Origin: Chitinophagaceae bacterium | GTDB lineage: Bacteria > Bacteroidota > Bacteroidia > Chitinophagales > Chitinophagaceae | DNA: 64,000 nucleotides | Reading direction: 5' to 3' | Assembly: GCA_016786845.1 (NCBI GenBank) | Contig: JAEUVB010000016.1 | Location: 62,001 to 126,000 of the forward strand | In this document: piece after piece, positions 1-64,000 of the stretch | Position numbering within the stretch: position 1 is the first letter of the stretch | Layout: every line of letters starts with the position of its first letter | Made by a program: the position numbers and the translations under genes | Notes under the pieces: generated by a model | Told to the model about the DNA's origin: nothing | Seen by the model: the letters and a program-made list of their open reading frames with translations, nothing else | Database searches by the model: none

Positions 1-1598
1 TCGATATCAATATCAAGGAAAAACCGCTTTGTTCAACATGGAACGGAGGTGTGGCCCATGAAGGAATTCAGAATGCAACCGGTACCGTAGCCTTTATGGT
101 TCCGGGCCGTAATGGTACCACCTGGCAGGCCACCAATGATAGCTATCGATTTACACCTTCGGGTACCCAAACCGTCAATTTCAATTATACCTGGATCGAC
201 GTGAATACCGGAGCAGTATTAGGAACAGGCCCCACTCTCAGTTATTTCCCGACCACCAATACTCAGGTAACCGTTCAAATGACTGCCATCACGGATTGTG
301 ATACCATACAAGCGGCTTTGAATGATACGATCAATATCATCGTGACGGGTAATGTGACCGCCGATTTCAATTATGAAGTACACTTAGGATGTGATGAAGA
401 CACGGTGATCTTTACCAATACCTCTACCAGTTCTGTAGGAGGCGTTCCTTTATACCAATGGGATTTTGGTGACCTCAGCGGGTCTACCGCTACAAGCCCT
501 ACCCATATTTATGCAGACCAAAACACCTATTCTGTTCGCTTGATCGCATCAGATAATGGCTGTATCGATACGATGATCAAAGTGATAGACCTCAACCATC
601 CAATAAATGCTGCTTTCGCTGTAGGTCCGAATGATTCTATTTGTTTGGGAGATAATATGGTTGCTTCCAGTGTTTCTACCCCATTACTCTTCCTAACACA
701 CGACTGGACCTGGGGCGACGGAGCTACAACGACCGGTAATCCGAGTGGACACATTTACGCAACTCCGGGTGTCTATACAATTAATCTGACCGTTACGGAT
801 ACTTTAGGATGTGTTGATACATCGAGTATGCAGGTGTTTGTAGATAATCCGCCTTTTGTAGACTTCATCACTTCCGATGATAATGTATGTATTGGGGATC
901 CGGTCTTTTTTAGTGATACCATGGCGCCGTTTACTCAGAGTTTTACCTGGGACTTCGGCGATGGTAGTACCCTGAATAATATTCATAACCCTTCCCATAG
1001 CTGGGCCAATCCGAATACAGCGGGATATACCGTTTCGCTGACAGGATACTATTTGATTTGTCCTCCGATGACCGTGACTAAAAATATCATTGTCAACGAT
1101 TATCCGAGTGTGAACCTGGGTGACGATACCACGATTTGTCCGGGCATTACCGGAGCGATTACCTTAGCTGACCTGAACAATCCAAGCGCTACATTCCTGT
1201 GGAATACCGGCGAAACCTCCAATTCGATTACTGTTACTCAACCGGGCCACTATTGGGTGATGGCCAGCAATGGTGATTGTACCACCACGGATAGCATCTG
1301 GATCATGCGCGATTGCTACCTCAATATTCCAAATTCATTTTCTCCGAATGGTGATGGATTGAATGACTACTTCCTCCCCAGAGAACTTTTAAGCAGTGGA
1401 CTAAAAACATTCAAGATGAATCTGTTTAATCGCTGGGGTGAATTGGTGTTTACGACGGATAAAATTGATGGCCGCGGATGGGATGGGAAGCTGAATGGTG
1501 TCAATCAGCCTATGGGTGTATTTGTTTATGTGATTGAAGCAGAATTCATAAACAATGTCCGGAAAAATTATACCGGAAATGTGACCCTCATTCGATAG
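1..1598 (+). CDS. PKD-repeat surface protein with CHU_C C-terminal domain (5' end outside window)
   Basis: The frame is open from base 3, so the gene begins left of the window; the in-frame GTG at 51 is internal. About 531 residues are visible. Three PKD-type domains can be read from motifs such as WDFGD, WTWGDG and WDFGDG, then an Ig-like segment (FLWNTGETSNSITV), and finally a CHU_C domain containing NIPNSFSPNGDGLNDYF, FNRWGELVF and GWDGKLNG. CHU_C domains are known in Bacteroidota as T9SS-linked C-terminal domains, so the product is probably exported to the surface; ligand unknown. Its last ~420 residues closely match those of the next gene, indicating tandem duplication or gene conversion. 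Confidence 0.93.
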   Translation, partial: DINIKEKPLCSTWNGGVAHEGIQNATGTVAFMVPGRNGTTWQATNDSYRFTPSGTQTVNFNYTWIDVNTGAVLGTGPTLSYFPTTNTQVTVQMTAITDCDTIQAALNDTINIIVTGNVTADFNYEVHLGCDEDTVIFTNTSTSSVGGVPLYQWDFGDLSGSTATSPTHIYADQNTYSVRLIASDNGCIDTMIKVIDLNHPINAAFAVGPNDSICLGDNMVASSVSTPLLFLTHDWTWGDGATTTGNPSGHIYATPGVYTINLTVTDTLGCVDTSSMQVFVDNPPFVDFITSDDNVCIGDPVFFSDTMAPFTQSFTWDFGDGSTLNNIHNPSHSWANPNTAGYTVSLTGYYLICPPMTVTKNIIVNDYPSVNLGDDTTICPGITGAITLADLNNPSATFLWNTGETSNSITVTQPGHYWVMASNGDCTTTDSIWIMRDCYLNIPNSFSPNGDGLNDYFLPRELLSSGLKTFKMNLFNRWGELVFTTDKIDGRGWDGKLNGVNQPMGVFVYVIEAEFINNVRKNYTGNVTLIR

Positions 1599-1787
1599 AA
1601 ATCCCGTTATTCTCTCAACGGATACATTGTTTTTTTCGTCTTTTTAGTAGTTTACACCGCATGTCTTGTGATGGGTGAAATGAGGTATACGATTTATACC
1701 TTCATCCACTCAATGGGATCGTTCAATTTTTTCTCTCATTATGGTTGAAATTGAATGAATATCATCGGCATCATAAATAAGTCTACT

Positions 1788-4700
1788 ATGAAAAAACAAA
1801 TTTGCCTCTTTCTCTCCTTTTGGCTTACCGGGTTATTTACGGTCTATGCCGGCCCAAAAGGAAATTTGAACTTTATTGAGAATAAAAATCAATGGGATAA
1901 GGATATCCGGTTTAAAACGGATTTATCAGGCGGGCATATCTATTTTACAAATAACAGTTTTCGCTTTGTTTATTTTGATCCTTCTGATCTGGAAGAGGTG
2001 CACGAATTAAAGCATGAGCAACCTGCTACAGCTTATGAATCGAAAATAGATTGCTATGCCTATTCTGTCGATTTTATCGGTGCAAATCGGGAAGTCCTCA
2101 TTTCACCTGCGGGCAAAAAGAAATATTATCACAATTACTTTTTAGGAAATGACCCCAGCCGTTGGGCCGGAAATGTTGGGGTCTTCGAAAGCCTGCAATA
2201 TCCAAACATCTATCCCGGAATTGACCTCATTGCACACAGTGAGGAAAATTCATTTAAATATGATTTGATTGTTCGCCCGGGTTCAGACCATTCAGTCATC
2301 CGTTTGCATTATACTGGAATAAAACCTCAATTACTGGCTAATGGTAATTTGCAACTCAATTTAGGTTTCAATCAAGTGGAAGAATTGGCTCCGTATTGCT
2401 ATCAAATCATTCAGGGTGTAAAAAAAGAAGTAAAATCAAAATACACACTAAGCTCCAACGGGGATTTGACCTTTGAATTTCCGCAAGGCTATCAAAAGGA
2501 ATATGAACTGGTGATTGATCCTACATTGGTTTTCGCCACTTACAGCAGTTCTACGGCGACTACCTTTGGCTTCAGTGCAACCTATGATCTGTCGGGCAGT
2601 TTATATGCCGGAGGTGAATGTTTTGGTGTTGGTTGGCCTGCCAGTACAGGCGCATTTCAAACTAACTTTGGATCCGGTGTAGATGCAGGTATTAATAAAT
2701 ATGATCCTAATGGTACCACTATCATTTATTCGACCTATTATGGCGGAAGCGGATCCGACCTCCCAAATAATATGGTAGTAAATACTATGAATGAGCTAGC
2801 CATCACCGGTTCAACGAGTTCAAGTAATTTGCCTGTAACAGCAGGGTGTTATGATAATGCTTTAGGTGGAAATAGTGATGCCTATGTAGCTCATTTCAAT
2901 GCTACCGGTACTGCGTTAATAGGTGCAACTTATATGGGCGGCAGTGGAATTGATGCGCAAAATATATTTAGTATTAGCCCCAATTATGGAGATGGTAACC
3001 GTGGTGAAATCTTCTTTGACAGTAACAATGATATCGTTGTCGCCGTCAGCACCCAATCGAGCGACTTTCCGGTAACAGCAGGGGCTTATCAATCTGTCTT
3101 TAACGGAGGTACTCAAGACGGGTGCGTGTTTAAAGTCAATACAACCTGTACTAATCTGTTATTCAGTACTTTTTTAGGTGGAAGTGGTGATGATGCCTGC
3201 TTCTCGATTGCTCCCAATTCAGCCGGCAATTGGACAGTATGTGGAGGCACCAACAGCAGCAATTTTCCTACTACTGCCGGGGCCTATCAAACCGGAGCGG
3301 GTGGCGGAACGGATGGATTCGTATCGATCCTGAGTGCAAATGGTACAGCTCTGCTTAATTCCAGTTTTATTGGTACCGCCGGCTTTGACCATGCCTTTAA
3401 AATACAGGTTGATCCAAATGACACCGTTTATGTTTGCGGTCAAACCAATGGGGCTGCATTTCCGGTTTCTCCCGGTGTATATACCAACCCGGGCAGTACG
3501 ATTTTTATGCAAAAGTATACGCCCAATTTAAGTCAGTTAGCACTTTCAACGCGAATTGGCCAAACCACTAATCTTGTTCCAACCGCCTTCTTAAAAGACA
3601 ATTGTGGCAATGTCTATTTTTCAGGTTTTCAGGCAAACGGCACTTTACCACTGACACCTAATGCTTACCAATCTACTGCAGGAGGATTTTGGCTTTGTGT
3701 CTTATCGGGTGATTTCACACAATTGGTATATGCCACTTACATGGGCGCTGTCGGCGATCATGTAGATGGAGGCACGAGCCGTTTTGATCCTCAAGGTATT
3801 GTTTACCAATCGGTATGTACTATCAGTAACACACAATACCAATCACCCGGATGTGTTTCGCCCAGCAATCTTGCTGCCAGTTGGGATGTAGCCAGTTTCA
3901 AATTCAACTTTGAATTATCCGGTGTTGAGGCAGGACTCGTCATCAGTCCGAATGATTCGGGTTGCGCACCTTACACGGTTTCATTCACCAATACCTCCGT
4001 AGCCGGATTGAATTACTTCTGGGATTTTGGCGATGGCGGCACATCCACTTTGATTGCACCGACCCATACTTATTTAACCTCAGGTTTGTTTCAGGTCCGG
4101 CTGATTGCAACCAACCCCAACGGATGTATCACCACTGACACGGCTTATTCAAGTATCTATATTTATCCTTCCGTGAATGCTGCTTTTACTTATGATCGAA
4201 TTTTGGATTGTATCGATGATACCGTTCATTTCTATCTCGTCGATTCCAATCAACCCAATAATGTTTTATTCAGTTGGGACTTCGGCGACGGTACCGGCAG
4301 TACTTTACACAATCCGAGTCATACTTATTATAACCAAAATATTTATACGGTCACCTGTATTGCCAGCAATGGGTATTGCCAGGATACCATGCAAACCGTG
4401 ATTGATCTGATACATCCGATCGCCGCAAACTTTTCCGTAGGACCCAATGATTCCATATGCCTGGGTACGAATATGGTGGCTTCGAGTGTCAGTACGCCAT
4501 TACTGTATCTGACCCATGACTGGGATTGGGGAGACGGCACTAAAACTACAGGTAATCCGAGTGGACATATGTATACCGCTTCAGGTAATTATATCCTTAC
4601 CCTCGTGGTTACAGATACCATTGGTTGTCATGATACTTCTACGCTGGCGGTATTTGTAGACGATCCGGCTTATGTCGATTTTACCATTTCTGATGATCAT

Positions 4701-5414
4701 GTTTGTGTCGGCGATCCGGTCTTTTTTAAAGATACCATGGCGCCCTATACTCAAAGTTTCACCTGGGATTTTGGCGATGGAACGATGAAGGATAACGAAC
4801 ATAATCCGGTTCATTCATGGGATCAGCCCAATACTGCAGGATATAATGTTTCTTTGACCGGACGATATCTGATTTGTCCGCCGATGACCGTTACCAAGAC
4901 CGTCATTGTCGATGATTATCCTGTCGTCTATTTAGGTCCCGATACTTCTATTTGTCCCGGACTCACCGGTTCAATTATACTTACCGATGTCAATAATCCA
5001 ACCGCAACTTATGTGTGGAGTACCGGAGAAACTTCGCCTTCCATTACAGTCACACAACCCGGATATTACTGGGTGAAAGCCAGTACCGGAGCCTGTAGTG
5101 CTACGGATAGTACTTGGGTGAAACGCGATTGCTATCTCAATATTCCGAATTCATTTTCTCCGAATGGGGATGGGCTCAACGACTTTTTCATTCCGCGTGA
5201 ATTACTCAGCAGCGGTCTCAGTAGTTTCCACATGAATATATTCAATCGCTGGGGTGAATTGGTTTTCACAACCGACAACATCGACGGACGTGGATGGGAT
5301 GGTAAATTCAATGGCGTGCCTCAACCCATGGGTGTATTTGTCTATGTGATTGAAGCTCAGTTTATCAATCAGGTACGTAAGAACTATTCGGGTAATGTGA
5401 CGCTGATACGATAA
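1788..5414 (+). CDS. Large secreted SBBP/PKD protein with CHU_C C-terminal domain
   Basis: The preferred start at 1788 (MKKQICLFLSF...) gives a clean signal peptide ending near VYA-GPKG; the upstream ATG at 1755 would add 11 residues before it. The 1208-residue product has an N-terminal region like DUF7948 (FIENKNQWDKDIRF), then SBBP-type beta-propeller repeats (recurring YYGGSG, YMGGSG, FLGGSGDD at roughly residues 250-560), four PKD-type domains (WDFGDGG, WDFGDGTG, WDWGDG, WDFGDGT) from about 720 to 1050, an Ig-like segment and a CHU_C domain (NIPNSFSPNGDGLNDFF). This domain order is typical of T9SS-exported adhesin-like proteins. It lies 189 bp after its partial paralogue. Function beyond surface location is not inferable. 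Confidence 0.94.
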   Translation: MKKQICLFLSFWLTGLFTVYAGPKGNLNFIENKNQWDKDIRFKTDLSGGHIYFTNNSFRFVYFDPSDLEEVHELKHEQPATAYESKIDCYAYSVDFIGANREVLISPAGKKKYYHNYFLGNDPSRWAGNVGVFESLQYPNIYPGIDLIAHSEENSFKYDLIVRPGSDHSVIRLHYTGIKPQLLANGNLQLNLGFNQVEELAPYCYQIIQGVKKEVKSKYTLSSNGDLTFEFPQGYQKEYELVIDPTLVFATYSSSTATTFGFSATYDLSGSLYAGGECFGVGWPASTGAFQTNFGSGVDAGINKYDPNGTTIIYSTYYGGSGSDLPNNMVVNTMNELAITGSTSSSNLPVTAGCYDNALGGNSDAYVAHFNATGTALIGATYMGGSGIDAQNIFSISPNYGDGNRGEIFFDSNNDIVVAVSTQSSDFPVTAGAYQSVFNGGTQDGCVFKVNTTCTNLLFSTFLGGSGDDACFSIAPNSAGNWTVCGGTNSSNFPTTAGAYQTGAGGGTDGFVSILSANGTALLNSSFIGTAGFDHAFKIQVDPNDTVYVCGQTNGAAFPVSPGVYTNPGSTIFMQKYTPNLSQLALSTRIGQTTNLVPTAFLKDNCGNVYFSGFQANGTLPLTPNAYQSTAGGFWLCVLSGDFTQLVYATYMGAVGDHVDGGTSRFDPQGIVYQSVCTISNTQYQSPGCVSPSNLAASWDVASFKFNFELSGVEAGLVISPNDSGCAPYTVSFTNTSVAGLNYFWDFGDGGTSTLIAPTHTYLTSGLFQVRLIATNPNGCITTDTAYSSIYIYPSVNAAFTYDRILDCIDDTVHFYLVDSNQPNNVLFSWDFGDGTGSTLHNPSHTYYNQNIYTVTCIASNGYCQDTMQTVIDLIHPIAANFSVGPNDSICLGTNMVASSVSTPLLYLTHDWDWGDGTKTTGNPSGHMYTASGNYILTLVVTDTIGCHDTSTLAVFVDDPAYVDFTISDDHVCVGDPVFFKDTMAPYTQSFTWDFGDGTMKDNEHNPVHSWDQPNTAGYNVSLTGRYLICPPMTVTKTVIVDDYPVVYLGPDTSICPGLTGSIILTDVNNPTATYVWSTGETSPSITVTQPGYYWVKASTGACSATDSTWVKRDCYLNIPNSFSPNGDGLNDFFIPRELLSSGLSSFHMNIFNRWGELVFTTDNIDGRGWDGKFNGVPQPMGVFVYVIEAQFINQVRKNYSGNVTLIR

Positions 5415-5439
5415 GGAAATTCAAAACTCCCTATTGCAT

Positions 5440-6051
5440 TTACCTTTCATATTTCCAATTCCGTTTCTTCCCTTCCGCCATCCATTCGATGGCTTGAGTC
5501 AAACGTTTAAGTCGCGTCGGTTCTGTTTTCGCTTCCGTGATCCAGGTAAGGTATTCCCGTTTGCAGGAAGCACTGAAAGCATGAAAGGTTTTTTCAGCCG
5601 CTTTATTTTTCTTCAAAGCTTGTAGAAAATCTGAAGGGATTTCATCTATTTGAGGTGGAGCAGGTTTAGCTTTCTTCGGTAAATTGATACCGGCATCATT
5701 CAATTTCATGGCTTCCTTGATCCAAGCCAATATTTTTTTATCGGAAGGAAGATCTTCTAATGTACAGATGCGTCCCAAATGTCCCATGGCCGTTTCCTTT
5801 TGAGCTGTTTCCTGCAAAGCTTTATCCTTCATCAAACCGGCTTTCCAGAAACCGAAAGCACAATGTTGTTTGAAAGCCGCCATGCTGCATAAGGGCGAGC
5901 CTTTGTAATCGAAGTTCGGAAAGCTCCATTTGATTTTTTCTTCTACTTCGGGGCAGGCATGATGAACCAGTGCGCGTAAATGATGGAGTATAGGCTGGGC
6001 AAAGGGTTGTGATTTCAGGATATAGGCATCTATCCGTTTGTCGGTATTCAT
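5440..6051 (-). CDS. YdeI/OmpD-associated family protein with DUF1801 domain
   Basis: The 203-residue product has an N-terminal DUF1801-type domain (HHLRALVHHACPEVEEKIKW, then SFPNFDYKG, CAFGFWKAGL) and a C-terminal YdeI/OmdA-type helical domain (IPSDFLQALKKNKAAEKTF, REYLTWITEAK, RLTQAIEWMAEGKKRNWKYE). This two-part architecture is common in soil and gut bacteria; the family is sometimes called bacteriocin-protection, but its biochemistry is not established. No signal peptide, so cytoplasmic. It converges with the preceding gene (25 bp between stops) and starts 10 bp from the 3' end of the next minus-strand gene, so the two could share a transcript. Confidence 0.85.
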   Translation of the reverse strand: MNTDKRIDAYILKSQPFAQPILHHLRALVHHACPEVEEKIKWSFPNFDYKGSPLCSMAAFKQHCAFGFWKAGLMKDKALQETAQKETAMGHLGRICTLEDLPSDKKILAWIKEAMKLNDAGINLPKKAKPAPPQIDEIPSDFLQALKKNKAAEKTFHAFSASCKREYLTWITEAKTEPTRLKRLTQAIEWMAEGKKRNWKYER

Positions 6052-6061
6052 GAAAAAAAGT

Positions 6062-7474
6062 TTATTGCTTAATGAAAAGATATTCCTTGTGTGCGGTCTG
6101 TATCAGATAGGTACCGGGTTGCAGGGATCCGATATAAATTTCTCCCTGCCCGATCTTTCCGTTTTGTATCATGCTACCATTCATGGAAAGGATCTGATAG
6201 TATTGATCGCTAATGTTTGAAAAATATAATTTGTCTCCGGCCGGGTTAGGATAAAGCACTGCGTCGTCGCCTGCCGGGATATTGGTAACCGCATCCGGAA
6301 AGGGAATTTCAAAGGCACCAATATCGATGGCATTCACGACGGGGCGTGACTCAAACGAACAGGTATCTTTATACATAGAAATAGGCTTCAGAATCATACC
6401 CAAGATTGTTTTGCTTAGATTAACTCCTGCATCTTTCGCCGATGCTCCCGGCAACAAATGATAATTGTATAAAACCGGATCGGTAAAATTCATTGCACTA
6501 ACGGCATCATTGATTTGATTATTTGAACTGTCTAACACAGCTGCTGTACCGATGAACAAGCCGCCCGTTTTAGCACCGGCGAAAATATTGTTCTTCACAA
6601 ACAAGGTATCGCTTCCATTTTGTACCTGAATAAAACTTCCGGTCGTCTTCTTATTCACAAAAGTATTGTTCACCACATACAAGGCATGCGGGGCCGTATT
6701 GGTGAGTCCTTCCAATCCGTATCCCAGTAAATTTGAATTGGCCGAATTACTTCCTTGTTCGATTACATTACCCATAATCAAACTGATGCCCCCATTGGGC
6801 AAATCAATCGTGCGACTATCGATGGACGTTTCATTGGCAATTCTGTTGTAGACGATGATATTGTTGGTGGCCCTGCTTTTGAGTTCATGACCTTCAGCGA
6901 TGGCATTATGACTGTAATTATACCTGAACAAAAAAGTGTCGATATGATTGATATAAATATTGTGCTGATAACCCGGATTGGCCACACTGCCTCCATTCAA
7001 AAATTCACTATACTCTACCGTGGTTTTGCAATTGGCAATATTGCCGCAAAGGATGCCCATTTCGTTGGCGTCAAACTTGCAATGGGTGACATATAGATTT
7101 CGACCTTCCTGACGTATGCCCGCACCATTATGGTCGACGACGGTGGCATTCGCAAATTCGATATTCTCGACCTTCACATCGTCACCACTGATGACAAAGA
7201 TGCCCTTGCCATTCACCATATCATTGGCGATGATACTCCCGGCTTGCAACCTTGGTCTTCCACCCACACCTCTCAACAACAGATTATCCTGATACCAGAT
7301 CACTTGAGGATCATTGATATAGGTGGCGTAATCAATATCGACCGTATCGCCGTTTTGAACCATGGCCACTACCTGACTGCAATAGGTATAGGTTTGAGTG
7401 GGTCCTACATGCCAAATGGTGGCAAAGACCGGTATGCTTCCCAATAGAAACGCAAGCGTGAATATTTTTTTCAT
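6062..7474 (-). CDS. Secreted parallel beta-helix protein with T9SS type A sorting domain
   Basis: A signal peptide (MKKIFTLAFLLGSIPVFA) starts the 470-residue protein. The central ~330 residues are rich in short Asn/Gly turns spaced like right-handed beta-helix rungs (for example VKVENIEFANATVVDHNGAG and LYVTHCKFDANEMGILCGN), as in pectate-lyase-like and carbohydrate-active folds. The last ~75 residues form a type A Por secretion tail (VLYPNPAGDKLYFSN ... LQPGTYLIQT ... LFIKQ). By homology of the tail it should cross the outer membrane through T9SS and be processed. No catalytic residues can be assigned, so enzymatic activity is open. Confidence 0.88.
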   Translation of the reverse strand: MKKIFTLAFLLGSIPVFATIWHVGPTQTYTYCSQVVAMVQNGDTVDIDYATYINDPQVIWYQDNLLLRGVGGRPRLQAGSIIANDMVNGKGIFVISGDDVKVENIEFANATVVDHNGAGIRQEGRNLYVTHCKFDANEMGILCGNIANCKTTVEYSEFLNGGSVANPGYQHNIYINHIDTFLFRYNYSHNAIAEGHELKSRATNNIIVYNRIANETSIDSRTIDLPNGGISLIMGNVIEQGSNSANSNLLGYGLEGLTNTAPHALYVVNNTFVNKKTTGSFIQVQNGSDTLFVKNNIFAGAKTGGLFIGTAAVLDSSNNQINDAVSAMNFTDPVLYNYHLLPGASAKDAGVNLSKTILGMILKPISMYKDTCSFESRPVVNAIDIGAFEIPFPDAVTNIPAGDDAVLYPNPAGDKLYFSNISDQYYQILSMNGSMIQNGKIGQGEIYIGSLQPGTYLIQTAHKEYLFIKQ

Positions 7475-7523
7475 ACGCTAAAATTAATCAAACTATTGTT
7501 GGATTTCTATATGATAAAATTCC

Positions 7524-10379
7524 TCAATGCGCCACCAACCAGTTCTCACCCATACCCACTTCAGCCACCACCGGCACCTCATTTTTTAACGGCATGGCCG
7601 TTTGCATGCAATCCAGTATGAGGGATTTCATTTCATCGACTTCCGATTTCAGAACATCAAACACCAATTCATCATGCACTTGAAGCACCATGCGTGAACG
7701 GAGTATTGAGTTTTTCAGTCGGTGATGTATGCTGATCATGGCGAGTTTGATCATATCGGCGGCACTCCCTTGTATGGGACTGTTGATGGCATTGCGTTCG
7801 GCAAATCCACGCACGGTAAAGTTCTGCGAGTTGATATCGCGCAACCAACGCTTTCGTCCCATGAGGGTTTCTACATAGCCATGCTCACGCGCGAAATTGA
7901 TGGTATCATCCATGTATCGTTGTATGCCCGTAAATTCTTTCTTATAGTTGTCGATGATTTCCTTGGCTTCGGTACGACTAATGCCGAGATTCTCAGCCAA
8001 ACCGAATGCACCTTGTCCGTAGATGATTCCGAAGTTGACACTCTTGGCTTTGTAGCGCATCTCTTTGGTCACTTCACTTTCCGCTACATTGTATACCCGT
8101 GCAGCCGTAGCGGTATGGATATCCTTATGCTGACGAAATGCTTCGCACATGGCTTCGTCTCCACTGATGGCAGCCACCACACGTAATTCTATTTGCGAAT
8201 AATCGGCACTCATGAGTACATGCTGATCATCTCTCGGAATAAAGGCCTTGCGGATTTCTCTTCCCTGTTCGGTACGGATCGGAATGTTTTGCAAATTGGG
8301 ATTGATGCTCGACAAGCGACCGGTCACCGCAATGGTTTGTCCGTAAGTGGTATGCACGCGACCCGTATTCGGATTGATGAGTTCGGGCAGTGTATCCACA
8401 TAAGTATTCTTCAATTTGGTATACTCTCTGAATGATAATATATCATCGCAAATCTGATGTTCCTTCGCCAACTTGGCCAGCACTTCTTCTCCGGTAGCAT
8501 ATTGTCCGGTCTTGGTTTTCTTCGCTTTCGGATCGAGCATCAATTTTTCAAAAAGCACTTCGCCTAATTGTTTGGGTGAGGCCAAATTAAATCGGACACC
8601 CGCCTGCGCATACACTTTCTCTTCTGATTCCTTCGCCAATTTTTCAAGATCGACACTATAATTTTTTAGAAATCCCGTATCCACCTTCACGCCTTCGTAT
8701 TCCATATCCGTCAGCACTTTAATCAGGGGTGTATCTACTTCATGAAAGATCTTCTCGACTTCATTTTCTTTCAACTGCGGAATGAAGACTTGTTTCAACT
8801 GCAAAGTGATATCGGCATCTTCGGCTGCATACTCTTTTATTTTTTCGATTTCTACATCACGCATATTCCCTTGTCCCTTTCCTTTTTTGCCAATCAGTTC
8901 TTCAATAGAAACGGGTTTGTAATGCAAGTATTTTTCACTTAAGAGATCCATGCTGCGTTTGCCTTCGGGTTCGAAACAATAATGTGCGAGCATGGTATCG
9001 AAGAGTTGTCCTTTGATTTCTATACCATGATTTTTTAAGACGAGCAGATCAAACTTGGTATTTTGTCCCACCCACAAAATATCCTCACGATCAAACAAGG
9101 TTTTGAATTCCAGGAGTATGGCCAATGTTTCATCGCGGTTTTCAGGTAGTGGAATATAATAGGCTTCATGGGCCTTGACGGCAAAGCTCATGCCCACGAG
9201 TCCGCATTGGTTGGCATCCAGACCGGTCGTTTCCGTATCGAAACAAATTTCGGGCAAGGGTTTATCGGCATCGGGTTTGAGTGCATGCAATTGCGCAATT
9301 AAATCGCTTCTGAGGGTCGGCGTATCGATGAGATGATATTGATGTGTTACATTGTCTATGGTATCGAGGGGCGTTAGGAGAGCCGGTGGCAAATCATCAT
9401 CCTCCGAACTTTCGCTTGGATTGGCTTGACGGGTATTGATGGAAGGAGATTTCGATTCCACCACATTGCCGAAGAGATCCGTTTGCACATTGCCTGCTAC
9501 TTGAAAGCTTTCGCCCAAGACGCGTTTTCCGATGGTTCTGAATTCCAGTTCATTGAAGACTTCCGTCAGGATATCACGGTTCCATTCACTTAACGAAAAA
9601 TCTTCCTCATGAAAAGTGCAGGGAACTTTGGTGATGATGGTCGCGAGTTTTTTACTCATGATGGCATCTTCCTTACCATTGCGGATCTTTTCGCCGATGG
9701 CGCCTTTGATTTCGTGGGCATGGTCGAGAATATTTTCCATGCTGCCATATTCCTTCAACAATTTCACGGCGGTTTTTTCACCCACACCTTTGATGCCCGG
9801 TATATTGTCGACCGCATCGCCCATCATGCCGAGGATATCGATGACCTGTGACACCGATTCGATGCCCCATTTTTCGCAGACTTCCTTCACGCCCATGATC
9901 TCGGCTTTACCGCCCCCTGTGGCAGGTTTATAAATGAAGACCTTCTCATTCACCAACTGTCCATAATCTTTATCGGGCGTCACCATATACACTTCATAGC
10001 CGGCCTCTGCGGCTTGTACACTCAGGGTGCCTATGATATCGTCGGCCTCATACCCGTCTACTTCGATGATGGGGATATTGAAGCCCTGAAGGATTTTTTT
10101 AATATCGGGTACGGCGCCCAAAATATCTTCCGGAGTTTCTTGCCGATTGGCTTTATAATCAGCAAAATCGGCATGACGTTCCGTAAGTGCCTTGGTATCG
10201 AAACAAACGGCCAGGTGGGAAGGCTTCTGATTGTTGATGAGATCGAGTAAGGCATTCAGAAATCCGAATTGTGCATTGGTATTCTTGCCACCGCTGGTGA
10301 TGCGCGGACTCCGCACCAAGGCATAGTAAGCGCGAAAAATAAGTGCAAAAGCATCGAGTAGAAACAGGCGTTTATCCAT
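7524..10379 (-). CDS. polA: DNA polymerase I
   Basis: The start is placed at 10379 (MDKRLFLLDAFALIFRAYYA), which matches the family; a longer reading from 10439 adds 20 unrelated residues. The 951-residue enzyme has all three parts: a 5' nuclease (FDTKALTERH, YEADDIIGTL, GMMGDAVDNIPGIKGVGEKT), a 3'-5' exonuclease with its acidic residues intact (CFDTETTGLDANQCG, YAAEDADIT), so proofreading is likely, and the polymerase domain (SADYSQIELRVVAAISGD, MRYKAKSVNFGIIYG, QVHDELVFDV). It replaces RNA primers and fills repair gaps. No terminator is evident downstream. The gene borders the large repeat-containing gap on its 5' side. Confidence 0.98.
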   Translation of the reverse strand: MDKRLFLLDAFALIFRAYYALVRSPRITSGGKNTNAQFGFLNALLDLINNQKPSHLAVCFDTKALTERHADFADYKANRQETPEDILGAVPDIKKILQGFNIPIIEVDGYEADDIIGTLSVQAAEAGYEVYMVTPDKDYGQLVNEKVFIYKPATGGGKAEIMGVKEVCEKWGIESVSQVIDILGMMGDAVDNIPGIKGVGEKTAVKLLKEYGSMENILDHAHEIKGAIGEKIRNGKEDAIMSKKLATIITKVPCTFHEEDFSLSEWNRDILTEVFNELEFRTIGKRVLGESFQVAGNVQTDLFGNVVESKSPSINTRQANPSESSEDDDLPPALLTPLDTIDNVTHQYHLIDTPTLRSDLIAQLHALKPDADKPLPEICFDTETTGLDANQCGLVGMSFAVKAHEAYYIPLPENRDETLAILLEFKTLFDREDILWVGQNTKFDLLVLKNHGIEIKGQLFDTMLAHYCFEPEGKRSMDLLSEKYLHYKPVSIEELIGKKGKGQGNMRDVEIEKIKEYAAEDADITLQLKQVFIPQLKENEVEKIFHEVDTPLIKVLTDMEYEGVKVDTGFLKNYSVDLEKLAKESEEKVYAQAGVRFNLASPKQLGEVLFEKLMLDPKAKKTKTGQYATGEEVLAKLAKEHQICDDILSFREYTKLKNTYVDTLPELINPNTGRVHTTYGQTIAVTGRLSSINPNLQNIPIRTEQGREIRKAFIPRDDQHVLMSADYSQIELRVVAAISGDEAMCEAFRQHKDIHTATAARVYNVAESEVTKEMRYKAKSVNFGIIYGQGAFGLAENLGISRTEAKEIIDNYKKEFTGIQRYMDDTINFAREHGYVETLMGRKRWLRDINSQNFTVRGFAERNAINSPIQGSAADMIKLAMISIHHRLKNSILRSRMVLQVHDELVFDVLKSEVDEMKSLILDCMQTAMPLKNEVPVVAEVGMGENWLVAH

Positions 10380-10449
10380 GTGGTGAAAGTACAAAGAATA
10401 GTAAAGGGAAGAATAGATTCGTTCAAAAAATGCATGCAAACAAGAACGT

Positions 10450-10790
10450 ATGTTGTTTCTTTGGGGTGCCCCCTGGAAGGAGAGAGGGAGAGCGGAGGGT
10501 GAGAGCTGAGGGTATACAAGAAAATTAACATCTAGAAATTGGAAGCAATCCGTTAGACACCAATTTGTCTATGAATTTTTGCGAAGGAAGGGAGAACGAA
10601 GGAAGGAGTTTGGTTAGTGAGCAGGGTAAATAGTTATAGATGCGTGGCAGATATGTATTGATGCGTGGCAGAACTGCATTGGTGCGTGGCACACCTGCAT
10701 TGATGCGTGGCAGAGGTGTATTTATGCGTGGCAGAGGTGTATTGGAATTAAACGTATTTCTGAATGAAACTCATGTAAATAGGCTCTAGA
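10450..10790 (-). repeat. Dispersed repeat element A, copy 1, with five 21-bp tandem units
   Basis: The core shows GCGTGGCA at 10642, 10663, 10684, 10705 and 10726, an exact 21-bp period. It is bordered on one side by AATTAAACGTATTTCTGAAT and on the other by GAGCAGGGTAAAT, and further out by GGGGTGCCCC and GGAAGGAGAGAG. The same segments occur, reverse-complemented and in the same relative order, around 42390-42850. The element is therefore larger than the tandem array. No coding function is supported: the frame running through this copy is closed by a TGA right before the shared part. Confidence 0.85.
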
Positions 10791-10885
10791 TACACAAAAT
10801 TGAGTATCTCAGACGGGCCTTTCAGAGACAAAATGCGGAGAAGTGATTCGATTGGGGATTTATCTTGCGAAGAATAAATGGTATT

Positions 10886-10925
10886 GTTTGCAGTGGATTA
10901 AAATCCACTGTTAATTGTCGGCCAT
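10886..10925 (+). repeat. Palindrome-containing repeat, copy 1
   Basis: CAGTGGATTAAAATCCACTG at 10891-10910 is a perfect inverted repeat with 9-bp arms around AA. It sits within GTTTG...GTTA...GTCGGCCATG, which recurs at 11027-11067. This resembles a REP-like element or a protein binding site; function unknown. Confidence 0.7.
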
Positions 10926-11026
10926 GAAATGAAGAAAGAGAAAGAGAAAGAGAAAGAGAAACGGAAAGAGAAAGAAGAATAACCACAGCAGCCTGATGGG
11001 GTGATATCTATGTATAGCTTCGGTTT

Positions 11027-11067
11027 GTTTGCAGCGGATTAAAATCCACTGTTATGCGTCGGCCATG
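11027..11067 (+). repeat. Palindrome-containing repeat, copy 2
   Basis: CAGCGGATTAAAATCCACTG at 11032-11051 is the second copy of the motif at 10891; one arm base differs (C for T), weakening the palindrome by one pair. The flanks GTTTG and GTCGGCCATG are shared with copy 1, in direct orientation 141 bp away. Confidence 0.7.
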
Positions 11068-11265
11068 CCTACGGCATTATGTCTCCACAACGGATCCTAC
11101 CATTTACAACTTTATACGACCGAAAGACCATTTCAAAATATTGTCTTACCCCAAAATTCCGTACGTAGCAAAATGCTACAGAATAGGGCTACGAAACGAA
11201 GGACGTTTCGCAGAACTTAGAGCGAGAGCGGAGAGGGAGAGCGGGAATAAGTGACTCGCTACTCG

Positions 11266-11273
11266 TATATTTG
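11266..11273 (+). promoter_or_regulatory. Bacteroidota -7 promoter element (TATATTTG)
   Basis: The octamer fits TAnnTTTG. It ends only 4 bases before the ATG at 11278, so a start of transcription at the usual distance would give an almost leaderless mRNA. No -33 TTG at the right spacing is seen. Confidence 0.5.
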
Positions 11274-11277
11274 CCCC

Positions 11278-12432
11278 ATGCAGCGCATCCTCGTCGATAC
11301 TCCCGCCTTAGCCCAAGCTTTTCTCGAAATGCCATTATCGATCTATAAGGGCGACAAAGCCTATATCCGGCCTTTAGATAAGGATATTGAAGAGGTGTTT
11401 GATGCTAAGAAAAATAAATTCTTTCGGCACGGTGAATGTGAACGATGGCTGCTGAAAAATGAAGCCGGTCGGTATATCGGTCGTATTGCAGTGTTTGTCA
11501 ATAAAAAATATAAAGAGGATCAACCCACAGGTGGCATTGGTTTTTTTGAATGTATCAATGATCAGCAAGCCGCAAACTTTTTATTCGATGAAGCGCAACA
11601 ATGGTTGAAAGCCCGTGGTATGGAAGCGATGGACGGCCCGATCAATTTCGGTGAGCGTGATCGTTGGTGGGGACTGCTCGTGAATGGATTTGAAGAGCCG
11701 CTGTATTGCATGAATTACAATCCGCCATACTATCAAACATTATTCGAGACCTATGGCTTTGAAGTGTATTTCCATCAGCTTTGTTTTGGTATGGATGTAA
11801 CCACACCCCTCAGCGATAAAATGAATCGATGGCACGATCATTATGCCAAGGATCCTGACTTTAGTGTGCAACATATTCGCAAAGATGATTTGGATAAATT
11901 TGCGCAAGACTTTACCACCATCTACAACAAGGCCTGGGCAAAACATGGTGGCGGCAAAACCATAGAACTCAAACAAGCCAAACTGATCTTTGGAAAAATG
12001 AAACCGGTGATCGACGAAAAGATCACGTGGTTTGTCTACCATAAAAATGAACCCATCGGGATGTGGGTCAATATTCCCGATCTCAATCAATATTTTAAAC
12101 ATTTCAACGGCAAATTCGGCGCCTTACAGAAACTCTATTTTCTGTGGTTGAAGATGACCGGTGCCTGTAAGCGATTTGTGGGTGTGGTATATGGCATCGT
12201 ACCCGAATGGCAGGGCAAGGGCACCGATGCGTATATGATTGTAGAGTGCGGTAAAGTGGTTCAACCCAATTTGCGCTATGAAAAATATGAGATGCAATGG
12301 ATCGGCGATTTCAATCCGAAAATGGTGAACCTCGCCGCCAATCTCGAAGCCTCCGAAGTGAGACGCCTGAGTACCTATCGTTTTCTATTTGACCGCAACA
12401 AACCTTTTAAACGTCATCCTGTTTTGTCTTAA
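11278..12432 (+). CDS. GNAT-like N-acetyltransferase family protein
   Basis: Start chosen at 11278 (MQRILVDTPALAQAFLEMPL); the frame reads upstream from a GTG at 11251 but that part covers the promoter. The 384-residue cytoplasmic protein resembles a conserved Bacteroidota group annotated as GNAT acetyltransferase: YIGRIAVFVNKKYKE in the N-terminal half, an aromatic-rich centre (GPINFGERDRWWGLLVNGF), and VVYGIVPEWQGKGTDAYMI near residue 310, which looks like the acetyl-CoA loop region of a GNAT fold. Substrate unknown. It is followed after 18 bp by the sulfatase-like gene, suggesting one transcript. Confidence 0.82.
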   Translation: MQRILVDTPALAQAFLEMPLSIYKGDKAYIRPLDKDIEEVFDAKKNKFFRHGECERWLLKNEAGRYIGRIAVFVNKKYKEDQPTGGIGFFECINDQQAANFLFDEAQQWLKARGMEAMDGPINFGERDRWWGLLVNGFEEPLYCMNYNPPYYQTLFETYGFEVYFHQLCFGMDVTTPLSDKMNRWHDHYAKDPDFSVQHIRKDDLDKFAQDFTTIYNKAWAKHGGGKTIELKQAKLIFGKMKPVIDEKITWFVYHKNEPIGMWVNIPDLNQYFKHFNGKFGALQKLYFLWLKMTGACKRFVGVVYGIVPEWQGKGTDAYMIVECGKVVQPNLRYEKYEMQWIGDFNPKMVNLAANLEASEVRRLSTYRFLFDRNKPFKRHPVLS

Positions 12433-12450
12433 GTCAAGACTACTCCCTGC

Positions 12451-14331
12451 ATGAAAGCGCTCATTAAATATATTTTCGGATTATTGTTTTTTTGGTTTCT
12501 GGTTTTCTTTGTCAACCGGATTTTCTTTGTGTTGTATCAATGGCCCATCGGTGCGAAAATTAAACAAGATGCCGATCTCTGGAAGGCCTTTGTGATGGGG
12601 TATAAACTCGATATTTCTACCGGCACGATTTTACTGGGGCTGCCGCTGATCGTAGCCATTGCATTTTATATTTTTCAAAAATCTTATTTGCCCCGGGTGA
12701 TCTTCGGATTATGTCTTACCCTGCTCCTGCTCTATACCGCAGTGGCATTGTCGGATACGGGTTTGTATAAAGAATGGAATGCCAAAATTAATATGCAGGC
12801 GCTGGCTCACTTCAAAAATCCGGCAGAGGTGTTTCGTACTTTATCGCTCAAACTCATTGTTCTGTTTCTCGTTTTGTTGACGGCATTTACTGCGCCCTTT
12901 TATTGGTTGTATAAAAAGAAGATCCATACTTTACTCATTCTGAAAGAGGAAATGTCTTTTCGTTCAAGATTATGGAAGGGCGTTTTATTCTTTATGATCT
13001 CTGTTACATTAGGTGTGTTTGCCATACGGGGCGGTGTCACCAATATTCCCATCAATCAGAGCGTGGCGTATTTCAGCAATGATGCTTTGGCCAATGATAT
13101 TGCCGTCAATCCGTTTTACAATTTGCTTCAGGATATGACGGTCAAAAATGTATTGCCGGATGAAGCCCTTTACAAATTTCATACGAACGAAGAAGCCCGG
13201 GCATTGATCCAAGATGATTTTCCATCGGCTAAGGATAGCAGTTTACAAGTCTTCAAGATCCAACGACCAAATCTGGTTTATATTTTTCTCGAAAGTTGGA
13301 GTGTCGATAATGTAAGTATACTGGGTGGTGTGCAAGGATGTACGCCTCAGTTTGATAAGCTTTGCAGTGAAGGCTTATTATTTCCGAAAGCCTACGCTAC
13401 AGCTTATGTTTCCGATCAGGGTATACCGGCAGTATTGAGTGCCTATCCGGGAGCCATGCGTTTGGCCATTATCAATCAACCGGCCAAAGTTCCCGGTCTG
13501 CCCTGTATCAGCGAGCAACTCAAACCCCTGGGCTATCAACTTGGTTTTATGTTTGGCGGCGATTTGGTGTATGGCAATTTGCGAGGCTATTTATTGGAAA
13601 AGCAATTTGATCAGCTCACCGAAGAAGTCAATTTTACCCAGTATCCTAAAGGCAGTCTGGGTGTACATGATGAATATACTTTTCCGGAATTTTTGAAAAC
13701 CTTAAACGCATCCAAGTCTCCTTTTCTGCAATGTTTCTTTACCACGAGTACCCACATGCCTTACGACTATAAACCCACAGACGATTGGAAAAGTGAGCCG
13801 GGCGATCCTGAAAAAAAGTATACCGAATCGGTGCATTATTCGGACATACATCTGGGACGTTTTTTTGAAGCCGCGAAAAAACAAACCTGGTACGACAGTA
13901 CCATTTTCATCGTCATAGCCGATCACAGTCACAATACCATACGGCAGCGCGATCCTGCTTCATCTATGCACAGTCATATTCCTTTACTCATCACCGGCGG
14001 TGCATTGAAAGAAGAATGGCGCGGCAAACAATGGGATAAAATTGTTTCGCAATTGGATATCACCTCAACGGTCTTACATCAGATGAAACTGCCGGCCGAT
14101 CGCTTCCCCTGGTCGAGAGATATTTTTAATCCCGCCACACCTTCTTCTGCGTATTATATTTTCTGGGGAGGAGCGGGGTATATCAATGATCAAGGTTATG
14201 CCTCGGCACATCAAATCATGCCCCATCATTTGATCTCGGATATGAAGGATTCGGTGCTGATTAAACATCACAATACCAAGGCTCAAAGTTTTCAGCAATT
14301 GGTGTATGAGGATGTGAAGGGGAGGAAATAA
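12451..14331 (+). CDS. LTA synthase family membrane sulfatase-like protein
   Basis: The 626-residue protein has about five N-terminal membrane segments (for example IKYIFGLLFFWFLVFFV, TILLGLPLIVAIAFYIF, GVLFFMISVTLGVFAI) followed by a periplasmic alkaline-phosphatase/sulfatase-fold domain: NLVYIFLESWSVDNVS (metal-binding Glu), YATAYVSDQGIPAVLSAYPG, where the nucleophile would be Ser where many relatives have Thr, HMPYDY, and FIVIADHSHN (Asp-His). Members transfer phosphoglycerol or phosphoethanolamine groups; in a Gram-negative the acceptor might be an envelope glycan or lipid, which the sequence cannot decide. Last gene before the SAM-riboswitch operon. Confidence 0.9.
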   Translation: MKALIKYIFGLLFFWFLVFFVNRIFFVLYQWPIGAKIKQDADLWKAFVMGYKLDISTGTILLGLPLIVAIAFYIFQKSYLPRVIFGLCLTLLLLYTAVALSDTGLYKEWNAKINMQALAHFKNPAEVFRTLSLKLIVLFLVLLTAFTAPFYWLYKKKIHTLLILKEEMSFRSRLWKGVLFFMISVTLGVFAIRGGVTNIPINQSVAYFSNDALANDIAVNPFYNLLQDMTVKNVLPDEALYKFHTNEEARALIQDDFPSAKDSSLQVFKIQRPNLVYIFLESWSVDNVSILGGVQGCTPQFDKLCSEGLLFPKAYATAYVSDQGIPAVLSAYPGAMRLAIINQPAKVPGLPCISEQLKPLGYQLGFMFGGDLVYGNLRGYLLEKQFDQLTEEVNFTQYPKGSLGVHDEYTFPEFLKTLNASKSPFLQCFFTTSTHMPYDYKPTDDWKSEPGDPEKKYTESVHYSDIHLGRFFEAAKKQTWYDSTIFIVIADHSHNTIRQRDPASSMHSHIPLLITGGALKEEWRGKQWDKIVSQLDITSTVLHQMKLPADRFPWSRDIFNPATPSSAYYIFWGGAGYINDQGYASAHQIMPHHLISDMKDSVLIKHHNTKAQSFQQLVYEDVKGRK

Positions 14332-14354
14332 TTTGATCGTTTTGAAAAAAATAT

Positions 14355-14384
14355 TTTGAAAATTAAAAATCCGTTCTACTTTTG
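14355..14384 (+). promoter_or_regulatory. Promoter for the methionine operon
   Basis: TTTG at 14355-14358 and TACTTTTG at 14377-14384 match the Bacteroidota -33/-7 promoter with an 18-base spacer, close to the usual 19-21. It ends about 20 bases before the riboswitch P1 stem, so the transcript would begin just ahead of the aptamer. Confidence 0.7.
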
Positions 14385-14400
14385 CCACGGTTCTTTACAT

Positions 14401-14515
14401 GATGCTTATCCAGAAAGACGGAGGGATTTGACCCGATGATGTCTTGACAACCTGTCTTCCGAAAGGAAGGTAAGGTGCCACGTTCAACCATGCCCTGCAT
14501 GGACAGATAAGTTAG
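14401..14515 (+). ncRNA. SAM-I (S-box) riboswitch
   Basis: The P1 arms CTTATC (14405-14410) and GATAAG (14506-14511) enclose the conserved S-box core: an AGA...GGAGGGA segment, GACCCGATGA, GACAACC and AAGGTGCCA with a hairpin (CCTGTCTTCC...GGAAGGTAAGG) between. This is the class I SAM aptamer, which binds S-adenosylmethionine and usually turns off downstream genes. The genes that follow are in methionine/cysteine metabolism, which agrees. The expression platform is probably the hairpin at 14544-14576, though I do not see a convincing antiterminator. Confidence 0.92.
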
Positions 14516-14543
14516 AAACTGCCTCCAATAACTCGAGATATTG

Positions 14544-14576
14544 AAAGCGCTTCTGACAAATCAGAAGCGCTTTTTT
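14544..14576 (+). terminator. Intrinsic terminator of the riboswitch leader
   Basis: A perfect 13-bp stem, AAAGCGCTTCTGA / TCAGAAGCGCTTT, closed by a CAAA loop and followed by a run of six T. It lies 33 bases after the riboswitch P1 stem and 80 bases before the first codon of the downstream gene, the position expected for a SAM-controlled attenuator. Confidence 0.88.
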
Positions 14577-14656
14577 CATTTAAGGCGTTTCCGATTGTAC
14601 GTTTTTGGATTTGCGGATTGCAATGACCCCCATTGTTAAACCTCAAATAAAAAAAC

Positions 14657-15823
14657 ATGAACGAACAAACACACATTCTTCACAGCATTCCGGTAGATCC
14701 GCTTACAGGAGCCATCTCTACCCCCATTTATCAAACCTCTACTTTCGTACAGGAAGCACCCGGTGTGCACAAGGGCTTCGACTATGCCCGCAGCAATAAT
14801 CCGACCCGTCAGGTATTGGAACAACTCATGGCCAAGCTCGAAAACGGAGCACGCGGATTTGCATTTTCCAGCGGACTCGCTGCCATCGATGCTGTTGTGA
14901 AACTATTGAAGTCCGGAGATGAGATTCTGGCAGTAGACGATATCTATGGCGGGGCCTTTCGCTTATTCACCCATATCTACGAAAAATTCGGCATTACGGT
15001 TCGCTATACAGATACCACGCAGATTGAACATGTGATTGATGCTGTCACCGAAAAAACAAAACTCATCTGGATCGAAAGTCCGACAAACCCAACGCTTAAG
15101 ATCTCTGATATACGAGCCATTGCTCAGGTTGCGAAAGCCAATCATTGTCTGCTCTGTGTCGACAATACCTTTGCTTCTCCCGTATCGCAAAAACCCTTGG
15201 ACCTGGGTGCTGATCTCGTGGTGCATAGTGCGACCAAATATCTCAGCGGACATAGTGATTTGATTGCGGGTATCGTGGTTACAAAAACTCAGGAGCTAGG
15301 CGATCAGATCAAATTTATACAGAATGCTTCCGGTGCGATCTTGTCGCCCTTCGACAGTTGGCTGGTGGTACGCGGTATCGAGACCTTGAGTCTGCGCGTA
15401 AAACAGCATACAGAAAATGCCCAACGCATCGCTGAATATTTGCAGACAGAATCTCTGGTGAAAAATGTATACTACCCCGGATTATCTGCACATCCGAATT
15501 ATCGCATTGCACAGCAGCAACAAAAATATGCCGGGGGTGTGATTGCCTTTGATTTGCAAATTGATGATAAAGCATTAGCGACACAAATTGTGAGTATAAC
15601 AAAATATTTCAAACTAGCCGAAAGTCTGGGTGGGGTTAAAAGTCTCATTTGCCTGCCTTGTGAAATGACGCATAAATCAATCCCTCAAGAGAAGCGCTAT
15701 GCATCCGGTGTGACGGATAGTCTGATCCGCTTGTCGGTAGGCATAGAAGACGCCGATGATCTGATAGACGATCTGAAAAATGTTTTTGCCCAAGTTCAAA
15801 TTAACCAATCTGTTAACGCCTAA
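14657..15823 (+). CDS. metB: Cystathionine gamma-synthase/gamma-lyase family PLP enzyme
   Basis: A 388-residue fold-type I PLP enzyme of the Cys/Met metabolism family. Visible signatures: [56 protein letters not shown], and the PLP lysine in [14 protein letters not shown]. The enzyme joins or splits cystathionine (or directly sulfhydrylates a homoserine ester); synthase and lyase members cannot be separated by eye. Position directly behind a SAM-I riboswitch and ahead of homoserine dehydrogenase favours the biosynthetic (MetB-like) role. Only 11 bases separate its stop from the next start, so the two genes form an operon. Confidence 0.92.
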
Positions 15824-15834
15824 ATCTAATTTAC

Positions 15835-17082
15835 ATGAACCAACAAAAAATACGAATCGGACTTTATGGCTTTGGATGTGTAGGCCGCGGGCTCTATGAT
15901 GTGCTTAGTGAAACAAAAGGCATACGTGCTGAGATCGTTCGCATTTGTGTGAAAGATCAACATAAAAAGCGTGATTTGCCCGGACATTATTTCACTTTCG
16001 ATCCGGAAGAGATTGTCCATCGTGAAGATGTAGACATAGTAGTGGAATTGATCGATCATGCCGATGCGGCATTTGATATTGTATCCACCGCCTTGCGAAA
16101 TAGAAAGGCTGTGGTGAGTGCCAATAAAAAAATGATAGCCGAACATTTTGAAGAATTGCTCAGCCTGCAGGAAACCTATGGAGTGCCCTTACTTTATGAA
16201 GGCGCAACCTGTGCGAGTATTCCGGTCATCCGTAATCTGGAAGAATATTACGACAATGATTTGTTGCGTTCCCTGCAAGGCATCGTGAATGGATCGACCA
16301 ATTTTATTCTGTCGCGCATGCATTCCGAATCAAGCACCTTTGATGCTGCATTAAAATTGGCCCAGCAATTGGGTTTTGCCGAAAGCAATCCTGCGCTTGA
16401 TGTGGAAGGACATGATGCAGCTTACAAACTCAGCATCCTTTTGGCCCATGCCTTTGGATTGGTGGTGAAGCCGGAAGAAATATTTAGACTCGGTATACAA
16501 AGGCTCGGCGAACTCGAATCGCGATATGCCCGGGAAAAAGGATATAAGATCAAGCTCGTGGCCTATGCACGTCAGCTGGGTAATACGGTAAGTGCATTTG
16601 TACTTCCCAGATTCGTAGCGAAAGACGAAATCTTTTATCGAACTGATGATGCTTATAATGCGGTACAGATTGAAGGGGCGTTTGCCGAGAAACAATCTTT
16701 CACAGGCAAAGGTGCAGGGGCTTATCCTACAGGTTCTGCAGTGCTATCGGATATTTCGGCTCTCACGTATGATTACCGATACGCCTATAAAAAGCTCAGG
16801 CAACAAGAGGGCATTCGCTTAGACAATGATTTTGTACTTGAAGTGTTTGTTCGATTCGGAGCAAAGTCCGGGGTAGATGAAAAAGACTTCATTCACATCA
16901 GCGAAAAATATGATTCTTCAACGGGCTCATACCTCAAGGGAAAAATAAACTTCAATCAGTTGATTCATTCGGCATGGATTAATGATTCCGGAGTGAGTGT
17001 GGTGGTGACGGCGGAATCGGAAATAGAAACGCAATTATCAGTGCTTTTACATGAAGGCAGCACGATAATGATGCAGGATTAA
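15835..17082 (+). CDS. hom: Homoserine dehydrogenase
   Basis: 415 residues, with an N-terminal NAD(P)-binding Rossmann motif (RIGLYGFGCVGRGLYDVL), AVVSANKKMIAEHF, the substrate/catalytic region GATCASIPVIRNLEEYYDND, GIVNGSTNFILSRM, and LGFAESNPALDVEGHDAAYKL. It reduces aspartate semialdehyde to homoserine, the branch-point precursor of methionine and threonine. It is a stand-alone enzyme rather than fused to aspartokinase. Co-transcription with metB behind a SAM riboswitch implies this copy is dedicated to methionine supply, with a different enzyme possibly serving threonine elsewhere. Confidence 0.93.
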   Translation: MNQQKIRIGLYGFGCVGRGLYDVLSETKGIRAEIVRICVKDQHKKRDLPGHYFTFDPEEIVHREDVDIVVELIDHADAAFDIVSTALRNRKAVVSANKKMIAEHFEELLSLQETYGVPLLYEGATCASIPVIRNLEEYYDNDLLRSLQGIVNGSTNFILSRMHSESSTFDAALKLAQQLGFAESNPALDVEGHDAAYKLSILLAHAFGLVVKPEEIFRLGIQRLGELESRYAREKGYKIKLVAYARQLGNTVSAFVLPRFVAKDEIFYRTDDAYNAVQIEGAFAEKQSFTGKGAGAYPTGSAVLSDISALTYDYRYAYKKLRQQEGIRLDNDFVLEVFVRFGAKSGVDEKDFIHISEKYDSSTGSYLKGKINFNQLIHSAWINDSGVSVVVTAESEIETQLSVLLHEGSTIMMQD

Positions 17083-17087
17083 AAAAT

Positions 17088-17106
17088 AGGGTCTGTTGTT
17101 TAACTC
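17088..17106 (+). repeat. Relic resembling one end of the 240-bp TIR element
   Basis: ATAGGGTCTGTTGTTTAAC closely matches the left end of the element at 47580 (TAGGGCCTGCTGTTTAAC). No matching right end or internal sequence follows; the toxin-antitoxin genes begin 90 bases later. It may be a truncated copy or the end of a related element. Confidence 0.45.
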
Positions 17107-17193
17107 AGAAAAATAGCAAGCCCCAAATAATGACGATATTCGTATATCAGAAGTCTCTTAAAATTGATTAAATTTGAACATTAAATTTTTGCT

Positions 17194-17391
17194 ATGGAAA
17201 CGGTCCTTATCAATGTAGAAAAGAAATCTGATTTGAATTTTCTGATGAGTTTGGTTGAGAAATTAGGTATGAATGCAAAAGCATTAACCCGCGAGGAAGT
17301 TGAAGATTGGAAATTGGTTCAAAAAATAGAAGCAGGCATGAAAACTTCGAGTGTTTCAAGGAATGAAATTATGAAAGCCCTGAAGAAATGA
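17194..17391 (+). CDS. Probable antitoxin of a type II toxin-antitoxin pair
   Basis: A 65-residue acidic/lysine-rich protein ([20 protein letters not shown]...) of the size and layout of small RelB-like antitoxins that sit directly before RelE/ParE toxins. Its TGA stop overlaps the next ATG (ATGA), so translation is coupled. In known systems the antitoxin binds the toxin and represses its own promoter. Assignment rests on position and size more than on a recognised DNA-binding motif. The gene is AT-rich and sits between a possible mobile-element end and a truncated-looking Bat operon. Confidence 0.75.
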
Positions 17392-17654
17392 AAATTGAAT
17401 TTAAAAAATCATTTCTTAAAGAATTATCCAAACTGAATCAAAAGCATCTGAAAGTTTCCATCATAGAATGTATTGAACAAGTAGAGTCAGCTGAAAGTAT
17501 ATCTAAAATAAAAAACCTAAAGAAATTAAAAGGTTATAACAATTATTATCGCCTCAGGGTTGGTGATTACAGAATAGGAATTAAGGTAGAGAATGAGATT
17601 ATTTATTTCGTTGTTTTTGAACACCGAAAAGATATTTATAAAGGATTTCCTTAA
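17388..17654 (+). CDS. RelE/ParE-type toxin
   Basis: 88 residues beginning [16 protein letters not shown], with the family features [20 protein letters not shown] and the C-terminal [10 protein letters not shown], matching the RelE/ParE fold core. RelE-type members cut ribosome-bound mRNA, ParE-type inhibit gyrase; the C-terminal HR..IY pattern is shared by both, so the target is not decided. It overlaps the antitoxin by four bases and converges on the Bat TPR gene with only 8 bases between stops. Confidence 0.88.
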
Positions 17655-17662
17655 TGCCCGCC

Positions 17663-18382
17663 CTACCAATCCTTCTCCAGCTTCACCGGTTCGCCCTTGC
17701 CTTTCTCTTTCTTCTCTTTTAGTTTTTTCTCCTCCTGATTGAGGGCGTTCAAAATTTGGTCGGCCTGGTCCTTGGTCAGTTTGCTGGGTTGAGGTTGTGG
17801 CTTAGGCTGATCCTGGGGTTGTTTATCACCCTCTCCCGGTTTTGGTTGTTGCGGTTGCTCGCCGGGTTTATCGGGTTTAGGTTCCTGAGATTGATTTTGC
17901 GGTTGGGGCTGATTCTGTTGCTGCTGATCCTTGTTTTGTTGTTGCTGCTGTTGTTGCTGTTGCTTCATCGCTTGGGCATAGGCCAGGTTGTAGCGGGTGG
18001 CTTCGGAGGCAGGGTTTTGTTTCAGCGATTGTTTATAATAGTTGATGGCATCGTCCCATTTCTTTTGATGTAAATAGGTATTGCCGATATTATGATTGGA
18101 GGCCGATTGAAGTCGTTTATCTTTTGTATTGCGGGCGGTTTCTTCATACTGCTTGGCGGCCTTTTCAAAATCTTTTTGTTGATACATGGCGTTGCCCAAA
18201 TTGTATTGCGCCTCACGATCCTTCTTGGCCTGATACGCTTTTTGATATTCGGCGGCGGCCTCTTTGTATTTTCCTTTGGCGTAGAGTTTATTGCCGGTAT
18301 AGATATGTTCATTGGCATTTTGAGCCTGTACGAACAGACCCGATGACAACAACATGATACATAAGATTATCCTTGTGCCCAT
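17663..18382 (-). CDS. batC: TPR protein of the Bat system (BatC-like)
   Basis: 239 residues: signal peptide (MGTRIILCIMLLSSGLFVQAQ), about three TPR units (ANEHIYTGNKLYAKGKYKEA, AQYNLGNAMYQQKDFEKAA, ASNHNIGNTYLHQKKWDDAI), then a low-complexity Gln/Pro/Lys-rich tail containing runs of Gln. This is the layout of BatC from Bacteroidota aerotolerance (bat) operons. It overlaps the start side of the VWA gene by 16 bases (18367-18382), so the two are translated together. The proteins are thought to work in envelope integrity or stress; mechanism unclear. Confidence 0.85.
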   Translation of the reverse strand: MGTRIILCIMLLSSGLFVQAQNANEHIYTGNKLYAKGKYKEAAAEYQKAYQAKKDREAQYNLGNAMYQQKDFEKAAKQYEETARNTKDKRLQSASNHNIGNTYLHQKKWDDAINYYKQSLKQNPASEATRYNLAYAQAMKQQQQQQQQQNKDQQQQNQPQPQNQSQEPKPDKPGEQPQQPKPGEGDKQPQDQPKPQPQPSKLTKDQADQILNALNQEEKKLKEKKEKGKGEPVKLEKDW

Positions 18383-19374
18383 ATCATTTTTTTACGTTGA
18401 GGAATAAAAAATTCTATGATGAGGAAGAGAAGGGAAGCGCCGAGGAAAAATTGGAAGTAGCTGTCGTAATCGGTGAACATGCTATCGCCGAAACTTCTTT
18501 GTTCGGCACTGTTGATGTGACGCGCCATTTGTTCGGCAGCCGATTCGATATTATTCAACAAGAGATAATTTCCTTGTCCGGCAGAAGCGATATCCTGCAA
18601 TTCTTTTTCATTGAGTTTAGAGATCACCTCCTGGCCCTCCTGGTCGGTTTTGTTGCTGCCCGTCTCCGGATCGAAGATGGGTGAACCTTCTGCCGAGCCC
18701 ACGCCCACGGTATGGATCATGATGCCTTCCTGAACGGCTTGCTTTACGGCATCCAATGCATCTTCATCATGGTCCTCCCCATCGCTGATGAGGAGTATGC
18801 TTTTATACTTGGTATCTTTTGTATTGAAAGCTGCCCTGGCCATATTCACGGCTTCGGCCAATACGGTGCCTTGTGTGGGAACGGCATCCGGGGTTGCCGT
18901 TTCGAGATTCATTTTAAAGGCCGATAAATCGATTGTGAGGGGTACTGACGTATAAGCCTTGCCTGCGAACAAGATGAGTCCGACCCGGTTATTGCTGATC
19001 TTCTCCAGCAGTTTGTAAATAAAGCGTTTTGATTTTTCCAAACGATCGGGGGCTGCATCCTTGGCCAACATGCTCTTGCTCACATCGAGGGCGATCATGA
19101 CATCGATGCCTTTGCGTTCAATTTTTTCGGATCTCGCACCGGATTGCAAGTTAGCCAGACCGATGATGCCACTGACGAGGGCCAGTAAAACGAGAATAAA
19201 TCGAATATTGTTGAGTGCGGCACTATAACCGGGCATGAGTTTGAGGACCAGGGCCTCATCGCCGATTTTCCGGATCTTGTGTTTGCGCGAAATTTGAGCC
19301 GCGAAATACACTGCCGACAGCAATACGACGGCCCATAACAACCACAAATATTCGATATGCTGAAATCGCATCAT
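18367..19374 (-). CDS. batB: VWA-domain membrane protein of the Bat system (BatB-like)
   Basis: 335 residues with two N-terminal membrane helices (YLWLLWAVVLLSAVYFA; FILVLLALVSGIIGLA), a von Willebrand A domain containing the MIDAS motif in VMIALDVSKSMLAKD, plus LILFAGKAYTSVPLT and SILLISDGEDHD, and a C-terminal helix (FFLGASLLFLIIEFFI). This topology is that of BatA/BatB in moxR-bat operons. Here only this gene and the TPR gene are present: moxR, batA and batD do not occur on either side within the window. Confidence 0.88.
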   Translation of the reverse strand: MMRFQHIEYLWLLWAVVLLSAVYFAAQISRKHKIRKIGDEALVLKLMPGYSAALNNIRFILVLLALVSGIIGLANLQSGARSEKIERKGIDVMIALDVSKSMLAKDAAPDRLEKSKRFIYKLLEKISNNRVGLILFAGKAYTSVPLTIDLSAFKMNLETATPDAVPTQGTVLAEAVNMARAAFNTKDTKYKSILLISDGEDHDEDALDAVKQAVQEGIMIHTVGVGSAEGSPIFDPETGSNKTDQEGQEVISKLNEKELQDIASAGQGNYLLLNNIESAAEQMARHINSAEQRSFGDSMFTDYDSYFQFFLGASLLFLIIEFFIPQRKKMIWAQG

Positions 19375-19397
19375 GCGGACAAAAATAACGCAGGACG

Positions 19398-19418
19398 CTA
19401 AAGCCTGTGCCGCTTTAG
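19398..19418. other. Small hairpin in the batB-iscU gap
   Basis: CTAAAGC / GCTTTAG arms (7 bp) around a 7-base loop. Not followed by a T run; role unknown. Confidence 0.4.
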
Positions 19419-19510
19419 GGAAATTTAACGTTTTTGGATTTCGGGTCTAAAGATCGCTTGAAGCCGACCACGGGGTTTCTTTATCCTGTATCGGAAACAC
19501 TTATAAGCAA

Positions 19511-19544
19511 TTGACGCGGCATTGCCGCTTAGCCCCTATATTTG
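19511..19544 (+). promoter_or_regulatory. Promoter of iscU
   Basis: TTG at 19511-19513 and TATATTTG at 19537-19544 with a 23-base spacer fit the Bacteroidota -33/-7 pattern. The ATG at 19561 follows 16 bases later. Confidence 0.6.
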
Positions 19545-19560
19545 TATCAAATCTTTTGAC

Positions 19561-19980
19561 ATGGCTTATTCAGAAAAAGTAATTGAACACTATAACAACC
19601 CTAAAAATGTAGGGACCCTCGATAAAAGTAAAAACAATGTAGGCACCGGTTTGGTGGGTGCACCGGAATGTGGTGATGTGATGCGCCTTCAGATTGAAGT
19701 AGATGAAGTCACGCATATCATTAAGGATGCGAAATTTAAAACCTTTGGTTGCGGATCGGCTATTGCTTCATCGAGTGTAGCCACGGAATGGCTGAAAGGC
19801 AAAAGCATAGACGAAGCGGTGGGCATCGACAATATGGATATCGTTGAAGAATTGAATTTACCTCCGGTAAAAATTCACTGCTCCGTATTGGCCGAAGATG
19901 CCATCAAAGCGGCCATCAATGATTATCGTGTGAAGAATGGCCTGGCTGCTTTGGAATTGGAAGAGAAAGTGGTTCATTAA
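19561..19980 (+). CDS. iscU: Iron-sulfur cluster assembly scaffold protein IscU
   Basis: The start at 19561 (MAYSEKVIEHYNNPKNVG) is the family start; a longer frame adds 13 residues across the promoter. The 139-residue protein shows all three cluster-ligand cysteines in their contexts: GAPECGDVM, KFKTFGCGSAIASSS and PPVKIHCSVLAEDAI. It receives sulfur from a cysteine desulfurase and builds Fe-S clusters. The desulfurase is not in the window, but an A-type carrier follows 0.8 kb downstream. Ends just before an intrinsic terminator. Confidence 0.95.
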   Translation: MAYSEKVIEHYNNPKNVGTLDKSKNNVGTGLVGAPECGDVMRLQIEVDEVTHIIKDAKFKTFGCGSAIASSSVATEWLKGKSIDEAVGIDNMDIVEELNLPPVKIHCSVLAEDAIKAAINDYRVKNGLAALELEEKVVH

Positions 19981-20005
19981 AATAGTCAGACTTTTATAAC
20001 GGAAG

Positions 20006-20034
20006 GACAACTCGAAAGGGTTGTCTTTTTTTTT
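20006..20034 (+). terminator. Intrinsic terminator after iscU
   Basis: GACAACTC / GGGTTGTC stem (8 bp, one G-T pair) closed by a GAAA tetraloop and followed by nine T. It ends the iscU transcript 26 bases after the stop codon. Confidence 0.85.
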
Positions 20035-20220
20035 GCGCTTTGAGTTTGTTTATTCATCGCCTGACCCGCTCCCACACTTCGCTCTCACGCTGCCCGCTCT
20101 GCGGGATTCAGTGGTCCCCGAAACGAATGTTGGGCTGAACGAATGTAAACTCGGGGGCAAAAAACATTTCAAATATTACGTTATCCTCCTTTATAGATTG
20201 GACAGACGTTATACACCATG

Positions 20221-20673
20221 CTAAACGCCAAATTGATTCAGATGATGATCGAGGTGCTTGTACTGACTCATGCCCCATTCGTCCTTGGTGAGTTTACCGA
20301 AAAAGGGATGTTTGAAATCGGCCACGGTATCTTGTTTTTGGATGAAGCGGGCAATGGTACTGAGCAGTTTATCTTTTTGTGTTTGAAATTCGAAACTATC
20401 GGTGACCGTCACGAAGGTAGGATCGGTGGGCAGATCGTGTTTATAGGGTTTAGGACTGACCACCACCCCCTTGATCAAACGGCCCAGCAACTTTTTAAAG
20501 AAGCCCGAAGGGGCAGCAGTGGCTTCGCCCATGGCCAATTCGAGCGGACAAATGCAATGGGCCAGCATTTGAGCCACATTCATTTTGCCCCATAAGGGCG
20601 AAGATGAAGGGCTGAGTTTGGCGATACGTTCCTGAATGCCGGCTTCGACACCATCGTGAAAAAGATTCTTCAT
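20221..20673 (-). CDS. DUF1569 family protein (DinB-like fold)
   Basis: 150 residues. SPLWGKMNVAQMLAHCICPLE matches the N-terminal helix motif of DUF1569/DinB-like proteins, in which a histidine-containing helix lies in a four-helix bundle; the C-terminus HPFFGKLTKDEWGMSQYKHLDHH carries the second conserved region with the histidines. Some members of the superfamily are metal-dependent thiol transferases, but no activity is known for this group. Cytoplasmic. It is transcribed away from iscA and toward the iscU terminator. Confidence 0.82.
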   Translation of the reverse strand: MKNLFHDGVEAGIQERIAKLSPSSSPLWGKMNVAQMLAHCICPLELAMGEATAAPSGFFKKLLGRLIKGVVVSPKPYKHDLPTDPTFVTVTDSFEFQTQKDKLLSTIARFIQKQDTVADFKHPFFGKLTKDEWGMSQYKHLDHHLNQFGV

Positions 20674-20721
20674 GGGTATAGGAGATTGAGATTAATGATG
20701 CCACAAATGTAGCAATTCACG

Positions 20722-20729
20722 TAAATTTG
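20722..20729 (+). promoter_or_regulatory. -7 promoter element (TAAATTTG) of the iscA-type gene
   Basis: Fits TAnnTTTG and lies 19 bases before the ATG at 20749. No clear -33 element. Confidence 0.45.
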
Positions 20730-20748
20730 TGGCTCAAACATTCAGATC

Positions 20749-21096
20749 ATGGAAACGGCACTGGAAAACAGTATTTATATCAGCGATAAAGCGAAGCAAA
20801 AAGTTGAAAAACTGATGCAGGACGCAGGGCTCGATGAGACTTACTTTCTGCGCGTAGGCGTTGTGGGCGGGGGTTGCAGCGGACTGAGCTATAAACTGGA
20901 TTTCGACAATGAAATCAAGCCTATGGATCAAACTTTTGAAGACAAAGGCATTAAGATCGTCACCGATTTGAAAAGTTTTTTATACCTCGTGAATACGGAA
21001 TTGGATTTCAGTGACGGGCTCAACGGGAAGGGATTCAATTTTGTGAATCCGAATGCCAGCCGGAGTTGTGGTTGTGGAGAGAGTTTTGCGGTTTAA
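20749..21096 (+). CDS. iscA: A-type iron-sulfur carrier (IscA/SufA/ErpA family)
   Basis: 115 residues containing the three ligand cysteines of the family in RVGVVGGGCSGLSYKLDF and the C-terminal ASRSCGCGESF. These proteins bind iron or a [2Fe-2S]/[4Fe-4S] cluster and pass it to apo-enzymes. Together with iscU at 19561 it is part of the cell's Fe-S assembly machinery, although a DUF1569 gene on the other strand separates the two and each has its own promoter-like element. IscA, SufA and ErpA cannot be told apart here. Confidence 0.92.
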   Translation: METALENSIYISDKAKQKVEKLMQDAGLDETYFLRVGVVGGGCSGLSYKLDFDNEIKPMDQTFEDKGIKIVTDLKSFLYLVNTELDFSDGLNGKGFNFVNPNASRSCGCGESFAV

Positions 21097-21119
21097 TGGA
21101 TATACAGACGCGTTGATTT

Positions 21120-21608
21120 ATGCCTGAATTTGTTTTTCCTGCCAGTTTGGATAAGCTTTCCAAGTCTATTACCATCGCCATTGCCGTTGGATTTTTAGTG
21201 TTTTTATTTGTACCCTTGTTTGTACCCGAGTTGCGTTATGCCATCCTTTTTCAATTGGCCCTTTTTCTCCTGATCTTATTAGTGGCCTGGGTCTACTCGC
21301 CCCGATCCTATGAAGTGAATGCACAGGAAATACTCATCCATCGTAAGGCGGGCGATTACAAGATCTCCAGAGACCAGCTTGCATCGGTTATGCCCTTAAG
21401 TTCGGAGGACATGGGACAGGCCTGGCGCATGTTTGGAAACGGCGGCGTATTTGGCTATACCGGTTGGTTTAGCAGTCGCAAAATCGGAAAAATGCGTTGG
21501 TTTGTGACCCAAAGGAATAACTATATTCTGCTGACCTTAAAGGATGGTCGGAAGATGGTGATTTCGCCTGATGATCCCAAAGGATTTCTCGCAGCTATTC
21601 AACCGTAA
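21120..21608 (+). CDS. Membrane protein with bacterial PH-like domain
   Basis: 162 residues: two adjacent membrane helices (TIAIAVGFLVFLFVPLFV and AILFQLALFLLILLVAWVY) followed by a ~100-residue beta-rich part (SYEVNAQEILIHRKAGDYKI ... NNYILLTLKDGRKMVISPDD) that reads like the bacterial PH domain found in small membrane proteins. Function unknown. It starts 23 bases after iscA and may be co-transcribed. Its 3' end overlaps that of the convergent secreted protein by 14 bases. Confidence 0.75.
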   Translation: MPEFVFPASLDKLSKSITIAIAVGFLVFLFVPLFVPELRYAILFQLALFLLILLVAWVYSPRSYEVNAQEILIHRKAGDYKISRDQLASVMPLSSEDMGQAWRMFGNGGVFGYTGWFSSRKIGKMRWFVTQRNNYILLTLKDGRKMVISPDDPKGFLAAIQP

Positions 21609-23454
21609 TTTTGTGTGAGCTCAGGGTTTCCTTGTCATCACTGATGCGGAAAATATATTGGCCGGGAGAGAGTACGCCGGTTTCAAATGAAAATTCATTC
21701 TCACCTTGTTTCACCCGGGTATCTAATATTAAAGCCGTGCGTCGTCCTTGCAGATCAAAAATTTCGAATTTCAGCATGCGGGTCTCGTCATTGTAAAACC
21801 GAAGGGTGAAGCGTTTTTCTGCCACCGGGTTTGGGTACACGATGCTTTTACTGATACCGGCAACAGGGGTAATGCCCACCGGTGCATCGGCATTGTCGAT
21901 GATGCCCAACCAGCAATTCATGGCGCCGCTCTTGCCCCAGGAACCCGATAAATAGGCACGGCCCGGGTTGTTGTATTTCTTTTGAATATTGGTATAGTCG
22001 CCCCAACGCTCGACCGAGTCGCTGAGCACATTGATCATGGAGGTTCCGTTTTTCAATTGAATGATATCGGAATAATCGCCGGCGGCATTGCGATACAAGA
22101 CACTGGTGCCCGGGAAACTGTCGGTATAGCAATGAGAGAAGGTATATAATATACGGTGATCGGCCGGTGATGTGCCCTGGTAGGTCATGGAAGGGTAACC
22201 AAATTCCATGGAATCGGAAGAGAAGATATCGGCGGTGACCGTAGGCGTGGCCGTGCTTACATCTTTGATGGTGCCGAGATAGACACCGGCATTGAGATAA
22301 GTGGGATTGAGGGTATTGGAACCGAAATGTACCTGATCGTTTTCATAAATGGCGGCCAATACACGGGCGTCGTTGGTCATGAGGTATTGATAAGGACCGC
22401 TGTTTGGTTTTTTCTGACGCACATTTGGCGGGAAGCCATAATTCACCGGAGCGATGAGGACCTTGGTATTTAAAGTGGCATTTCCGGAAATATAGGAGTC
22501 GGTAATTTCGGTGAGGAAAATACTGTCGTTGCTGGCATCTACATTTCTCAGAGTGAGGAAATAGAGATTATTGCCCATGGGTGTGGTTTGGAATTTGGCC
22601 GGACAAATATTGCGCAGGGGTTTACCATTATAGTCGATGCCACTCCAGAGGGTATAGTTGAGGGGCGTCGCATTGTATCCATCTTGTTTATTGATTTGCC
22701 AAATGACGGATTGTTTAAATCCTATGGTCCAGTCGATATTGTCTTTTACCTGATTGAAGGTGATAAACAGGTCTTTATCTGAAATCGCAATGATGGGGTA
22801 ATCGCTCCAGGTAGAATCGTTGAAAGAGTTTCCATTGAGGGTATAAAAATTCCAGTTGCCTGCGGGGTCGTTGGTCTGGGTAAAACCGACGATGATGGTA
22901 GAGCTTGTACTGAGGGCACCGGAAAAACAAACCAAGGCAAAACGATCGGCTACAGGATCATAGATCACACGGGGATCGGAGATCCAGCTGAAGGTGCCGA
23001 TTTGCGCCACGAGAGAAGTGAGGGATTTATTGACGATGGTGGTGCCGGTATCATCAAACACACGGATATTGGCGTTGACGACCGATACCCCAAATCCGCC
23101 GTTGGAAATAGCCACATCATTATCGTTGGGCACCCCATTGGCGGTATTGCCCTGAAAGCCTTTGAAGATGATTGGGTTGGGAGCCACGCCGCGTTTCTTT
23201 TGTAAGGGAGGAGTGGGTTTTGCTTCCTGACGTCTCAATTCCTGAAGGCGGATGAGTTCTTGTTTTTTGTTGCCATACTCTGCCGAAGGAATAGGATGTT
23301 GATCGAGGTGTAAGAGTCCCGGCGCAAAATCGATGATGTTAGGATCCGATAAATTGACGGAGCGTGGTGCACCGGACTGACCGTTGAGTTTTTGAGTCTG
23401 TGCTTGTGTCAAAAAAGGAGCAAAGCAAATGAGGAAGAGGAAAATTCTTTTCAT
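21595..23454 (-). CDS. Large secreted protein with T9SS type A sorting domain
   Basis: 619 residues with a signal peptide (MKRIFLFLICFAPFLTQAQ), a middle part that looks like a beta-propeller (NGVPNDNDVAISNGGFGVSV, SWISDPRVIYDPVADRFALV, WSDYPIIAISDKDLFITF) and a C-terminal Por tail (SIVYPNPVAEKRFTLRFYND ... LSPGQYIFRISDDKETLSSH). Expected to be exported through T9SS. The propeller-like part resembles proteins found in secreted bacterial enzymes and lectins, but no active site can be named. Confidence 0.87.
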   Translation of the reverse strand: MKRIFLFLICFAPFLTQAQTQKLNGQSGAPRSVNLSDPNIIDFAPGLLHLDQHPIPSAEYGNKKQELIRLQELRRQEAKPTPPLQKKRGVAPNPIIFKGFQGNTANGVPNDNDVAISNGGFGVSVVNANIRVFDDTGTTIVNKSLTSLVAQIGTFSWISDPRVIYDPVADRFALVCFSGALSTSSTIIVGFTQTNDPAGNWNFYTLNGNSFNDSTWSDYPIIAISDKDLFITFNQVKDNIDWTIGFKQSVIWQINKQDGYNATPLNYTLWSGIDYNGKPLRNICPAKFQTTPMGNNLYFLTLRNVDASNDSIFLTEITDSYISGNATLNTKVLIAPVNYGFPPNVRQKKPNSGPYQYLMTNDARVLAAIYENDQVHFGSNTLNPTYLNAGVYLGTIKDVSTATPTVTADIFSSDSMEFGYPSMTYQGTSPADHRILYTFSHCYTDSFPGTSVLYRNAAGDYSDIIQLKNGTSMINVLSDSVERWGDYTNIQKKYNNPGRAYLSGSWGKSGAMNCWLGIIDNADAPVGITPVAGISKSIVYPNPVAEKRFTLRFYNDETRMLKFEIFDLQGRRTALILDTRVKQGENEFSFETGVLSPGQYIFRISDDKETLSSHKITVE

Positions 23455-23471
23455 GTAAAAGGATTGATAAG

Positions 23472-24071
23472 CTAAGGTACAATATTTTCTGTGCTCAGCA
23501 TCACATCACCCGGATTGAGCATGGCATTGATGAGACTGATCATGAAATAGTTGGGAATATCTTCGATACGGATTTCCCTTTCGATGATCTGTTTTTTCGA
23601 GAGGAGGTATTGTCGCTTTACCCCATTGAGCAAAGGTGTGCTTGGGGTAAACCAGGCTTCGCCATCCCAAAGGATCACATTGGCATAGGAGGCATCGGTT
23701 AGTAAACCGTGTTGGGTGATGAGGATGTCTTCTTCGGGTTCCAGATTTTTCAAATGAAAGTCGAAGGCCGACCGATCGGCATATTTGTAAGCATAATCGA
23801 TGGCCGGGTCCTCAATCAAATGTAAACGTTTTAAAGACCTTGGACTATAAGCGACAGACTGTATTTGATGATGATGTTCATCGTAGCGCAGCGTGAGTTT
23901 CCAAAGTCCGGATTTGTCACCGGCTTCCTGATCGAGACTCTCGAGGATGGGATTGAGATTTCGTTCTACCTGAAAATGTTTTTTGCAGGTAGCCGAAATG
24001 CGTTGCAAATGAAGTCGCAGCAACTCGTATTCGCCATCACGCAGGCAGAGGCTATCGATAAATGGGTACAT
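23472..24071 (-). CDS. pabC: Aminotransferase class IV, probable aminodeoxychorismate lyase
   Basis: 199 residues, short for the class IV PLP family but with its later landmarks: LLTDASYANVILWDGEAWFTP (substrate-loop region), STPLLNGVKRQYLL, and FMISLINAMLNPG at the C-terminus. Its start overlaps the end of the pabB gene by 20 bases, and pabA is next door, so the context supports PabC, which converts 4-amino-4-deoxychorismate to p-aminobenzoate for folate. Similar short PabC-like proteins accompany PabB in many Bacteroidota. Confidence 0.85.
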   Translation of the reverse strand: MYPFIDSLCLRDGEYELLRLHLQRISATCKKHFQVERNLNPILESLDQEAGDKSGLWKLTLRYDEHHHQIQSVAYSPRSLKRLHLIEDPAIDYAYKYADRSAFDFHLKNLEPEEDILITQHGLLTDASYANVILWDGEAWFTPSTPLLNGVKRQYLLSKKQIIEREIRIEDIPNYFMISLINAMLNPGDVMLSTENIVP

Positions 24072-25032
24072 ATATTTTATCTATGAGTTCCTGATATTCA
24101 TTTTCTGCATCGCTGTGTATGGTCATGCCGCCCCCGCTTTTATACACGAAGCCGTCGCCCTCCCGTTCTATAAACCGGATCAGCACACAACTGTCTACTT
24201 GTGTACCGTCGAAGTAGATGGCCACACCGGTATAGTATCCGCGATCATGGGTTTCGGCTTCCCGAATGATGTCGAGGGTTTTTAATTTCGGTGCACCGCT
24301 GATAGAACCTGCAGGGAGGAGATCGAGAAAGAGATCGCCCAAATGTTGCAAATGATTGTGGGGCAAGTTACCGGCGATACGTGAACTGACTTGTAATAAA
24401 GTTTTATGCGCGGTATGCAGGGTATCGATATAGCGAAAGTCTTCCACCACCACTTGAGTCGCCACGCGGCTCAGATCATTTCGAATCAGGTCGACGATGG
24501 TATAATGTTCGGCAGTTTCTTTTTCATCATTCAGGATCACCGTTTCCGCATTCGGTATGGCGGCGTCGATGGTGCCCTTCATGGGGTAGGCAAAAATTCT
24601 TCCGTCATGGATCTGTACAAAAGTTTCGGGCGAAAAACATAACCAATCTTGTTTGTATTGAATTTTATATCGGGCCTGAGCCGCATGGAATAATGAAGAT
24701 AAGGAAGCGGAAGTTTCCAGGGGGGTAGAGGCGGTGAGGTTGGTGAGAAAGGAATTGCCGTAGCGCAAATGGCGAAGGACGGTATCGAAAGACTTTTGAT
24801 ATTGGGCAAAAGGTTGGGGCTTGGGTTGCCACTTCAATAATGGTTCGGCGGGCGATGCAGGTTGTTCATGAAATTTAAAACCGGGAAAATCGATTTGGAT
24901 TTCATCATGCTGAAGGGCATCGAGGGGAGAAAAAAAGAATTCACTGCCTTCAAAATTGATGATGGCGAAGAAAGGCATGCGGGTGGCACCGGCCCTATTC
25001 ATCTTTTCTGCAAGCGGCTGAAGGGAATTCAA
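24052..25032 (-). CDS. pabB: Aminodeoxychorismate synthase component I
   Basis: 326 residues, the chorismate-binding domain only. Key motifs: TVILNDEKETAEHYTIVDLI, DLIRNDLSRVATQV, LLPAGSISGAPKLKTLDII, GYYTGVAIYFDGTQVDSCVL, and VYKSGGGMTIHSDAENEYQE. It aminates chorismate with ammonia supplied by PabA. The TTG at 25032 is taken as start because homologues have about 10 residues before the MN..G...PF.FIINF region; an ATG at 25002 is an alternative. It shares a 34-base divergent region with pabA. Confidence 0.9.
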   Translation of the reverse strand: MNSLQPLAEKMNRAGATRMPFFAIINFEGSEFFFSPLDALQHDEIQIDFPGFKFHEQPASPAEPLLKWQPKPQPFAQYQKSFDTVLRHLRYGNSFLTNLTASTPLETSASLSSLFHAAQARYKIQYKQDWLCFSPETFVQIHDGRIFAYPMKGTIDAAIPNAETVILNDEKETAEHYTIVDLIRNDLSRVATQVVVEDFRYIDTLHTAHKTLLQVSSRIAGNLPHNHLQHLGDLFLDLLPAGSISGAPKLKTLDIIREAETHDRGYYTGVAIYFDGTQVDSCVLIRFIEREGDGFVYKSGGGMTIHSDAENEYQELIDKIYVPIYR

Positions 25033-25066
25033 GAATTCGGTTTTAATTTGTGTAAAAATAGCGGAA

Positions 25067-25633
25067 TTGAAGATTCTATTGATTGATAATTATGACTCCT
25101 TTACATTTAATATCGTAGAGCATTTGCGGCAGTTGCAGCAGCACGATCTCACGGTATTGAAGAATGACGAAGTGAGTCCCGAACAAGCCCGCACTTACGA
25201 TCGCCTTATCTTATCGCCCGGACCGGCTACCCCCTCAGAATCGGGATACTTGCTCGATGTGATACGGGCCCTATCTGCTACACATCCCATATTGGGTATT
25301 TGTTTGGGACATCAGGCCATAGCCCAGGCCTTTGGTGGCACACTCCTGCAATTGACTCATCCGCATCATGGTTATCGCACCACCTTTCATCGCAAGGTGC
25401 CCGACCCTTTGTTTGAAGGTCTGCCCGAATCCTTTACCGTTGGACTGTATCATTCCTGGGTGGTGGATGATGCTCGCTTGCCTCCGGACTTATTGGCGAC
25501 GGGATATTCTGCCGACGGGCATTTGCTTTCATTACGTCATCAAGTCTATCCGGTTTATGGCATACAGTTTCATCCCGAAAGTTATATGACTGAATACGGG
25601 CGGGAGGTGTTGAGGAATTTTTTGGAAGTATAG
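25067..25633 (+). CDS. pabA: Aminodeoxychorismate/anthranilate synthase component II (glutamine amidotransferase)
   Basis: 188 residues starting at a TTG codon (MKILLIDNYDSFTFNIVEHL), the family's usual first residues. Class I amidotransferase triad: Cys in ILGICLGHQAIA, His and Glu in GIQFHPESYMTE. It hydrolyses glutamine and hands ammonia to PabB; in bacteria without a separate TrpG it can also serve anthranilate synthase. Divergently placed 34 bases from pabB. The use of TTG by both pabA and, possibly, pabB is unusual. Confidence 0.93.
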   Translation: MKILLIDNYDSFTFNIVEHLRQLQQHDLTVLKNDEVSPEQARTYDRLILSPGPATPSESGYLLDVIRALSATHPILGICLGHQAIAQAFGGTLLQLTHPHHGYRTTFHRKVPDPLFEGLPESFTVGLYHSWVVDDARLPPDLLATGYSADGHLLSLRHQVYPVYGIQFHPESYMTEYGREVLRNFLEV

Positions 25634-25649
25634 GGAAAAGAGTTTGCGG

Positions 25650-26747
25650 TCACTTTTTGACTAGCGACTGCATCCCATAAAATTCAATAGACTTTTCCTT
25701 TAAGGGATTGGTGCTCCATTCTTCCCATTCGCAGGTATAGGGGTTGTAGCCACATTTGAGTGGGGCTGAATACTGATCTTCGGGATTTTCGAGATAGGCA
25801 CGGCAATCGGTACAGATATGACGGAATTCGCAATCCTTACATTTTGTGATTTCATCTTTCTTGATATGCCATACTTTTTGAAACTCCGGATTGTTGACCA
25901 CATCAATTAATTTGGTATCCTTGATATTGCCATAGCTTTTAGCCATGCTAGGGCAGTTTTTTATTTCGCCTAGCCTGTCAACAGATAACTTTCTATTAAG
26001 ACAAGTATTGTGAGAGAGGGACTCGCTAAAATGTGCCTGATTTATCGCAAAAAAAGAAGGGCTGATCAATCCACAACATTTTTCTGATGTAAAATCTTCA
26101 GTGATATAGTTGACAACAAACGACTCAAGAATGAGCTTATGCTGCCTTTCTGGAGAGTTATAAAAAGTAACTTCACGTACGCTTGGGTTGCGCGAAAATA
26201 TTTCCAAGTAGTTTAATTTTTCAGTAAGCTTAGAGTAGTCTAAAAGGAGTTGTACAAACAAAAATTCGCAAGATGAAATTACATCTAATAATTCAAAGAA
26301 TGCATCATGACTCATATTTCTATAGAAACTCCTAATTTGGATATACTTACAATTTAAAGAAGAGAGCTGCATCAATAAATCCTTTAAATCAAATTGATTA
26401 TTCTCACTCAAGTCTATTACCGAATTCTGTATTTTTGAAAAGTCAAACCAGGAATCTTCGCTAGTTACAAAGCCGGTAAGAATATTTTTATTTTCAAATT
26501 GAACTATTAATTCGTTCTCTATAAGAAAAATAAAATACTCCTGAATCACTTCTCTATCTTCCTTTTCAAAAAAACTAAACACACATTCAATTCTCTCGCC
26601 ATTGAATTGCTCTATAACCTTTATTAAATCCAAAGGGATTATATAGTAATTGAAATTTTGAGTATCTATGATAATGCTTCGATTAATTCCTTTGACGCAT
26701 CTAGAAGTGCCAAGTAATTTAAAATAGTTTGATTTATTTATGGTCAT
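25650..26747 (-). CDS. SPASM-domain peptide maturase of a grasp-with-spasm type system
   Basis: Start placed at 26747 (MTINKSNYFKLLGTSRCVKG); the frame extends 13 residues further. 365 residues. The C-terminal third carries a full SPASM-like cysteine set: CLNRKLSVDRLGEIKNC, then CKDCEFRHICTDC, then CGYNPYTC. SPASM domains bind auxiliary Fe-S clusters in peptide-modifying radical SAM enzymes. No CxxxCxxC radical-SAM motif is visible in the first 250 residues, although FYRNMSHDAFFELLDVI and IQIRSF look like remnants of the barrel. The family known as SPASM maturase of grasp-with-spasm loci fits best. Last gene of the AT-rich operon; overlaps the small gene upstream by 14 bases. Confidence 0.8.
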   Translation of the reverse strand: MTINKSNYFKLLGTSRCVKGINRSIIIDTQNFNYYIIPLDLIKVIEQFNGERIECVFSFFEKEDREVIQEYFIFLIENELIVQFENKNILTGFVTSEDSWFDFSKIQNSVIDLSENNQFDLKDLLMQLSSLNCKYIQIRSFYRNMSHDAFFELLDVISSCEFLFVQLLLDYSKLTEKLNYLEIFSRNPSVREVTFYNSPERQHKLILESFVVNYITEDFTSEKCCGLISPSFFAINQAHFSESLSHNTCLNRKLSVDRLGEIKNCPSMAKSYGNIKDTKLIDVVNNPEFQKVWHIKKDEITKCKDCEFRHICTDCRAYLENPEDQYSAPLKCGYNPYTCEWEEWSTNPLKEKSIEFYGMQSLVKK

Positions 26748-26931
26748 AAGAAAATACTCTTGATAACAGTTTATAATTTGGCACATGTTTGATTAGTGTA
26801 TTATGTTTAGACTTAGAGATGTTTATTTTTAGCGTTTTCTTCTCCAAACCAATTTCATCATACTCTAACATCCTAAAGAATAAAGGAAGATTAGATATCT
26901 TAATAAATTGACTAAACTCTTGTTTTTTCAT
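26734..26931 (-). CDS. Small protein coupled to both maturases
   Basis: 65 residues, MKKQEFSQFIKISNLPLFFR ... HVPNYKLLSRVFSYDHK. I do not recognise it. Its start overlaps the end of the ATP-grasp gene by 20 bases and its end overlaps the start of the SPASM gene by 14, the pattern of translationally coupled genes, which is why I take it as real rather than a shadow. It has no signal peptide, no Gly-Gly leader and no cysteine. It could be a small partner (recognition element or chaperone) of the modifying enzymes, or a second precursor. Confidence 0.6.
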   Translation of the reverse strand: MKKQEFSQFIKISNLPLFFRMLEYDEIGLEKKTLKINISKSKHNTLIKHVPNYKLLSRVFSYDHK

Positions 26932-27871
26932 AAAAATATTGTGCTATTAATTTTTCTAAATATAGATTGCAAACCTTACTTAAGTGGCCAAATTGACCAA
27001 TGGGATTAATCTCCAAAAAACAAAATAATCCATCTTTGTTTACCAATAAATCTACCGAACCAGTTTCAATATCTAATTGTTTTACTAATTCAATTAAACT
27101 TTTTGAGATGCTTTTTGGCAAAACATATGGTGCATAGCGTACCTGATTTAACTGCTCTTTCTTTTTCACATCTACTGCAGCATAAGAACTAATTATTGCC
27201 ATCGAAAATACCTGCTCAAGAAATACAAATGCTCTAATTTCAAATAAAGTATCGAAGTATTCCATAAAAAAACTAGGGGCAAATTCCGATGGAAGACTAT
27301 CAATAAATGCTGTGTCAATTTTTTGTGTGTAATACTTATAAAAACGTTCTTCAATACTAAAACCCACACCCTGGCTGAAATTTTTTAGAATTATTCCTTT
27401 TTTTCTATGTTCCAAATTAAATTTGGTCAATTCACTTTTCGAAGTTGTTACAATAAACTTAGGAATTCGCAAACCAATTTTTTCTGCTTCTATTAAGACG
27501 TCCAATCTATTAATGAAATTCCCAAAATAACTTCCAATTTTAACTGGACATTTTTCCAAAGCTTTGTGAAAGAAAAACAAACAGGATTGCCTTTCTGACT
27601 CAATTAAGCTCTGCAACATATGAGCCTTTGATGCAAATTTATATTTCACACGTTCAAATGAAAATTCACCACGACGATACCAAACACCCTTAACTGTACT
27701 ACTAGAAATCTGTTCCCCGTTGATACTTATAGTGTAAACTAAATTATCAAACTTTGTAAAAATTACTTTAGATTCGGGAGTAACAACTATATATCTTATT
27801 CCATAATACTGCATCCAGTATAGAACATAAGAAGTTGTGAAATCTGTATTGTCCGAAAAAATAACTACCAT
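26912..27871 (-). CDS. ATP-grasp peptide maturase of a grasp-with-spasm type system
   Basis: 319 residues. N-terminal part VVIFSDNTDFTTSYVLYWM and the sequence KGVWYRRGEFSF resemble MvdD/MvdC-like ATP-grasp RiPP maturases, which form amide or ester crosslinks in precursor peptides. ATP-grasp features: KGIILKNFSQGVGF (ATP loop), FEIRAFVFLEQVFS (metal site region) and the C-terminal DLLVNKDGLFCFLEINPIGQ with the Glu-x-Asn metal ligands. It overlaps the secreted-protein gene upstream by 7 bases. AT content is clearly higher than in surrounding housekeeping genes, suggesting acquisition. Confidence 0.86.
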   Translation of the reverse strand: MVVIFSDNTDFTTSYVLYWMQYYGIRYIVVTPESKVIFTKFDNLVYTISINGEQISSSTVKGVWYRRGEFSFERVKYKFASKAHMLQSLIESERQSCLFFFHKALEKCPVKIGSYFGNFINRLDVLIEAEKIGLRIPKFIVTTSKSELTKFNLEHRKKGIILKNFSQGVGFSIEERFYKYYTQKIDTAFIDSLPSEFAPSFFMEYFDTLFEIRAFVFLEQVFSMAIISSYAAVDVKKKEQLNQVRYAPYVLPKSISKSLIELVKQLDIETGSVDLLVNKDGLFCFLEINPIGQFGHLSKVCNLYLEKLIAQYFYEKTRV

Positions 27872-28968
27872 TCCATTTCTGCTAATTTTTGACTTCCCAT
27901 ATTTTCGATTTTATAGATTACATCATTTTTCCGAACGATCTTTACAAATTTATCGTCCATAATATTTATAGTTTGAATGCTGAAACTAAGTTGATTATCC
28001 GAAACACCAAAACAAATTAGCAAATTTCGAATTGCTACCAAATAACTAGCCTTACTAACAGACAAAAAGTCATTTGAATTTATTATGATTCTAATTTTCG
28101 CTTTTGTATAAAGTAGGAATCGTGATAAAGCATAAAGTTGGGCAATTCTTAATTTCATTGAATGCTTTGGAGAAAGCCCAGGTAAACTACCATAACCAAA
28201 TAGTTCATTTGGGAAAAATTGAATGTAGTTCGATTCATAATTTATAAACTCTCCGAAAGTTGCTTCTCCTTTCTCAAATGAATTTATAATGATACCTCTA
28301 ACACTATCTGCAATAACTGGGTCACTATGAATTTGATGAATCAAAAAAACATATAAATTTAATTTCATATCGAAAAGTCCACCCTCTCTGGGTTTAATAG
28401 TCTCCAAATAGTAATAAGATGGCCATTTTGGCTCTTGGGATAGGAATTGCCAAAAAGTATTGCTATTCTTAGAGTCAACGGCTGCTTGTAGGGTAAGATT
28501 CTTTATATTGATGTTTATGTCCTGACTTTTATAATATTGGTCTCTGTATTTAAGCTCAATGATGAATTTACTTATTATCTCTTTTGCCTTAAATACCGCT
28601 TCTGATCTTTTGTGTGAATCGATTATCCCTAGCGGTACATCCACAGCATGCATCGCTGAAATCAATTTTGCTTTTAGTATTTTGTCCATATTATATGTCA
28701 AACAATATGAAAATAGCAATCTAAGGTGATCCGGGTCATTCTCTCTAATGATGAGCTTAATTATACTATCTTTCCTTATGGACTTGTATAGTAAAATTTG
28801 AAATAATTTTTTGCTTTTGTTAAACTTCTGAATATCTGAAAATGGATGCAATAAGTATTTGGAAGGGTTGGTTGTACTATTTTGTGAGTATAAAATGTCA
28901 TTTTCGCACAACATCAAAGCAATTAAAGAACAAATGAAAAATGTTAATATTCTTAGGCTGGTTTGCAC
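27865..28968 (-). CDS. Secreted protein of unknown function in the peptide-maturation operon
   Basis: 367 residues with an N-terminal hydrophobic signal (LRILTFFICSLIALMLCE). I do not recognise the family. The region AKIRIIINSNDFLSVSKASY followed by LVAIRNLLICFGVSDNQLSF has the spacing of an OmpA-like peptidoglycan-binding domain in degenerate form, but this is only a suggestion. It lies between the candidate precursor and the ATP-grasp gene, overlaps the latter by 7 bases, and shares the AT-rich composition. A role in export, anchoring or processing of the peptide would fit the context. Confidence 0.65.
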   Translation of the reverse strand: MQTSLRILTFFICSLIALMLCENDILYSQNSTTNPSKYLLHPFSDIQKFNKSKKLFQILLYKSIRKDSIIKLIIRENDPDHLRLLFSYCLTYNMDKILKAKLISAMHAVDVPLGIIDSHKRSEAVFKAKEIISKFIIELKYRDQYYKSQDININIKNLTLQAAVDSKNSNTFWQFLSQEPKWPSYYYLETIKPREGGLFDMKLNLYVFLIHQIHSDPVIADSVRGIIINSFEKGEATFGEFINYESNYIQFFPNELFGYGSLPGLSPKHSMKLRIAQLYALSRFLLYTKAKIRIIINSNDFLSVSKASYLVAIRNLLICFGVSDNQLSFSIQTINIMDDKFVKIVRKNDVIYKIENMGSQKLAEMEW

Positions 28969-29099
28969 AGATTTATAATACCCTATGTTTGTTAAACAAT
29001 GCTTTGAAATTCAAGTTGTAATTTTGTAATATTTTGCAAAGCCCAAAAGGGCAAATAACTATATACGTTTGTCGATTTATTTTTAGAAAAATAAATTCA

Positions 29100-29417
29100 C
29101 TATGGGTAACCGTGAAAAGATTTTGTATAGCCATCATAAGTAACGGTTGCTGACCAATCACAGTCATACATAAATTCTTTTGTTAAACTAGTAGAAAAAG
29201 AAGTGGGCCCATGTCCCACTGTTGAAGAAATAGTCCCCGTTCCTGTGCATGTTGAGATATCACCTGAATAACTATACGCTGAACCATTTATTGTACCGCT
29301 TCCACCTATCGGTATTCCCAATGGAACACCGGAACTACCTGAACCTCCTGATATTCCACTAATTTTTGAATTAGCAAACTTCGAACCTTTCAATGATTCC
29401 AATTTATTCTTGATCAT
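29100..29417 (-). CDS. Candidate ribosomal peptide precursor with GG-type leader
   Basis: 105 residues. The N-terminus MIKNKLESLKGSKFANSKIS, ending in GISGGSG, has the form of Bacteroidota natural-product leaders (LESL..SKF...KI..I.GG). The putative core is about 80 residues, very rich in Gly, Ser and Thr, with two cysteines (ISTCTGTGTI and MYDCDWSATV) and a C-terminus of YTKSFHGYP. Such residues are typical targets of ATP-grasp crosslinking only if acidic; here the core has few Asp/Glu, so the chemistry may differ. It is the best precursor candidate in the operon. No dedicated exporter gene is seen nearby. Confidence 0.68.
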   Translation of the reverse strand: MIKNKLESLKGSKFANSKISGISGGSGSSGVPLGIPIGGSGTINGSAYSYSGDISTCTGTGTISSTVGHGPTSFSTSLTKEFMYDCDWSATVTYDGYTKSFHGYP

Positions 29418-29453
29418 AAAATAAAATTTATTGTTTGATTAAAAACTATTTAA

Positions 29454-30251
29454 TTATGCATACTTCCAATTCAAACCATCAATAATAATACTAAAGGTTT
29501 CCGTTACTTCAGTAGAAGCACCTATACGGTATGAACTTTGAAGCAGAAAATCAAATGGCATGGTAAAATTGATGGTGGAAGGTACAATCGCTGTTTGGCG
29601 GTTGGCGGGAATTTGTATTTCTGAATAGAGGTAATAGGTGGTACCGGCATCGGGGCTTATAAATAAACGGATCATGCCTTGGCTGTTATTGCCTTGTGCC
29701 TTTACGTGTATGTTTTCTAAAGCTGTACCATTGTCTCCGGCTGTCAGTATTCTTACAATAGCACCTGTACCATTCAGGTTCGCATTTGCTGTAGTCACTT
29801 TATCAAAACCGTTATTGGCCACCCTGTTCATGTGATCGCAACAGGCTGCAGTTGCCGGATATTCCCAATCCAACCCTTCTGCAAATACATTAAAGGATTC
29901 CGCTTTTTCGGTACTCACAATGATGCTATTTCCTGCTGCCAAGGTAATGCCTAAATCGGTGAAACATTCAAAGGCTGGCTCTACGGCAGTAGGTACGCAG
30001 GCAGGAATGGGTACTTCCTGTAGCAATTGGATATTGCCGGACAATTTTAGAAAGAACCTTACCATACCTTGTGTGGTAGTCGCTATGGCTTTTATTTTTA
30101 CTCTATTGACTAAAGTGCCATTGGCAGCACCCGTAATAAGGGTATAGGTTGTACCTGTGCCATCTAAATTGGTATTGGCTGCTGAAATTTTGACTATTCC
30201 TGTATTAGCGGTGAGCTGGGAATAGTCGGTGTAGTTGAAAGTGGTTTCCAT
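29454..30251 (-). CDS. Two-domain repeat protein at the head of the peptide operon
   Basis: 265 residues made of two similar ~125-residue domains: the first with NTNLDGTGTTYTLITGAANG, TTTQGMVRFFLKLSG and VFAEGLDWEYPA; the second with NANLNGTGAIVRILTAGDNG, NNSQGMIRLFISPDAG and IIIDGLNWKYA. The pattern is all-beta, like a jelly roll. Each domain ends in the same GL(D/N)W.Y motif. No signal peptide, and cysteines occur only in the first domain and linker (ACCDH). Not recognised; 36 bases before the precursor on the same strand. Composition is more GC-rich than the maturation genes, so it may be a separate addition. Confidence 0.72.
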   Translation of the reverse strand: METTFNYTDYSQLTANTGIVKISAANTNLDGTGTTYTLITGAANGTLVNRVKIKAIATTTQGMVRFFLKLSGNIQLLQEVPIPACVPTAVEPAFECFTDLGITLAAGNSIIVSTEKAESFNVFAEGLDWEYPATAACCDHMNRVANNGFDKVTTANANLNGTGAIVRILTAGDNGTALENIHVKAQGNNSQGMIRLFISPDAGTTYYLYSEIQIPANRQTAIVPSTINFTMPFDFLLQSSYRIGASTEVTETFSIIIDGLNWKYA

Positions 30252-30598
30252 AATGATAAAAATTTGAAGTGATATAAACGAAATTGAATAACAAAAAACT
30301 GGACGAGGACGAAAATAATGAACTAAGAAACGAAGGACTAAATGAAGTCTATTTTCTATTGGCTAAGGAATATATCTATTATCTATCATTATGGCTGAGG
30401 ATCGTTGATTAGGCTTTGTACTGTAAAAGTATACAAAACATTTTTTGTTTTTCCGAACTTTAACAAAAAAGGGTTAAATATCTTTTTTCCTTATAAGAGA
30501 AATATCACAGAAGGTGGAATCTTGTATCTGTATTTCATAACTTTTATCCTATAGTATCCTATCCTATGGAATTTTATGTCCCCTTTCATCTATGAGGT
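30252..30598. other. AT-rich divergent gap
   Basis: About 350 bases between two genes transcribed away from each other; it should contain both promoters. On the minus strand TACTTTTA (about 30431-30438) resembles a -7 element. No gene, repeat or hairpin is evident. Confidence 0.5.
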
Positions 30599-31258
30599 AT
30601 GAAATATATTCTTCTGTTTAATCTTATCCTTCTTTCCTGCCAGGTCAACTCCGAAAAAAAACATGAGCGTGATACGCCTTCAACGGTTACCGCAGCGGCC
30701 TATGCCAAAGCCATAAAATCGACCGACAGTTTGAAAGCCAAATGCCGGCTGATGTATTGGAAAGATGCGGGGCAATGTTTTTCTACATTTATTGAAAACA
30801 GATTACTACCCGCATGGTATGGCACGGTATGGGATTTCAATGGCACCACACAAGTGCCGGGGGAAGGCAAAATTGCTTGCGGGTATTTTGTGACTACGGT
30901 ATTGCGCGATGCCGGCGTTGATCTTCATCGGGTGAAGATGGCGCAATGTGCATCGGAGATGATGATCAATCATCTTACGCAAGATAAAGAATATTATAAC
31001 CGGATCTCGTTTGCTGATTTTATCCGCAAGGTTAAATCCCACGGACCGGGGTTGTCGGTTATCGGTCTCGACAATCATACGGGTTTCTTACTCTACGACG
31101 GTGAGGAACTCTACTTCATACATGCATCTTATATCGGTACGGGCAAGGTAGCCAAAGACATTGCTGAAGAGAATATCATCTTGAAACAATCAGCTTATAA
31201 GGTGGTGGGGTATTTGAGTCAGAGTGAGGGGTTTGTGAGGAGGTGGATGGGGGAGTGA
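30599..31258 (+). CDS. Lipoprotein with NlpC/P60-like cysteine peptidase features
   Basis: 219 residues with a lipoprotein signal (MKYILLFNLILLSCQVN; Cys at residue 14). IACGYFVTTVLRDAGVDLHR has the Cys-containing helix start typical of papain-fold NlpC/P60 or related enzymes; later IGLDNHTGFLLYDGEELYFI contains His in the right order, followed by HASY. This suggests a periplasm-facing, membrane-anchored amidase or peptidase, perhaps acting on cell wall. The exact family was not recognised. Start at 30599 is supported by the signal peptide. Confidence 0.72.
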   Translation: MKYILLFNLILLSCQVNSEKKHERDTPSTVTAAAYAKAIKSTDSLKAKCRLMYWKDAGQCFSTFIENRLLPAWYGTVWDFNGTTQVPGEGKIACGYFVTTVLRDAGVDLHRVKMAQCASEMMINHLTQDKEYYNRISFADFIRKVKSHGPGLSVIGLDNHTGFLLYDGEELYFIHASYIGTGKVAKDIAEENIILKQSAYKVVGYLSQSEGFVRRWMGE

Positions 31259-31456
31259 CTGAGTACTCAGTAGTTAGTACTAAGTGGTCGCGTTACAGTT
31301 GATGGGATGGTTCGGATATAAATAGTTGTATTCTATATAGATAGTCTGTGTGAGAAAGTGAAAGGGAAACTGAAAGGGAAAGAAGGGGAGAATGAGAAAG
31401 AGAATGAGTAATTGAAAGAGAGGATTTTAGCCCGCGCACTTGCTTATCTTTACATC

Positions 31457-31954
31457 ATGAAAACCCTACTCATTGTTCGGCATGCGAAATCGGACTGGAC
31501 CTATATAGATCAGAAAGATATTGAAAGAAGTTTGAATGATCGTGGCCTGCGGGATGCACCCATGATGGGACAACGATTGAAGGGTCGAGGATTTATGCCC
31601 GACCTGATCTTGTCCAGTAGTGCCAAGCGTGCGGCACAAACCGCCAGTCTAATGGCTCAGGAACTACAATACCCCATCGAAAAAATTCGGTGGGAAGATA
31701 AACTTTATCATGCCCTGCCCGATGTGATACAGTCTTGCATCTTTGGCGTCGAAAATGAAGTGGATACCCTCATAGTGGTTTGTCACAATCCCGGTATTAC
31801 CTATTTCGTGAACGGACTTCTCGGACCCTTTACCGACAATATCCCAACCTGCGGTATGGCCGCTTTCCGTTTCGATACCCTTAAATGGGAGGAATACCCA
31901 ACCGTAAAAGCAAAACTTTTGTTTTTTGATTTTCCGAAGAATGGAATCAGCTAA
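31457..31954 (+). CDS. SixA-type phosphohistidine phosphatase (histidine phosphatase family)
   Basis: Start at 31457 (MKTLLIVRHAKSDWTYIDQK); the frame upstream to 31412 crosses a TATCTTTA promoter-like element. 165 residues. The RHA motif at residues 8-10 supplies the phosphate-accepting His; LILSSSAKRAAQTASLMAQE and VVCHNPGITYFV complete the active site. SixA-type enzymes remove phosphate from His-containing phosphotransfer domains, but substrates in Bacteroidota are not established. Cytoplasmic, single gene. Confidence 0.9.
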   Translation: MKTLLIVRHAKSDWTYIDQKDIERSLNDRGLRDAPMMGQRLKGRGFMPDLILSSSAKRAAQTASLMAQELQYPIEKIRWEDKLYHALPDVIQSCIFGVENEVDTLIVVCHNPGITYFVNGLLGPFTDNIPTCGMAAFRFDTLKWEEYPTVKAKLLFFDFPKNGIS

Positions 31955-31958
31955 AGGA

Positions 31959-32714
31959 TCAAGCCTTCATCGCCTTCAACAAATCATATTTCCTTCGCCT
32001 GTACCACATCTCTTCTTTGGCAAAGTGGTAGCCGGCTTTTCCATCTAAAAACCCTAAACGGAAAATATAGTCTTTTACAAAACCGAAGAGGGGACTAAAA
32101 CAATGTTTGAGGATATGGGGCTTACGGCCTTGTTCATGCATATGCTGTGCACTCAGTCGGGCATATTTGTCCAGTCTTTCCAAATGATCCTTGCTGTCGG
32201 CGAAGGAATAGTGAAGCACCACACCTTCTAAAGTTTCGCGCTTTACATCTCCCGAAAATTCCACATCTTCATGTACGGTGTTGGTATTCCAGCAAGCCCT
32301 CCGCCGATCAAAAATGCGCAAGCGGTATTCCTTCGACACCGATCCATGATGCAAGATCTGTTCCCCATAGACCATCTTGCGACGAATGAGAAAAGCATGC
32401 TCCGGTGATGGCAAGGTCTGAAATCTTTTTTGAATCGCTTCTTTCAATCGCCCATCCATCACTTCATCGGCATCGAGACTCAAAATCCAATCATACTTGG
32501 CTTGCAGATTGCCCGTATTCTTCGTGGCCGAATAGCCCTGCCATTCTACCTGTATCACCCTCGCCCCAAGGGAACGTGCTAAGGCCATGGTATCATCGGT
32601 ACTGCCATTGTCTACAATCAGGACATCATCGCTCAACCCTTGCAAGGCTTGCAGACAACGCACAATATTCTTGGCTTCATTACGGGTGAGGATAACAATC
32701 GACAGCGGCAGCAT
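31959..32714 (-). CDS. Glycosyltransferase family 2 (WaaE/LpsC-like)
   Basis: 251 residues. N-terminal GT-A fold signatures: LSIVILTRNEAKNIVRCL, VLIVDNGSTDDTMALA and ILSLDADEVM (DxD-like metal site), followed by the region RRKMVYGEQILHHGSVSKEY and VHEDVEFSG common in LPS-core GT2 enzymes of the WaaE/KdtX type. It probably adds a sugar to a lipopolysaccharide core or similar surface glycan. A single gene, with no other LPS genes nearby; its 3' end is 4 bases from that of the convergent SixA gene. Confidence 0.88.
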   Translation of the reverse strand: MLPLSIVILTRNEAKNIVRCLQALQGLSDDVLIVDNGSTDDTMALARSLGARVIQVEWQGYSATKNTGNLQAKYDWILSLDADEVMDGRLKEAIQKRFQTLPSPEHAFLIRRKMVYGEQILHHGSVSKEYRLRIFDRRRACWNTNTVHEDVEFSGDVKRETLEGVVLHYSFADSKDHLERLDKYARLSAQHMHEQGRKPHILKHCFSPLFGFVKDYIFRLGFLDGKAGYHFAKEEMWYRRRKYDLLKAMKA

Positions 32715-32803
32715 GCTGTAAATATAATGGGAAATTGATTGAGGGGGAATAGAAGGTGCTGTGGTTAGGTAATAACTATTTTCTTCATTGATGAGAAAGT
32801 TTG

Positions 32804-33280
32804 TTACGGGCGTATGTATAGCGTTTCAATGTAAGCCAAAGATGTACCCATAACTACTAATTTCTTCCATGGTGGCATTGAACTAATCATTTGTTTTATT
32901 TTGCCATTTAGAACTTCATCCTTAGAATTAACAATATTAATTAATTCAATATCTCCATTTTTTAAGATCCTACAATTTACACGAATATCATGCTGCTGAA
33001 TGAATGCTGAATGAATCAGTTTATGTCCCAATTTATTTTCTATGTAATTATACAAATTTCCATAAAAGAAATGCTCAGGAGGAAACACATCCAAAAAAAC
33101 GTATATTTCTGGTTTTGATCCCTTTTGAACCTTAGTGTCAGAAACAAGGTTAGGGCTATTATCTGAGTAGACCGTATCCTTACCATCAATAGTTAAAACT
33201 AGATTCGAATCCAAAAGTATGGATTGCCCATAAGAAGACATACCCACCGTTAACAATAAGAGAATAAAATAGTATTTCAT
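32804..33280 (-). CDS. Small secreted protein with TonB C-terminal-like end
   Basis: Start at 33280 (MKYYFILLLLTVGMSSYGQ) gives a signal peptide; the frame opens six residues earlier. 158 residues. The C-terminal half reads like the two-strand, one-helix TonB C-terminal fold (VNCRILKNGDIELINIVNSK ... KIKQMISSMPPWKKL). Such single domains occur in many Bacteroidota exported proteins of unknown function. Distinctive partners are absent. Confidence 0.68.
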   Translation of the reverse strand: MKYYFILLLLTVGMSSYGQSILLDSNLVLTIDGKDTVYSDNSPNLVSDTKVQKGSKPEIYVFLDVFPPEHFFYGNLYNYIENKLGHKLIHSAFIQQHDIRVNCRILKNGDIELINIVNSKDEVLNGKIKQMISSMPPWKKLVVMGTSLAYIETLYIRP

Positions 33281-33362
33281 AAATTCGATTTTGTACATAA
33301 ACTTACCATTTAGGCCGCAAGTGTCTCTCGCCTTGGAGACCCTACGGTATACTTTTCACTAT

Positions 33363-33504
33363 GCTCCTCTCGAAGCCATAATCCATATTCGTTATCCAAC
33401 ATCCTAAGCATTTTATTCCACTAATATACAACTCATTCCGCTTTCAGTACGAGTATCCATTCAGGAGATCGCCCCATATAGCTTTCAACACTAAGCATTC
33501 ATTA
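33363..33504. repeat. 141-bp direct repeat, copy 1
   Basis: Nearly identical to 35063-35203: shared stretches include CGAAGCCATAATCCATATTC, GTTATCCAACATCC, CCACTAATATACAACTCATT and GATCGCCCCAT. It ends at the stop codon of the secreted-protein gene; the second copy lies just before that gene's start. The copies begin exactly 1700 bp apart, in direct orientation. Confidence 0.88.
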
Positions 33505-35043
33505 TTCTACGATTAACTTCCTCACCCACTCATTCACCCCTTGAGGCGAACGCGTCACAATCTTCAACAAATACATACCCTCTTTAAGCGAAGATATATC
33601 CAAATCAATTTTTCCGGAGCTGGTCTTTCTTCTTTCGGATAATAAAACCTGACCCAATAAATTATACACTTCCACTGTATTCTCTCTCCTATTCAAATCA
33701 TCACTTTCGATGGTGAGTACATTCCTGGCAGGATTAGGATATATGCTCAGTAAATTCTCTTTCTCATTCACATTCTCATTCTCTAATGGCCAGCACATAC
33801 TCGTATCAATCCCAAGATCGTAGTTAGGCATATGAGGTGGTGCAACAATACCCGCAGCTGGCATACGCAGACAACGCGGACAAAAATTACAACCCACACC
33901 TTTCACATCCGGGTTATCTATGCGGCTCATTTGTTTACTGCCATTACTAAAGTTCCCTATGTATAATCTGTTATCGGGAGCTAAGTACATATTCGAATAA
34001 CTTTGAAACGCGTCCCATGTTGTATCAAGTCCTGCAACATGATACCAAGCGGTGCTGCTATCGGTATCCAAAAGATCGAGTTGAAGAATATTGAAATACA
34101 TATCAATATACAAATATTGTCCATTTGGAGAAAATGCCAATCCCTCCGTAAAGGTTTCTTTGAGGGTGGTATCAAGGGGGTTGTGACAATTTTGTTCCGG
34201 TATATTATATACTTCGGGGTTGCTCAATATTCCCTGGCACCGATCAAAGTCTGCCACAAAAACCTTGCCCGTTCCGCGGCACGTAGTAGCATACTTTGTT
34301 CCATCTTGACTGAACATACTCTGCCCGCCTTGATCAAAGATACTAAAGACCGGTTCCGGAAAGTTTTGACTGCCAATGTAATCCACACTATCCTGAGTGA
34401 ACAGAAATTTGTACACCTTATTCGCACCCCTCGCCTGCTTCAGCACCCACCAATCTTTCCCGTTAGCATGCTTGCATGCCATCATCTGTGACTTGCTTAA
34501 AGTATCATTCTGAAGCAGGGGTATCTCTCGTTCTACCACTTTACCCAAACCTCCGTTCAGTTTCATATCAATTTTGCAATAACCCATCATATCAAAAACT
34601 GCATCATGACCAGATACATTCATCCATTTGTCAAACTCTGTGTCGCTGGCAGTGCAGTATGGCATATAATAAACACTATCTTTAAATGGAAGAAACAAAC
34701 AGGTTTGTGGAACAAGACTGAACCCGTTGTAGTACTGTAAATAATCTCTTCCTCCTATACTATCACCGTTATCTAATATTACTTTATTTTTATTAAAGAC
34801 TTTACAACCATTGCTCATTAATATAACATTTCCATTACTATCGCAAATATTAGTACCTCCATTCAATGACAAATAGTTGATGCTATGAGTTGAATCAGAA
34901 AATACCATTTCCGCACCATTAAAAACGATGATATATGTTTTAAAAATTCCACTCACCCAGGAATAATTAAATTTAGATTGAGCGCGTACCGTTGAAACAG
35001 CAGAAACTAGCACTAAGGATAATATGAATTGCTTAAATGCCAT
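33502..35043 (-). CDS. Secreted protein with T9SS type A sorting domain, flanked by direct repeats
   Basis: 513 residues: signal peptide (MAFKQFILSLVLVSAVSTVRAQ), a beta-propeller-like body (WVLKQARGANKVYKFLFTQD, MFSQDGTKYATTC, AFSPNGQYLYIDM, NMYLAPDNRLYIGN), and a Por tail (LLSIYPNPARNVLTIESD ... LKEGMYLLKIVTR). It should be exported by T9SS. Cysteines cluster before the tail (CNFCPRCLRM). The gene sits exactly between two 141-bp direct repeats. Shorter paralogues of the same type are common in this phylum. Confidence 0.88.
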   Translation of the reverse strand: MAFKQFILSLVLVSAVSTVRAQSKFNYSWVSGIFKTYIIVFNGAEMVFSDSTHSINYLSLNGGTNICDSNGNVILMSNGCKVFNKNKVILDNGDSIGGRDYLQYYNGFSLVPQTCLFLPFKDSVYYMPYCTASDTEFDKWMNVSGHDAVFDMMGYCKIDMKLNGGLGKVVEREIPLLQNDTLSKSQMMACKHANGKDWWVLKQARGANKVYKFLFTQDSVDYIGSQNFPEPVFSIFDQGGQSMFSQDGTKYATTCRGTGKVFVADFDRCQGILSNPEVYNIPEQNCHNPLDTTLKETFTEGLAFSPNGQYLYIDMYFNILQLDLLDTDSSTAWYHVAGLDTTWDAFQSYSNMYLAPDNRLYIGNFSNGSKQMSRIDNPDVKGVGCNFCPRCLRMPAAGIVAPPHMPNYDLGIDTSMCWPLENENVNEKENLLSIYPNPARNVLTIESDDLNRRENTVEVYNLLGQVLLSERRKTSSGKIDLDISSLKEGMYLLKIVTRSPQGVNEWVRKLIVE

Positions 35044-35062
35044 TATTGTTATTTAGCACAAA

Positions 35063-35203
35063 GCTCCTTCCGAAGCCATAATCCATATTCGTTATCCAAC
35101 ATCCCAAGCATATTATTCCACTAATATACAACTCATTCCGTTTCAGTACCAGCATCCATTCCGGTGATCGCCCCATTTAACATTCAACACTCAGCATTCA
35201 TCA
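35063..35203. repeat. 141-bp direct repeat, copy 2
   Basis: Direct repeat partner of 33363-33504, 19 bases upstream of the start codon of the secreted-protein gene. On the minus strand it holds short open frames, but these contain stops that differ between copies, so it is probably not coding. Confidence 0.88.
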
Positions 35204-35241
35204 TTACCACTAGCCGTTTCCACAACGCTCCACATAAAAGT

Positions 35242-35451
35242 AAAATATCCACGGGCAGAAACCCAATATCGACTCTTCAAAGCAAAATATGGACTCTTCA
35301 AAGCAAAATATTGGTTCTTCAAAACAAAATATGGATCGTTCAAAGCAAAATATCCATTGGCCGAAGTAAAATATCCACCCACCGAAACCAAATATCCACC
35401 CACCGAAGCAAAATATCCATCGGCCGAAACCAAATATCCACTCACCGAAAC
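35242..35451. repeat. Minisatellite B: ten units of exactly 21 bp
   Basis: AATAT-containing units begin at 35243, 35264, 35285, 35306, 35327, 35348, 35369, 35390, 35411 and 35432, with no insertion or deletion. Two unit variants occur: the first blocks carry GGACTCTTCAAAGC-like sequence, the later ones CCACCCACCGAAAC-like. The unit sequence is unrelated to element A although the period is the same. Confidence 0.9.
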
Positions 35452-35497
35452 AAGGCAAGGCCCCATTTTACACAGAAATACAAAGAAAAACCCCCTT

Positions 35498-36400
35498 CTA
35501 CTTCATCAAATCCTTCATACAAGCATCAATCACCGGAAACTTAAATTCAAATCCAGCCTCCATGATCTTGCCGGCCGAGACTTCTGAACTTTTCAAAACC
35601 TCCACCGCCATTTCACCCAGCATCATTTCTATGGCAAAAGAAGGTACATGCATTTTTACTACAAAACCCGGATGATATTGCAGCATGCTGTCGAACAACG
35701 TATTGATCGACACCGGATAAGGTGCTACGGCGTTATACGTTCCCTCGGCCTTTTGCACCGAAAGGTAATACAGCATACGGGCCATATCCTGCACATGGAT
35801 CCAGCTATAGATCTGCCGACCGTCGGAGGGTATGCCGGCTACACCAAAACGAACGGTCTTTAAAAACGCAGCCATGGCCCCGCCTTCTTTTCCTAATACA
35901 ATGCCGATACGGGCAATGGCCACTTTCACCTGCAGGGCTTCGAAACGGTGGGCTTCGGCTTCCCACAACTGACAAGTGGTAGACAAAAAACTTCGGTCGC
36001 CCTGTTCCTCTTCGGTATGCAATATTCCTATTTCCGAATAAAAACCAATGGCAGAGGCCGACACAAGGTGAGACGATTTGATTTGCCCCGAAGCAATGGC
36101 CTGATATAAGGTTTGCAAACTCTTGGCCCTGCTCTGTATAATTTCTTCTTTACGGGCAGCCGTCCAGCGTTGTTCGGCCACACCCGCCCCGGCCAGATTA
36201 ATGATGTGATAGTCGGATTCCAGAAACTGTCCATGTATGATACCCGCCTGAGTATCCCAGCGTACATATTGAAGTCCTTCGGTATGCGATTGCTGTTCGC
36301 GGGTACTGAGGACCACCACCTGATGACCTTCGGAAAGCAGCAAACGGCTGAGGTGTTTACCGATAAAACCGGAACCGCCTGAGAGTATATAATGGGCCAT
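35498..36400 (-). CDS. TIGR01777 family epimerase (SDR, YfcH-like)
   Basis: 300 residues. The N-terminus HYILSGGSGFIGKHLSRLLL holds the GxxGxxG NAD(P) motif of extended SDRs; later VSASAIGFYSE, GIPSDGRQIYSWIHVQDMAR and the C-terminal half VLKSSEVSAGKIMEAGFEF fit the TIGR01777 (YfcH/SULA) family, whose C-terminal residues are similar in all members. Substrate unknown. Cytoplasmic. The downstream end abuts the minisatellite gap. Confidence 0.92.
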   Translation of the reverse strand: MAHYILSGGSGFIGKHLSRLLLSEGHQVVVLSTREQQSHTEGLQYVRWDTQAGIIHGQFLESDYHIINLAGAGVAEQRWTAARKEEIIQSRAKSLQTLYQAIASGQIKSSHLVSASAIGFYSEIGILHTEEEQGDRSFLSTTCQLWEAEAHRFEALQVKVAIARIGIVLGKEGGAMAAFLKTVRFGVAGIPSDGRQIYSWIHVQDMARMLYYLSVQKAEGTYNAVAPYPVSINTLFDSMLQYHPGFVVKMHVPSFAIEMMLGEMAVEVLKSSEVSAGKIMEAGFEFKFPVIDACMKDLMK

Positions 36401-36466
36401 AGGGATCGTTGAAGGTTGAATGAAAATAAGATTTGTAACGAAACCCTTTTATTGAGGGCAACATCC

Positions 36467-36474
36467 TATTTTTG
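36467..36474 (+). promoter_or_regulatory. -7 promoter element (TATTTTTG)
   Basis: Matches TAnnTTTG, 26 bases before the ATG at 36501 and just after the divergent epimerase start. No -33 TTG with proper spacing is seen. Confidence 0.5.
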
Positions 36475-36500
36475 TGCAAATTACGTTGCCGAAGGGCTGG

Positions 36501-37931
36501 ATGAAAAAGATATTCGTTATAGGTTTATTATTGTTTCTATACGGGACGGCCATGTCCCAGAAATTTCAGCTGTCGGAAAAAGAAAGTATCAACCTCCGAA
36601 ATGACGATTTCACGGTGATTGGTACCTTACTCGACCGTACCGCAGTCTATATCCGAAAAGACGATAAGGCCGAAATACTCCTCCTGAATGCTGGTATGCA
36701 AACGGAAAAAAGGATAACCCTGAGCAATATTCATGAGGGTTTCGACAATATTCATTTCAACTGCATGAGTCGTCAGCTCCTGATCTTTTATGAGGTGAAG
36801 GAAAACAAAAACCTCAATGTGTATGGCATGAGCTTGGGCGAAAACTTCAGCGTATCGGAGCCTAAGCAACTGAATAGCAGTGCGGTGGGGCAGTTTCGAA
36901 ACAATACCGAATACACTTATGCTTACAGCGCCGATCATCGCCGAACCCTCATCTATACGCATTTTAAGGTAGAGGGTCAATTGGTCTTGCAGGCCGTGGT
37001 AATCGATGATAACCTGAATGAACTCAAACGTTACGATCAGCTCCTGAATCTCGACGATCTGGTGATAGACGATATGGCCGCCATCTCCAATGAGGGCAAC
37101 CCCTATATTCTGCTCACCGATAAAATGGCCTATAAAGGGAATGCAGAACAAATTTCTATCCTGAGCGGATCCGGCAGTGCCACAGAAATGAAACCGGTGA
37201 ATATTGATTTGAAGAAACACGAAGTGACGGAAGTGAAGTTTCTGATAGACAATCCCAATGGCAACCTCTATTTGGCCGGTTTGTATTCTGAAGGCCGCTA
37301 CAGTGCGCCCCGGGGCATTTACTTTGCCGTATTCGACGAAAAACAAAATGTGCTGAAGTCTGAACATTTTGTAGCCCTGAGTATGCAGGTCAGCAATGGC
37401 AAGGCCGATCTGAGGGATATGAAAGTGAAAGGGGTAAGCCTCAAATCGGACGGCGGCATAGAAGTGGTCACGGAAAAATATTATCAGAATGTTCGCACCC
37501 TCACCACGGCCAGTCCCACCATGGGCATAGGCATGATGAGTATGCCCGATAATACCCGCACCATCAACGAATTCAATTACGATGAAATCATCCTCTTCAA
37601 TATCAAACCCGAAGGGGGTATCGCCTGGACCCAGGTCATCCTCAAAGAGCAAATGAGTACCGATGACGGGGGAATCTATTTATCCTTCGGACAATTGGAG
37701 CATAAGCTGGGCAAGGTTTTCATTTTCAATGACCTGAACAGCAGCAATAAACGACTGATGGCGTCTTATGTTTCCATGAAGGGCGAAACCAGTATCAAGG
37801 AACTGCAAACCAATGAGCAGGTCGACGACTGGAATCTCATGCCCCGCTCGGCCCGTCAGGTTTCCAAATCGGCCATCGTGATGCCCTGTGTGATGAAAAA
37901 TAATCTTTGTTTCCTTAAAATCAGTTATTAA
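36501..37931 (+). CDS. Secreted protein of unknown function
   Basis: Start at 36501 (MKKIFVIGLLLFLYGTAMSQ) gives a signal peptide; the frame upstream runs through the promoter element. 476 residues, beta-rich with repeated short strands (LNVYGMSLGENFSVSEPKQL, IYFAVFDEKQNVLKSEHF, KVFIFNDLNSSNKRLM), perhaps a propeller. No sorting tail is visible. Not recognised. Only five bases separate it from the next membrane-protein gene, and purQ and the DsbD genes follow closely on the same strand, so a long transcript is possible. Confidence 0.75.
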   Translation: MKKIFVIGLLLFLYGTAMSQKFQLSEKESINLRNDDFTVIGTLLDRTAVYIRKDDKAEILLLNAGMQTEKRITLSNIHEGFDNIHFNCMSRQLLIFYEVKENKNLNVYGMSLGENFSVSEPKQLNSSAVGQFRNNTEYTYAYSADHRRTLIYTHFKVEGQLVLQAVVIDDNLNELKRYDQLLNLDDLVIDDMAAISNEGNPYILLTDKMAYKGNAEQISILSGSGSATEMKPVNIDLKKHEVTEVKFLIDNPNGNLYLAGLYSEGRYSAPRGIYFAVFDEKQNVLKSEHFVALSMQVSNGKADLRDMKVKGVSLKSDGGIEVVTEKYYQNVRTLTTASPTMGIGMMSMPDNTRTINEFNYDEIILFNIKPEGGIAWTQVILKEQMSTDDGGIYLSFGQLEHKLGKVFIFNDLNSSNKRLMASYVSMKGETSIKELQTNEQVDDWNLMPRSARQVSKSAIVMPCVMKNNLCFLKISY

Positions 37932-37936
37932 CCCAG

Positions 37937-38917
37937 GTGCTCTCTCTCTTTAAACGAAATGATATCGCCCCGGTGATTGCACTTGTGGTGATCGCCCTCC
38001 TCATCAGGATACCCCTTCTGATACACCCTCCCTATATCGAATCTCTGCAAGGGTTTCATAAAGGGTTTCTGTTTTCATGGCCCTTTCTAAAATCCTTCTA
38101 TACCTCGGCGCCCACGGTATATATGTTATTGTCCCTGGTGCTGCATCTCTGCTTTGCCTTTTACATCAATGCCGCCGTGGATTCCGAAAAACTCTTTCCC
38201 CGTAAGAGTTTTATACCGGCCCTGGCCTATATCCTCTATACGGCGCTCATTCCCAGCCTCTCCATTTTCTCCATGGTCTTTGTGTCGTCGGTGCTCATCT
38301 TTCGGGCCTTTGCACTCACCCTCCGATTGCATAGCGTAAGCAAACCCCGAAATACCTGCTTCAATATCGGATTATTACTGGGCCTTTCGGTGGTGTTTTA
38401 TTTTCCTTCCATCCTCTTGTTGCTTCCGTTTTTCTTATTTCTGATCTGGATGCGGCCCTTTGTCCTCCAGGAGTTTATAGCCTATCTCATCGGGTTTCTC
38501 ACCACAGCTTATCTGAGTCTTGGTTTTCTGTATGTATTATCGGATTGGCAAAAAAGCATGGCCGGACTTTATTGGGGCATCTATCTGCCCATCCGCATCA
38601 GCTCACCGATCGAATTTATTATGATGACCCTCTTGTCGGTCATTTTACTGATCTACAGTTTGTACCAAATGAACCAGAGCGGCTCGGCTATGCAGGTCCT
38701 CACCCGCAGGAAGTGGAATGCCGTAGTGGTGCTCTTCTTCTTTTCGGCGATCCTGGGCATCTTTTTCCCGGTATTCCCCGGTTTTCCGTGGCTGATGTCT
38801 ATGCCTGCGTTTTGCATTTTATTAAGCCAGGCCATGCAAACCAAACGGGAAAAAATGAATACCTTTACCTTCTATTTTTTAATCGCAGCCGTGCTGGCCC
38901 TCAGTTGGTTGCTGTAA
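37937..38917 (+). CDS. Polytopic membrane protein, DUF6427 family
   Basis: 326 residues with about nine hydrophobic segments (for example PVIALVVIALLIRIPLLI, VYMLLSLVLHLCFAFYI, NIGLLLGLSVVFYFPSILLL, WNAVVVLFFFSAILGIFF). The start is a GTG five bases after the preceding stop. The N-terminal LFKRNDIAPVIA and the conserved SFIPALAYILYTALIPS fit DUF6427, a Bacteroidota family of unknown function. Its place directly before purQ is common in the phylum. Confidence 0.82.
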   Translation: MLSLFKRNDIAPVIALVVIALLIRIPLLIHPPYIESLQGFHKGFLFSWPFLKSFYTSAPTVYMLLSLVLHLCFAFYINAAVDSEKLFPRKSFIPALAYILYTALIPSLSIFSMVFVSSVLIFRAFALTLRLHSVSKPRNTCFNIGLLLGLSVVFYFPSILLLLPFFLFLIWMRPFVLQEFIAYLIGFLTTAYLSLGFLYVLSDWQKSMAGLYWGIYLPIRISSPIEFIMMTLLSVILLIYSLYQMNQSGSAMQVLTRRKWNAVVVLFFFSAILGIFFPVFPGFPWLMSMPAFCILLSQAMQTKREKMNTFTFYFLIAAVLALSWLL

Positions 38918-38926
38918 TCAGTATAT

Positions 38927-39613
38927 ATGAAATTTGGCATCGTAGTTTTCCCGGGATCCAATTGTGACAGAGACATGGAATTTGCATTGAAGCACGATTT
39001 AGGACAGGAAGTGCACATGCTTTGGCATAAAGACCAGGCATTGAACGGATTCTCTAAAGAAGATTGCCTCGTACTCCCGGGCGGGTTTTCCTACGGCGAT
39101 TATTTGAGATGCGGCGCCCTGGCCCGATTTAGCCCCATGATGGAAAATGTGATCAAACACGCACAGAATGGTGGAAAAGTACTGGGCGTGTGCAACGGAT
39201 TTCAGATTCTTTGCGAAGCCGGACTCTTACCGGGTGCTTTATTGCTCAATGATCATCAGAAGTTTGTCTGCCGCAATGTATATATCAAAAGCGAACATGA
39301 TGCGTCGCCCATCACCAAAAATGTAAAAGATCAGGCCCTCAAAATACCGGTGGCCCATGGCGAAGGCCGCTTCTATGCCAATGAAGCTACCCTGAAACAT
39401 CTCGAAGACGAACAACAAATCATATTCCGCTATTGCAACGAAGCCGGACAAATTGGAGAAGGTAATCCCAATGGATCCACCCACCACATCGCCGGTATTT
39501 GCAACGACGGTCGCAATGTATTCGGTATGATGCCGCATCCGGAAAGAGCTTGCTCTACCGTGCTGGGCAATACCGACGGTTTAAAAATATTTCAAAGCCT
39601 GATTCAAAACTAA
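38927..39613 (+). CDS. purQ: Phosphoribosylformylglycinamidine synthase glutaminase subunit
   Basis: 228 residues beginning KFGIVVFPGSNCDRDM. Class I amidotransferase catalytic Cys in VLGVCNGFQILCEAGLLPGA and His/Glu in FGMMPHPERACS. PurQ supplies ammonia for the fourth step of purine synthesis together with PurL and PurS. PurL and PurS are not in the window. Starts nine bases after the DUF6427 gene. Confidence 0.96.
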   Translation: MKFGIVVFPGSNCDRDMEFALKHDLGQEVHMLWHKDQALNGFSKEDCLVLPGGFSYGDYLRCGALARFSPMMENVIKHAQNGGKVLGVCNGFQILCEAGLLPGALLLNDHQKFVCRNVYIKSEHDASPITKNVKDQALKIPVAHGEGRFYANEATLKHLEDEQQIIFRYCNEAGQIGEGNPNGSTHHIAGICNDGRNVFGMMPHPERACSTVLGNTDGLKIFQSLIQN

Positions 39614-39617
39614 TTCT

Positions 39618-40055
39618 ATGAAAAACATTCTCATCCTAATCGCCCTATTCCTCACATTGCAGGTTACGGCGCAAAATACCAACCCCATCAAATGGGAATT
39701 CTTTCCCAAGAAAGAAGCCAATGGTACCACCACCTTGCTGGCCAAAGCCACCATTGAAAAAGGATGGCATGTATTTGCACCCAACCCGGGCGGAGACGGC
39801 TTATTGATTCCCACCGGTGTGGTGCTGAATGAAAAAGGCATCGCCAATGTGAGTCCGGCCGTAGTAGAAGGCAAGGAAATATCGAAAGAAATGGACGGCG
39901 TGGGATTGGTACACTACTTTGAATATCAGGTTGTATATAAGATCAATTTTGAAGCCAAGGGACAAACTTCTGTGAGTGGTACCGTGAGCTATCAGTTGTG
40001 CAATGATCAACTATGCTTCCCTCCGACCGACTTGCCCTTTGAGATCAAACTCTAA
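39618..40055 (+). CDS. Stand-alone DsbD N-terminal-domain protein
   Basis: 145 residues with a signal peptide (MKNILILIALFLTLQVTAQ). The body (IKWEFFPKKEANGTTTLLAK, FAPNPGGDGLLIPT, VSYQLCNDQLCFPP) is the same fold as the N-terminal domain of the next gene, including the paired cysteines of the reactive domain. It looks like a duplicated, freestanding periplasmic thiol domain. It starts four bases after purQ and ends nine before dsbD. Confidence 0.87.
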   Translation: MKNILILIALFLTLQVTAQNTNPIKWEFFPKKEANGTTTLLAKATIEKGWHVFAPNPGGDGLLIPTGVVLNEKGIANVSPAVVEGKEISKEMDGVGLVHYFEYQVVYKINFEAKGQTSVSGTVSYQLCNDQLCFPPTDLPFEIKL

Positions 40056-40064
40056 AAACACTAT

Positions 40065-42170
40065 ATGCATAAAATAGCCCTTCTCCTGTTTGTGTTATTG
40101 ACAGGAGCGCTTCAGGTACAGGCTCAAATTATTAAAGATCCCACCACCTGGACTTTTTCTGCCAAAAAAATCAATGGAGATCAATATGAGCTCACGATAG
40201 ACTGCAAACTCAAGCCAGAGTGGCACTTGTGGAGTATCGATCCGGGAGGTGATGGTTTATTGATCCCGCCAAGCTTCACCTTTGATAAAAACAAATTGGC
40301 GGTTCCAACCGGTAAACTCAAAGAAAAAGGCAAACGTATTGACAAAGAATTTCCGGGGACCGATGGCATCACCCATTTTTACGAAAATCGCGTCACTTAT
40401 ACGCAAGCGTTTAAAGTTACCGGCAATACCACCATCAAAGGAAATGTTCATTATCAATCTTGCGATCATACCCAATGCCTGAAGCCGGAAGACAAAGCCT
40501 TCTCGGTAGAAATTACCGATGCGGCAGCCGATACCGCCGCAAAAGAAAATGTAACGGTGGTAGATACCCTGACCAAGGATAGCGCAAAGGCCCAAACAAC
40601 GGTTCCGGTTGCAACGCCCTCTTCACCTGCTACCACTACAGAGACTACCGCTACCACCACAGACAGTATGAAACAATCGGGCGAAAGTTCAAATCTGTAT
40701 TTATTAATCAGTGGTTTGGGTTACGGACTCATCTCGGTCTTCACACCCTGTGTATTTGCCATGTTGCCCATGACGGTCAGCTTCTTTCTCAAGCGCAGCA
40801 AGGACAGAAAGACGGGCATCAAAAATGCGCTCTTATATTCCCTCTCCATCATCCTGATCTTTACCATTTTAGGTGCCTTGATCTCTTTTACCCTTGGCGG
40901 CAATGCCCTCAACGGAATAGCCACCAACTGGATCGTGAATCTTTTCTTCTTTGCTATTTTCATGATCTTCGGGATCTCTTTCCTGGGTGCATTTGAAATC
41001 ACCCTGCCGTCTTCCTGGAGTACCGCGACGGACAAAAACGCGAATACCAACAGCTTCCTCGGCATCTTCTTCATGGCCATGACCCTGGTCATTGTTTCCT
41101 TCTCTTGTACCGGACCTTTTATCGGCAACTTGGTCGTGTCTATTTCCAATGGTGGTAAAATGGCCGCCTTCTTCGGATTCTTTGGTTTTTCATTGGGTAT
41201 GGCTTTACCTTTCTCACTCTTTGCCCTCTTCCCTTCGTGGCTCAATAAGCTGTCGCAACAAGGCGGATGGCTCAATGCCGTAAAGGTGACCTTTGGTATC
41301 GTGGAAATTGCCCTCGCCTTGAAATTCCTCTCCAATGCCGATTTGGCCAATGGATGGCGATTGCTCGATCGTGAAATATTCATCGCTATATGGATGGTCT
41401 TGTCTTTAGTGCTTGGTTTTTACTTGCTCGGCATCATTCGTTTTTCGCACGATACCGAATTGCCAAAAAATGATTGGGGACTGCCTTATTTATCCATCCC
41501 CCGTTTATTCTTTGCCATCAGTGCACTGAGCTTTGCTGTTTACCTCATGCCCGGATTATGGGGCGCCCCGCTGAAAGGCATGAGCGCCATGCTACCACCT
41601 ATGGGTACCCAGGATTTTGTAATGGGATCCGGCAGTGGCGGCGGTGGTGGAGAAGCCCATGCGGCCCCGCAACATAAGTATGCCGACAAGTTGCATATTT
41701 ATGAACCGGAAATTTCGAAGAAGTATGGACTGGAAACTTACTACGATTACAATGAAGCCCTGGCTGCAAGCAAGAAAGCCAAGAAACCGATCTTTTTAGA
41801 TTTCACCGGTATCAATTGTGTCAACTGTCGCAAGATGGAGGCACAGGTATGGAGCGATCCGGAAGTGATGAAGCGCATGAAGGAAAATTTTATTGTTGCT
41901 TCTTTGTTTTCCGATGTCGATAATATTGCCTTGCCCGAAGCCGAACAATATCAGTCTGCATACTTGGGTGCCAAAGTAACCACCCTCGGCGATCGCAACG
42001 AAGACTTGCAAGCCACCAAATTCAATTCCAATTCACAGCCTTTCTATTTCTTCATCGATGAAGACGAAAAGCAATTGGCAGACAAAGGCTATGGCTACGA
42101 ACCCGACCCGGCGAAATTTGTGATTCACCTCGACAAAGTGCTGGCGCGTTACAAGGAGTTGCATCCGTAA
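40065..42170 (+). CDS. dsbD: DsbD-like thiol:disulfide interchange protein
   Basis: 701 residues: signal peptide, N-terminal DsbD domain (DPGGDGLLIPP, HYQSCDHTQCLKPE), a Thr/Ala-rich linker at about 155-205, eight membrane helices with the two expected cysteines in VFTPCVFAMLP and VSFSCTGPFIGN, and a C-terminal thioredoxin domain with CVNC in DFTGINCVNCRKMEA. It carries electrons from cytoplasmic thioredoxin to periplasmic partners. Between the membrane and thioredoxin parts a Gly-rich GSGSGGGGG linker is seen. The preceding gene duplicates its first domain. Confidence 0.94.
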   Translation: MHKIALLLFVLLTGALQVQAQIIKDPTTWTFSAKKINGDQYELTIDCKLKPEWHLWSIDPGGDGLLIPPSFTFDKNKLAVPTGKLKEKGKRIDKEFPGTDGITHFYENRVTYTQAFKVTGNTTIKGNVHYQSCDHTQCLKPEDKAFSVEITDAAADTAAKENVTVVDTLTKDSAKAQTTVPVATPSSPATTTETTATTTDSMKQSGESSNLYLLISGLGYGLISVFTPCVFAMLPMTVSFFLKRSKDRKTGIKNALLYSLSIILIFTILGALISFTLGGNALNGIATNWIVNLFFFAIFMIFGISFLGAFEITLPSSWSTATDKNANTNSFLGIFFMAMTLVIVSFSCTGPFIGNLVVSISNGGKMAAFFGFFGFSLGMALPFSLFALFPSWLNKLSQQGGWLNAVKVTFGIVEIALALKFLSNADLANGWRLLDREIFIAIWMVLSLVLGFYLLGIIRFSHDTELPKNDWGLPYLSIPRLFFAISALSFAVYLMPGLWGAPLKGMSAMLPPMGTQDFVMGSGSGGGGGEAHAAPQHKYADKLHIYEPEISKKYGLETYYDYNEALAASKKAKKPIFLDFTGINCVNCRKMEAQVWSDPEVMKRMKENFIVASLFSDVDNIALPEAEQYQSAYLGAKVTTLGDRNEDLQATKFNSNSQPFYFFIDEDEKQLADKGYGYEPDPAKFVIHLDKVLARYKELHP

Positions 42171-42973
42171 TTCTAGATTCTGTTATTTTTTGCTCCCGAT
42201 TTAAACCTCGGTCGATTTGACATATCGTTTCGGGAGCCCTGAATCCCTTCGGGGTGAGTGAACCTTGACCTTCTGAAAGCGTGATTACGATTGAAGTGAA
42301 ATTTCATGAACCGCAGTGTGCGCCTAAGCGGAATACCTGCCGGGGAGTTTCTTCGATTTGAGCATTACGCCGCGTAGTAATCATCTATTTACAAGGGTTT
42401 CATTCAGAAATACGTTTAATTCCAATACATCTCTGCCACGCACCTTTACATCTCTGCCACGCACCAATACATCTCTGCCACGCACCAATACAGTGCTGCC
42501 ACGCACTAATGCAGTTCTGCCACGCATCAATACAGCGCTGCCACGCATCAATACAGCGCTGCCACGCACCAATACAGCGCTGCCACGCATCAATACAGCG
42601 CTGCCACGCACCAATACAGTTCTGCCACGCATCAATACAGCGCTGCCACGCACCAATGCAGGTCTGCCACGCACCATTAACGATTTACCCTGCTCATTAA
42701 TCAATCTCCTTCCCCAATATATCGCTCCAATTCATACTCAAATTCGCGCCTAACTAATTTCTCACAAATTCTCCAAATTAATTATTTCGAGCCGCTCTCA
42801 CCCTCCGCTCTCACTCTCTCCTTCCCGGGGCACCCCCAAAAGAATGTATCATAGCTCTTTACAATCATGGCGATATGGATCATGTCCGGAGCTTGAAATT
42901 TGTTAGATTATTTTAACATCAGAAATTATGGAATCCCTCCGTTCTATACATCCAAGTTCCAGAAACCATACTC
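42171..42973. other. 0.8-kb non-coding gap with repeat element A
   Basis: Contains inverted arms GCTCCCGA and TCGGGAGC about 30 bases apart near 42190-42236, element A at 42390-42850, and further short sequence shared with the gap at 10.4-11.2 kb. The open frames of about 130 and 107 codons across the tandem array are artefacts of a 21-bp period without stops. No gene is supported. Confidence 0.8.
42390..42850 (+). repeat. Dispersed repeat element A, copy 2, with twelve 21-bp tandem units
   Basis: GCCACGCA occurs at 42435 and every 21 bases up to 42666, twelve units without any length change. Flanks ACGTTTAATTCCAATACA on the left and TTTACCCTGCTCATT, then CCTTCCCGGGGCACCCCC on the right match element copy 1 at 10450-10790 in reverse complement. 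The two copies differ by seven units (147 bp) and lie 32 kb apart in inverted orientation. Confidence 0.88.
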
Positions 42974-43645
42974 ATGAAGCCCGAACAAATGACCCTTAAC
43001 CGTTATACCCGAATCGGTGTACAGCTCCTTTTCTGGATTCCGACACTTTTCTTTAGTCTGCTTTTGGTGCGCAATACCATCCCCTATTTCAGTTTCAGCA
43101 AACATTTCAACTTTATACAGGAGCGTTTGTTTTTGTTCGACAATGCCCTTTACTCATTTTGTTTCTATACCCATATTGCCGCCGGCAGCTTCTGCATTCT
43201 TTCTGCCTTGTTTCAGTTTTCTACCGCCATCATCCGTAAACGAACCGCCTTACATGTTTGGAGTGGACGTATTTATGTAGTGGTGGTGCTGCTCATTGCC
43301 GCGCCTACCGGTATGTATATGTCTTTCTTTGCCAAAGGCAGTATGTGGGAACGTATGCTCTTTGTATTCATGGCCCTGCTATGGTTTTACAGCACCGCCC
43401 GCGGTCTCGATACCATTCTGAAAAAAAATATCATCGCACATAAGCAATGGATGATCCGAAGTTATGCTATGGCCATGACGGCCGTTACCTTTCGCCTCTA
43501 TCATATTTTATTTTATGCCCTCGGATGGTCGAGCCTCGACAATTATGAAATCTCTCTCTGGATTTCCGTGGTGGGCAATATCCTGTTTGCCGAGGCTATC
43601 ATCGGGCTCAAGTCCAAAAAATATTTCCAAACATTTTTAACCTAA
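42974..43645 (+). CDS. DUF2306 membrane protein
   Basis: 223 residues with six hydrophobic segments (QLLFWIPTLFFSLLLV, YTHIAAGSFCILSALFQF, IYVVVVLLIAAPTGMYMSF, MLFVFMALLWFYSTA, AMTAVTFRLYHILFYAL, WISVVGNILFAEAIIG). HVWSGRIYVVV and HKQWMIRSYAMAMTAVTFR are hallmark strings of the DUF2306 family. Some bacterial members have been linked to haem-binding or electron transfer by their conserved histidines, but function is not established. The next gene starts 14 bases later. Confidence 0.87.
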   Translation: MKPEQMTLNRYTRIGVQLLFWIPTLFFSLLLVRNTIPYFSFSKHFNFIQERLFLFDNALYSFCFYTHIAAGSFCILSALFQFSTAIIRKRTALHVWSGRIYVVVVLLIAAPTGMYMSFFAKGSMWERMLFVFMALLWFYSTARGLDTILKKNIIAHKQWMIRSYAMAMTAVTFRLYHILFYALGWSSLDNYEISLWISVVGNILFAEAIIGLKSKKYFQTFLT

Positions 43646-43659
43646 ATAAAAAACATCTC

Positions 43660-44094
43660 ATGAAACGACTCATCATCCTCAGTACCCTCGCCTTTATCGC
43701 GGCCTCGGCTTTCGGCATTTATCGCTATAGCCAAATCAGTCATCAATCGGCATTCCAACACATGTATGACGATGGTGAGCAGGCCACAACTTCGGAACCC
43801 ACTTTATCGAGTGCCGGCAAAGTAGTAGACGCTGAACCGGAAACCATGAATCAAGATTATCCGGGAGAGATTCTTAGTACGCGTCTGACAGAGGAGCCCC
43901 AAGAACAAGCGATAGCGAAAAAAGAAAAGCCCGTGGTGCTTCAGGCCCGCAAACCTAAAAGAGTAAAAGAAATCAGCTATGAAGATTTTTCACGCGGAGA
44001 AATCATGCCCATGCCCGAACCGGAAGTATCCGCCACGGAGATTCCCGCCGAAGTATCAATTGTGACCGATGCGGAACCGGAAGAGGAAAAGTGA
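43660..44094 (+). CDS. Small single-span membrane-anchored protein
   Basis: 144 residues: one N-terminal hydrophobic helix (LIILSTLAFIAASAFGIY), then a periplasmic/extracytoplasmic low-complexity part rich in Glu, Pro, Ala and Thr (EVSATEIPAEVSIVTDAEPE). Not recognised. Likely co-transcribed with the DUF2306 gene. Confidence 0.6.
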   Translation: MKRLIILSTLAFIAASAFGIYRYSQISHQSAFQHMYDDGEQATTSEPTLSSAGKVVDAEPETMNQDYPGEILSTRLTEEPQEQAIAKKEKPVVLQARKPKRVKEISYEDFSRGEIMPMPEPEVSATEIPAEVSIVTDAEPEEEK

Positions 44095-44321
44095 TGGGTA
44101 GTTATTCCATCCTCTAAAACTCCTATATACTTGTAATTAATGAATTCTTGGTGCATGCACATGTATTTCCATCTACAAGGTTTTCATTCTTCAAACTAAT
44201 TTCCGGGCATTTTGGAACGGCCTTAAATTCGTGGCGTTAAGAAAATGATGAAATCCGGCGCAATCATTTTTCACTGTTCGACGAAGGAGTTTTGGAAAAT
44301 GATAGCCGGATGAATCATTTT

Positions 44322-44561
44322 TAGGGCTTGCTGGTTATCTCGTAGGCGCTTCAAATTCAAGGAAACGGCAAATGGATAGTACTTCTGTACAACCATGTTG
44401 CCGTTGACGCAGAATTTGGAGATGCATACGAGAAGCGAAAAATAGCTCATGAGATGCATGGCTGTTTCAATATCTACATAAGTTCTCTTGAATTTTTGAG
44501 CGCTAATACTACCATCGAATATTCTATCTACTGCATGCAAAGCGCTAAACAGTAAGCCCTA
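44322..44561 (+). mobile_element. MITE-like element, copy 1 (about 240 bp, terminal inverted repeats)
   Basis: Left end TAGGGCTTGCTGGTTA and right end TAAACAGTAAGCCCTA pair over 14 of 16 positions. The interior (GGCGCTTCAAATTCAAGGAA, GATAGTACTTCTGTACA, GACGCAGAATTTGGAGATGC) matches the element at 47580-47817 in reverse complement. No transposase is encoded. A TA target duplication at the ends is possible. Probably moved by a transposase encoded elsewhere. Confidence 0.8.
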
Positions 44562-44595
44562 TTTAGCCTAAGAATTAACAGCCTAGATTTTTTTG

Positions 44596-44645
44596 CTACT
44601 TTTTTCATCAATAGCTTGCTCCGCCTTTGCGGAGGAAAAAAGTAG
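44596..44645. repeat. Long-stem intergenic hairpin
   Basis: An 11-bp stem CTACTTTTTTC / GAAAAAAGTAG encloses a GC-rich 6-bp stem CTCCGC / GCGGAG with a CTTT loop. It lies downstream of serS on the minus strand but no T run follows on that strand, so a terminator role is uncertain. Such CTACTTTTTT stems are common between genes in this phylum. Confidence 0.6.
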
Positions 44646-44688
44646 AAAGTATATAAAGGAACGAACAAACCTTTTGAGGGACGACTAA

Positions 44689-45960
44689 TTAATTAATGAT
44701 CTCCATACCCAAATAAGGCACTAACACTTCCGGCACTTTAATGCCTTCCTCCGTCTGATTGTTTTCGAGCAGACAGGCCACTATACGCGGCAAGGCAAGC
44801 GAAGAACCATTGAGGGAATGCAGTAATTGAGTCTTGCCTGTGGCATCCTTATAACGAATTTTCATCCGATTGGTCTGAAAAGTTTCGAAATTAGAGACCG
44901 AGCTTACTTCGAGCCAGCGTTGTTGTGCCGCACTGAAGACTTCGAAGTCGTAAGTCAGCGCCGAAGCAAAACTCATATCGCCCCCGCACAAACGGAGAAT
45001 GCGATAAGGCAATCCGAGGGAGAGCAACAATTGCTCTACATGCAGCACCATTTCCTCGAGGGCCTCATACGATTTTTCGGGTAGGGTAAACTGTACAATC
45101 TCTACCTTATCGAACTGATGCAAACGATTCAATCCGCGTACATCTTTGCCATAAGATCCGGCTTCACGACGAAAGCAAGGGGTATAGGCCGTCATCTTTA
45201 CGGGCAGATCCGACTCCTTTACAATTTCATCGCGGTAAATATTCGTCACCGGTACTTCCGCCGTAGGGATGAGGTAAAAATCATCGACCGTGGCATGATA
45301 CATCTGTCCTTCTTTATCGGGTAGCTGTCCGGTGCCATAAGCAGAGGCGGCATTCACCATGTGCGGCGGCATGTATTCGGTATAGCCGGCGCGGGTATTG
45401 TAATCGAGAAAATAACTGATCAGGGCGCGTTGCAGTTTGGCGCCTTTATGGATATAGACCGGGAATCCGCTGCCGGTAATTTTCGTTCCGAGTTCAAAAT
45501 TGATGAGGTTATACTTTGTGGTCAGCTCCCAGTGAGGAACTGCACTTTCAGGTAACACAGGAATATCCAATCCGGTGCGCACCACTTCATTTTCTTCGGG
45601 TGTTTTTCCGGCGGGAACACTTTCGTGGGGCAGGTTGGGCAGTTTCACCAACTCATCATGCTGTTGCTGTTCGAGTGCAGCCAGTCTTTCACTCATACCC
45701 TTACCCGCTTCCTTATAGGCTGCCACTTCGGCCTTCATGGCTTCAGCAGCTTCTTTTTGTCCGCCGGCCATGAGCTTACCAATTTCCTTGGATGCCGCAT
45801 TGACTTTGGATGCCAATTCATCACTTTCCGTTTGCAAACGGCGTCTTTCTTCATCAATAGCGAGGATTTGGTCGACAATTCCGGGTTCCGAAAAATTCTT
45901 GATCCCTAATCTTTCCAATACAAAATCCCGGCGCGTTCTTAGGGTGTTCAGCTGCAGCAT
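44689..45960 (-). CDS. serS: Seryl-tRNA synthetase
   Basis: 423 residues. The N-terminal antiparallel coiled coil (TRRDFVLERLGIKNFSE ... SDELASKVNAASKEIGKLM) binds the tRNA long arm. The class II catalytic core shows motif 2 in TPCFRREAGSYGKDVRGLNR, and motif 3 in SLALPRIVACLLENNQTEEG, with TAEVPVTNIYRDEI in between. It charges tRNA-Ser. Length and start (MLQLNTLRTRRDF) are normal. Essential, no oddities. Confidence 0.97.
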   Translation of the reverse strand: MLQLNTLRTRRDFVLERLGIKNFSEPGIVDQILAIDEERRRLQTESDELASKVNAASKEIGKLMAGGQKEAAEAMKAEVAAYKEAGKGMSERLAALEQQQHDELVKLPNLPHESVPAGKTPEENEVVRTGLDIPVLPESAVPHWELTTKYNLINFELGTKITGSGFPVYIHKGAKLQRALISYFLDYNTRAGYTEYMPPHMVNAASAYGTGQLPDKEGQMYHATVDDFYLIPTAEVPVTNIYRDEIVKESDLPVKMTAYTPCFRREAGSYGKDVRGLNRLHQFDKVEIVQFTLPEKSYEALEEMVLHVEQLLLSLGLPYRILRLCGGDMSFASALTYDFEVFSAAQQRWLEVSSVSNFETFQTNRMKIRYKDATGKTQLLHSLNGSSLALPRIVACLLENNQTEEGIKVPEVLVPYLGMEIIN

Positions 45961-46083
45961 AATCTTATTTTAAGGCGTAAAAATAAACGAACCGAATGAT
46001 GTATCAGGAATTTTTTAAAAAGAAATCCCCGAGAACGTGCCTCCTTCATAGGTCAGGCTGTATTTTGCAGTCAAATCCAAGGT

Positions 46084-46782
46084 ATGAAAGTCAAAATTTG
46101 TATACTTAACAGTTTCATCTTCTTCTTGTGGTCCTTTGCAGCTTTTGCTCAGGAAATGACGGCGCCAACACCTAAAAAGAAAAAAGTGGTGTTGACTTCG
46201 GGTGTAGAATCGAGTGTGCTGCAATTTGCCCGTCTGAGCAATTTTGGTAATGGCATCAAAACTTTGCCGCGCTATACTTACTTTTTCAATACCGGCGTCG
46301 ATATCAATTTTAAAGTACACAAACAGATCAACCCGTTTACCGGCATCAGTATTAAAAATATCGGCATCATTGCGCAACCTAATGATAGTCTTAAATATAA
46401 ATACCGCGTCTATACCTTAGGGGCACCCCTGGGTTTGAAATTGTATTTTATGAAAAACAAACTGATGTTTAAAACGGGTGCCGATATCAGTCTGGCTTTC
46501 AATTATAAATGGAAGACCTATCTCAATGGACAAAAGACCTTGAAAGGAAATGAGTTCTTCAGTGATAAAACACCTTTGCTTTTCAGTTCTGTGTTTGCCG
46601 GATTTTCCTACAGCGGATTAACCCTTTCAGGAAATTATTACCTCAATAACTTTTTCGCGAATCCTACTTCACTCACCAACCTTCAGGCAAGACTGGTCTG
46701 TATTTCTTTAGGCATTACGATCGATGAAAACTGGGTGAAAAAGAAGAACAATACTCCGGCCCCCGCATCGAATTCACTTTAA
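46084..46782 (+). CDS. Outer-membrane beta-barrel family protein
   Basis: 232 residues: signal peptide ([19 protein letters not shown]), then alternating hydrophobic strands with aromatic residues ([74 protein letters not shown]) as in 8-stranded porin-like barrels. Function unknown. It ends 14 bases before the SDR gene and could share its transcript. Confidence 0.75.
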
Positions 46783-46796
46783 ATTCAACGACAAAT

Positions 46797-47582
46797 ATGG
46801 AATTATCTCTCAAAGGAAAAAATGCACTCATTTGCGGCAGTACGCAAGGCATAGGTTTTGCGATTGCGAAAGAGCTATCGATCTTAGGTGCCAATTGTAC
46901 TTTAATGGCACGCAATGAATGGGCTCTGCAACAAGCCATCACGGCGCTGCAACACAGCGATGGACAACATCATCAATATATCGTAGCCGACTTTTCGAAC
47001 AACGAATCGGTGCAATCGACCATACAGTCTTTTTGCAAAGAAAATATCATTCATATCCTCATCAACAATACGGGTGGACCTCCGGCCGGACCTATTGTAC
47101 AAGCGAAAGGAGAAGATTTCTTATCTGCCTATCACTTGCATCTCATCAACAACCACAATTTGGCCATGGCCGTTTTGCCGGCCATGAAAGAACAAGGATA
47201 TGGTCGTATCATCAATATCGTTTCTACTTCAGTGAAAGTTCCCTTACAGAATTTGGGGGTGAGCAATACCACGAGAGCAGCGGTTGCTGGTTGGGCCAAA
47301 ACCCTGGCGAATGAAGTCGCTAAATTTGGCATCACGGTGAATAATGTTTTACCGGGAGCCACGGCTACCGTTCGCTTGTCGAGCATTATCGAAAACAAAT
47401 CGAAGAAGACCCAACAAGATTTACAGGCTGTGGAAGCAGAGATGCTGCATGAAATACCGATGGGGCGTTTCGGGCAACCGGAAGAAATTGCGGCCATGGC
47501 AGCATTCCTCTCGACCCCGGCAGCGGCGTACATTACCGGACAAAGTATTTGTGTGGATGGCGGGCGAACGGGGTCTATTTAG
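46797..47582 (+). CDS. SDR family oxidoreductase without the usual Tyr-x-x-x-Lys
   Basis: 261 residues. NAD(P) motif [19 protein letters not shown] loop, [12 protein letters not shown] with the active-site Ser, and [17 protein letters not shown]. Where most SDRs have YxxxK this protein has [20 protein letters not shown], so the catalytic Tyr and Lys are replaced; a known branch of beta-ketoacyl-reductase-like SDRs has this feature. The C-terminus [16 protein letters not shown] is complete, and its TAG stop coincides with the first bases of a TIR element. Confidence 0.88.
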
Positions 47583-47817
47583 GGCCTGCTGTTTAACGTG
47601 TTAGTCTTTTTTTATAGAACTTAAGGACAATTTGAGCACCTTTCGATGCACAATATTTATCATACACATGCATTAAGGTTTGCATCTAATCTTGACCATT
47701 TGCACTAGTTGCATGCATCTCCAACTTCTGCGTCAGCGTCAAAGGGCTGTACAATAGTACTATCCCTTTAACGCTTCCTTGAATTTGGAGCGCCTGCAAC
47801 TTAACCAGCAGGCCCTA
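47580..47817 (-). mobile_element. MITE-like element, copy 2 (238 bp)
   Basis: Ends TAGGGCCTGCTGTTTAA and TTAACCAGCAGGCCCTA pair over 16 of 17 positions. The interior matches the element at 44322-44561 in reverse complement (GCGCCTGCAAC...AATTTGGAG, GACGCTGACGCAGAAG-like). The left end overlaps the stop codon of the SDR gene, and the right end is four bases from the stop of the LytTR regulator. No coding sequence. Confidence 0.85.
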
Positions 47818-47821
47818 TTAA

Positions 47822-48571
47822 TTATACCCTGCTCTCCAATATATGCATCACCATTTCTTTTTTGCGTTGTGAAACAGGAACAGAATGGCCGCCATCAAGG
47901 ATGAGTGCGCCGCCATCATTTTTTTCATACATGCGTATATGATCCGGATTGGCGAGATAACTGTGGTGGGTGCGAATAAATCCCAAAGGTTCTAAAAGTG
48001 CTTCATATTCCTTCAGATTTTTTGAAACCAGAATCGGAGCATTATTGGTGAAATAAAATTTGGTATAAGTACCTTCTGCTTCGCAATACAAAATATCGGA
48101 CACCTTAATGAAGTAAGTCGATTCGCTGTCTTTGAGTACGATCTTGCGGTCATGGTCATTTTTATACGCCAGTTGTTGCATCATGATCTGTAATTGCTGA
48201 CTCAGGTCTTTGTTACGTATGGTACGATCGGCCTTTTCGATACTGTTTCTTAATTCAAAAGGATCTACCGGTTTGAGCAGGTAATGCATGGCACTAAACT
48301 TAAAGGCTTCGATGGCATACTGATTATGAGCGGTTGTAAAAATGAGTTCAAAATCGGGATTAGGAATTTGTCGCATCAGATCAAACCCGGTACCATCATC
48401 CATTTCAATATCGAGAAAAACGAGATCCGGTTTAAAACTGAAAATCAAACTCAATCCAGTTTGCACACCATCGGCTTCGGCCAGTTCAAGACTTGGATTT
48501 TGCAGATCAAGAATCATTTGCTTGAGCAATTGCCGGATAGGAGCTTCATTATCGATCAACAGTATTTTCAT
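47822..48571 (-). CDS. LytTR-family response regulator
   Basis: 249 residues. Receiver domain: LIDNEAPIRQLL, phospho-Asp in PDLVFLDIEMDDGTGFDL, and AMHYLLKPVDPFELRNSI. LytTR DNA-binding domain from about 140: IVLKDSESTYFIKVSDILYC, FIRTHHSYLANPDHIRMY, HSVPVSQRKKEMV. It binds DNA after phosphorylation by its partner kinase, whose gene lies 45 bases upstream on the same strand. Targets unknown. Confidence 0.94.
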   Translation of the reverse strand: MKILLIDNEAPIRQLLKQMILDLQNPSLELAEADGVQTGLSLIFSFKPDLVFLDIEMDDGTGFDLMRQIPNPDFELIFTTAHNQYAIEAFKFSAMHYLLKPVDPFELRNSIEKADRTIRNKDLSQQLQIMMQQLAYKNDHDRKIVLKDSESTYFIKVSDILYCEAEGTYTKFYFTNNAPILVSKNLKEYEALLEPLGFIRTHHSYLANPDHIRMYEKNDGGALILDGGHSVPVSQRKKEMVMHILESRV

Positions 48572-48616
48572 ATGTCCAATTTAGTGATCTTGTTCAAATA
48601 AAATGCCAAAAATGGA

Positions 48617-50491
48617 TTAAGTATTCTTTGGGGTGATTTGATTTTCCTTATACATTAAAGGTAAGTTGATTTTTACGATGACGCCGTTTCCCGATGTGAT
48701 GTTATCGATACTAAAACTGGCCTTGGTTTTAAGTTTGATGTTCAACAAATAAAACCGGTCTTTGATAATTTGACTGGCCCGGGAAATATGCTCCGGATGA
48801 TCGTTGCTTGCATTCGTTTGTAATCCCTTACCATTATCCTGTATACTGATATTGATGCTTTGCGCATCTTGTTCAAAATAAATTTCAATATGTCCTTCAT
48901 GGTCTATGCCGGAGAAGCCGTGTTCGATGGAATTTTCGACGAAGGGTTGCAGGATCATGGATGGAATGAGTATATCATCAATTTCCAGATCGGGATGCGC
49001 GTTGATACGGTAAGTAAACTTTTGAGGATATCGGATACTTTGAATTTCGATATACTCATTTAAGAAATCCATTTCTTGTTCGATGCTCACATAATCTTTA
49101 TAGGTGCTTTCGAGCGTTTCGCGCATGATGTGAGAAAATTTAGACAGATTGGAAGCGAGGGCCTTTCCGTCATTTTCACGCATGGCAAAACTTTGTAAAG
49201 AAGCTAAGGCATTGAAAAAGAAATGCGGATTCATGCGGGCGCGGTTGAGTCGTTGTTCCGTTTCAAGTATTCGTTGTTTATGCTTCAGATTTTGTTGCCG
49301 TAAAAAGAAAATCAAAACAGAAACTCCCAACAGCGCGGCAATGATGAGCAATAAATAGATTTGCTTTTGCTGTGCTAATTCCCGTATCGTTTTTTCATTC
49401 TTAGCCTGATTGTATTTTTTTTCCAATTCGGCTACTACGGCAGCTTGATCGGCATTGCCGATACTATCCTTAATTTCCTGATATTGCTCTACTGCATGTA
49501 ATGCCTCTTTATAGTTTCCTTGTTCACTTTCAATATTATAAATCAAGGCGTAACAGTTGGCTATTTGTTCAGGGATTTGAGATTGTTTATAAAATTTCAA
49601 TGAAGAGTCGGCATATCTTCTGGCCAGGCCATATTGCTTCATATTTCGGTAAAGGTTTCCTTTGTCGCCGTATAAGACCGCCATCATGGATGGTGCGGTA
49701 CTCGCACTGCATTCGGCCAAAGCACTATCGATATAATGTATGGCGAGATCAACCTTACCCCGATTGTATGCCACCCCATTCATCCGAAAATAGGCTCTGA
49801 TGCGCAGGGCCGGATCGTCGCATTGTTTGGAAATATTCAATGCTTTGGTGGCATACATTTCAGTTGTATCTAGATAGGTTTCATCCTTGAAATCCTGAAA
49901 GTAATAATAATATTTCCCGGCGACCCTTTCGTAAAGTGCTGCTTTTTGTGCCTGATCCTGCAGGCGATCAATGTAGGGAATACTTTTTCTGCAATAGCTG
50001 ATCCCTTGTTTAACCTGACCCGTTTTATTGAAAATCTGTGAGATCACCAAATAGGCTTCCGGAAGTTCCTGGGTATTATTTTCTGCTTCCAATGCGGTCA
50101 ATACCTTCATGGTATATTTTAATTCCAGATCAAATTCACTCCTCAATCGGTGGTAATTGGCATAGAGTTTATAAAAATTGATGAACGCCTTTTCATTACA
50201 GCCTTCTGATTTAAGCAACTCCTGCGCTTTAAGCAGGCACCAGTGCATGGAATCCGCCTGATTAGCATCTAAAAAAATGGCAGCCCATTCTTCATAAGCC
50301 AGCTCTTTACAAGCCGGATCGTCGGAGGCCAACATCTCCTTTACATAGCTTAGGCCTTGCTTACCGTTTTGAATATCCGAACAATTACAACTCTTTTTGG
50401 CCTTTGCCGGAAAGGACATCAGCATCAGAGTACAACAGATCATCCTTAAGCAGATATGCTGTACCGACTTCGAATTAAAAAATGAACTCAT
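48617..50491 (-). CDS. TPR-containing LytS-type sensor histidine kinase
   Basis: 624 residues. A signal-like hydrophobic start (MICCTLMLMSFPAKAK), several TPR-like units in the sensory part (about 60-350; for example ALHAVEQYQEIKDSIG), a membrane helix (IYLLLIIAALLGVSVLIFFL), and the His_kinase domain with the phospho-accepting His in RARMNPHFFFNALASLQSFA. The ATPase domain shows ILQPFVENSIEHGF and ISIQDNGKGLQ. It forms a two-component pair with the LytTR regulator. The stimulus is not known. Confidence 0.92.
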   Translation of the reverse strand: MSSFFNSKSVQHICLRMICCTLMLMSFPAKAKKSCNCSDIQNGKQGLSYVKEMLASDDPACKELAYEEWAAIFLDANQADSMHWCLLKAQELLKSEGCNEKAFINFYKLYANYHRLRSEFDLELKYTMKVLTALEAENNTQELPEAYLVISQIFNKTGQVKQGISYCRKSIPYIDRLQDQAQKAALYERVAGKYYYYFQDFKDETYLDTTEMYATKALNISKQCDDPALRIRAYFRMNGVAYNRGKVDLAIHYIDSALAECSASTAPSMMAVLYGDKGNLYRNMKQYGLARRYADSSLKFYKQSQIPEQIANCYALIYNIESEQGNYKEALHAVEQYQEIKDSIGNADQAAVVAELEKKYNQAKNEKTIRELAQQKQIYLLLIIAALLGVSVLIFFLRQQNLKHKQRILETEQRLNRARMNPHFFFNALASLQSFAMRENDGKALASNLSKFSHIMRETLESTYKDYVSIEQEMDFLNEYIEIQSIRYPQKFTYRINAHPDLEIDDILIPSMILQPFVENSIEHGFSGIDHEGHIEIYFEQDAQSINISIQDNGKGLQTNASNDHPEHISRASQIIKDRFYLLNIKLKTKASFSIDNITSGNGVIVKINLPLMYKENQITPKNT

Positions 50492-50746
50492 GGTGTGAAA
50501 ATAATAGCAGATCGTGATAAGGCCTTCACTAAATACCTGATGGATAAACCTTCATCGCGTAAAGTAAAGCAAGCCTCAAGGGCAAAGTACATATTTTATT
50601 GGTTCCTGCCACCTGTTTAAAATAACTGATGGCTTTGAATGAATAACTGTAGCTCATTCATGAATACCTGCCGGTCCCAACCAACCACGCAAAAAAAATC
50701 CGGGAAAACCATGGCTTTCCCGGATTGTAATACAAGAATTGCAAAT
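50492..50746. other. Gap between sensor kinase and secreted protein
   Basis: About 255 bases holding the minus-strand terminator at 50691-50726 and presumably the kinase promoter. Nothing else is recognised. Confidence 0.5.
50691..50726 (-). terminator. Intrinsic terminator of the large secreted-protein gene
   Basis: On the minus strand the perfect 11-bp stem AATCCGGGAAA / TTTCCCGGATT is followed by a run of T (50691-50696 on the plus strand is A). It lies 20 bases downstream of the stop at 50747. Confidence 0.88.
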
Positions 50747-53671
50747 TTACTGTTTGATGAATTTCTCAGCAAACATCATCCGGCCTTGTGCATCCACTCC
50801 GCGAAGCAAATAGACACCCGGTGTTAATGAACCGACTTGAAGTTTCATCGTTGTTCCATTTGGCGTGTACGGGTAGCTATGCAAAACTCTGCCATCGATG
50901 CCCACCACCTGAACTTGTTGCAAAGATTTCATTGGCTTTTCAACATTCAGGTGAAGTATATTTTGAACAGGGTTCGGAGACAAGGTGATGGATTCATTTC
51001 CATAAATATTGTCCATCAAGCCATTCGGACCGGCCAGCGTGAGGGTATCATCTATGCTACCATCCTGCAAACTATCCACGAGAATGATGACTTGAAATAA
51101 TGGGTCTTCAGGTTGAAGAACGATGATATGATCGGTATTAGCGGGGATGTTCAGACCGTTATTATTCCAAGTGAAAGTAGAAGTATCACCGAGGTAACGA
51201 ACAAACAAATGGTAATCACTTGGATAAGTATTATCATTGCTGAGTTTGACATGATATTGATCCAAAACAGTGAGGGTGACGGAATCTTGTTGTTTCAACA
51301 GGAAGCTATCAATAGAAATGGTAGACTCTTCTGTGTTATCTTGAAAAATAGAGGCGAAAGTGATTCGCTTGTCCACATTATCCGGATTTTCAATTTTCAT
51401 GGTTTGGCCATCATTGTAAACAATATCACTTTGTGCAGCGAGGATATTTTTGCGGGCAAAGAACATTTCTCCTTTCGGATAAGAATAGCCCCAGTGCAAT
51501 AGGGTGTCGCAAGATTGCAAAGTTGATTTCAACGCTACCGGGGCTGAGGATTCCAAGTAATCGGCTACCGTATCCTCATCCATATTATAAACGGGATAGA
51601 GGTTGGAGAAGGTATTGGTGAAACCCGAGGTATTAAATGTAACCGACTCTGCTGCATTTTGCTGATTGACGATATCGTACCAGCAAAGACCTGTAAGCTG
51701 CATATCGCATCCTGAGCCATTGGATTTGTTTTGTTGAGATACACATGGCTTCATCACGTTAAAGGCATCTATATTTTGATCGGCTAGATTCACAGTTGGG
51801 CACATAGCTAGGAAGCTCGCGTAACAAGGCGTAGTTGACCCGGCTGCGTAGCCATTAGTCGTCAGGTTATTGTAATCCACTACGAGGCGAAGATAGGAGC
51901 CGGGAATATTCGGATCCAAGCAGTAAATGGTATCAATACGGGTGGTTAATGAAGGGTAGCGCGAGAGTTTGTAAGGCGCCACTTCATGTGCATATTTGTA
52001 CCCCAAATTGATATCCATGGCTGAAAAATACAACCCGTGATAGGGTTCGCTCAGGACAATATTATCGTAAAAATGGTAAGCCATTTTATCGATGAGTGTT
52101 GCCAGGGAGTCGTACCGGGCCTGAAGGGAAACACCACTGTTTTTCAGGAACCAGTCCCATTGTATCCTATCAGATTCGGTATGTTGTCCAAACTGGTAGA
52201 GGTGCAATGCCGTTATGGCTTCCCTCATCGCCAAGGAATCAGCGGTTGTACTCAGGTTGCTGTAATACTGTAGTTCGGGGTATGAAGGCACATTGGGAAA
52301 ACGATTGGTCACCGATACATCGGAATAAAAATGTTGCAAGGCAAAATAACTCATTCCATAGCAATTGCCTTTAAATTGTTTCCTTCCTTCCTTGAGCCAA
52401 CGATAAAGATGTTCCATTTTAGGTTCTTTTTTTCCACTAGACATTGTCATATAGGCCGCTTGTTCCCCAACTGACAGGACATAGGCCGGCCAAGACGGAT
52501 GTACCCTCAGATTAACACTGTAATGGTAATCTCCATCTGCAATGAGTGGTTTCAGAATTGAATTGTCAAGGTACTCTTGGTAGAAATTGGTATTATCCTG
52601 AAAATGCGGATCCATGGAGATATAGTCATAATCATAATTGGCATTGTATTCAAAGAATGCCGAATAATTGCCAAAAGGAAACACATGATCGGGAATTTCA
52701 AAATCAGGAATTTTAAATTCTTTGGTAGTTGCAAAATAAGCAATCACCTTACCGCCTGCCCTTTTGTAATATCCTACTATATCATGGTTATTATTAATAC
52801 CCAAAACTGCAGAACCTTGAGGAGTTTGAAAAGGAAAATTGGCCTGGTAAGTCATTATGCCTAGGGTACCGATATAGCCTACCGTGCCCTGCCAGGTATT
52901 GGTATTGTCTTTATATTCAATTGCCAGATAATCGTCATTACTGATATCATTGAACTTGGTCCCCGGCACCCCAATAGAAGAATTGACATGGGAAGGAAAA
53001 CTGAAATTAGAGGCTACCGGAGGATCATAATATACAGGCCTGTATTCCGATCCGTCGAGGAAGTAGCCCGTCACCCGATGATTGTCGTTGATACCCAATC
53101 CATAAGTATTGTATAAAGTTGAACTTATGGTGACGATGACCGACTGTTGTGACCAGGGAGCCTGTTGTTCTTCAATATTGATCCAGCGGTAATTACCTGT
53201 ACTCTGAAACGTGCCGGTACAAAAACCATCATTGGAGATTTTGCGCGGGTCTTTAAAATTGTTACTGACCGTTCCATAGCTCGATTGGTAGAAATTACCC
53301 AGGGTAATACCGGTAGCGGAGGTCGAGTAGGTTCCGATCAGCGGTAAGGCGGTGTTAAGGGTAGTATAAGCTTTCCCTACAATCTGACCTTGATTATTAA
53401 CCCCTGTAAATTCCGTGTTGGTATAACTGGGATGGTCGTAGGTGAGAAATTCGCCATTCTTCTGATAAAGAAAGGCTGTTCGCCCACCGGATTGATTTTT
53501 AAAATAACCTACCATAACACCTGCGTCATTGATATCGCAGAGATAGGTTTCATCGGCAATAAAAGTAGCATCGCGGTAAACGACTGAATCCCAATATTGA
53601 AATTCAATAACCTGAGCTTTTACACCCATACAGACCGCGCTGAGCAGAAAGAGGAATAAATACTTTTTCAT
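50747..53671 (-). CDS. Very large secreted protein with HAF-like repeats and T9SS type A tail
   Basis: Start at 53671 (MKKYLFLFLLSAVCMGVKAQ); the frame begins six residues earlier. 974 residues. The first third has repeats like those in HAF-type extracellular repeat proteins (CDINDAGVMVGYF, GVNNQGQIVGKAY, GINDNHRVTGYF, GINNNHDIVGYY). The last ~80 residues form a Por tail (ITLSPNPVQNILHLNVEK ... SLTPGVYLLRGVDAQ ... EKFIKQ). Exported to the surface by T9SS; ligand unknown. The middle 400 residues are not recognised. A strong terminator follows. Confidence 0.9.
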   Translation of the reverse strand: MKKYLFLFLLSAVCMGVKAQVIEFQYWDSVVYRDATFIADETYLCDINDAGVMVGYFKNQSGGRTAFLYQKNGEFLTYDHPSYTNTEFTGVNNQGQIVGKAYTTLNTALPLIGTYSTSATGITLGNFYQSSYGTVSNNFKDPRKISNDGFCTGTFQSTGNYRWINIEEQQAPWSQQSVIVTISSTLYNTYGLGINDNHRVTGYFLDGSEYRPVYYDPPVASNFSFPSHVNSSIGVPGTKFNDISNDDYLAIEYKDNTNTWQGTVGYIGTLGIMTYQANFPFQTPQGSAVLGINNNHDIVGYYKRAGGKVIAYFATTKEFKIPDFEIPDHVFPFGNYSAFFEYNANYDYDYISMDPHFQDNTNFYQEYLDNSILKPLIADGDYHYSVNLRVHPSWPAYVLSVGEQAAYMTMSSGKKEPKMEHLYRWLKEGRKQFKGNCYGMSYFALQHFYSDVSVTNRFPNVPSYPELQYYSNLSTTADSLAMREAITALHLYQFGQHTESDRIQWDWFLKNSGVSLQARYDSLATLIDKMAYHFYDNIVLSEPYHGLYFSAMDINLGYKYAHEVAPYKLSRYPSLTTRIDTIYCLDPNIPGSYLRLVVDYNNLTTNGYAAGSTTPCYASFLAMCPTVNLADQNIDAFNVMKPCVSQQNKSNGSGCDMQLTGLCWYDIVNQQNAAESVTFNTSGFTNTFSNLYPVYNMDEDTVADYLESSAPVALKSTLQSCDTLLHWGYSYPKGEMFFARKNILAAQSDIVYNDGQTMKIENPDNVDKRITFASIFQDNTEESTISIDSFLLKQQDSVTLTVLDQYHVKLSNDNTYPSDYHLFVRYLGDTSTFTWNNNGLNIPANTDHIIVLQPEDPLFQVIILVDSLQDGSIDDTLTLAGPNGLMDNIYGNESITLSPNPVQNILHLNVEKPMKSLQQVQVVGIDGRVLHSYPYTPNGTTMKLQVGSLTPGVYLLRGVDAQGRMMFAEKFIKQ

Positions 53672-53791
53672 GGTAAAGATTTTAGACAAAAGTAATTAAT
53701 TTCTTTTCGGAATTTCCCTCACGAGAACTCGGGATGTGTTGATTGATTAAACAGAGAAGGACCATATTCAACATAAAACCTGTGAAATTTG

Positions 53792-53799
53792 TATATTTG
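53792..53799 (+). promoter_or_regulatory. -7 promoter element (TATATTTG)
   Basis: Fits TAnnTTTG, about 34 bases before the lipoprotein ATG at 53834. No clear -33 element. Confidence 0.45.
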
Positions 53800-53833
53800 A
53801 GAAACAAATTTTGATTCAATAAAAACATTCACT

Positions 53834-54217
53834 ATGAAAAAGATCATTTTAGTTTTCCTGAGTACAGCATTACTGTTTTCTTGTTCTGAAGAAAAAAAGG
53901 CCGAAGAAACCCCATCTGAAAATGGAATCAATATTTCCGTGAACGATGATAGTACACATGCCGATGTCAATATCAATGCCAATGGAATCCATGTCAAAAC
54001 AGATGACGGACAAGAAGCCGATGTGAACATCAATGCCAATGGCATCAAGGTCAAAACAGAAAATGGCGAAGAAGCTACGATTAAAGTTGATGGTCAGAAT
54101 ATGGACATTCATACCAAGGATGGCGATGCCAATGTGAAAGTAGACGAGAAAGGAAATATGAAAATCAAGGCCCCGGATGGCAAAGAGATCGAAGTGAATG
54201 TGAAGGACGGGAAATAG
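53834..54217 (+). CDS. Small repeat-containing lipoprotein
   Basis: 127 residues. Lipoprotein signal MKKIILVFLSTALLFSCSEE (Cys at residue 17) and then a repetitive, charged body: ADVNINANGIHVKTDDGQEA followed by ADVNINANGIKVKTENGEEA, then related units with DGDANVKVDEKGNMKIKAPD. The 19-20-residue unit recurs about four times with drift and could form a beta-solenoid. Function unknown. The product is highly acidic and soluble apart from the lipid anchor. Confidence 0.78.
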   Translation: MKKIILVFLSTALLFSCSEEKKAEETPSENGINISVNDDSTHADVNINANGIHVKTDDGQEADVNINANGIKVKTENGEEATIKVDGQNMDIHTKDGDANVKVDEKGNMKIKAPDGKEIEVNVKDGK

Positions 54218-54259
54218 TGATTTCCTAAAAATCGACCCAATGAATGGGCATGAATTTCC

Positions 54260-54267
54260 TATTTTTG
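54260..54267 (+). promoter_or_regulatory. -7 promoter element (TATTTTTG)
   Basis: Fits TAnnTTTG, 18 bases before the aldehyde dehydrogenase ATG at 54286. Confidence 0.5.
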
Positions 54268-54285
54268 TGGACTTAGTCTAAGCCC

Positions 54286-55743
54286 ATGAATCTCAGCAAT
54301 TATCAATATATCCAAAACTATATCGGAGGGGAGTTTACAGAACCTGCATCCAAACTTTATTTCGATAATATCAATCCGGCTACGGGTGAGGTGTTCGGGC
54401 AAATTCCGAACAGCAATGCCGAGGATGTGCAGAAAGCAGTAGACGCAGCCCAAAAGGCATTACCGGCATGGCGGGTCACTTCTACCGAAAAACGATTTGC
54501 TGTCCTCAACCGAATAGCCGAACTGATCGATCAACATCTCGATGAATTGGCCTTGGCCGAAACAACCGACAATGGAAAACCACTTTGGCTCAGCAAAAAA
54601 GTGGACATCCCCCGCGCCTCCAGCAACTTTAGATTTTTTGCCACGGCCCTCATGCATTTTGCGTCGGAGAGTCATCAGATGGAAGACAAAGCCATTAATT
54701 ATACGCTGCGTCAGCCCATTGGTATCGTTGGTTGCATCTCTCCATGGAATCTCCCACTCTACCTTTTCACCTGGAAGATCGCACCGGCTTTGGCAGCAGG
54801 CAATTGCGTCATTGCCAAACCCAGTGAGGTAACGCCACTATCAGCATATTTGCTCAGCAAAATTTGTAAAGAAGCCGGATTACCCGATGGTGTTCTCAAT
54901 ATATTACATGGCGATGGACCGTCCTGTGGAAGTGCTATTGTAGCGCATCCCGATATCAAGGCCATTTCATTTACCGGGAGTACCCGTGCAGGCCAACAGA
55001 TTGCTTCAGTAGCAGCTCCCATGTTTAAAAAATTATCGCTTGAATTGGGCGGAAAAAATCCGGCCATCATCTTTGCCGATTGTGATTGGGAAAAGATGAT
55101 GCGCACCGTTGTTCAATCTTCTTTTGCCAATCAAGGGCAGATTTGTTTATGCGGAAGTCGGATACTGGTCGAAAAAAGTATCTATGAAAAATTTAAATCC
55201 GAATTTATAGCTCGGGTTTCCAAACTTCGAGTGGGAGATCCAATGGATGAAAATAGCAAGCAAGGTGCAGTGGTGAGTAAGGTTCATTTCGACAAGGTCA
55301 TGTCATGCATTGAATTGGCGAAATCGGAAGGCGGGAAAATACTCATCGGCGGACAAGCTGTAAAACCGGAAGGCCGATGTGCACAAGGTTATTTTATTGA
55401 GCCTACAGTCATCGAAGGCCTGGCACCCGGATGCAAAACCAATATGGAAGAGATTTTCGGACCCGTGGTGACCTTGCAAGTGTTTGAAACAGAAGCAGAA
55501 GCCCTTGCACTGGCCAACTGCAGCAACTATGGCTTGGCGGCTACAGTCTGGACACAAGATATTTCGAAGGCCAATCGTGTGGCCATGCAGGTCCATACCG
55601 GCATTGTATGGGTAAATTGCTGGCTTCTCCGCGATTTACGTACGCCATTTGGCGGAATGAAAAACAGTGGCGTAGGCCGCGAAGGCGGATGGGATGCGAT
55701 GCGCTTTTTCACCGAAGCGAAAAATGTATGTGTGGAGATATAA
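54286..55743 (+). CDS. Aldehyde dehydrogenase (muconic-semialdehyde dehydrogenase-like)
   Basis: 485 residues. NAD motif regions VGCISPWNLPLYLFTWKIAP and SFTGSTRAGQQIA, catalytic Glu in LELGGKNPAIIF and Cys in FANQGQICLCGSRI, and EEIFGPVVTLQVFE. The sequence around IYEKFKSEFIARVSKLRVGD and the WVNCWLLRDLRTPFGGMKNS end resembles 2-hydroxy/2-aminomuconic semialdehyde dehydrogenases (ALDH8 type), known in the kynurenine branch of tryptophan breakdown. No other kynurenine gene is nearby, so the substrate is not certain. Confidence 0.9.
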   Translation: MNLSNYQYIQNYIGGEFTEPASKLYFDNINPATGEVFGQIPNSNAEDVQKAVDAAQKALPAWRVTSTEKRFAVLNRIAELIDQHLDELALAETTDNGKPLWLSKKVDIPRASSNFRFFATALMHFASESHQMEDKAINYTLRQPIGIVGCISPWNLPLYLFTWKIAPALAAGNCVIAKPSEVTPLSAYLLSKICKEAGLPDGVLNILHGDGPSCGSAIVAHPDIKAISFTGSTRAGQQIASVAAPMFKKLSLELGGKNPAIIFADCDWEKMMRTVVQSSFANQGQICLCGSRILVEKSIYEKFKSEFIARVSKLRVGDPMDENSKQGAVVSKVHFDKVMSCIELAKSEGGKILIGGQAVKPEGRCAQGYFIEPTVIEGLAPGCKTNMEEIFGPVVTLQVFETEAEALALANCSNYGLAATVWTQDISKANRVAMQVHTGIVWVNCWLLRDLRTPFGGMKNSGVGREGGWDAMRFFTEAKNVCVEI

Positions 55744-55822
55744 TGCGTCGCTTGAGTAAATCTATCCATATGGAAGATCTTGTATATTTCTTGTCAGGTG
55801 AACTTGTATAACTATTTTACCC

Positions 55823-56446
55823 ATGACCAATCGTGAATACCTGCATGAATTACGAAGTGCAACTGCCGATCAACCTTTGAAAATCCTGATGAGTGCTTGT
55901 CTGGCCGGAATCACTTGCGGTTATGACGGAAACGCTTATGGCGAATACCCGTCCGTACTCAAATTGCTGCAATACGAAAATTTAAAAATCATCCGCTTCT
56001 GCCCTGAAGACTTTTCATTTGGGACCCCCAGAGCCATGTGCGATATCCATGGAGGCAATGGTATGGATGTGCTCCATGGCAAGGCTAAAGTGCTTACAGA
56101 ACATGGAGAAGATTGGACCGAAGGCATGATCCGTGCATCTGAAAAAATGTTGGCTCTGGCCCAACAAGAGCAAATTGAATTGGCTGTGATGATGGATGTA
56201 AGTGCGGCTTGTGGCAGTCAGGTTATTTACGATGGCAATCGTTTTGCCGCGGATAAAGTATATCAAATCGGTGCGGGTGTATGTGCAGCCCAACTCATCA
56301 AACATGGATTCAAGGTCATCAGTCAACGCGATTATGCCTCTTTAGAAATTCTTTATTCGAAACTAGATCCATCATATCTTATTGACCCGCAACAAATTGA
56401 CCATCACGAAACAGAATGGTATCTCGATTATTTTAAAAAAAGGTGA
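55823..56446 (+). CDS. DUF523 family protein
   Basis: 207 residues with the cysteine-rich start ILMSACLAGITCGYDGNAYG (DUF523 usually starts with LVSACLLG..CRYDG), FCPEDFSFGTPRAMCDIHGG and MMDVSAACGSQVIYDGNR. The cysteines may bind a metal or Fe-S cluster, but no function is established for the family. It starts 79 bases after the aldehyde dehydrogenase and ahead of a threonine aldolase on the same strand. Confidence 0.85.
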   Translation: MTNREYLHELRSATADQPLKILMSACLAGITCGYDGNAYGEYPSVLKLLQYENLKIIRFCPEDFSFGTPRAMCDIHGGNGMDVLHGKAKVLTEHGEDWTEGMIRASEKMLALAQQEQIELAVMMDVSAACGSQVIYDGNRFAADKVYQIGAGVCAAQLIKHGFKVISQRDYASLEILYSKLDPSYLIDPQQIDHHETEWYLDYFKKR

Positions 56447-56523
56447 GCCCTTGAATGTCCGGTTCTTGTAATTTTTTAACGTTGTAAATTTCATCAGCTT
56501 GCTTCATCCTTTATCTTTACCCC

Positions 56524-57540
56524 ATGTTAGAACTCCGCTCAGATACTTTTACGCGTCCAACACCCGGTATGCTTCAAGCTATGTTTTCGGCACAAGTCGG
56601 TGATGATGTATTTGAAGAAGACCCTACGGTAAAAGTGTTGGAAGAAAAATGTGCGTCCCTATTCGGTTATGAAGCAGGACTCTTTTGTGTATCGGGTACC
56701 ATGGCCAATCAAGTTGCCATTAATGTGCATGTAAGACAGGGCGATGAAGTGATTTGTGATCAGTTGTCCCATATCCACTTATATGAAGGTGGTGGTGTAG
56801 CCGCTAATTCAATGGCGGCTTTGCATTTGCTGCAAGGTGATCGGGGACGTATTACTGCTGCTCAGATTCGCGAGGTCATCAAAGCTGATAATGTGCATTA
56901 TCCGGTGAGCCGTTTGGTCAGTCTCGAAAATACCGTGAACAAAGGCGGAGGTGCCTGCTATGATCTGCAAAGCCTGCGCGACATTAAAGCTCTTTGTCTG
57001 CAGGAAAATCTGGCCCTTCATTTGGATGGAGCCAGAATATTCAATGCCCTCATCGAAACCGGTCAATCTCCTTTGGATTACGGTAAATTATTTGATTCCA
57101 TTTCGGTATGTCTTTCCAAAGGCCTTGGTGCGCCGGTAGGTTCCGTGCTATTGGGATCAAAATCCTTTATACACAGAGCCAGAAGGGTTCGAAAGCGTTT
57201 GGGTGGCGGTCTTCGGCAAGTAGGATATTTGGCTGCGGCAGGTATCTATGCCCTCGATCATCATCGGGAGGGTCTTAAAGAAGATCATCGTCGAGCCCGG
57301 GAAATAGCGGAGGTGATGAAGACCCGACCGGAGGTCAAAGAAGTATTACCGGTTGATACCAATATTGTTTTGTTTGAACTACAGCCCGGAATTTCTGCCG
57401 GCGAATATTCCACTCAATTACTTGCCAAAGGAATTCGGGTATTACCTTTTTACGAAAGCTCCATCCGCATGGTGACCCATCTCGATTTTACCGATGAAGA
57501 TCTATCGAAATTTAAGTCCGTTATGACGAGCCCGGACTAA
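56524..57540 (+). CDS. ltaE: Low-specificity L-threonine aldolase
   Basis: 338 residues, a fold-type I PLP enzyme. LRSDTFTRPTPGMLQAMFSA is the typical start; LFCVSGTMANQVAINVHVRQ, LHLDGARIFNALIETG and the PLP lysine in SVCLSKGLGAPVGSVLLGS follow. It splits threonine (and allo-threonine) into glycine and acetaldehyde. A TATCTTTA element lies a few bases before the ATG. Confidence 0.93.
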   Translation: MLELRSDTFTRPTPGMLQAMFSAQVGDDVFEEDPTVKVLEEKCASLFGYEAGLFCVSGTMANQVAINVHVRQGDEVICDQLSHIHLYEGGGVAANSMAALHLLQGDRGRITAAQIREVIKADNVHYPVSRLVSLENTVNKGGGACYDLQSLRDIKALCLQENLALHLDGARIFNALIETGQSPLDYGKLFDSISVCLSKGLGAPVGSVLLGSKSFIHRARRVRKRLGGGLRQVGYLAAAGIYALDHHREGLKEDHRRAREIAEVMKTRPEVKEVLPVDTNIVLFELQPGISAGEYSTQLLAKGIRVLPFYESSIRMVTHLDFTDEDLSKFKSVMTSPD

Positions 57541-57609
57541 TTCAAGAACCTTTATTCGGGTAAAGTCTTCCACTCCAATTTTTCCTATCTTTACTTTACA
57601 AACTACACG

Positions 57610-59517
57610 ATGCATAAAGTCTTTCCTTGTCTCATAACTTGTCTCCTCTTCATGACTTCCAATGTTTTTGGAAGTATCAACAAAAACAGCGCATATATTT
57701 CACGCTACTCACAAAAGACAGAAATTCTTTATAAAGACACCACACCCATCACACGTACCCGCTACGAAATCGTGTTTAAGTTCAATGATGAAAAGTCTAT
57801 TACCCTCCACCGGAACTATACCATCTACTATTCGCATTTCGATAAATTAGATAAAATAGAAGCCTGGACAGAAAACCCGATGCCCAATGGCAAAACAAAA
57901 AAAATTGAGAATAAAGATTTTACGGCCAACAGTTCGGGGAGCAGTGATGTATTCTACGACGATCAGCAAGAAATCAATATTAATTTCCTCGGACTTACCA
58001 TAGGATCTGAAGCCCACGTTGAATATACCGTCATTACGGATGAATGTCATTTCACCGATCCTATGACCTTCAGATATTATTTGCCGATTGAAGAAGTGAT
58101 CTATGAACTTACCGTACCGGAAAACATGAATGTGTCCTTTATTGAGAAAAATCTACCTAAGGATTTCTTATCACATACCATGAAAAAAAATCGGAATGAA
58201 ACGATACATACCTGGATTGCTAAAGACGTGGAGGAAGAAAAACAATATGACAGTGCACCATCAAGATTATACTTTACCCCACATGTACTTTACAAAATAG
58301 ATGATTACACCCTAAAGGGTAAAACCAGGACGGTTTCAAAATCTCCGGCAGACCTCTATCAATGGTATATCAACAATATAAAAAATGTAAACAGTAAGCC
58401 ATCAGAAAGAATACAGCAACTGTCAGATTCTATCGTGAAAGGAGCCACCACTCGCATTGAAAAAGTGAAACGCATTTTCAATTGGGTACAGCACAATATT
58501 CGTTATGTAGCTTTTGAAGCCGGCATGGAAGGCATTGTGCCGCGGGAAGCCGAAGCAGTTTGTATGAAACGCTATGGCGATTGTAAAGACATGAGCAGCA
58601 TTCAATTTGCCCTTTTGAAGGCAGCCGGTATAGAAGCTCACCTGGTATGGATTGGTACAAGACGTATTCCTTACACCTACAGTGAAGTGCCACTCAAAAA
58701 CACCGACAATCATATGATCGCGGCTGTAAAGGAAAATGGCGAATGGATTTTTCTGGACGCCACGGATCCCAATGGAATTTTCGGATTACCCTCAGATCAT
58801 ATTCAAGGCAAGCAGGCTATGATTAATATGGGCAATACGGGTTATGAACTCGTGACGGTGCCTGTAATCGATGCCAAAACAAATTACATGACCGAAATCT
58901 GCACCTTTCAAATTTTAGGTAATAATGTGGAAATTAATACCCGCGTTACCCATGGTGGATTACTTGCCGGAAATCTTGCTAACCAACTGCACTACCTGAC
59001 CGAAAAAGACAAAGAAGAATTCGCGAAATCATGGGTTAAAAGCGTAAGTAATAATGCCATTTTGAAAAATCATGGTATTCCGAAATTGGATGATTATTCC
59101 GGCCAGGAAATGACCCTGAATTATACCATTAAAGATTATGTGAAGGAAGTAGATAAAGAAAAATATATTAATCTTTTTCTGGACAAGTCATTTATGAATA
59201 GCGGTATTGCGGACATCGACAAGCGTCAGGTGCCTTATGGATTTAAATTTAACTCTACCAATACCAGTACCTATATTTTGAATATTCCTGAAAATTATCA
59301 TGTGACCTATGTACCGCAGACTACAAGCTTTAAGGAAAAAGAATTTGGTTTTAGTATAGATTATACGCAGGAGAAAAACACACTCATCTGTCGCCAAAAA
59401 GTCTTTAGTGATTTTCCTGATCTGCTGATGAAATCAGATCAATTTGCCCGCTGGAATGAATTTGTGAAACAGCTGAATAATGCCTACAAAGAGTCTATTA
59501 TTCTGGAGAAAAACTAA
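57610..59517 (+). CDS. DUF3857/transglutaminase-like protein (catalytic Cys present)
   Basis: 635 residues with a signal peptide (VFPCLITCLLFMTSNVFG). The N-terminal half is a DUF3857 domain (YKDTTPITRTRYEIVFKF, TNSSG-like SDVFYDDQQEININ), the centre a transglutaminase-like domain with Cys in MKRYGDCKDMSSIQFALLKA, His in NTDNHMIAAVKENG and Asp in WIFLDATDPNG. The C-terminal beta-rich part matches this family. It is exported and could act as a protease or crosslinker. Paralogue of the next gene; 126 bases between them. Confidence 0.88.
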   Translation: MHKVFPCLITCLLFMTSNVFGSINKNSAYISRYSQKTEILYKDTTPITRTRYEIVFKFNDEKSITLHRNYTIYYSHFDKLDKIEAWTENPMPNGKTKKIENKDFTANSSGSSDVFYDDQQEININFLGLTIGSEAHVEYTVITDECHFTDPMTFRYYLPIEEVIYELTVPENMNVSFIEKNLPKDFLSHTMKKNRNETIHTWIAKDVEEEKQYDSAPSRLYFTPHVLYKIDDYTLKGKTRTVSKSPADLYQWYINNIKNVNSKPSERIQQLSDSIVKGATTRIEKVKRIFNWVQHNIRYVAFEAGMEGIVPREAEAVCMKRYGDCKDMSSIQFALLKAAGIEAHLVWIGTRRIPYTYSEVPLKNTDNHMIAAVKENGEWIFLDATDPNGIFGLPSDHIQGKQAMINMGNTGYELVTVPVIDAKTNYMTEICTFQILGNNVEINTRVTHGGLLAGNLANQLHYLTEKDKEEFAKSWVKSVSNNAILKNHGIPKLDDYSGQEMTLNYTIKDYVKEVDKEKYINLFLDKSFMNSGIADIDKRQVPYGFKFNSTNTSTYILNIPENYHVTYVPQTTSFKEKEFGFSIDYTQEKNTLICRQKVFSDFPDLLMKSDQFARWNEFVKQLNNAYKESIILEKN

Positions 59518-59643
59518 ATACGGTGATCGGATATTATATTCCTGCCACAAATTAGAGTGTCACCTTATTCTCGATTATATTTGTCAGGCTTAAGGTTATT
59601 TCTAAATCGAAGATCCCAAAAGCTCAATCACTAAATCAATGTC

Positions 59644-61608
59644 ATGAAATATCTGATTCTTTTGCCGGTCATGTGGATCTCCTTAGCTGTACAATCCCAA
59701 CAAATGATTATCGATTGGGATGCAGCACCAAAGCCCCATGTAATTGACAATGCTTCTTTTTTAAAAGAGAGCGCCATCATTATCCAGGAAGATTTGCAGT
59801 TTGAAATTAAACGAAATCCACTCAATAATGATCTCGATTGTGCAAGGAGAACTCACAAAGTGATCCGGATGAATGATGAGAAAGGAATAGAGATGTATAA
59901 CAAAATCAAGGTGGGATATTCTGAAAAATACCCCATCACGAATATTAAGGCACGTACCATTACTGCATCAGGTAAAATCATTGAACTAAAATCAGATGCC
60001 TTTAAAGAGGTGAAAGATGAAGATGGCAGTATGAGTAAAATATTTGCATTGGAAGGTGTTGAAAAGGGATCGGAGATTGAATACATAGTATACCAAAAAA
60101 GTCGCTTCTTATCATTCGGAACCGATTATTTGCAGGATGCCGTACCGACCGTCCTAACCCGTTTTGAATTGATTTGTCCTTCCAATTTAATCTATGATGT
60201 AAAAGGATATAATGGCGTAAAAGTATCCAAGGATACCATTATGGATACCAAACGTTCAGTCATGGCGCAAGTCAACAATTTAGCCGGATTGGAAGAAGAA
60301 AAATATGCTTCATACTTTCCTCATTTTGCAAGAGTAGAATATGCGCTTGCCTATAATACGGAATCAAAAGGTAAAGGTATCCGCTTATTCACCTGGGATG
60401 ATGTCGCGGATGGGCTTCAAAAAGCCAGTGTACAGTTTACGGAAAAAGAAATTAAAGCCGGTAAGAAATTGTTAGAAGATCAGAAGGATTTCAAGAAACT
60501 GAATACCACCAAAGAGAAAATAGAGTGGATTGAACATTTTGTAAAAACCAATTACCAGCAACAAGAATATATTCCCGATGAGAAATCTTCTGAAATTGAA
60601 TTTACCTTGAAGAATAAACTTACTGATGAAAGCGGCATAAGAAATTTATTTGCGCTCCTATACTTCAATCAGGGAATCAATGTAGAAATTGGATATACGA
60701 TCAGTCGATTTATTAAGCCTTTCGATTATTCGTTCATCAATATAGAAAACTTAAAGAACTGCATCTTTTATTTTCCGGAGACCAAACAATACATGGCACC
60801 CAATGAAATATTTTACCGTATTCCGTTTATCCCTTCAGTTTGGTGTAATAATGACGGGGTATTCACGAAAGTCATCAAAATGGGAGATCTCGTAAAGGCC
60901 AGTGCAGAAAAACGTAAGATTCCGGAAATATCTGCAGAAAAAAATTACCACAATCATGATGTTGAAGTGACCTTTAATAGCTCAATGGACACTTCTTTGA
61001 TTCGAATAACCAATACCTTCGGAGGATATAATATGTTGGAAACCCTTCCGGCTTTTGTATTTCTGGAAGGAGAAAAAAGAGATGATGCGGCTAAGGAAAT
61101 TATACGCGTCAGTGAAAAAGATGAAAAGATTGATCAGTTTAAATATGAAAACAATGATTATAAAATGGTGTCCTTGCAGCAACCCATGAAAATTAGCGCT
61201 GTGATCCATGCGACCAATAATATTGAAAAAGCAGGTCCGAAATATTTGTTCAAAGTAGGAGAGCTCATTGGCCGTCAGGCAGAGATGTATCAGGAAAAGG
61301 AAAGACAGTTTGATTTGGAAATTCCAAACCCGCATCAATATATTCGTAATATTAAAGTGAATATTCCTGCCGGATATAAAGTGAACAATGCCGATAAATT
61401 GAAAATGAATGTGGTCGCCACAGTGAATGGCAAGGAGTCCTGCAAATTTGTTTCCGATTATACACTTTCCGGAAATGTGTTATCGATTAACGTGTTCGAA
61501 ATTTATCATGAAAGCTTTACGCCGAAATCTGAATACGAGAATTATCGAAAAGTTATTAATGCCGCAGCTGACTTTAATAAAATTGTGATCGTGCTTGAGA
61601 AGATCTAG
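59644..61608 (+). CDS. DUF3857/transglutaminase-like protein (catalytic Cys lost)
   Basis: 654 residues with a signal peptide (ILLPVMWISLAVQSQQ). Same domain order as the preceding gene: DUF3857 (VIRMNDEKGIEMYNKIKVGY, ITNIKARTITASGKIIEL), then the transglutaminase-like fold. At the place of the GDCKD motif it has TDESGIRNLFALLYFNQ, so the catalytic cysteine is missing. It may be a non-enzymatic partner or binding protein. The C-terminal part ends in VIVLEKI. Co-transcription with the previous gene is likely. Confidence 0.86.
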   Translation: MKYLILLPVMWISLAVQSQQMIIDWDAAPKPHVIDNASFLKESAIIIQEDLQFEIKRNPLNNDLDCARRTHKVIRMNDEKGIEMYNKIKVGYSEKYPITNIKARTITASGKIIELKSDAFKEVKDEDGSMSKIFALEGVEKGSEIEYIVYQKSRFLSFGTDYLQDAVPTVLTRFELICPSNLIYDVKGYNGVKVSKDTIMDTKRSVMAQVNNLAGLEEEKYASYFPHFARVEYALAYNTESKGKGIRLFTWDDVADGLQKASVQFTEKEIKAGKKLLEDQKDFKKLNTTKEKIEWIEHFVKTNYQQQEYIPDEKSSEIEFTLKNKLTDESGIRNLFALLYFNQGINVEIGYTISRFIKPFDYSFINIENLKNCIFYFPETKQYMAPNEIFYRIPFIPSVWCNNDGVFTKVIKMGDLVKASAEKRKIPEISAEKNYHNHDVEVTFNSSMDTSLIRITNTFGGYNMLETLPAFVFLEGEKRDDAAKEIIRVSEKDEKIDQFKYENNDYKMVSLQQPMKISAVIHATNNIEKAGPKYLFKVGELIGRQAEMYQEKERQFDLEIPNPHQYIRNIKVNIPAGYKVNNADKLKMNVVATVNGKESCKFVSDYTLSGNVLSINVFEIYHESFTPKSEYENYRKVINAAADFNKIVIVLEKI

Positions 61609-61623
61609 TGATCAATCATGTTC

Positions 61624-62613
61624 TTATTGCTGAAAAAATTCCGGGTAAGATCTCAACATTTTTTCTGCATTCTTACGGCTAATCAAAATAAAATCATGAT
61701 GATTTAACCATCCGAAAAAAGTATCAAAATCATAGGACTCTCCGTCGATTTTCAGAATGGCCTTGGTGCCTTTATCCGGTGGTCTAAAATATAAGGTCAG
61801 GGTTTGAGGTTTGCTTTCTTTGCGTTTGATGTTAATCGTGGCCAATTGTCTTCCATGTTTCAAAATAGAGTCTTTCAGGAAATTGGAATTTTCATACCCC
61901 GTACAATAGATGGATTCCCAAAACCCCAAATAACTGTCAACTCTTTTCAAATTCAAAGGCTGATCCATTTGACCGGAACCTGTGACGGTTTTGCCTTCCG
62001 GTTTAACATCCAGGGTAAATGAATATTGAACCGAATCTTTATATTCTAATTTGATCTGTTCAATGTCACTATAACCATATAAGATTCTTCTTTCTCTCCA
62101 GTCGCTTACCGAACAGAAATATCGAACACCAACAAATGTATTTTGTAAAGGAAGCTTAACAATATAAGGTCGTTTTGCTCCTTCTTTAAGCATATAGGTA
62201 CAATTGTTGGTTCCCGGATTTCGACCTACATAAAAAGTATGGGTATTCTTATCTCCGGAGTATAATTCTACTTTGGTATTATTGACGCTCATATCCGTGA
62301 CCACGGCATCATGATAGGACATTGATACCGGCTGCTCGGGTTTTTGGTCGTGCATTGCCTGCAGTAAAAATTCAACAGCATCTTTACGTGCTACCATGCT
62401 ATCGTTTAGTGTCCACTCCTTAGGTCCCCGGCTTAGTTTGACTTTCTGTCCCTGAGGATTTGACAAAAAGATGGTGGTAATAGCCGCCGTATCTTTAACG
62501 GTAAAATTGGTTTCATCGGAACCGAAAGGACTGCTATCGCCTTTAAACACAAACACATAAGCCAATACACAGAGCAGTAGTAAGACTGCAACATAAATCA
62601 GTGTTTTCTTCAT
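61624..62613 (-). CDS. DUF4340 domain protein
   Basis: Start at 62613 (MKKTLIYVAVLLLLCVLAYVF), three codons inside the open frame. 329 residues with an N-terminal membrane helix. Body: NFTVKDTAAITTIFLSNPQG, VKLSRGPKEWTLNDSMVARK and YFCSVSDWRERRILYGYSDI; the C-terminal part includes DFDTFFGWLNHHDFILIS. DUF4340 proteins often accompany gliding-motility ABC transporter (Gld-type) genes, but none is visible here. Single membrane anchor with a periplasmic body. Confidence 0.85.
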   Translation of the reverse strand: MKKTLIYVAVLLLLCVLAYVFVFKGDSSPFGSDETNFTVKDTAAITTIFLSNPQGQKVKLSRGPKEWTLNDSMVARKDAVEFLLQAMHDQKPEQPVSMSYHDAVVTDMSVNNTKVELYSGDKNTHTFYVGRNPGTNNCTYMLKEGAKRPYIVKLPLQNTFVGVRYFCSVSDWRERRILYGYSDIEQIKLEYKDSVQYSFTLDVKPEGKTVTGSGQMDQPLNLKRVDSYLGFWESIYCTGYENSNFLKDSILKHGRQLATINIKRKESKPQTLTLYFRPPDKGTKAILKIDGESYDFDTFFGWLNHHDFILISRKNAEKMLRSYPEFFQQ

Positions 62614-62705
62614 AGGGGGCAAAAATAGCAGATTTGAGCTTTAAAAACTATTTCCGCATGAGACAGGATCGAGAGGATTCTGAGAAAGGGTATTAAGGCT
62701 ACACA

Positions 62706-64000
62706 TCAATGTGGACATACTTCCATCTGCAATATCTGATCTTCAAACATTTCATGCATACCCTTTAATTCAACTTCTGCCGTATCAAGATCTGATTCAA
62801 AATTTGGATTGCTTGCTCTAATAAGCTCTACATGGTTTCGATAATACGAGATGCCATCCATTAAATTACTGAAAAACCCTTTCAAATACTTTTGTTGTTT
62901 GGGGTCTTCGGTATTGGATTCAATCAATTGCTCATTTAGGTATTGAATATATAATCTGATCTCTGCGATAAATACATGTGGCCGATCAGGATTGGACATG
63001 ATATTTGTTCTGCCATAAATGTGATCGGTCATCTCTTGCAGGGAAACTACCCGAGAGAAGTTGACCATATTGGGCCCGGGACAAATGGTCACTTCATGTC
63101 TGTTTTTGATAAATGTTTCGTTGTATGAAATTGCTGCAGCATTGCTGAGTCCAACGCACAAACACTCTTTGGCCAATACATCCGTGACTTGTTGCTGATA
63201 ATCTGCCTCGGAAAGATTTAAAGACTGTAGTTGCTCAATCTTTAATTTTTGATATTTTCTGGAGGCTGTGCAAATGGGCTCTGTGGTGAATTCAGTATTG
63301 TATGCGAGCAGCTTATCGGTGCATGGAGTGCCCGGTTTGCCTTCGCGAATCCGAAGTTCCTTGGCAATGCCGGATGTCGTTCCTTTGATATTATAAAAGC
63401 GAACGCCTAACGGGGAATTTCGACTCAGAACAATATCTTCTTCCTTGGCCAAAGAAAGTAAGGATAATGTATCCCGATCTACGGTGGTTGCTTCAGGGAC
63501 TAACAGAAAAGGGGATCCCCATCCGGTGCTGGAAATCGGATAATGTGTATGTAAAAATTGATCTTCCGCTGCCGTGCCAATTCCTCCCTGAACCGTCAAA
63601 CGTAATGCCGGTGCTATAGTCAATGGTTCATGCCCTTTTTTGATCCATGCTTCCTGAAACAAATCAAATAATGTATCGACCAGTCCTGGCAAATTATTTT
63701 TAAACTCTTCCAGTATGGGTCCCATCAAATAGCCTTCCGTAGCAAATGCATGTCCCCCGCAATTCAGGCCTGACTCTATTCTGAATTCACTGACCCAAAT
63801 TCCTTTTTTCGCTAAGTATTTTCCTTGAATGAATGCGGAACGATAGTCGCTCACTTTGATGACTACTTTACGTGTAAATTCTCCGTCTTCGAGTTGGTCA
63901 AAGCCTTCACATTGTTCCAGATAATTGTATAAACGCGGATTCATTCCGGCCGAGAAAATCACCGAAGCATATTTCAAATTGCTCTTCACAAATCCGCGTA
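62706..64000 (-). CDS. Unrecognised protein with Gly-rich motif, cut by right edge
   Basis: The open frame continues through the right edge (RGFVKSNLKYASV...), and the first possible codon in the window is a GTG at 63989, so the start may lie outside. About 430 residues visible, no signal peptide. LTVQGGIGTAAEDQFLHTHY, STGWGSPFLLVPEATTVDRD and IVLSRNSPLGVRFYNIKGTT read like an FMN- or NAD-binding TIM barrel, perhaps related to nitronate monooxygenase/PfaD-like proteins; this is a guess. Four cysteines are spread through the last half (CTDKLL, CTASRKY, CLCVGLS, CPGPN). Family unknown. Confidence 0.7.
   Translation of the reverse strand, partial: RGFVKSNLKYASVIFSAGMNPRLYNYLEQCEGFDQLEDGEFTRKVVIKVSDYRSAFIQGKYLAKKGIWVSEFRIESGLNCGGHAFATEGYLMGPILEEFKNNLPGLVDTLFDLFQEAWIKKGHEPLTIAPALRLTVQGGIGTAAEDQFLHTHYPISSTGWGSPFLLVPEATTVDRDTLSLLSLAKEEDIVLSRNSPLGVRFYNIKGTTSGIAKELRIREGKPGTPCTDKLLAYNTEFTTEPICTASRKYQKLKIEQLQSLNLSEADYQQQVTDVLAKECLCVGLSNAAAISYNETFIKNRHEVTICPGPNMVNFSRVVSLQEMTDHIYGRTNIMSNPDRPHVFIAEIRLYIQYLNEQLIESNTEDPKQQKYLKGFFSNLMDGISYYRNHVELIRASNPNFESDLDTAEVELKGMHEMFEDQILQMEVCPH

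Follow-up and report, generated by a model that had tools for sequence, protein, structure and literature searches.

The closest described relatives of the operon analysed here are the grasp-with-spasm systems, which Makarova et al. (2022; PMC8939145) place in a Bacteroidota branch of ATP-grasp enzymes (branch 5) and which follow the same operon logic, with the gene for a small "LPL" protein immediately ahead of the SPASM gene and with a "cluster 23" protein that is secreted. Among the graspetides described by Carter et al. (2026; PMC13097080), group 14 has a SPASM protein, and DUF6624 was noted in several groups. We compared with these systems six genes of the window, i.e. the whole stretch of 64,000 nucleotides that was analysed. 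The six genes form a grasp-with-spasm graspetide cluster, which is divergent yet fits the published class as a regular member and probably corresponds to group 14; the surprise that it had caused in an earlier note mostly dissolves. Altogether, we are fairly confident that it is a horizontally acquired grasp-with-spasm graspetide operon, in which the SPASM protein GwsS is an RRE-like leader-binding scaffold and a jelly-roll protein an accessory.

Operon architecture and genomic context

The six same-strand genes described in the earlier note are all present, on the minus strand. The first, rep265 (29454–30251, 265 aa), encodes a tandem jelly-roll of phage-tail type. It is followed by the genes for a precursor peptide (29100–29417, 105 aa) with the leader KLESLKGSKFANSKISGISGG, a putative divergent DUF6624/"cluster 23" protein with a hydrophobic N terminus (27865–28968, 367 aa, GTG start), the ATP-grasp peptide macrocyclase GwsG (26912–27871, 319 aa), a putative LPL-family small protein translationally coupled to both maturases (26734–26931, 65 aa) and GwsS (25650–26747, 365 aa), which displays a predicted RRE-like N terminus, a barrel without the radical-SAM Cys motif and a SPASM domain, and whose gene has an in-frame ATG at 26786. 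Read from the sequence in the order of the genes just given, the spacings are 36 bp and 131 bp, followed by overlaps of 7, 20 and 14 bp; the last four genes thus overlap, and the picture of mostly overlapping or nearly adjoining genes holds.

The ATP-grasp and SPASM genes had been read as a grasp-with-spasm pair, and both products match the models of that class. GwsS scores 308.8 bits against TIGR04193 (E 5.7e-92), above the cut-off of 175, while for GwsG TIGR04192 is the best family (208.8 bits, E 1.2e-61; next family 92.7 bits) but the score falls just under the cut-off of 230. A search of named genomes yielded 77 related loci, 78 with the window; the ATP-grasp family adjoins a SPASM gene in 78/78, and GwsG is a member of an iterated GwsG profile found at every one of them. 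Its solved relatives are 5ig9 (2.4e-21), CdnC and AMdnB, with which the C-terminal D..FLEINP region is conserved. What counts against our best explanation is the position of GwsG below the curated cut-off, the remoteness of the LPL and DUF6624 assignments, the weak overall model of GwsS and the scarcity of Asp and Glu in the precursor core.

The GC content of the maturase block is 0.26–0.34 versus 0.428 for the whole window, which bears out the AT-richness noticed earlier; the 265-aa gene (0.425) and the precursor gene (0.387) are less AT-rich than this block. The ATP-grasp gene has a single copy in the genome (3.64 Mb, 97% complete), and a convincing copy was found in none of 13 congeners, the one partial match (G011) reaching 19 bits only. 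The distance between the end of the operon and the stop codon of a pabA-like gene is 17 bp, and the pabA-pabB block, whole or in part, is common to several congeners, which carry different genes beyond it. Because of the low GC, the lack of a convincing congener copy and the junction with the conserved pabA-pabB block, horizontal acquisition of the operon, as suggested before, is likely.

A divergent neighbour gene at 30599–31258 of the window encodes a peptidase- or amidase-like protein with conserved-looking Cys and His residues (Pfam AmiA-like, E 0.15). It was considered as a processing peptidase, but it is also carried by three congeners that lack a convincing grasp-with-spasm match, and it is therefore no specific partner of the operon.

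GwsS, precursor and accessory proteins

The SPASM proteins of this group are often described as radical-SAM/SPASM enzymes. We scanned the first 230 residues of 83 full-length GwsS homologues for the CxxxCxxC radical-SAM motif and found it in none (0/83). In a Pfam scan of nine family members the SPASM domain was present in 9/9 and no radical-SAM domain was matched. The structural model of GwsS is poor overall (pLDDT 59) and good only in the first two thirds, the N terminus being well modelled. The fold predicted for residues 6–92 finds its matches almost only among RRE domains of RiPP enzymes (residues 6–86, Z up to 8.8), including PbtF (Z 8.8, 78 aligned residues, 2.3 Å), lasso B1 (Z 8.8), TbiB1 (8.7), NisB (8.0) and MccB (7.7), and the modelled N terminus thus has the RRE fold. 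Residues 106–246 match barrels, including that of the radical-SAM enzyme EpeE (Z 7.0), a likeness that may simply reflect a common arrangement; a PDB sequence search with the GwsS alignment gave no match.

Since GwsS has no CxxxCxxC motif and its N terminus is modelled as an RRE, it is probably the leader-binding, pseudo-radical-SAM partner of the ATP-grasp. The alternative is a genuine radical-SAM/SPASM enzyme that would modify the peptide a second time, for instance by a thioether; it could draw on the SPASM domain, on the Cys residues in the core and on the treatment of branch-5 SPASM proteins as radical-SAM-kind enzymes in PMC8939145. We nevertheless consider it improbable given the motif count of 0/83 and the lack of a radical-SAM Pfam match in nine members, and radical-SAM chemistry was rejected for GwsS on the missing motif. 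Should GwsS prove to be an RRE scaffold instead of a radical-SAM enzyme, the whole "maturase" family has been wrongly described, and it becomes possible to test which enzymes Bacteroidota graspetides minimally require.

Leaders that follow the pattern MKLESLKxxKF...GG are common among the survey loci. With a leader profile built from the other loci, the window precursor being left out, the 105-aa ORF ranked first of 415 window ORFs (E 0.0043); it has the family leader motif and the double glycine, as expected for the Gly-Gly leader precursor proposed earlier. Its core is rich in Gly, Ser and Thr and contains Cys, and it has few Asp or Glu residues, so that the ring pattern is not predictable. 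Neither this gene nor the 65-aa gene gave a useful match in Pfam, NCBIfam or PHROGs.

The 65-aa gene lies directly before the SPASM gene, which is the position of LPL in this class, and in most of the 77 other loci the LPL family sits between both maturases. An iterated profile seeded with the 65-aa protein reached 62/78 loci. Against a profile built without the window, the protein obtained an hhalign probability of 5.3, while 100 decoys stayed at or below 0.22, and the LPL motif and a degenerate FYKPISKI tail aligned in order. HMMER alone gave no significant match (E 16), and the assignment therefore rests on position together with profile comparison, which point to a divergent LPL-family member, remote in sequence. 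Across survey loci L041–L117 the LPL C termini carry a strongly conserved FYKPISKI motif, which is absent from the features quoted from PMC8939145. One of these grasp-with-spasm loci, L043, is of Bacteroidota type and stands in a record titled Phycisphaerales; its LPL protein has the same sequence as the one in the Chitinophagaceae record L041, and a binning error is probable.

Across the survey, the family of secreted neighbours is Pfam DUF6624, which we equate by description with "cluster 23" of PMC8939145. A DUF6624-like gene is present in 58/78 loci, in 44 of them directly upstream of the ATP-grasp. The 367-aa protein matched a profile of 81 such neighbours, built without it, at E 1.4e-4, a match hidden by the default HMMER filters and visible only with the unfiltered profile; a single-sequence search gave no match, and the protein lies below detection by the Pfam DUF6624 model itself. 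By hhalign it reached a probability of 31.6, with 59 of 60 decoys at or below 0.45 and one at 97, probably a missed member. The lipoprotein signal is a by-eye judgement. By profile comparison, the protein is a divergent, remote DUF6624/cluster 23 member. The earlier note had called the additional genes unusual and had made co-occurrence in other genomes their test. They do recur, the frequencies being those given above for LPL and DUF6624-like genes and three other genomes in which a homologue of the 265-aa gene precedes grasp-with-spasm genes, but the 65-aa and 367-aa proteins are, according to PMC8939145 and the survey, standard accessories of the class.

The lack of a visible exporter extends to the whole genome for the C39 type, in which no C39 peptidase was found; a C39 protease to cut the GG site is thus missing, and this counts against our best explanation. 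A C39 gene lies near 42/77 other survey loci and adjacent to none of the genes in 35/77, and a C39 peptidase/ABC exporter is therefore frequent, not universal, and not class-defining. One could take the operon for a degraded remnant that has lost peptide production, given the C39-less genome and the divergence of its ATP-grasp, LPL and DUF6624-like proteins. However, every frame is open, the genes are tightly coupled, the conserved ATP-grasp and SPASM residues are kept and 35 other loci likewise lack an adjacent C39 gene; we hold such decay to be quite unlikely.

The tandem jelly-roll protein and its RiPP neighbours

The model of the 265-aa protein (pLDDT 90) consists of two eight-stranded beta-sandwich (jelly-roll) domains. 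No match was obtained in Pfam, NCBIfam or PHROGs or by a PDB sequence search with the jelly-roll alignment, and the Foldseek PDB matches are generic beta-sandwiches. The best viral structure match is a 132-aa phage domain (A0A5Q2WA97, TMt 0.84) and the top VIA match a phage cement protein (Z 10.0). A scan of viral contigs with the single 265-aa sequence gave no match, and with the jelly-roll alignment 91 stretches were matched. Relatives with a single domain abound in IMG/VR contigs, where Gly-rich, tail-fibre-like genes lie beside them, and they also occur in the tail region of phage Pam2. Its similarity to the phage domain, in sequence as well as in fold, makes the protein a phage-tail-type tandem jelly-roll.

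Homologues were found in 9/296 and 14/378 family genomes (overlapping samples), i.e. 3–4%. We inspected 14 loci, excluding the genome of the window and the grasp-with-spasm-seeded survey, and in 6/14 the jelly-roll gene stands directly upstream of a RiPP operon on the same strand. Three are lanthipeptide operons, with LanC/LanB and a Cys-bearing small peptide (G469, G821, G1000), two are grasp-with-spasm operons (G601, G960) and one has a radical-SAM/SPASM maturase with a small peptide (G656). A RiPP operon on the upstream side was seen in 0/14. If 2% of random genes precede a RiPP operon, a figure that is assumed and generous, the chance of 6/14 is about 2e-7. The remaining eight loci have no recognised RiPP operon, and unknown proteins are encoded downstream.

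Locus L278 (genome G960) has the gene order of the window, with jelly-roll, precursor, DUF6624-like, ATP-grasp and SPASM genes; BLAST of the 367-aa, 65-aa and precursor proteins of the window against it gave no convincing similarity, and the order is therefore shared while these three sequences are not. The same jelly-roll gene pair occurs, in two species of one genus, in L278 (9788–10996) and L279 (9742–10987; genome G1000), where it precedes a grasp-with-spasm operon in the former but a LanC/LanB lanthipeptide operon in the latter, a difference that suggests that the RiPP part has been exchanged. In L052, from the seeded survey, three jelly-roll copies stand before the precursor. None of the four grasp-with-spasm loci with a jelly-roll gene (window, L052, L170, L278) has a C39 gene nearby (Fisher p 0.047, weak and post hoc).

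These genes could also be hitch-hiking phage fragments beside a hot spot for mobile operons, with no role in the peptide pathway, a reading that we find on balance doubtful though far from negligible. In its favour, the domain commonly occurs as a module of phage tails, and 8/14 loci are without a recognised RiPP operon; on the other hand, the gene is intact, on the same strand and always on the upstream side, usually 13–60 bp from the precursor (once about 150, once about 320). It precedes RiPP operons of three classes, in cases that span several genera and two families, and it is duplicated or triplicated, not decayed, in L052, L170, L278 and L279. The wider proposal, that the jelly-roll is an unnoticed, phage-tail-derived RiPP accessory independent of class, encoded just ahead of graspetide, lanthipeptide and radical-SAM peptide precursors and serving for binding, display or delivery where no C39 exporter gene is near, and that GwsS is the RRE-bearing pseudo-radical-SAM partner of the ATP-grasp, is put forward tentatively, as a combination that we would not expect to hold in full.

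Other features were observed around the jelly-roll genes. In loci without a RiPP operon, the proteins encoded behind them (L165 8565, L166 7062, L277 10432, L282 362, L283 839) often start with an S-x-T-D-G-like stretch (MNRQFLNSVTDG, MNINLFSSPTDG, MKRESMHSPTDG), which may be a leader or targeting signal common to them. Genes resembling LuxR-type response regulators are situated near the jelly-roll in five loci (L052 3232, L165 6854, L166 4149, L170 6624, L279 11127), and large homologous proteins of unknown function follow it in L142 (9294–12410) and L169 (8648–11281), with 28% identity over 768 columns.

Proposed pathway and comparison with described systems

We propose that the 105-aa precursor would be made with its N-terminal leader, which the RRE-like domain of GwsS may bind so as to present the peptide to GwsG. 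Using ATP, GwsG would join Asp or Glu side chains to Ser or Thr (or Lys) in the Ser/Thr-rich core, giving the side-chain ester or amide macrocycles expected of a graspetide-class product. GwsS would act as a pseudo-radical-SAM scaffold with SPASM iron-sulfur clusters, not as a radical-SAM catalyst, and the LPL protein may stabilise a complex of GwsS, GwsG and peptide. Once the product is exported, the DUF6624-like protein could act on it outside the cytoplasm. The tandem jelly-roll may be an operon accessory independent of RiPP class and, as a guess, could bind or carry the peptide by a route independent of C39. If three RiPP classes do share this phage-tail jelly-roll as a partner, it would mark unrecognised peptide operons and suggest an export or delivery route without C39 transporters. 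Neither the jelly-roll association nor the RRE reading of GwsS is described in PMC8939145 or PMC13097080; these belong to the open-licence literature, and an earlier description is possible.

The operon resembles the branch-5 grasp-with-spasm systems of PMC8939145 in its ATP-grasp and SPASM genes, in the LPL gene before the SPASM gene, in the secreted cluster-23 (DUF6624) protein and in a GG-leader precursor of private sequence; it differs in the genome without a C39 transporter, in the tandem jelly-roll gene at the 5' end and in an ATP-grasp slightly under the TIGR04192 cut-off. It would be akin to rosaritide, among the partner-protein-dependent graspetides of PMC13097080, provided that the ATP-grasp requires GwsS as its partner, although the rosaritide partner is PPIase-like whereas the candidate here is an RRE-SPASM protein. 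With phage tail and cement jelly-rolls (7dou; A0A5Q2WA97) the 265-aa protein shares the domain fold and detectable sequence similarity, whereas it has two fused domains and is encoded on a bacterial chromosome, in modified-peptide operons.
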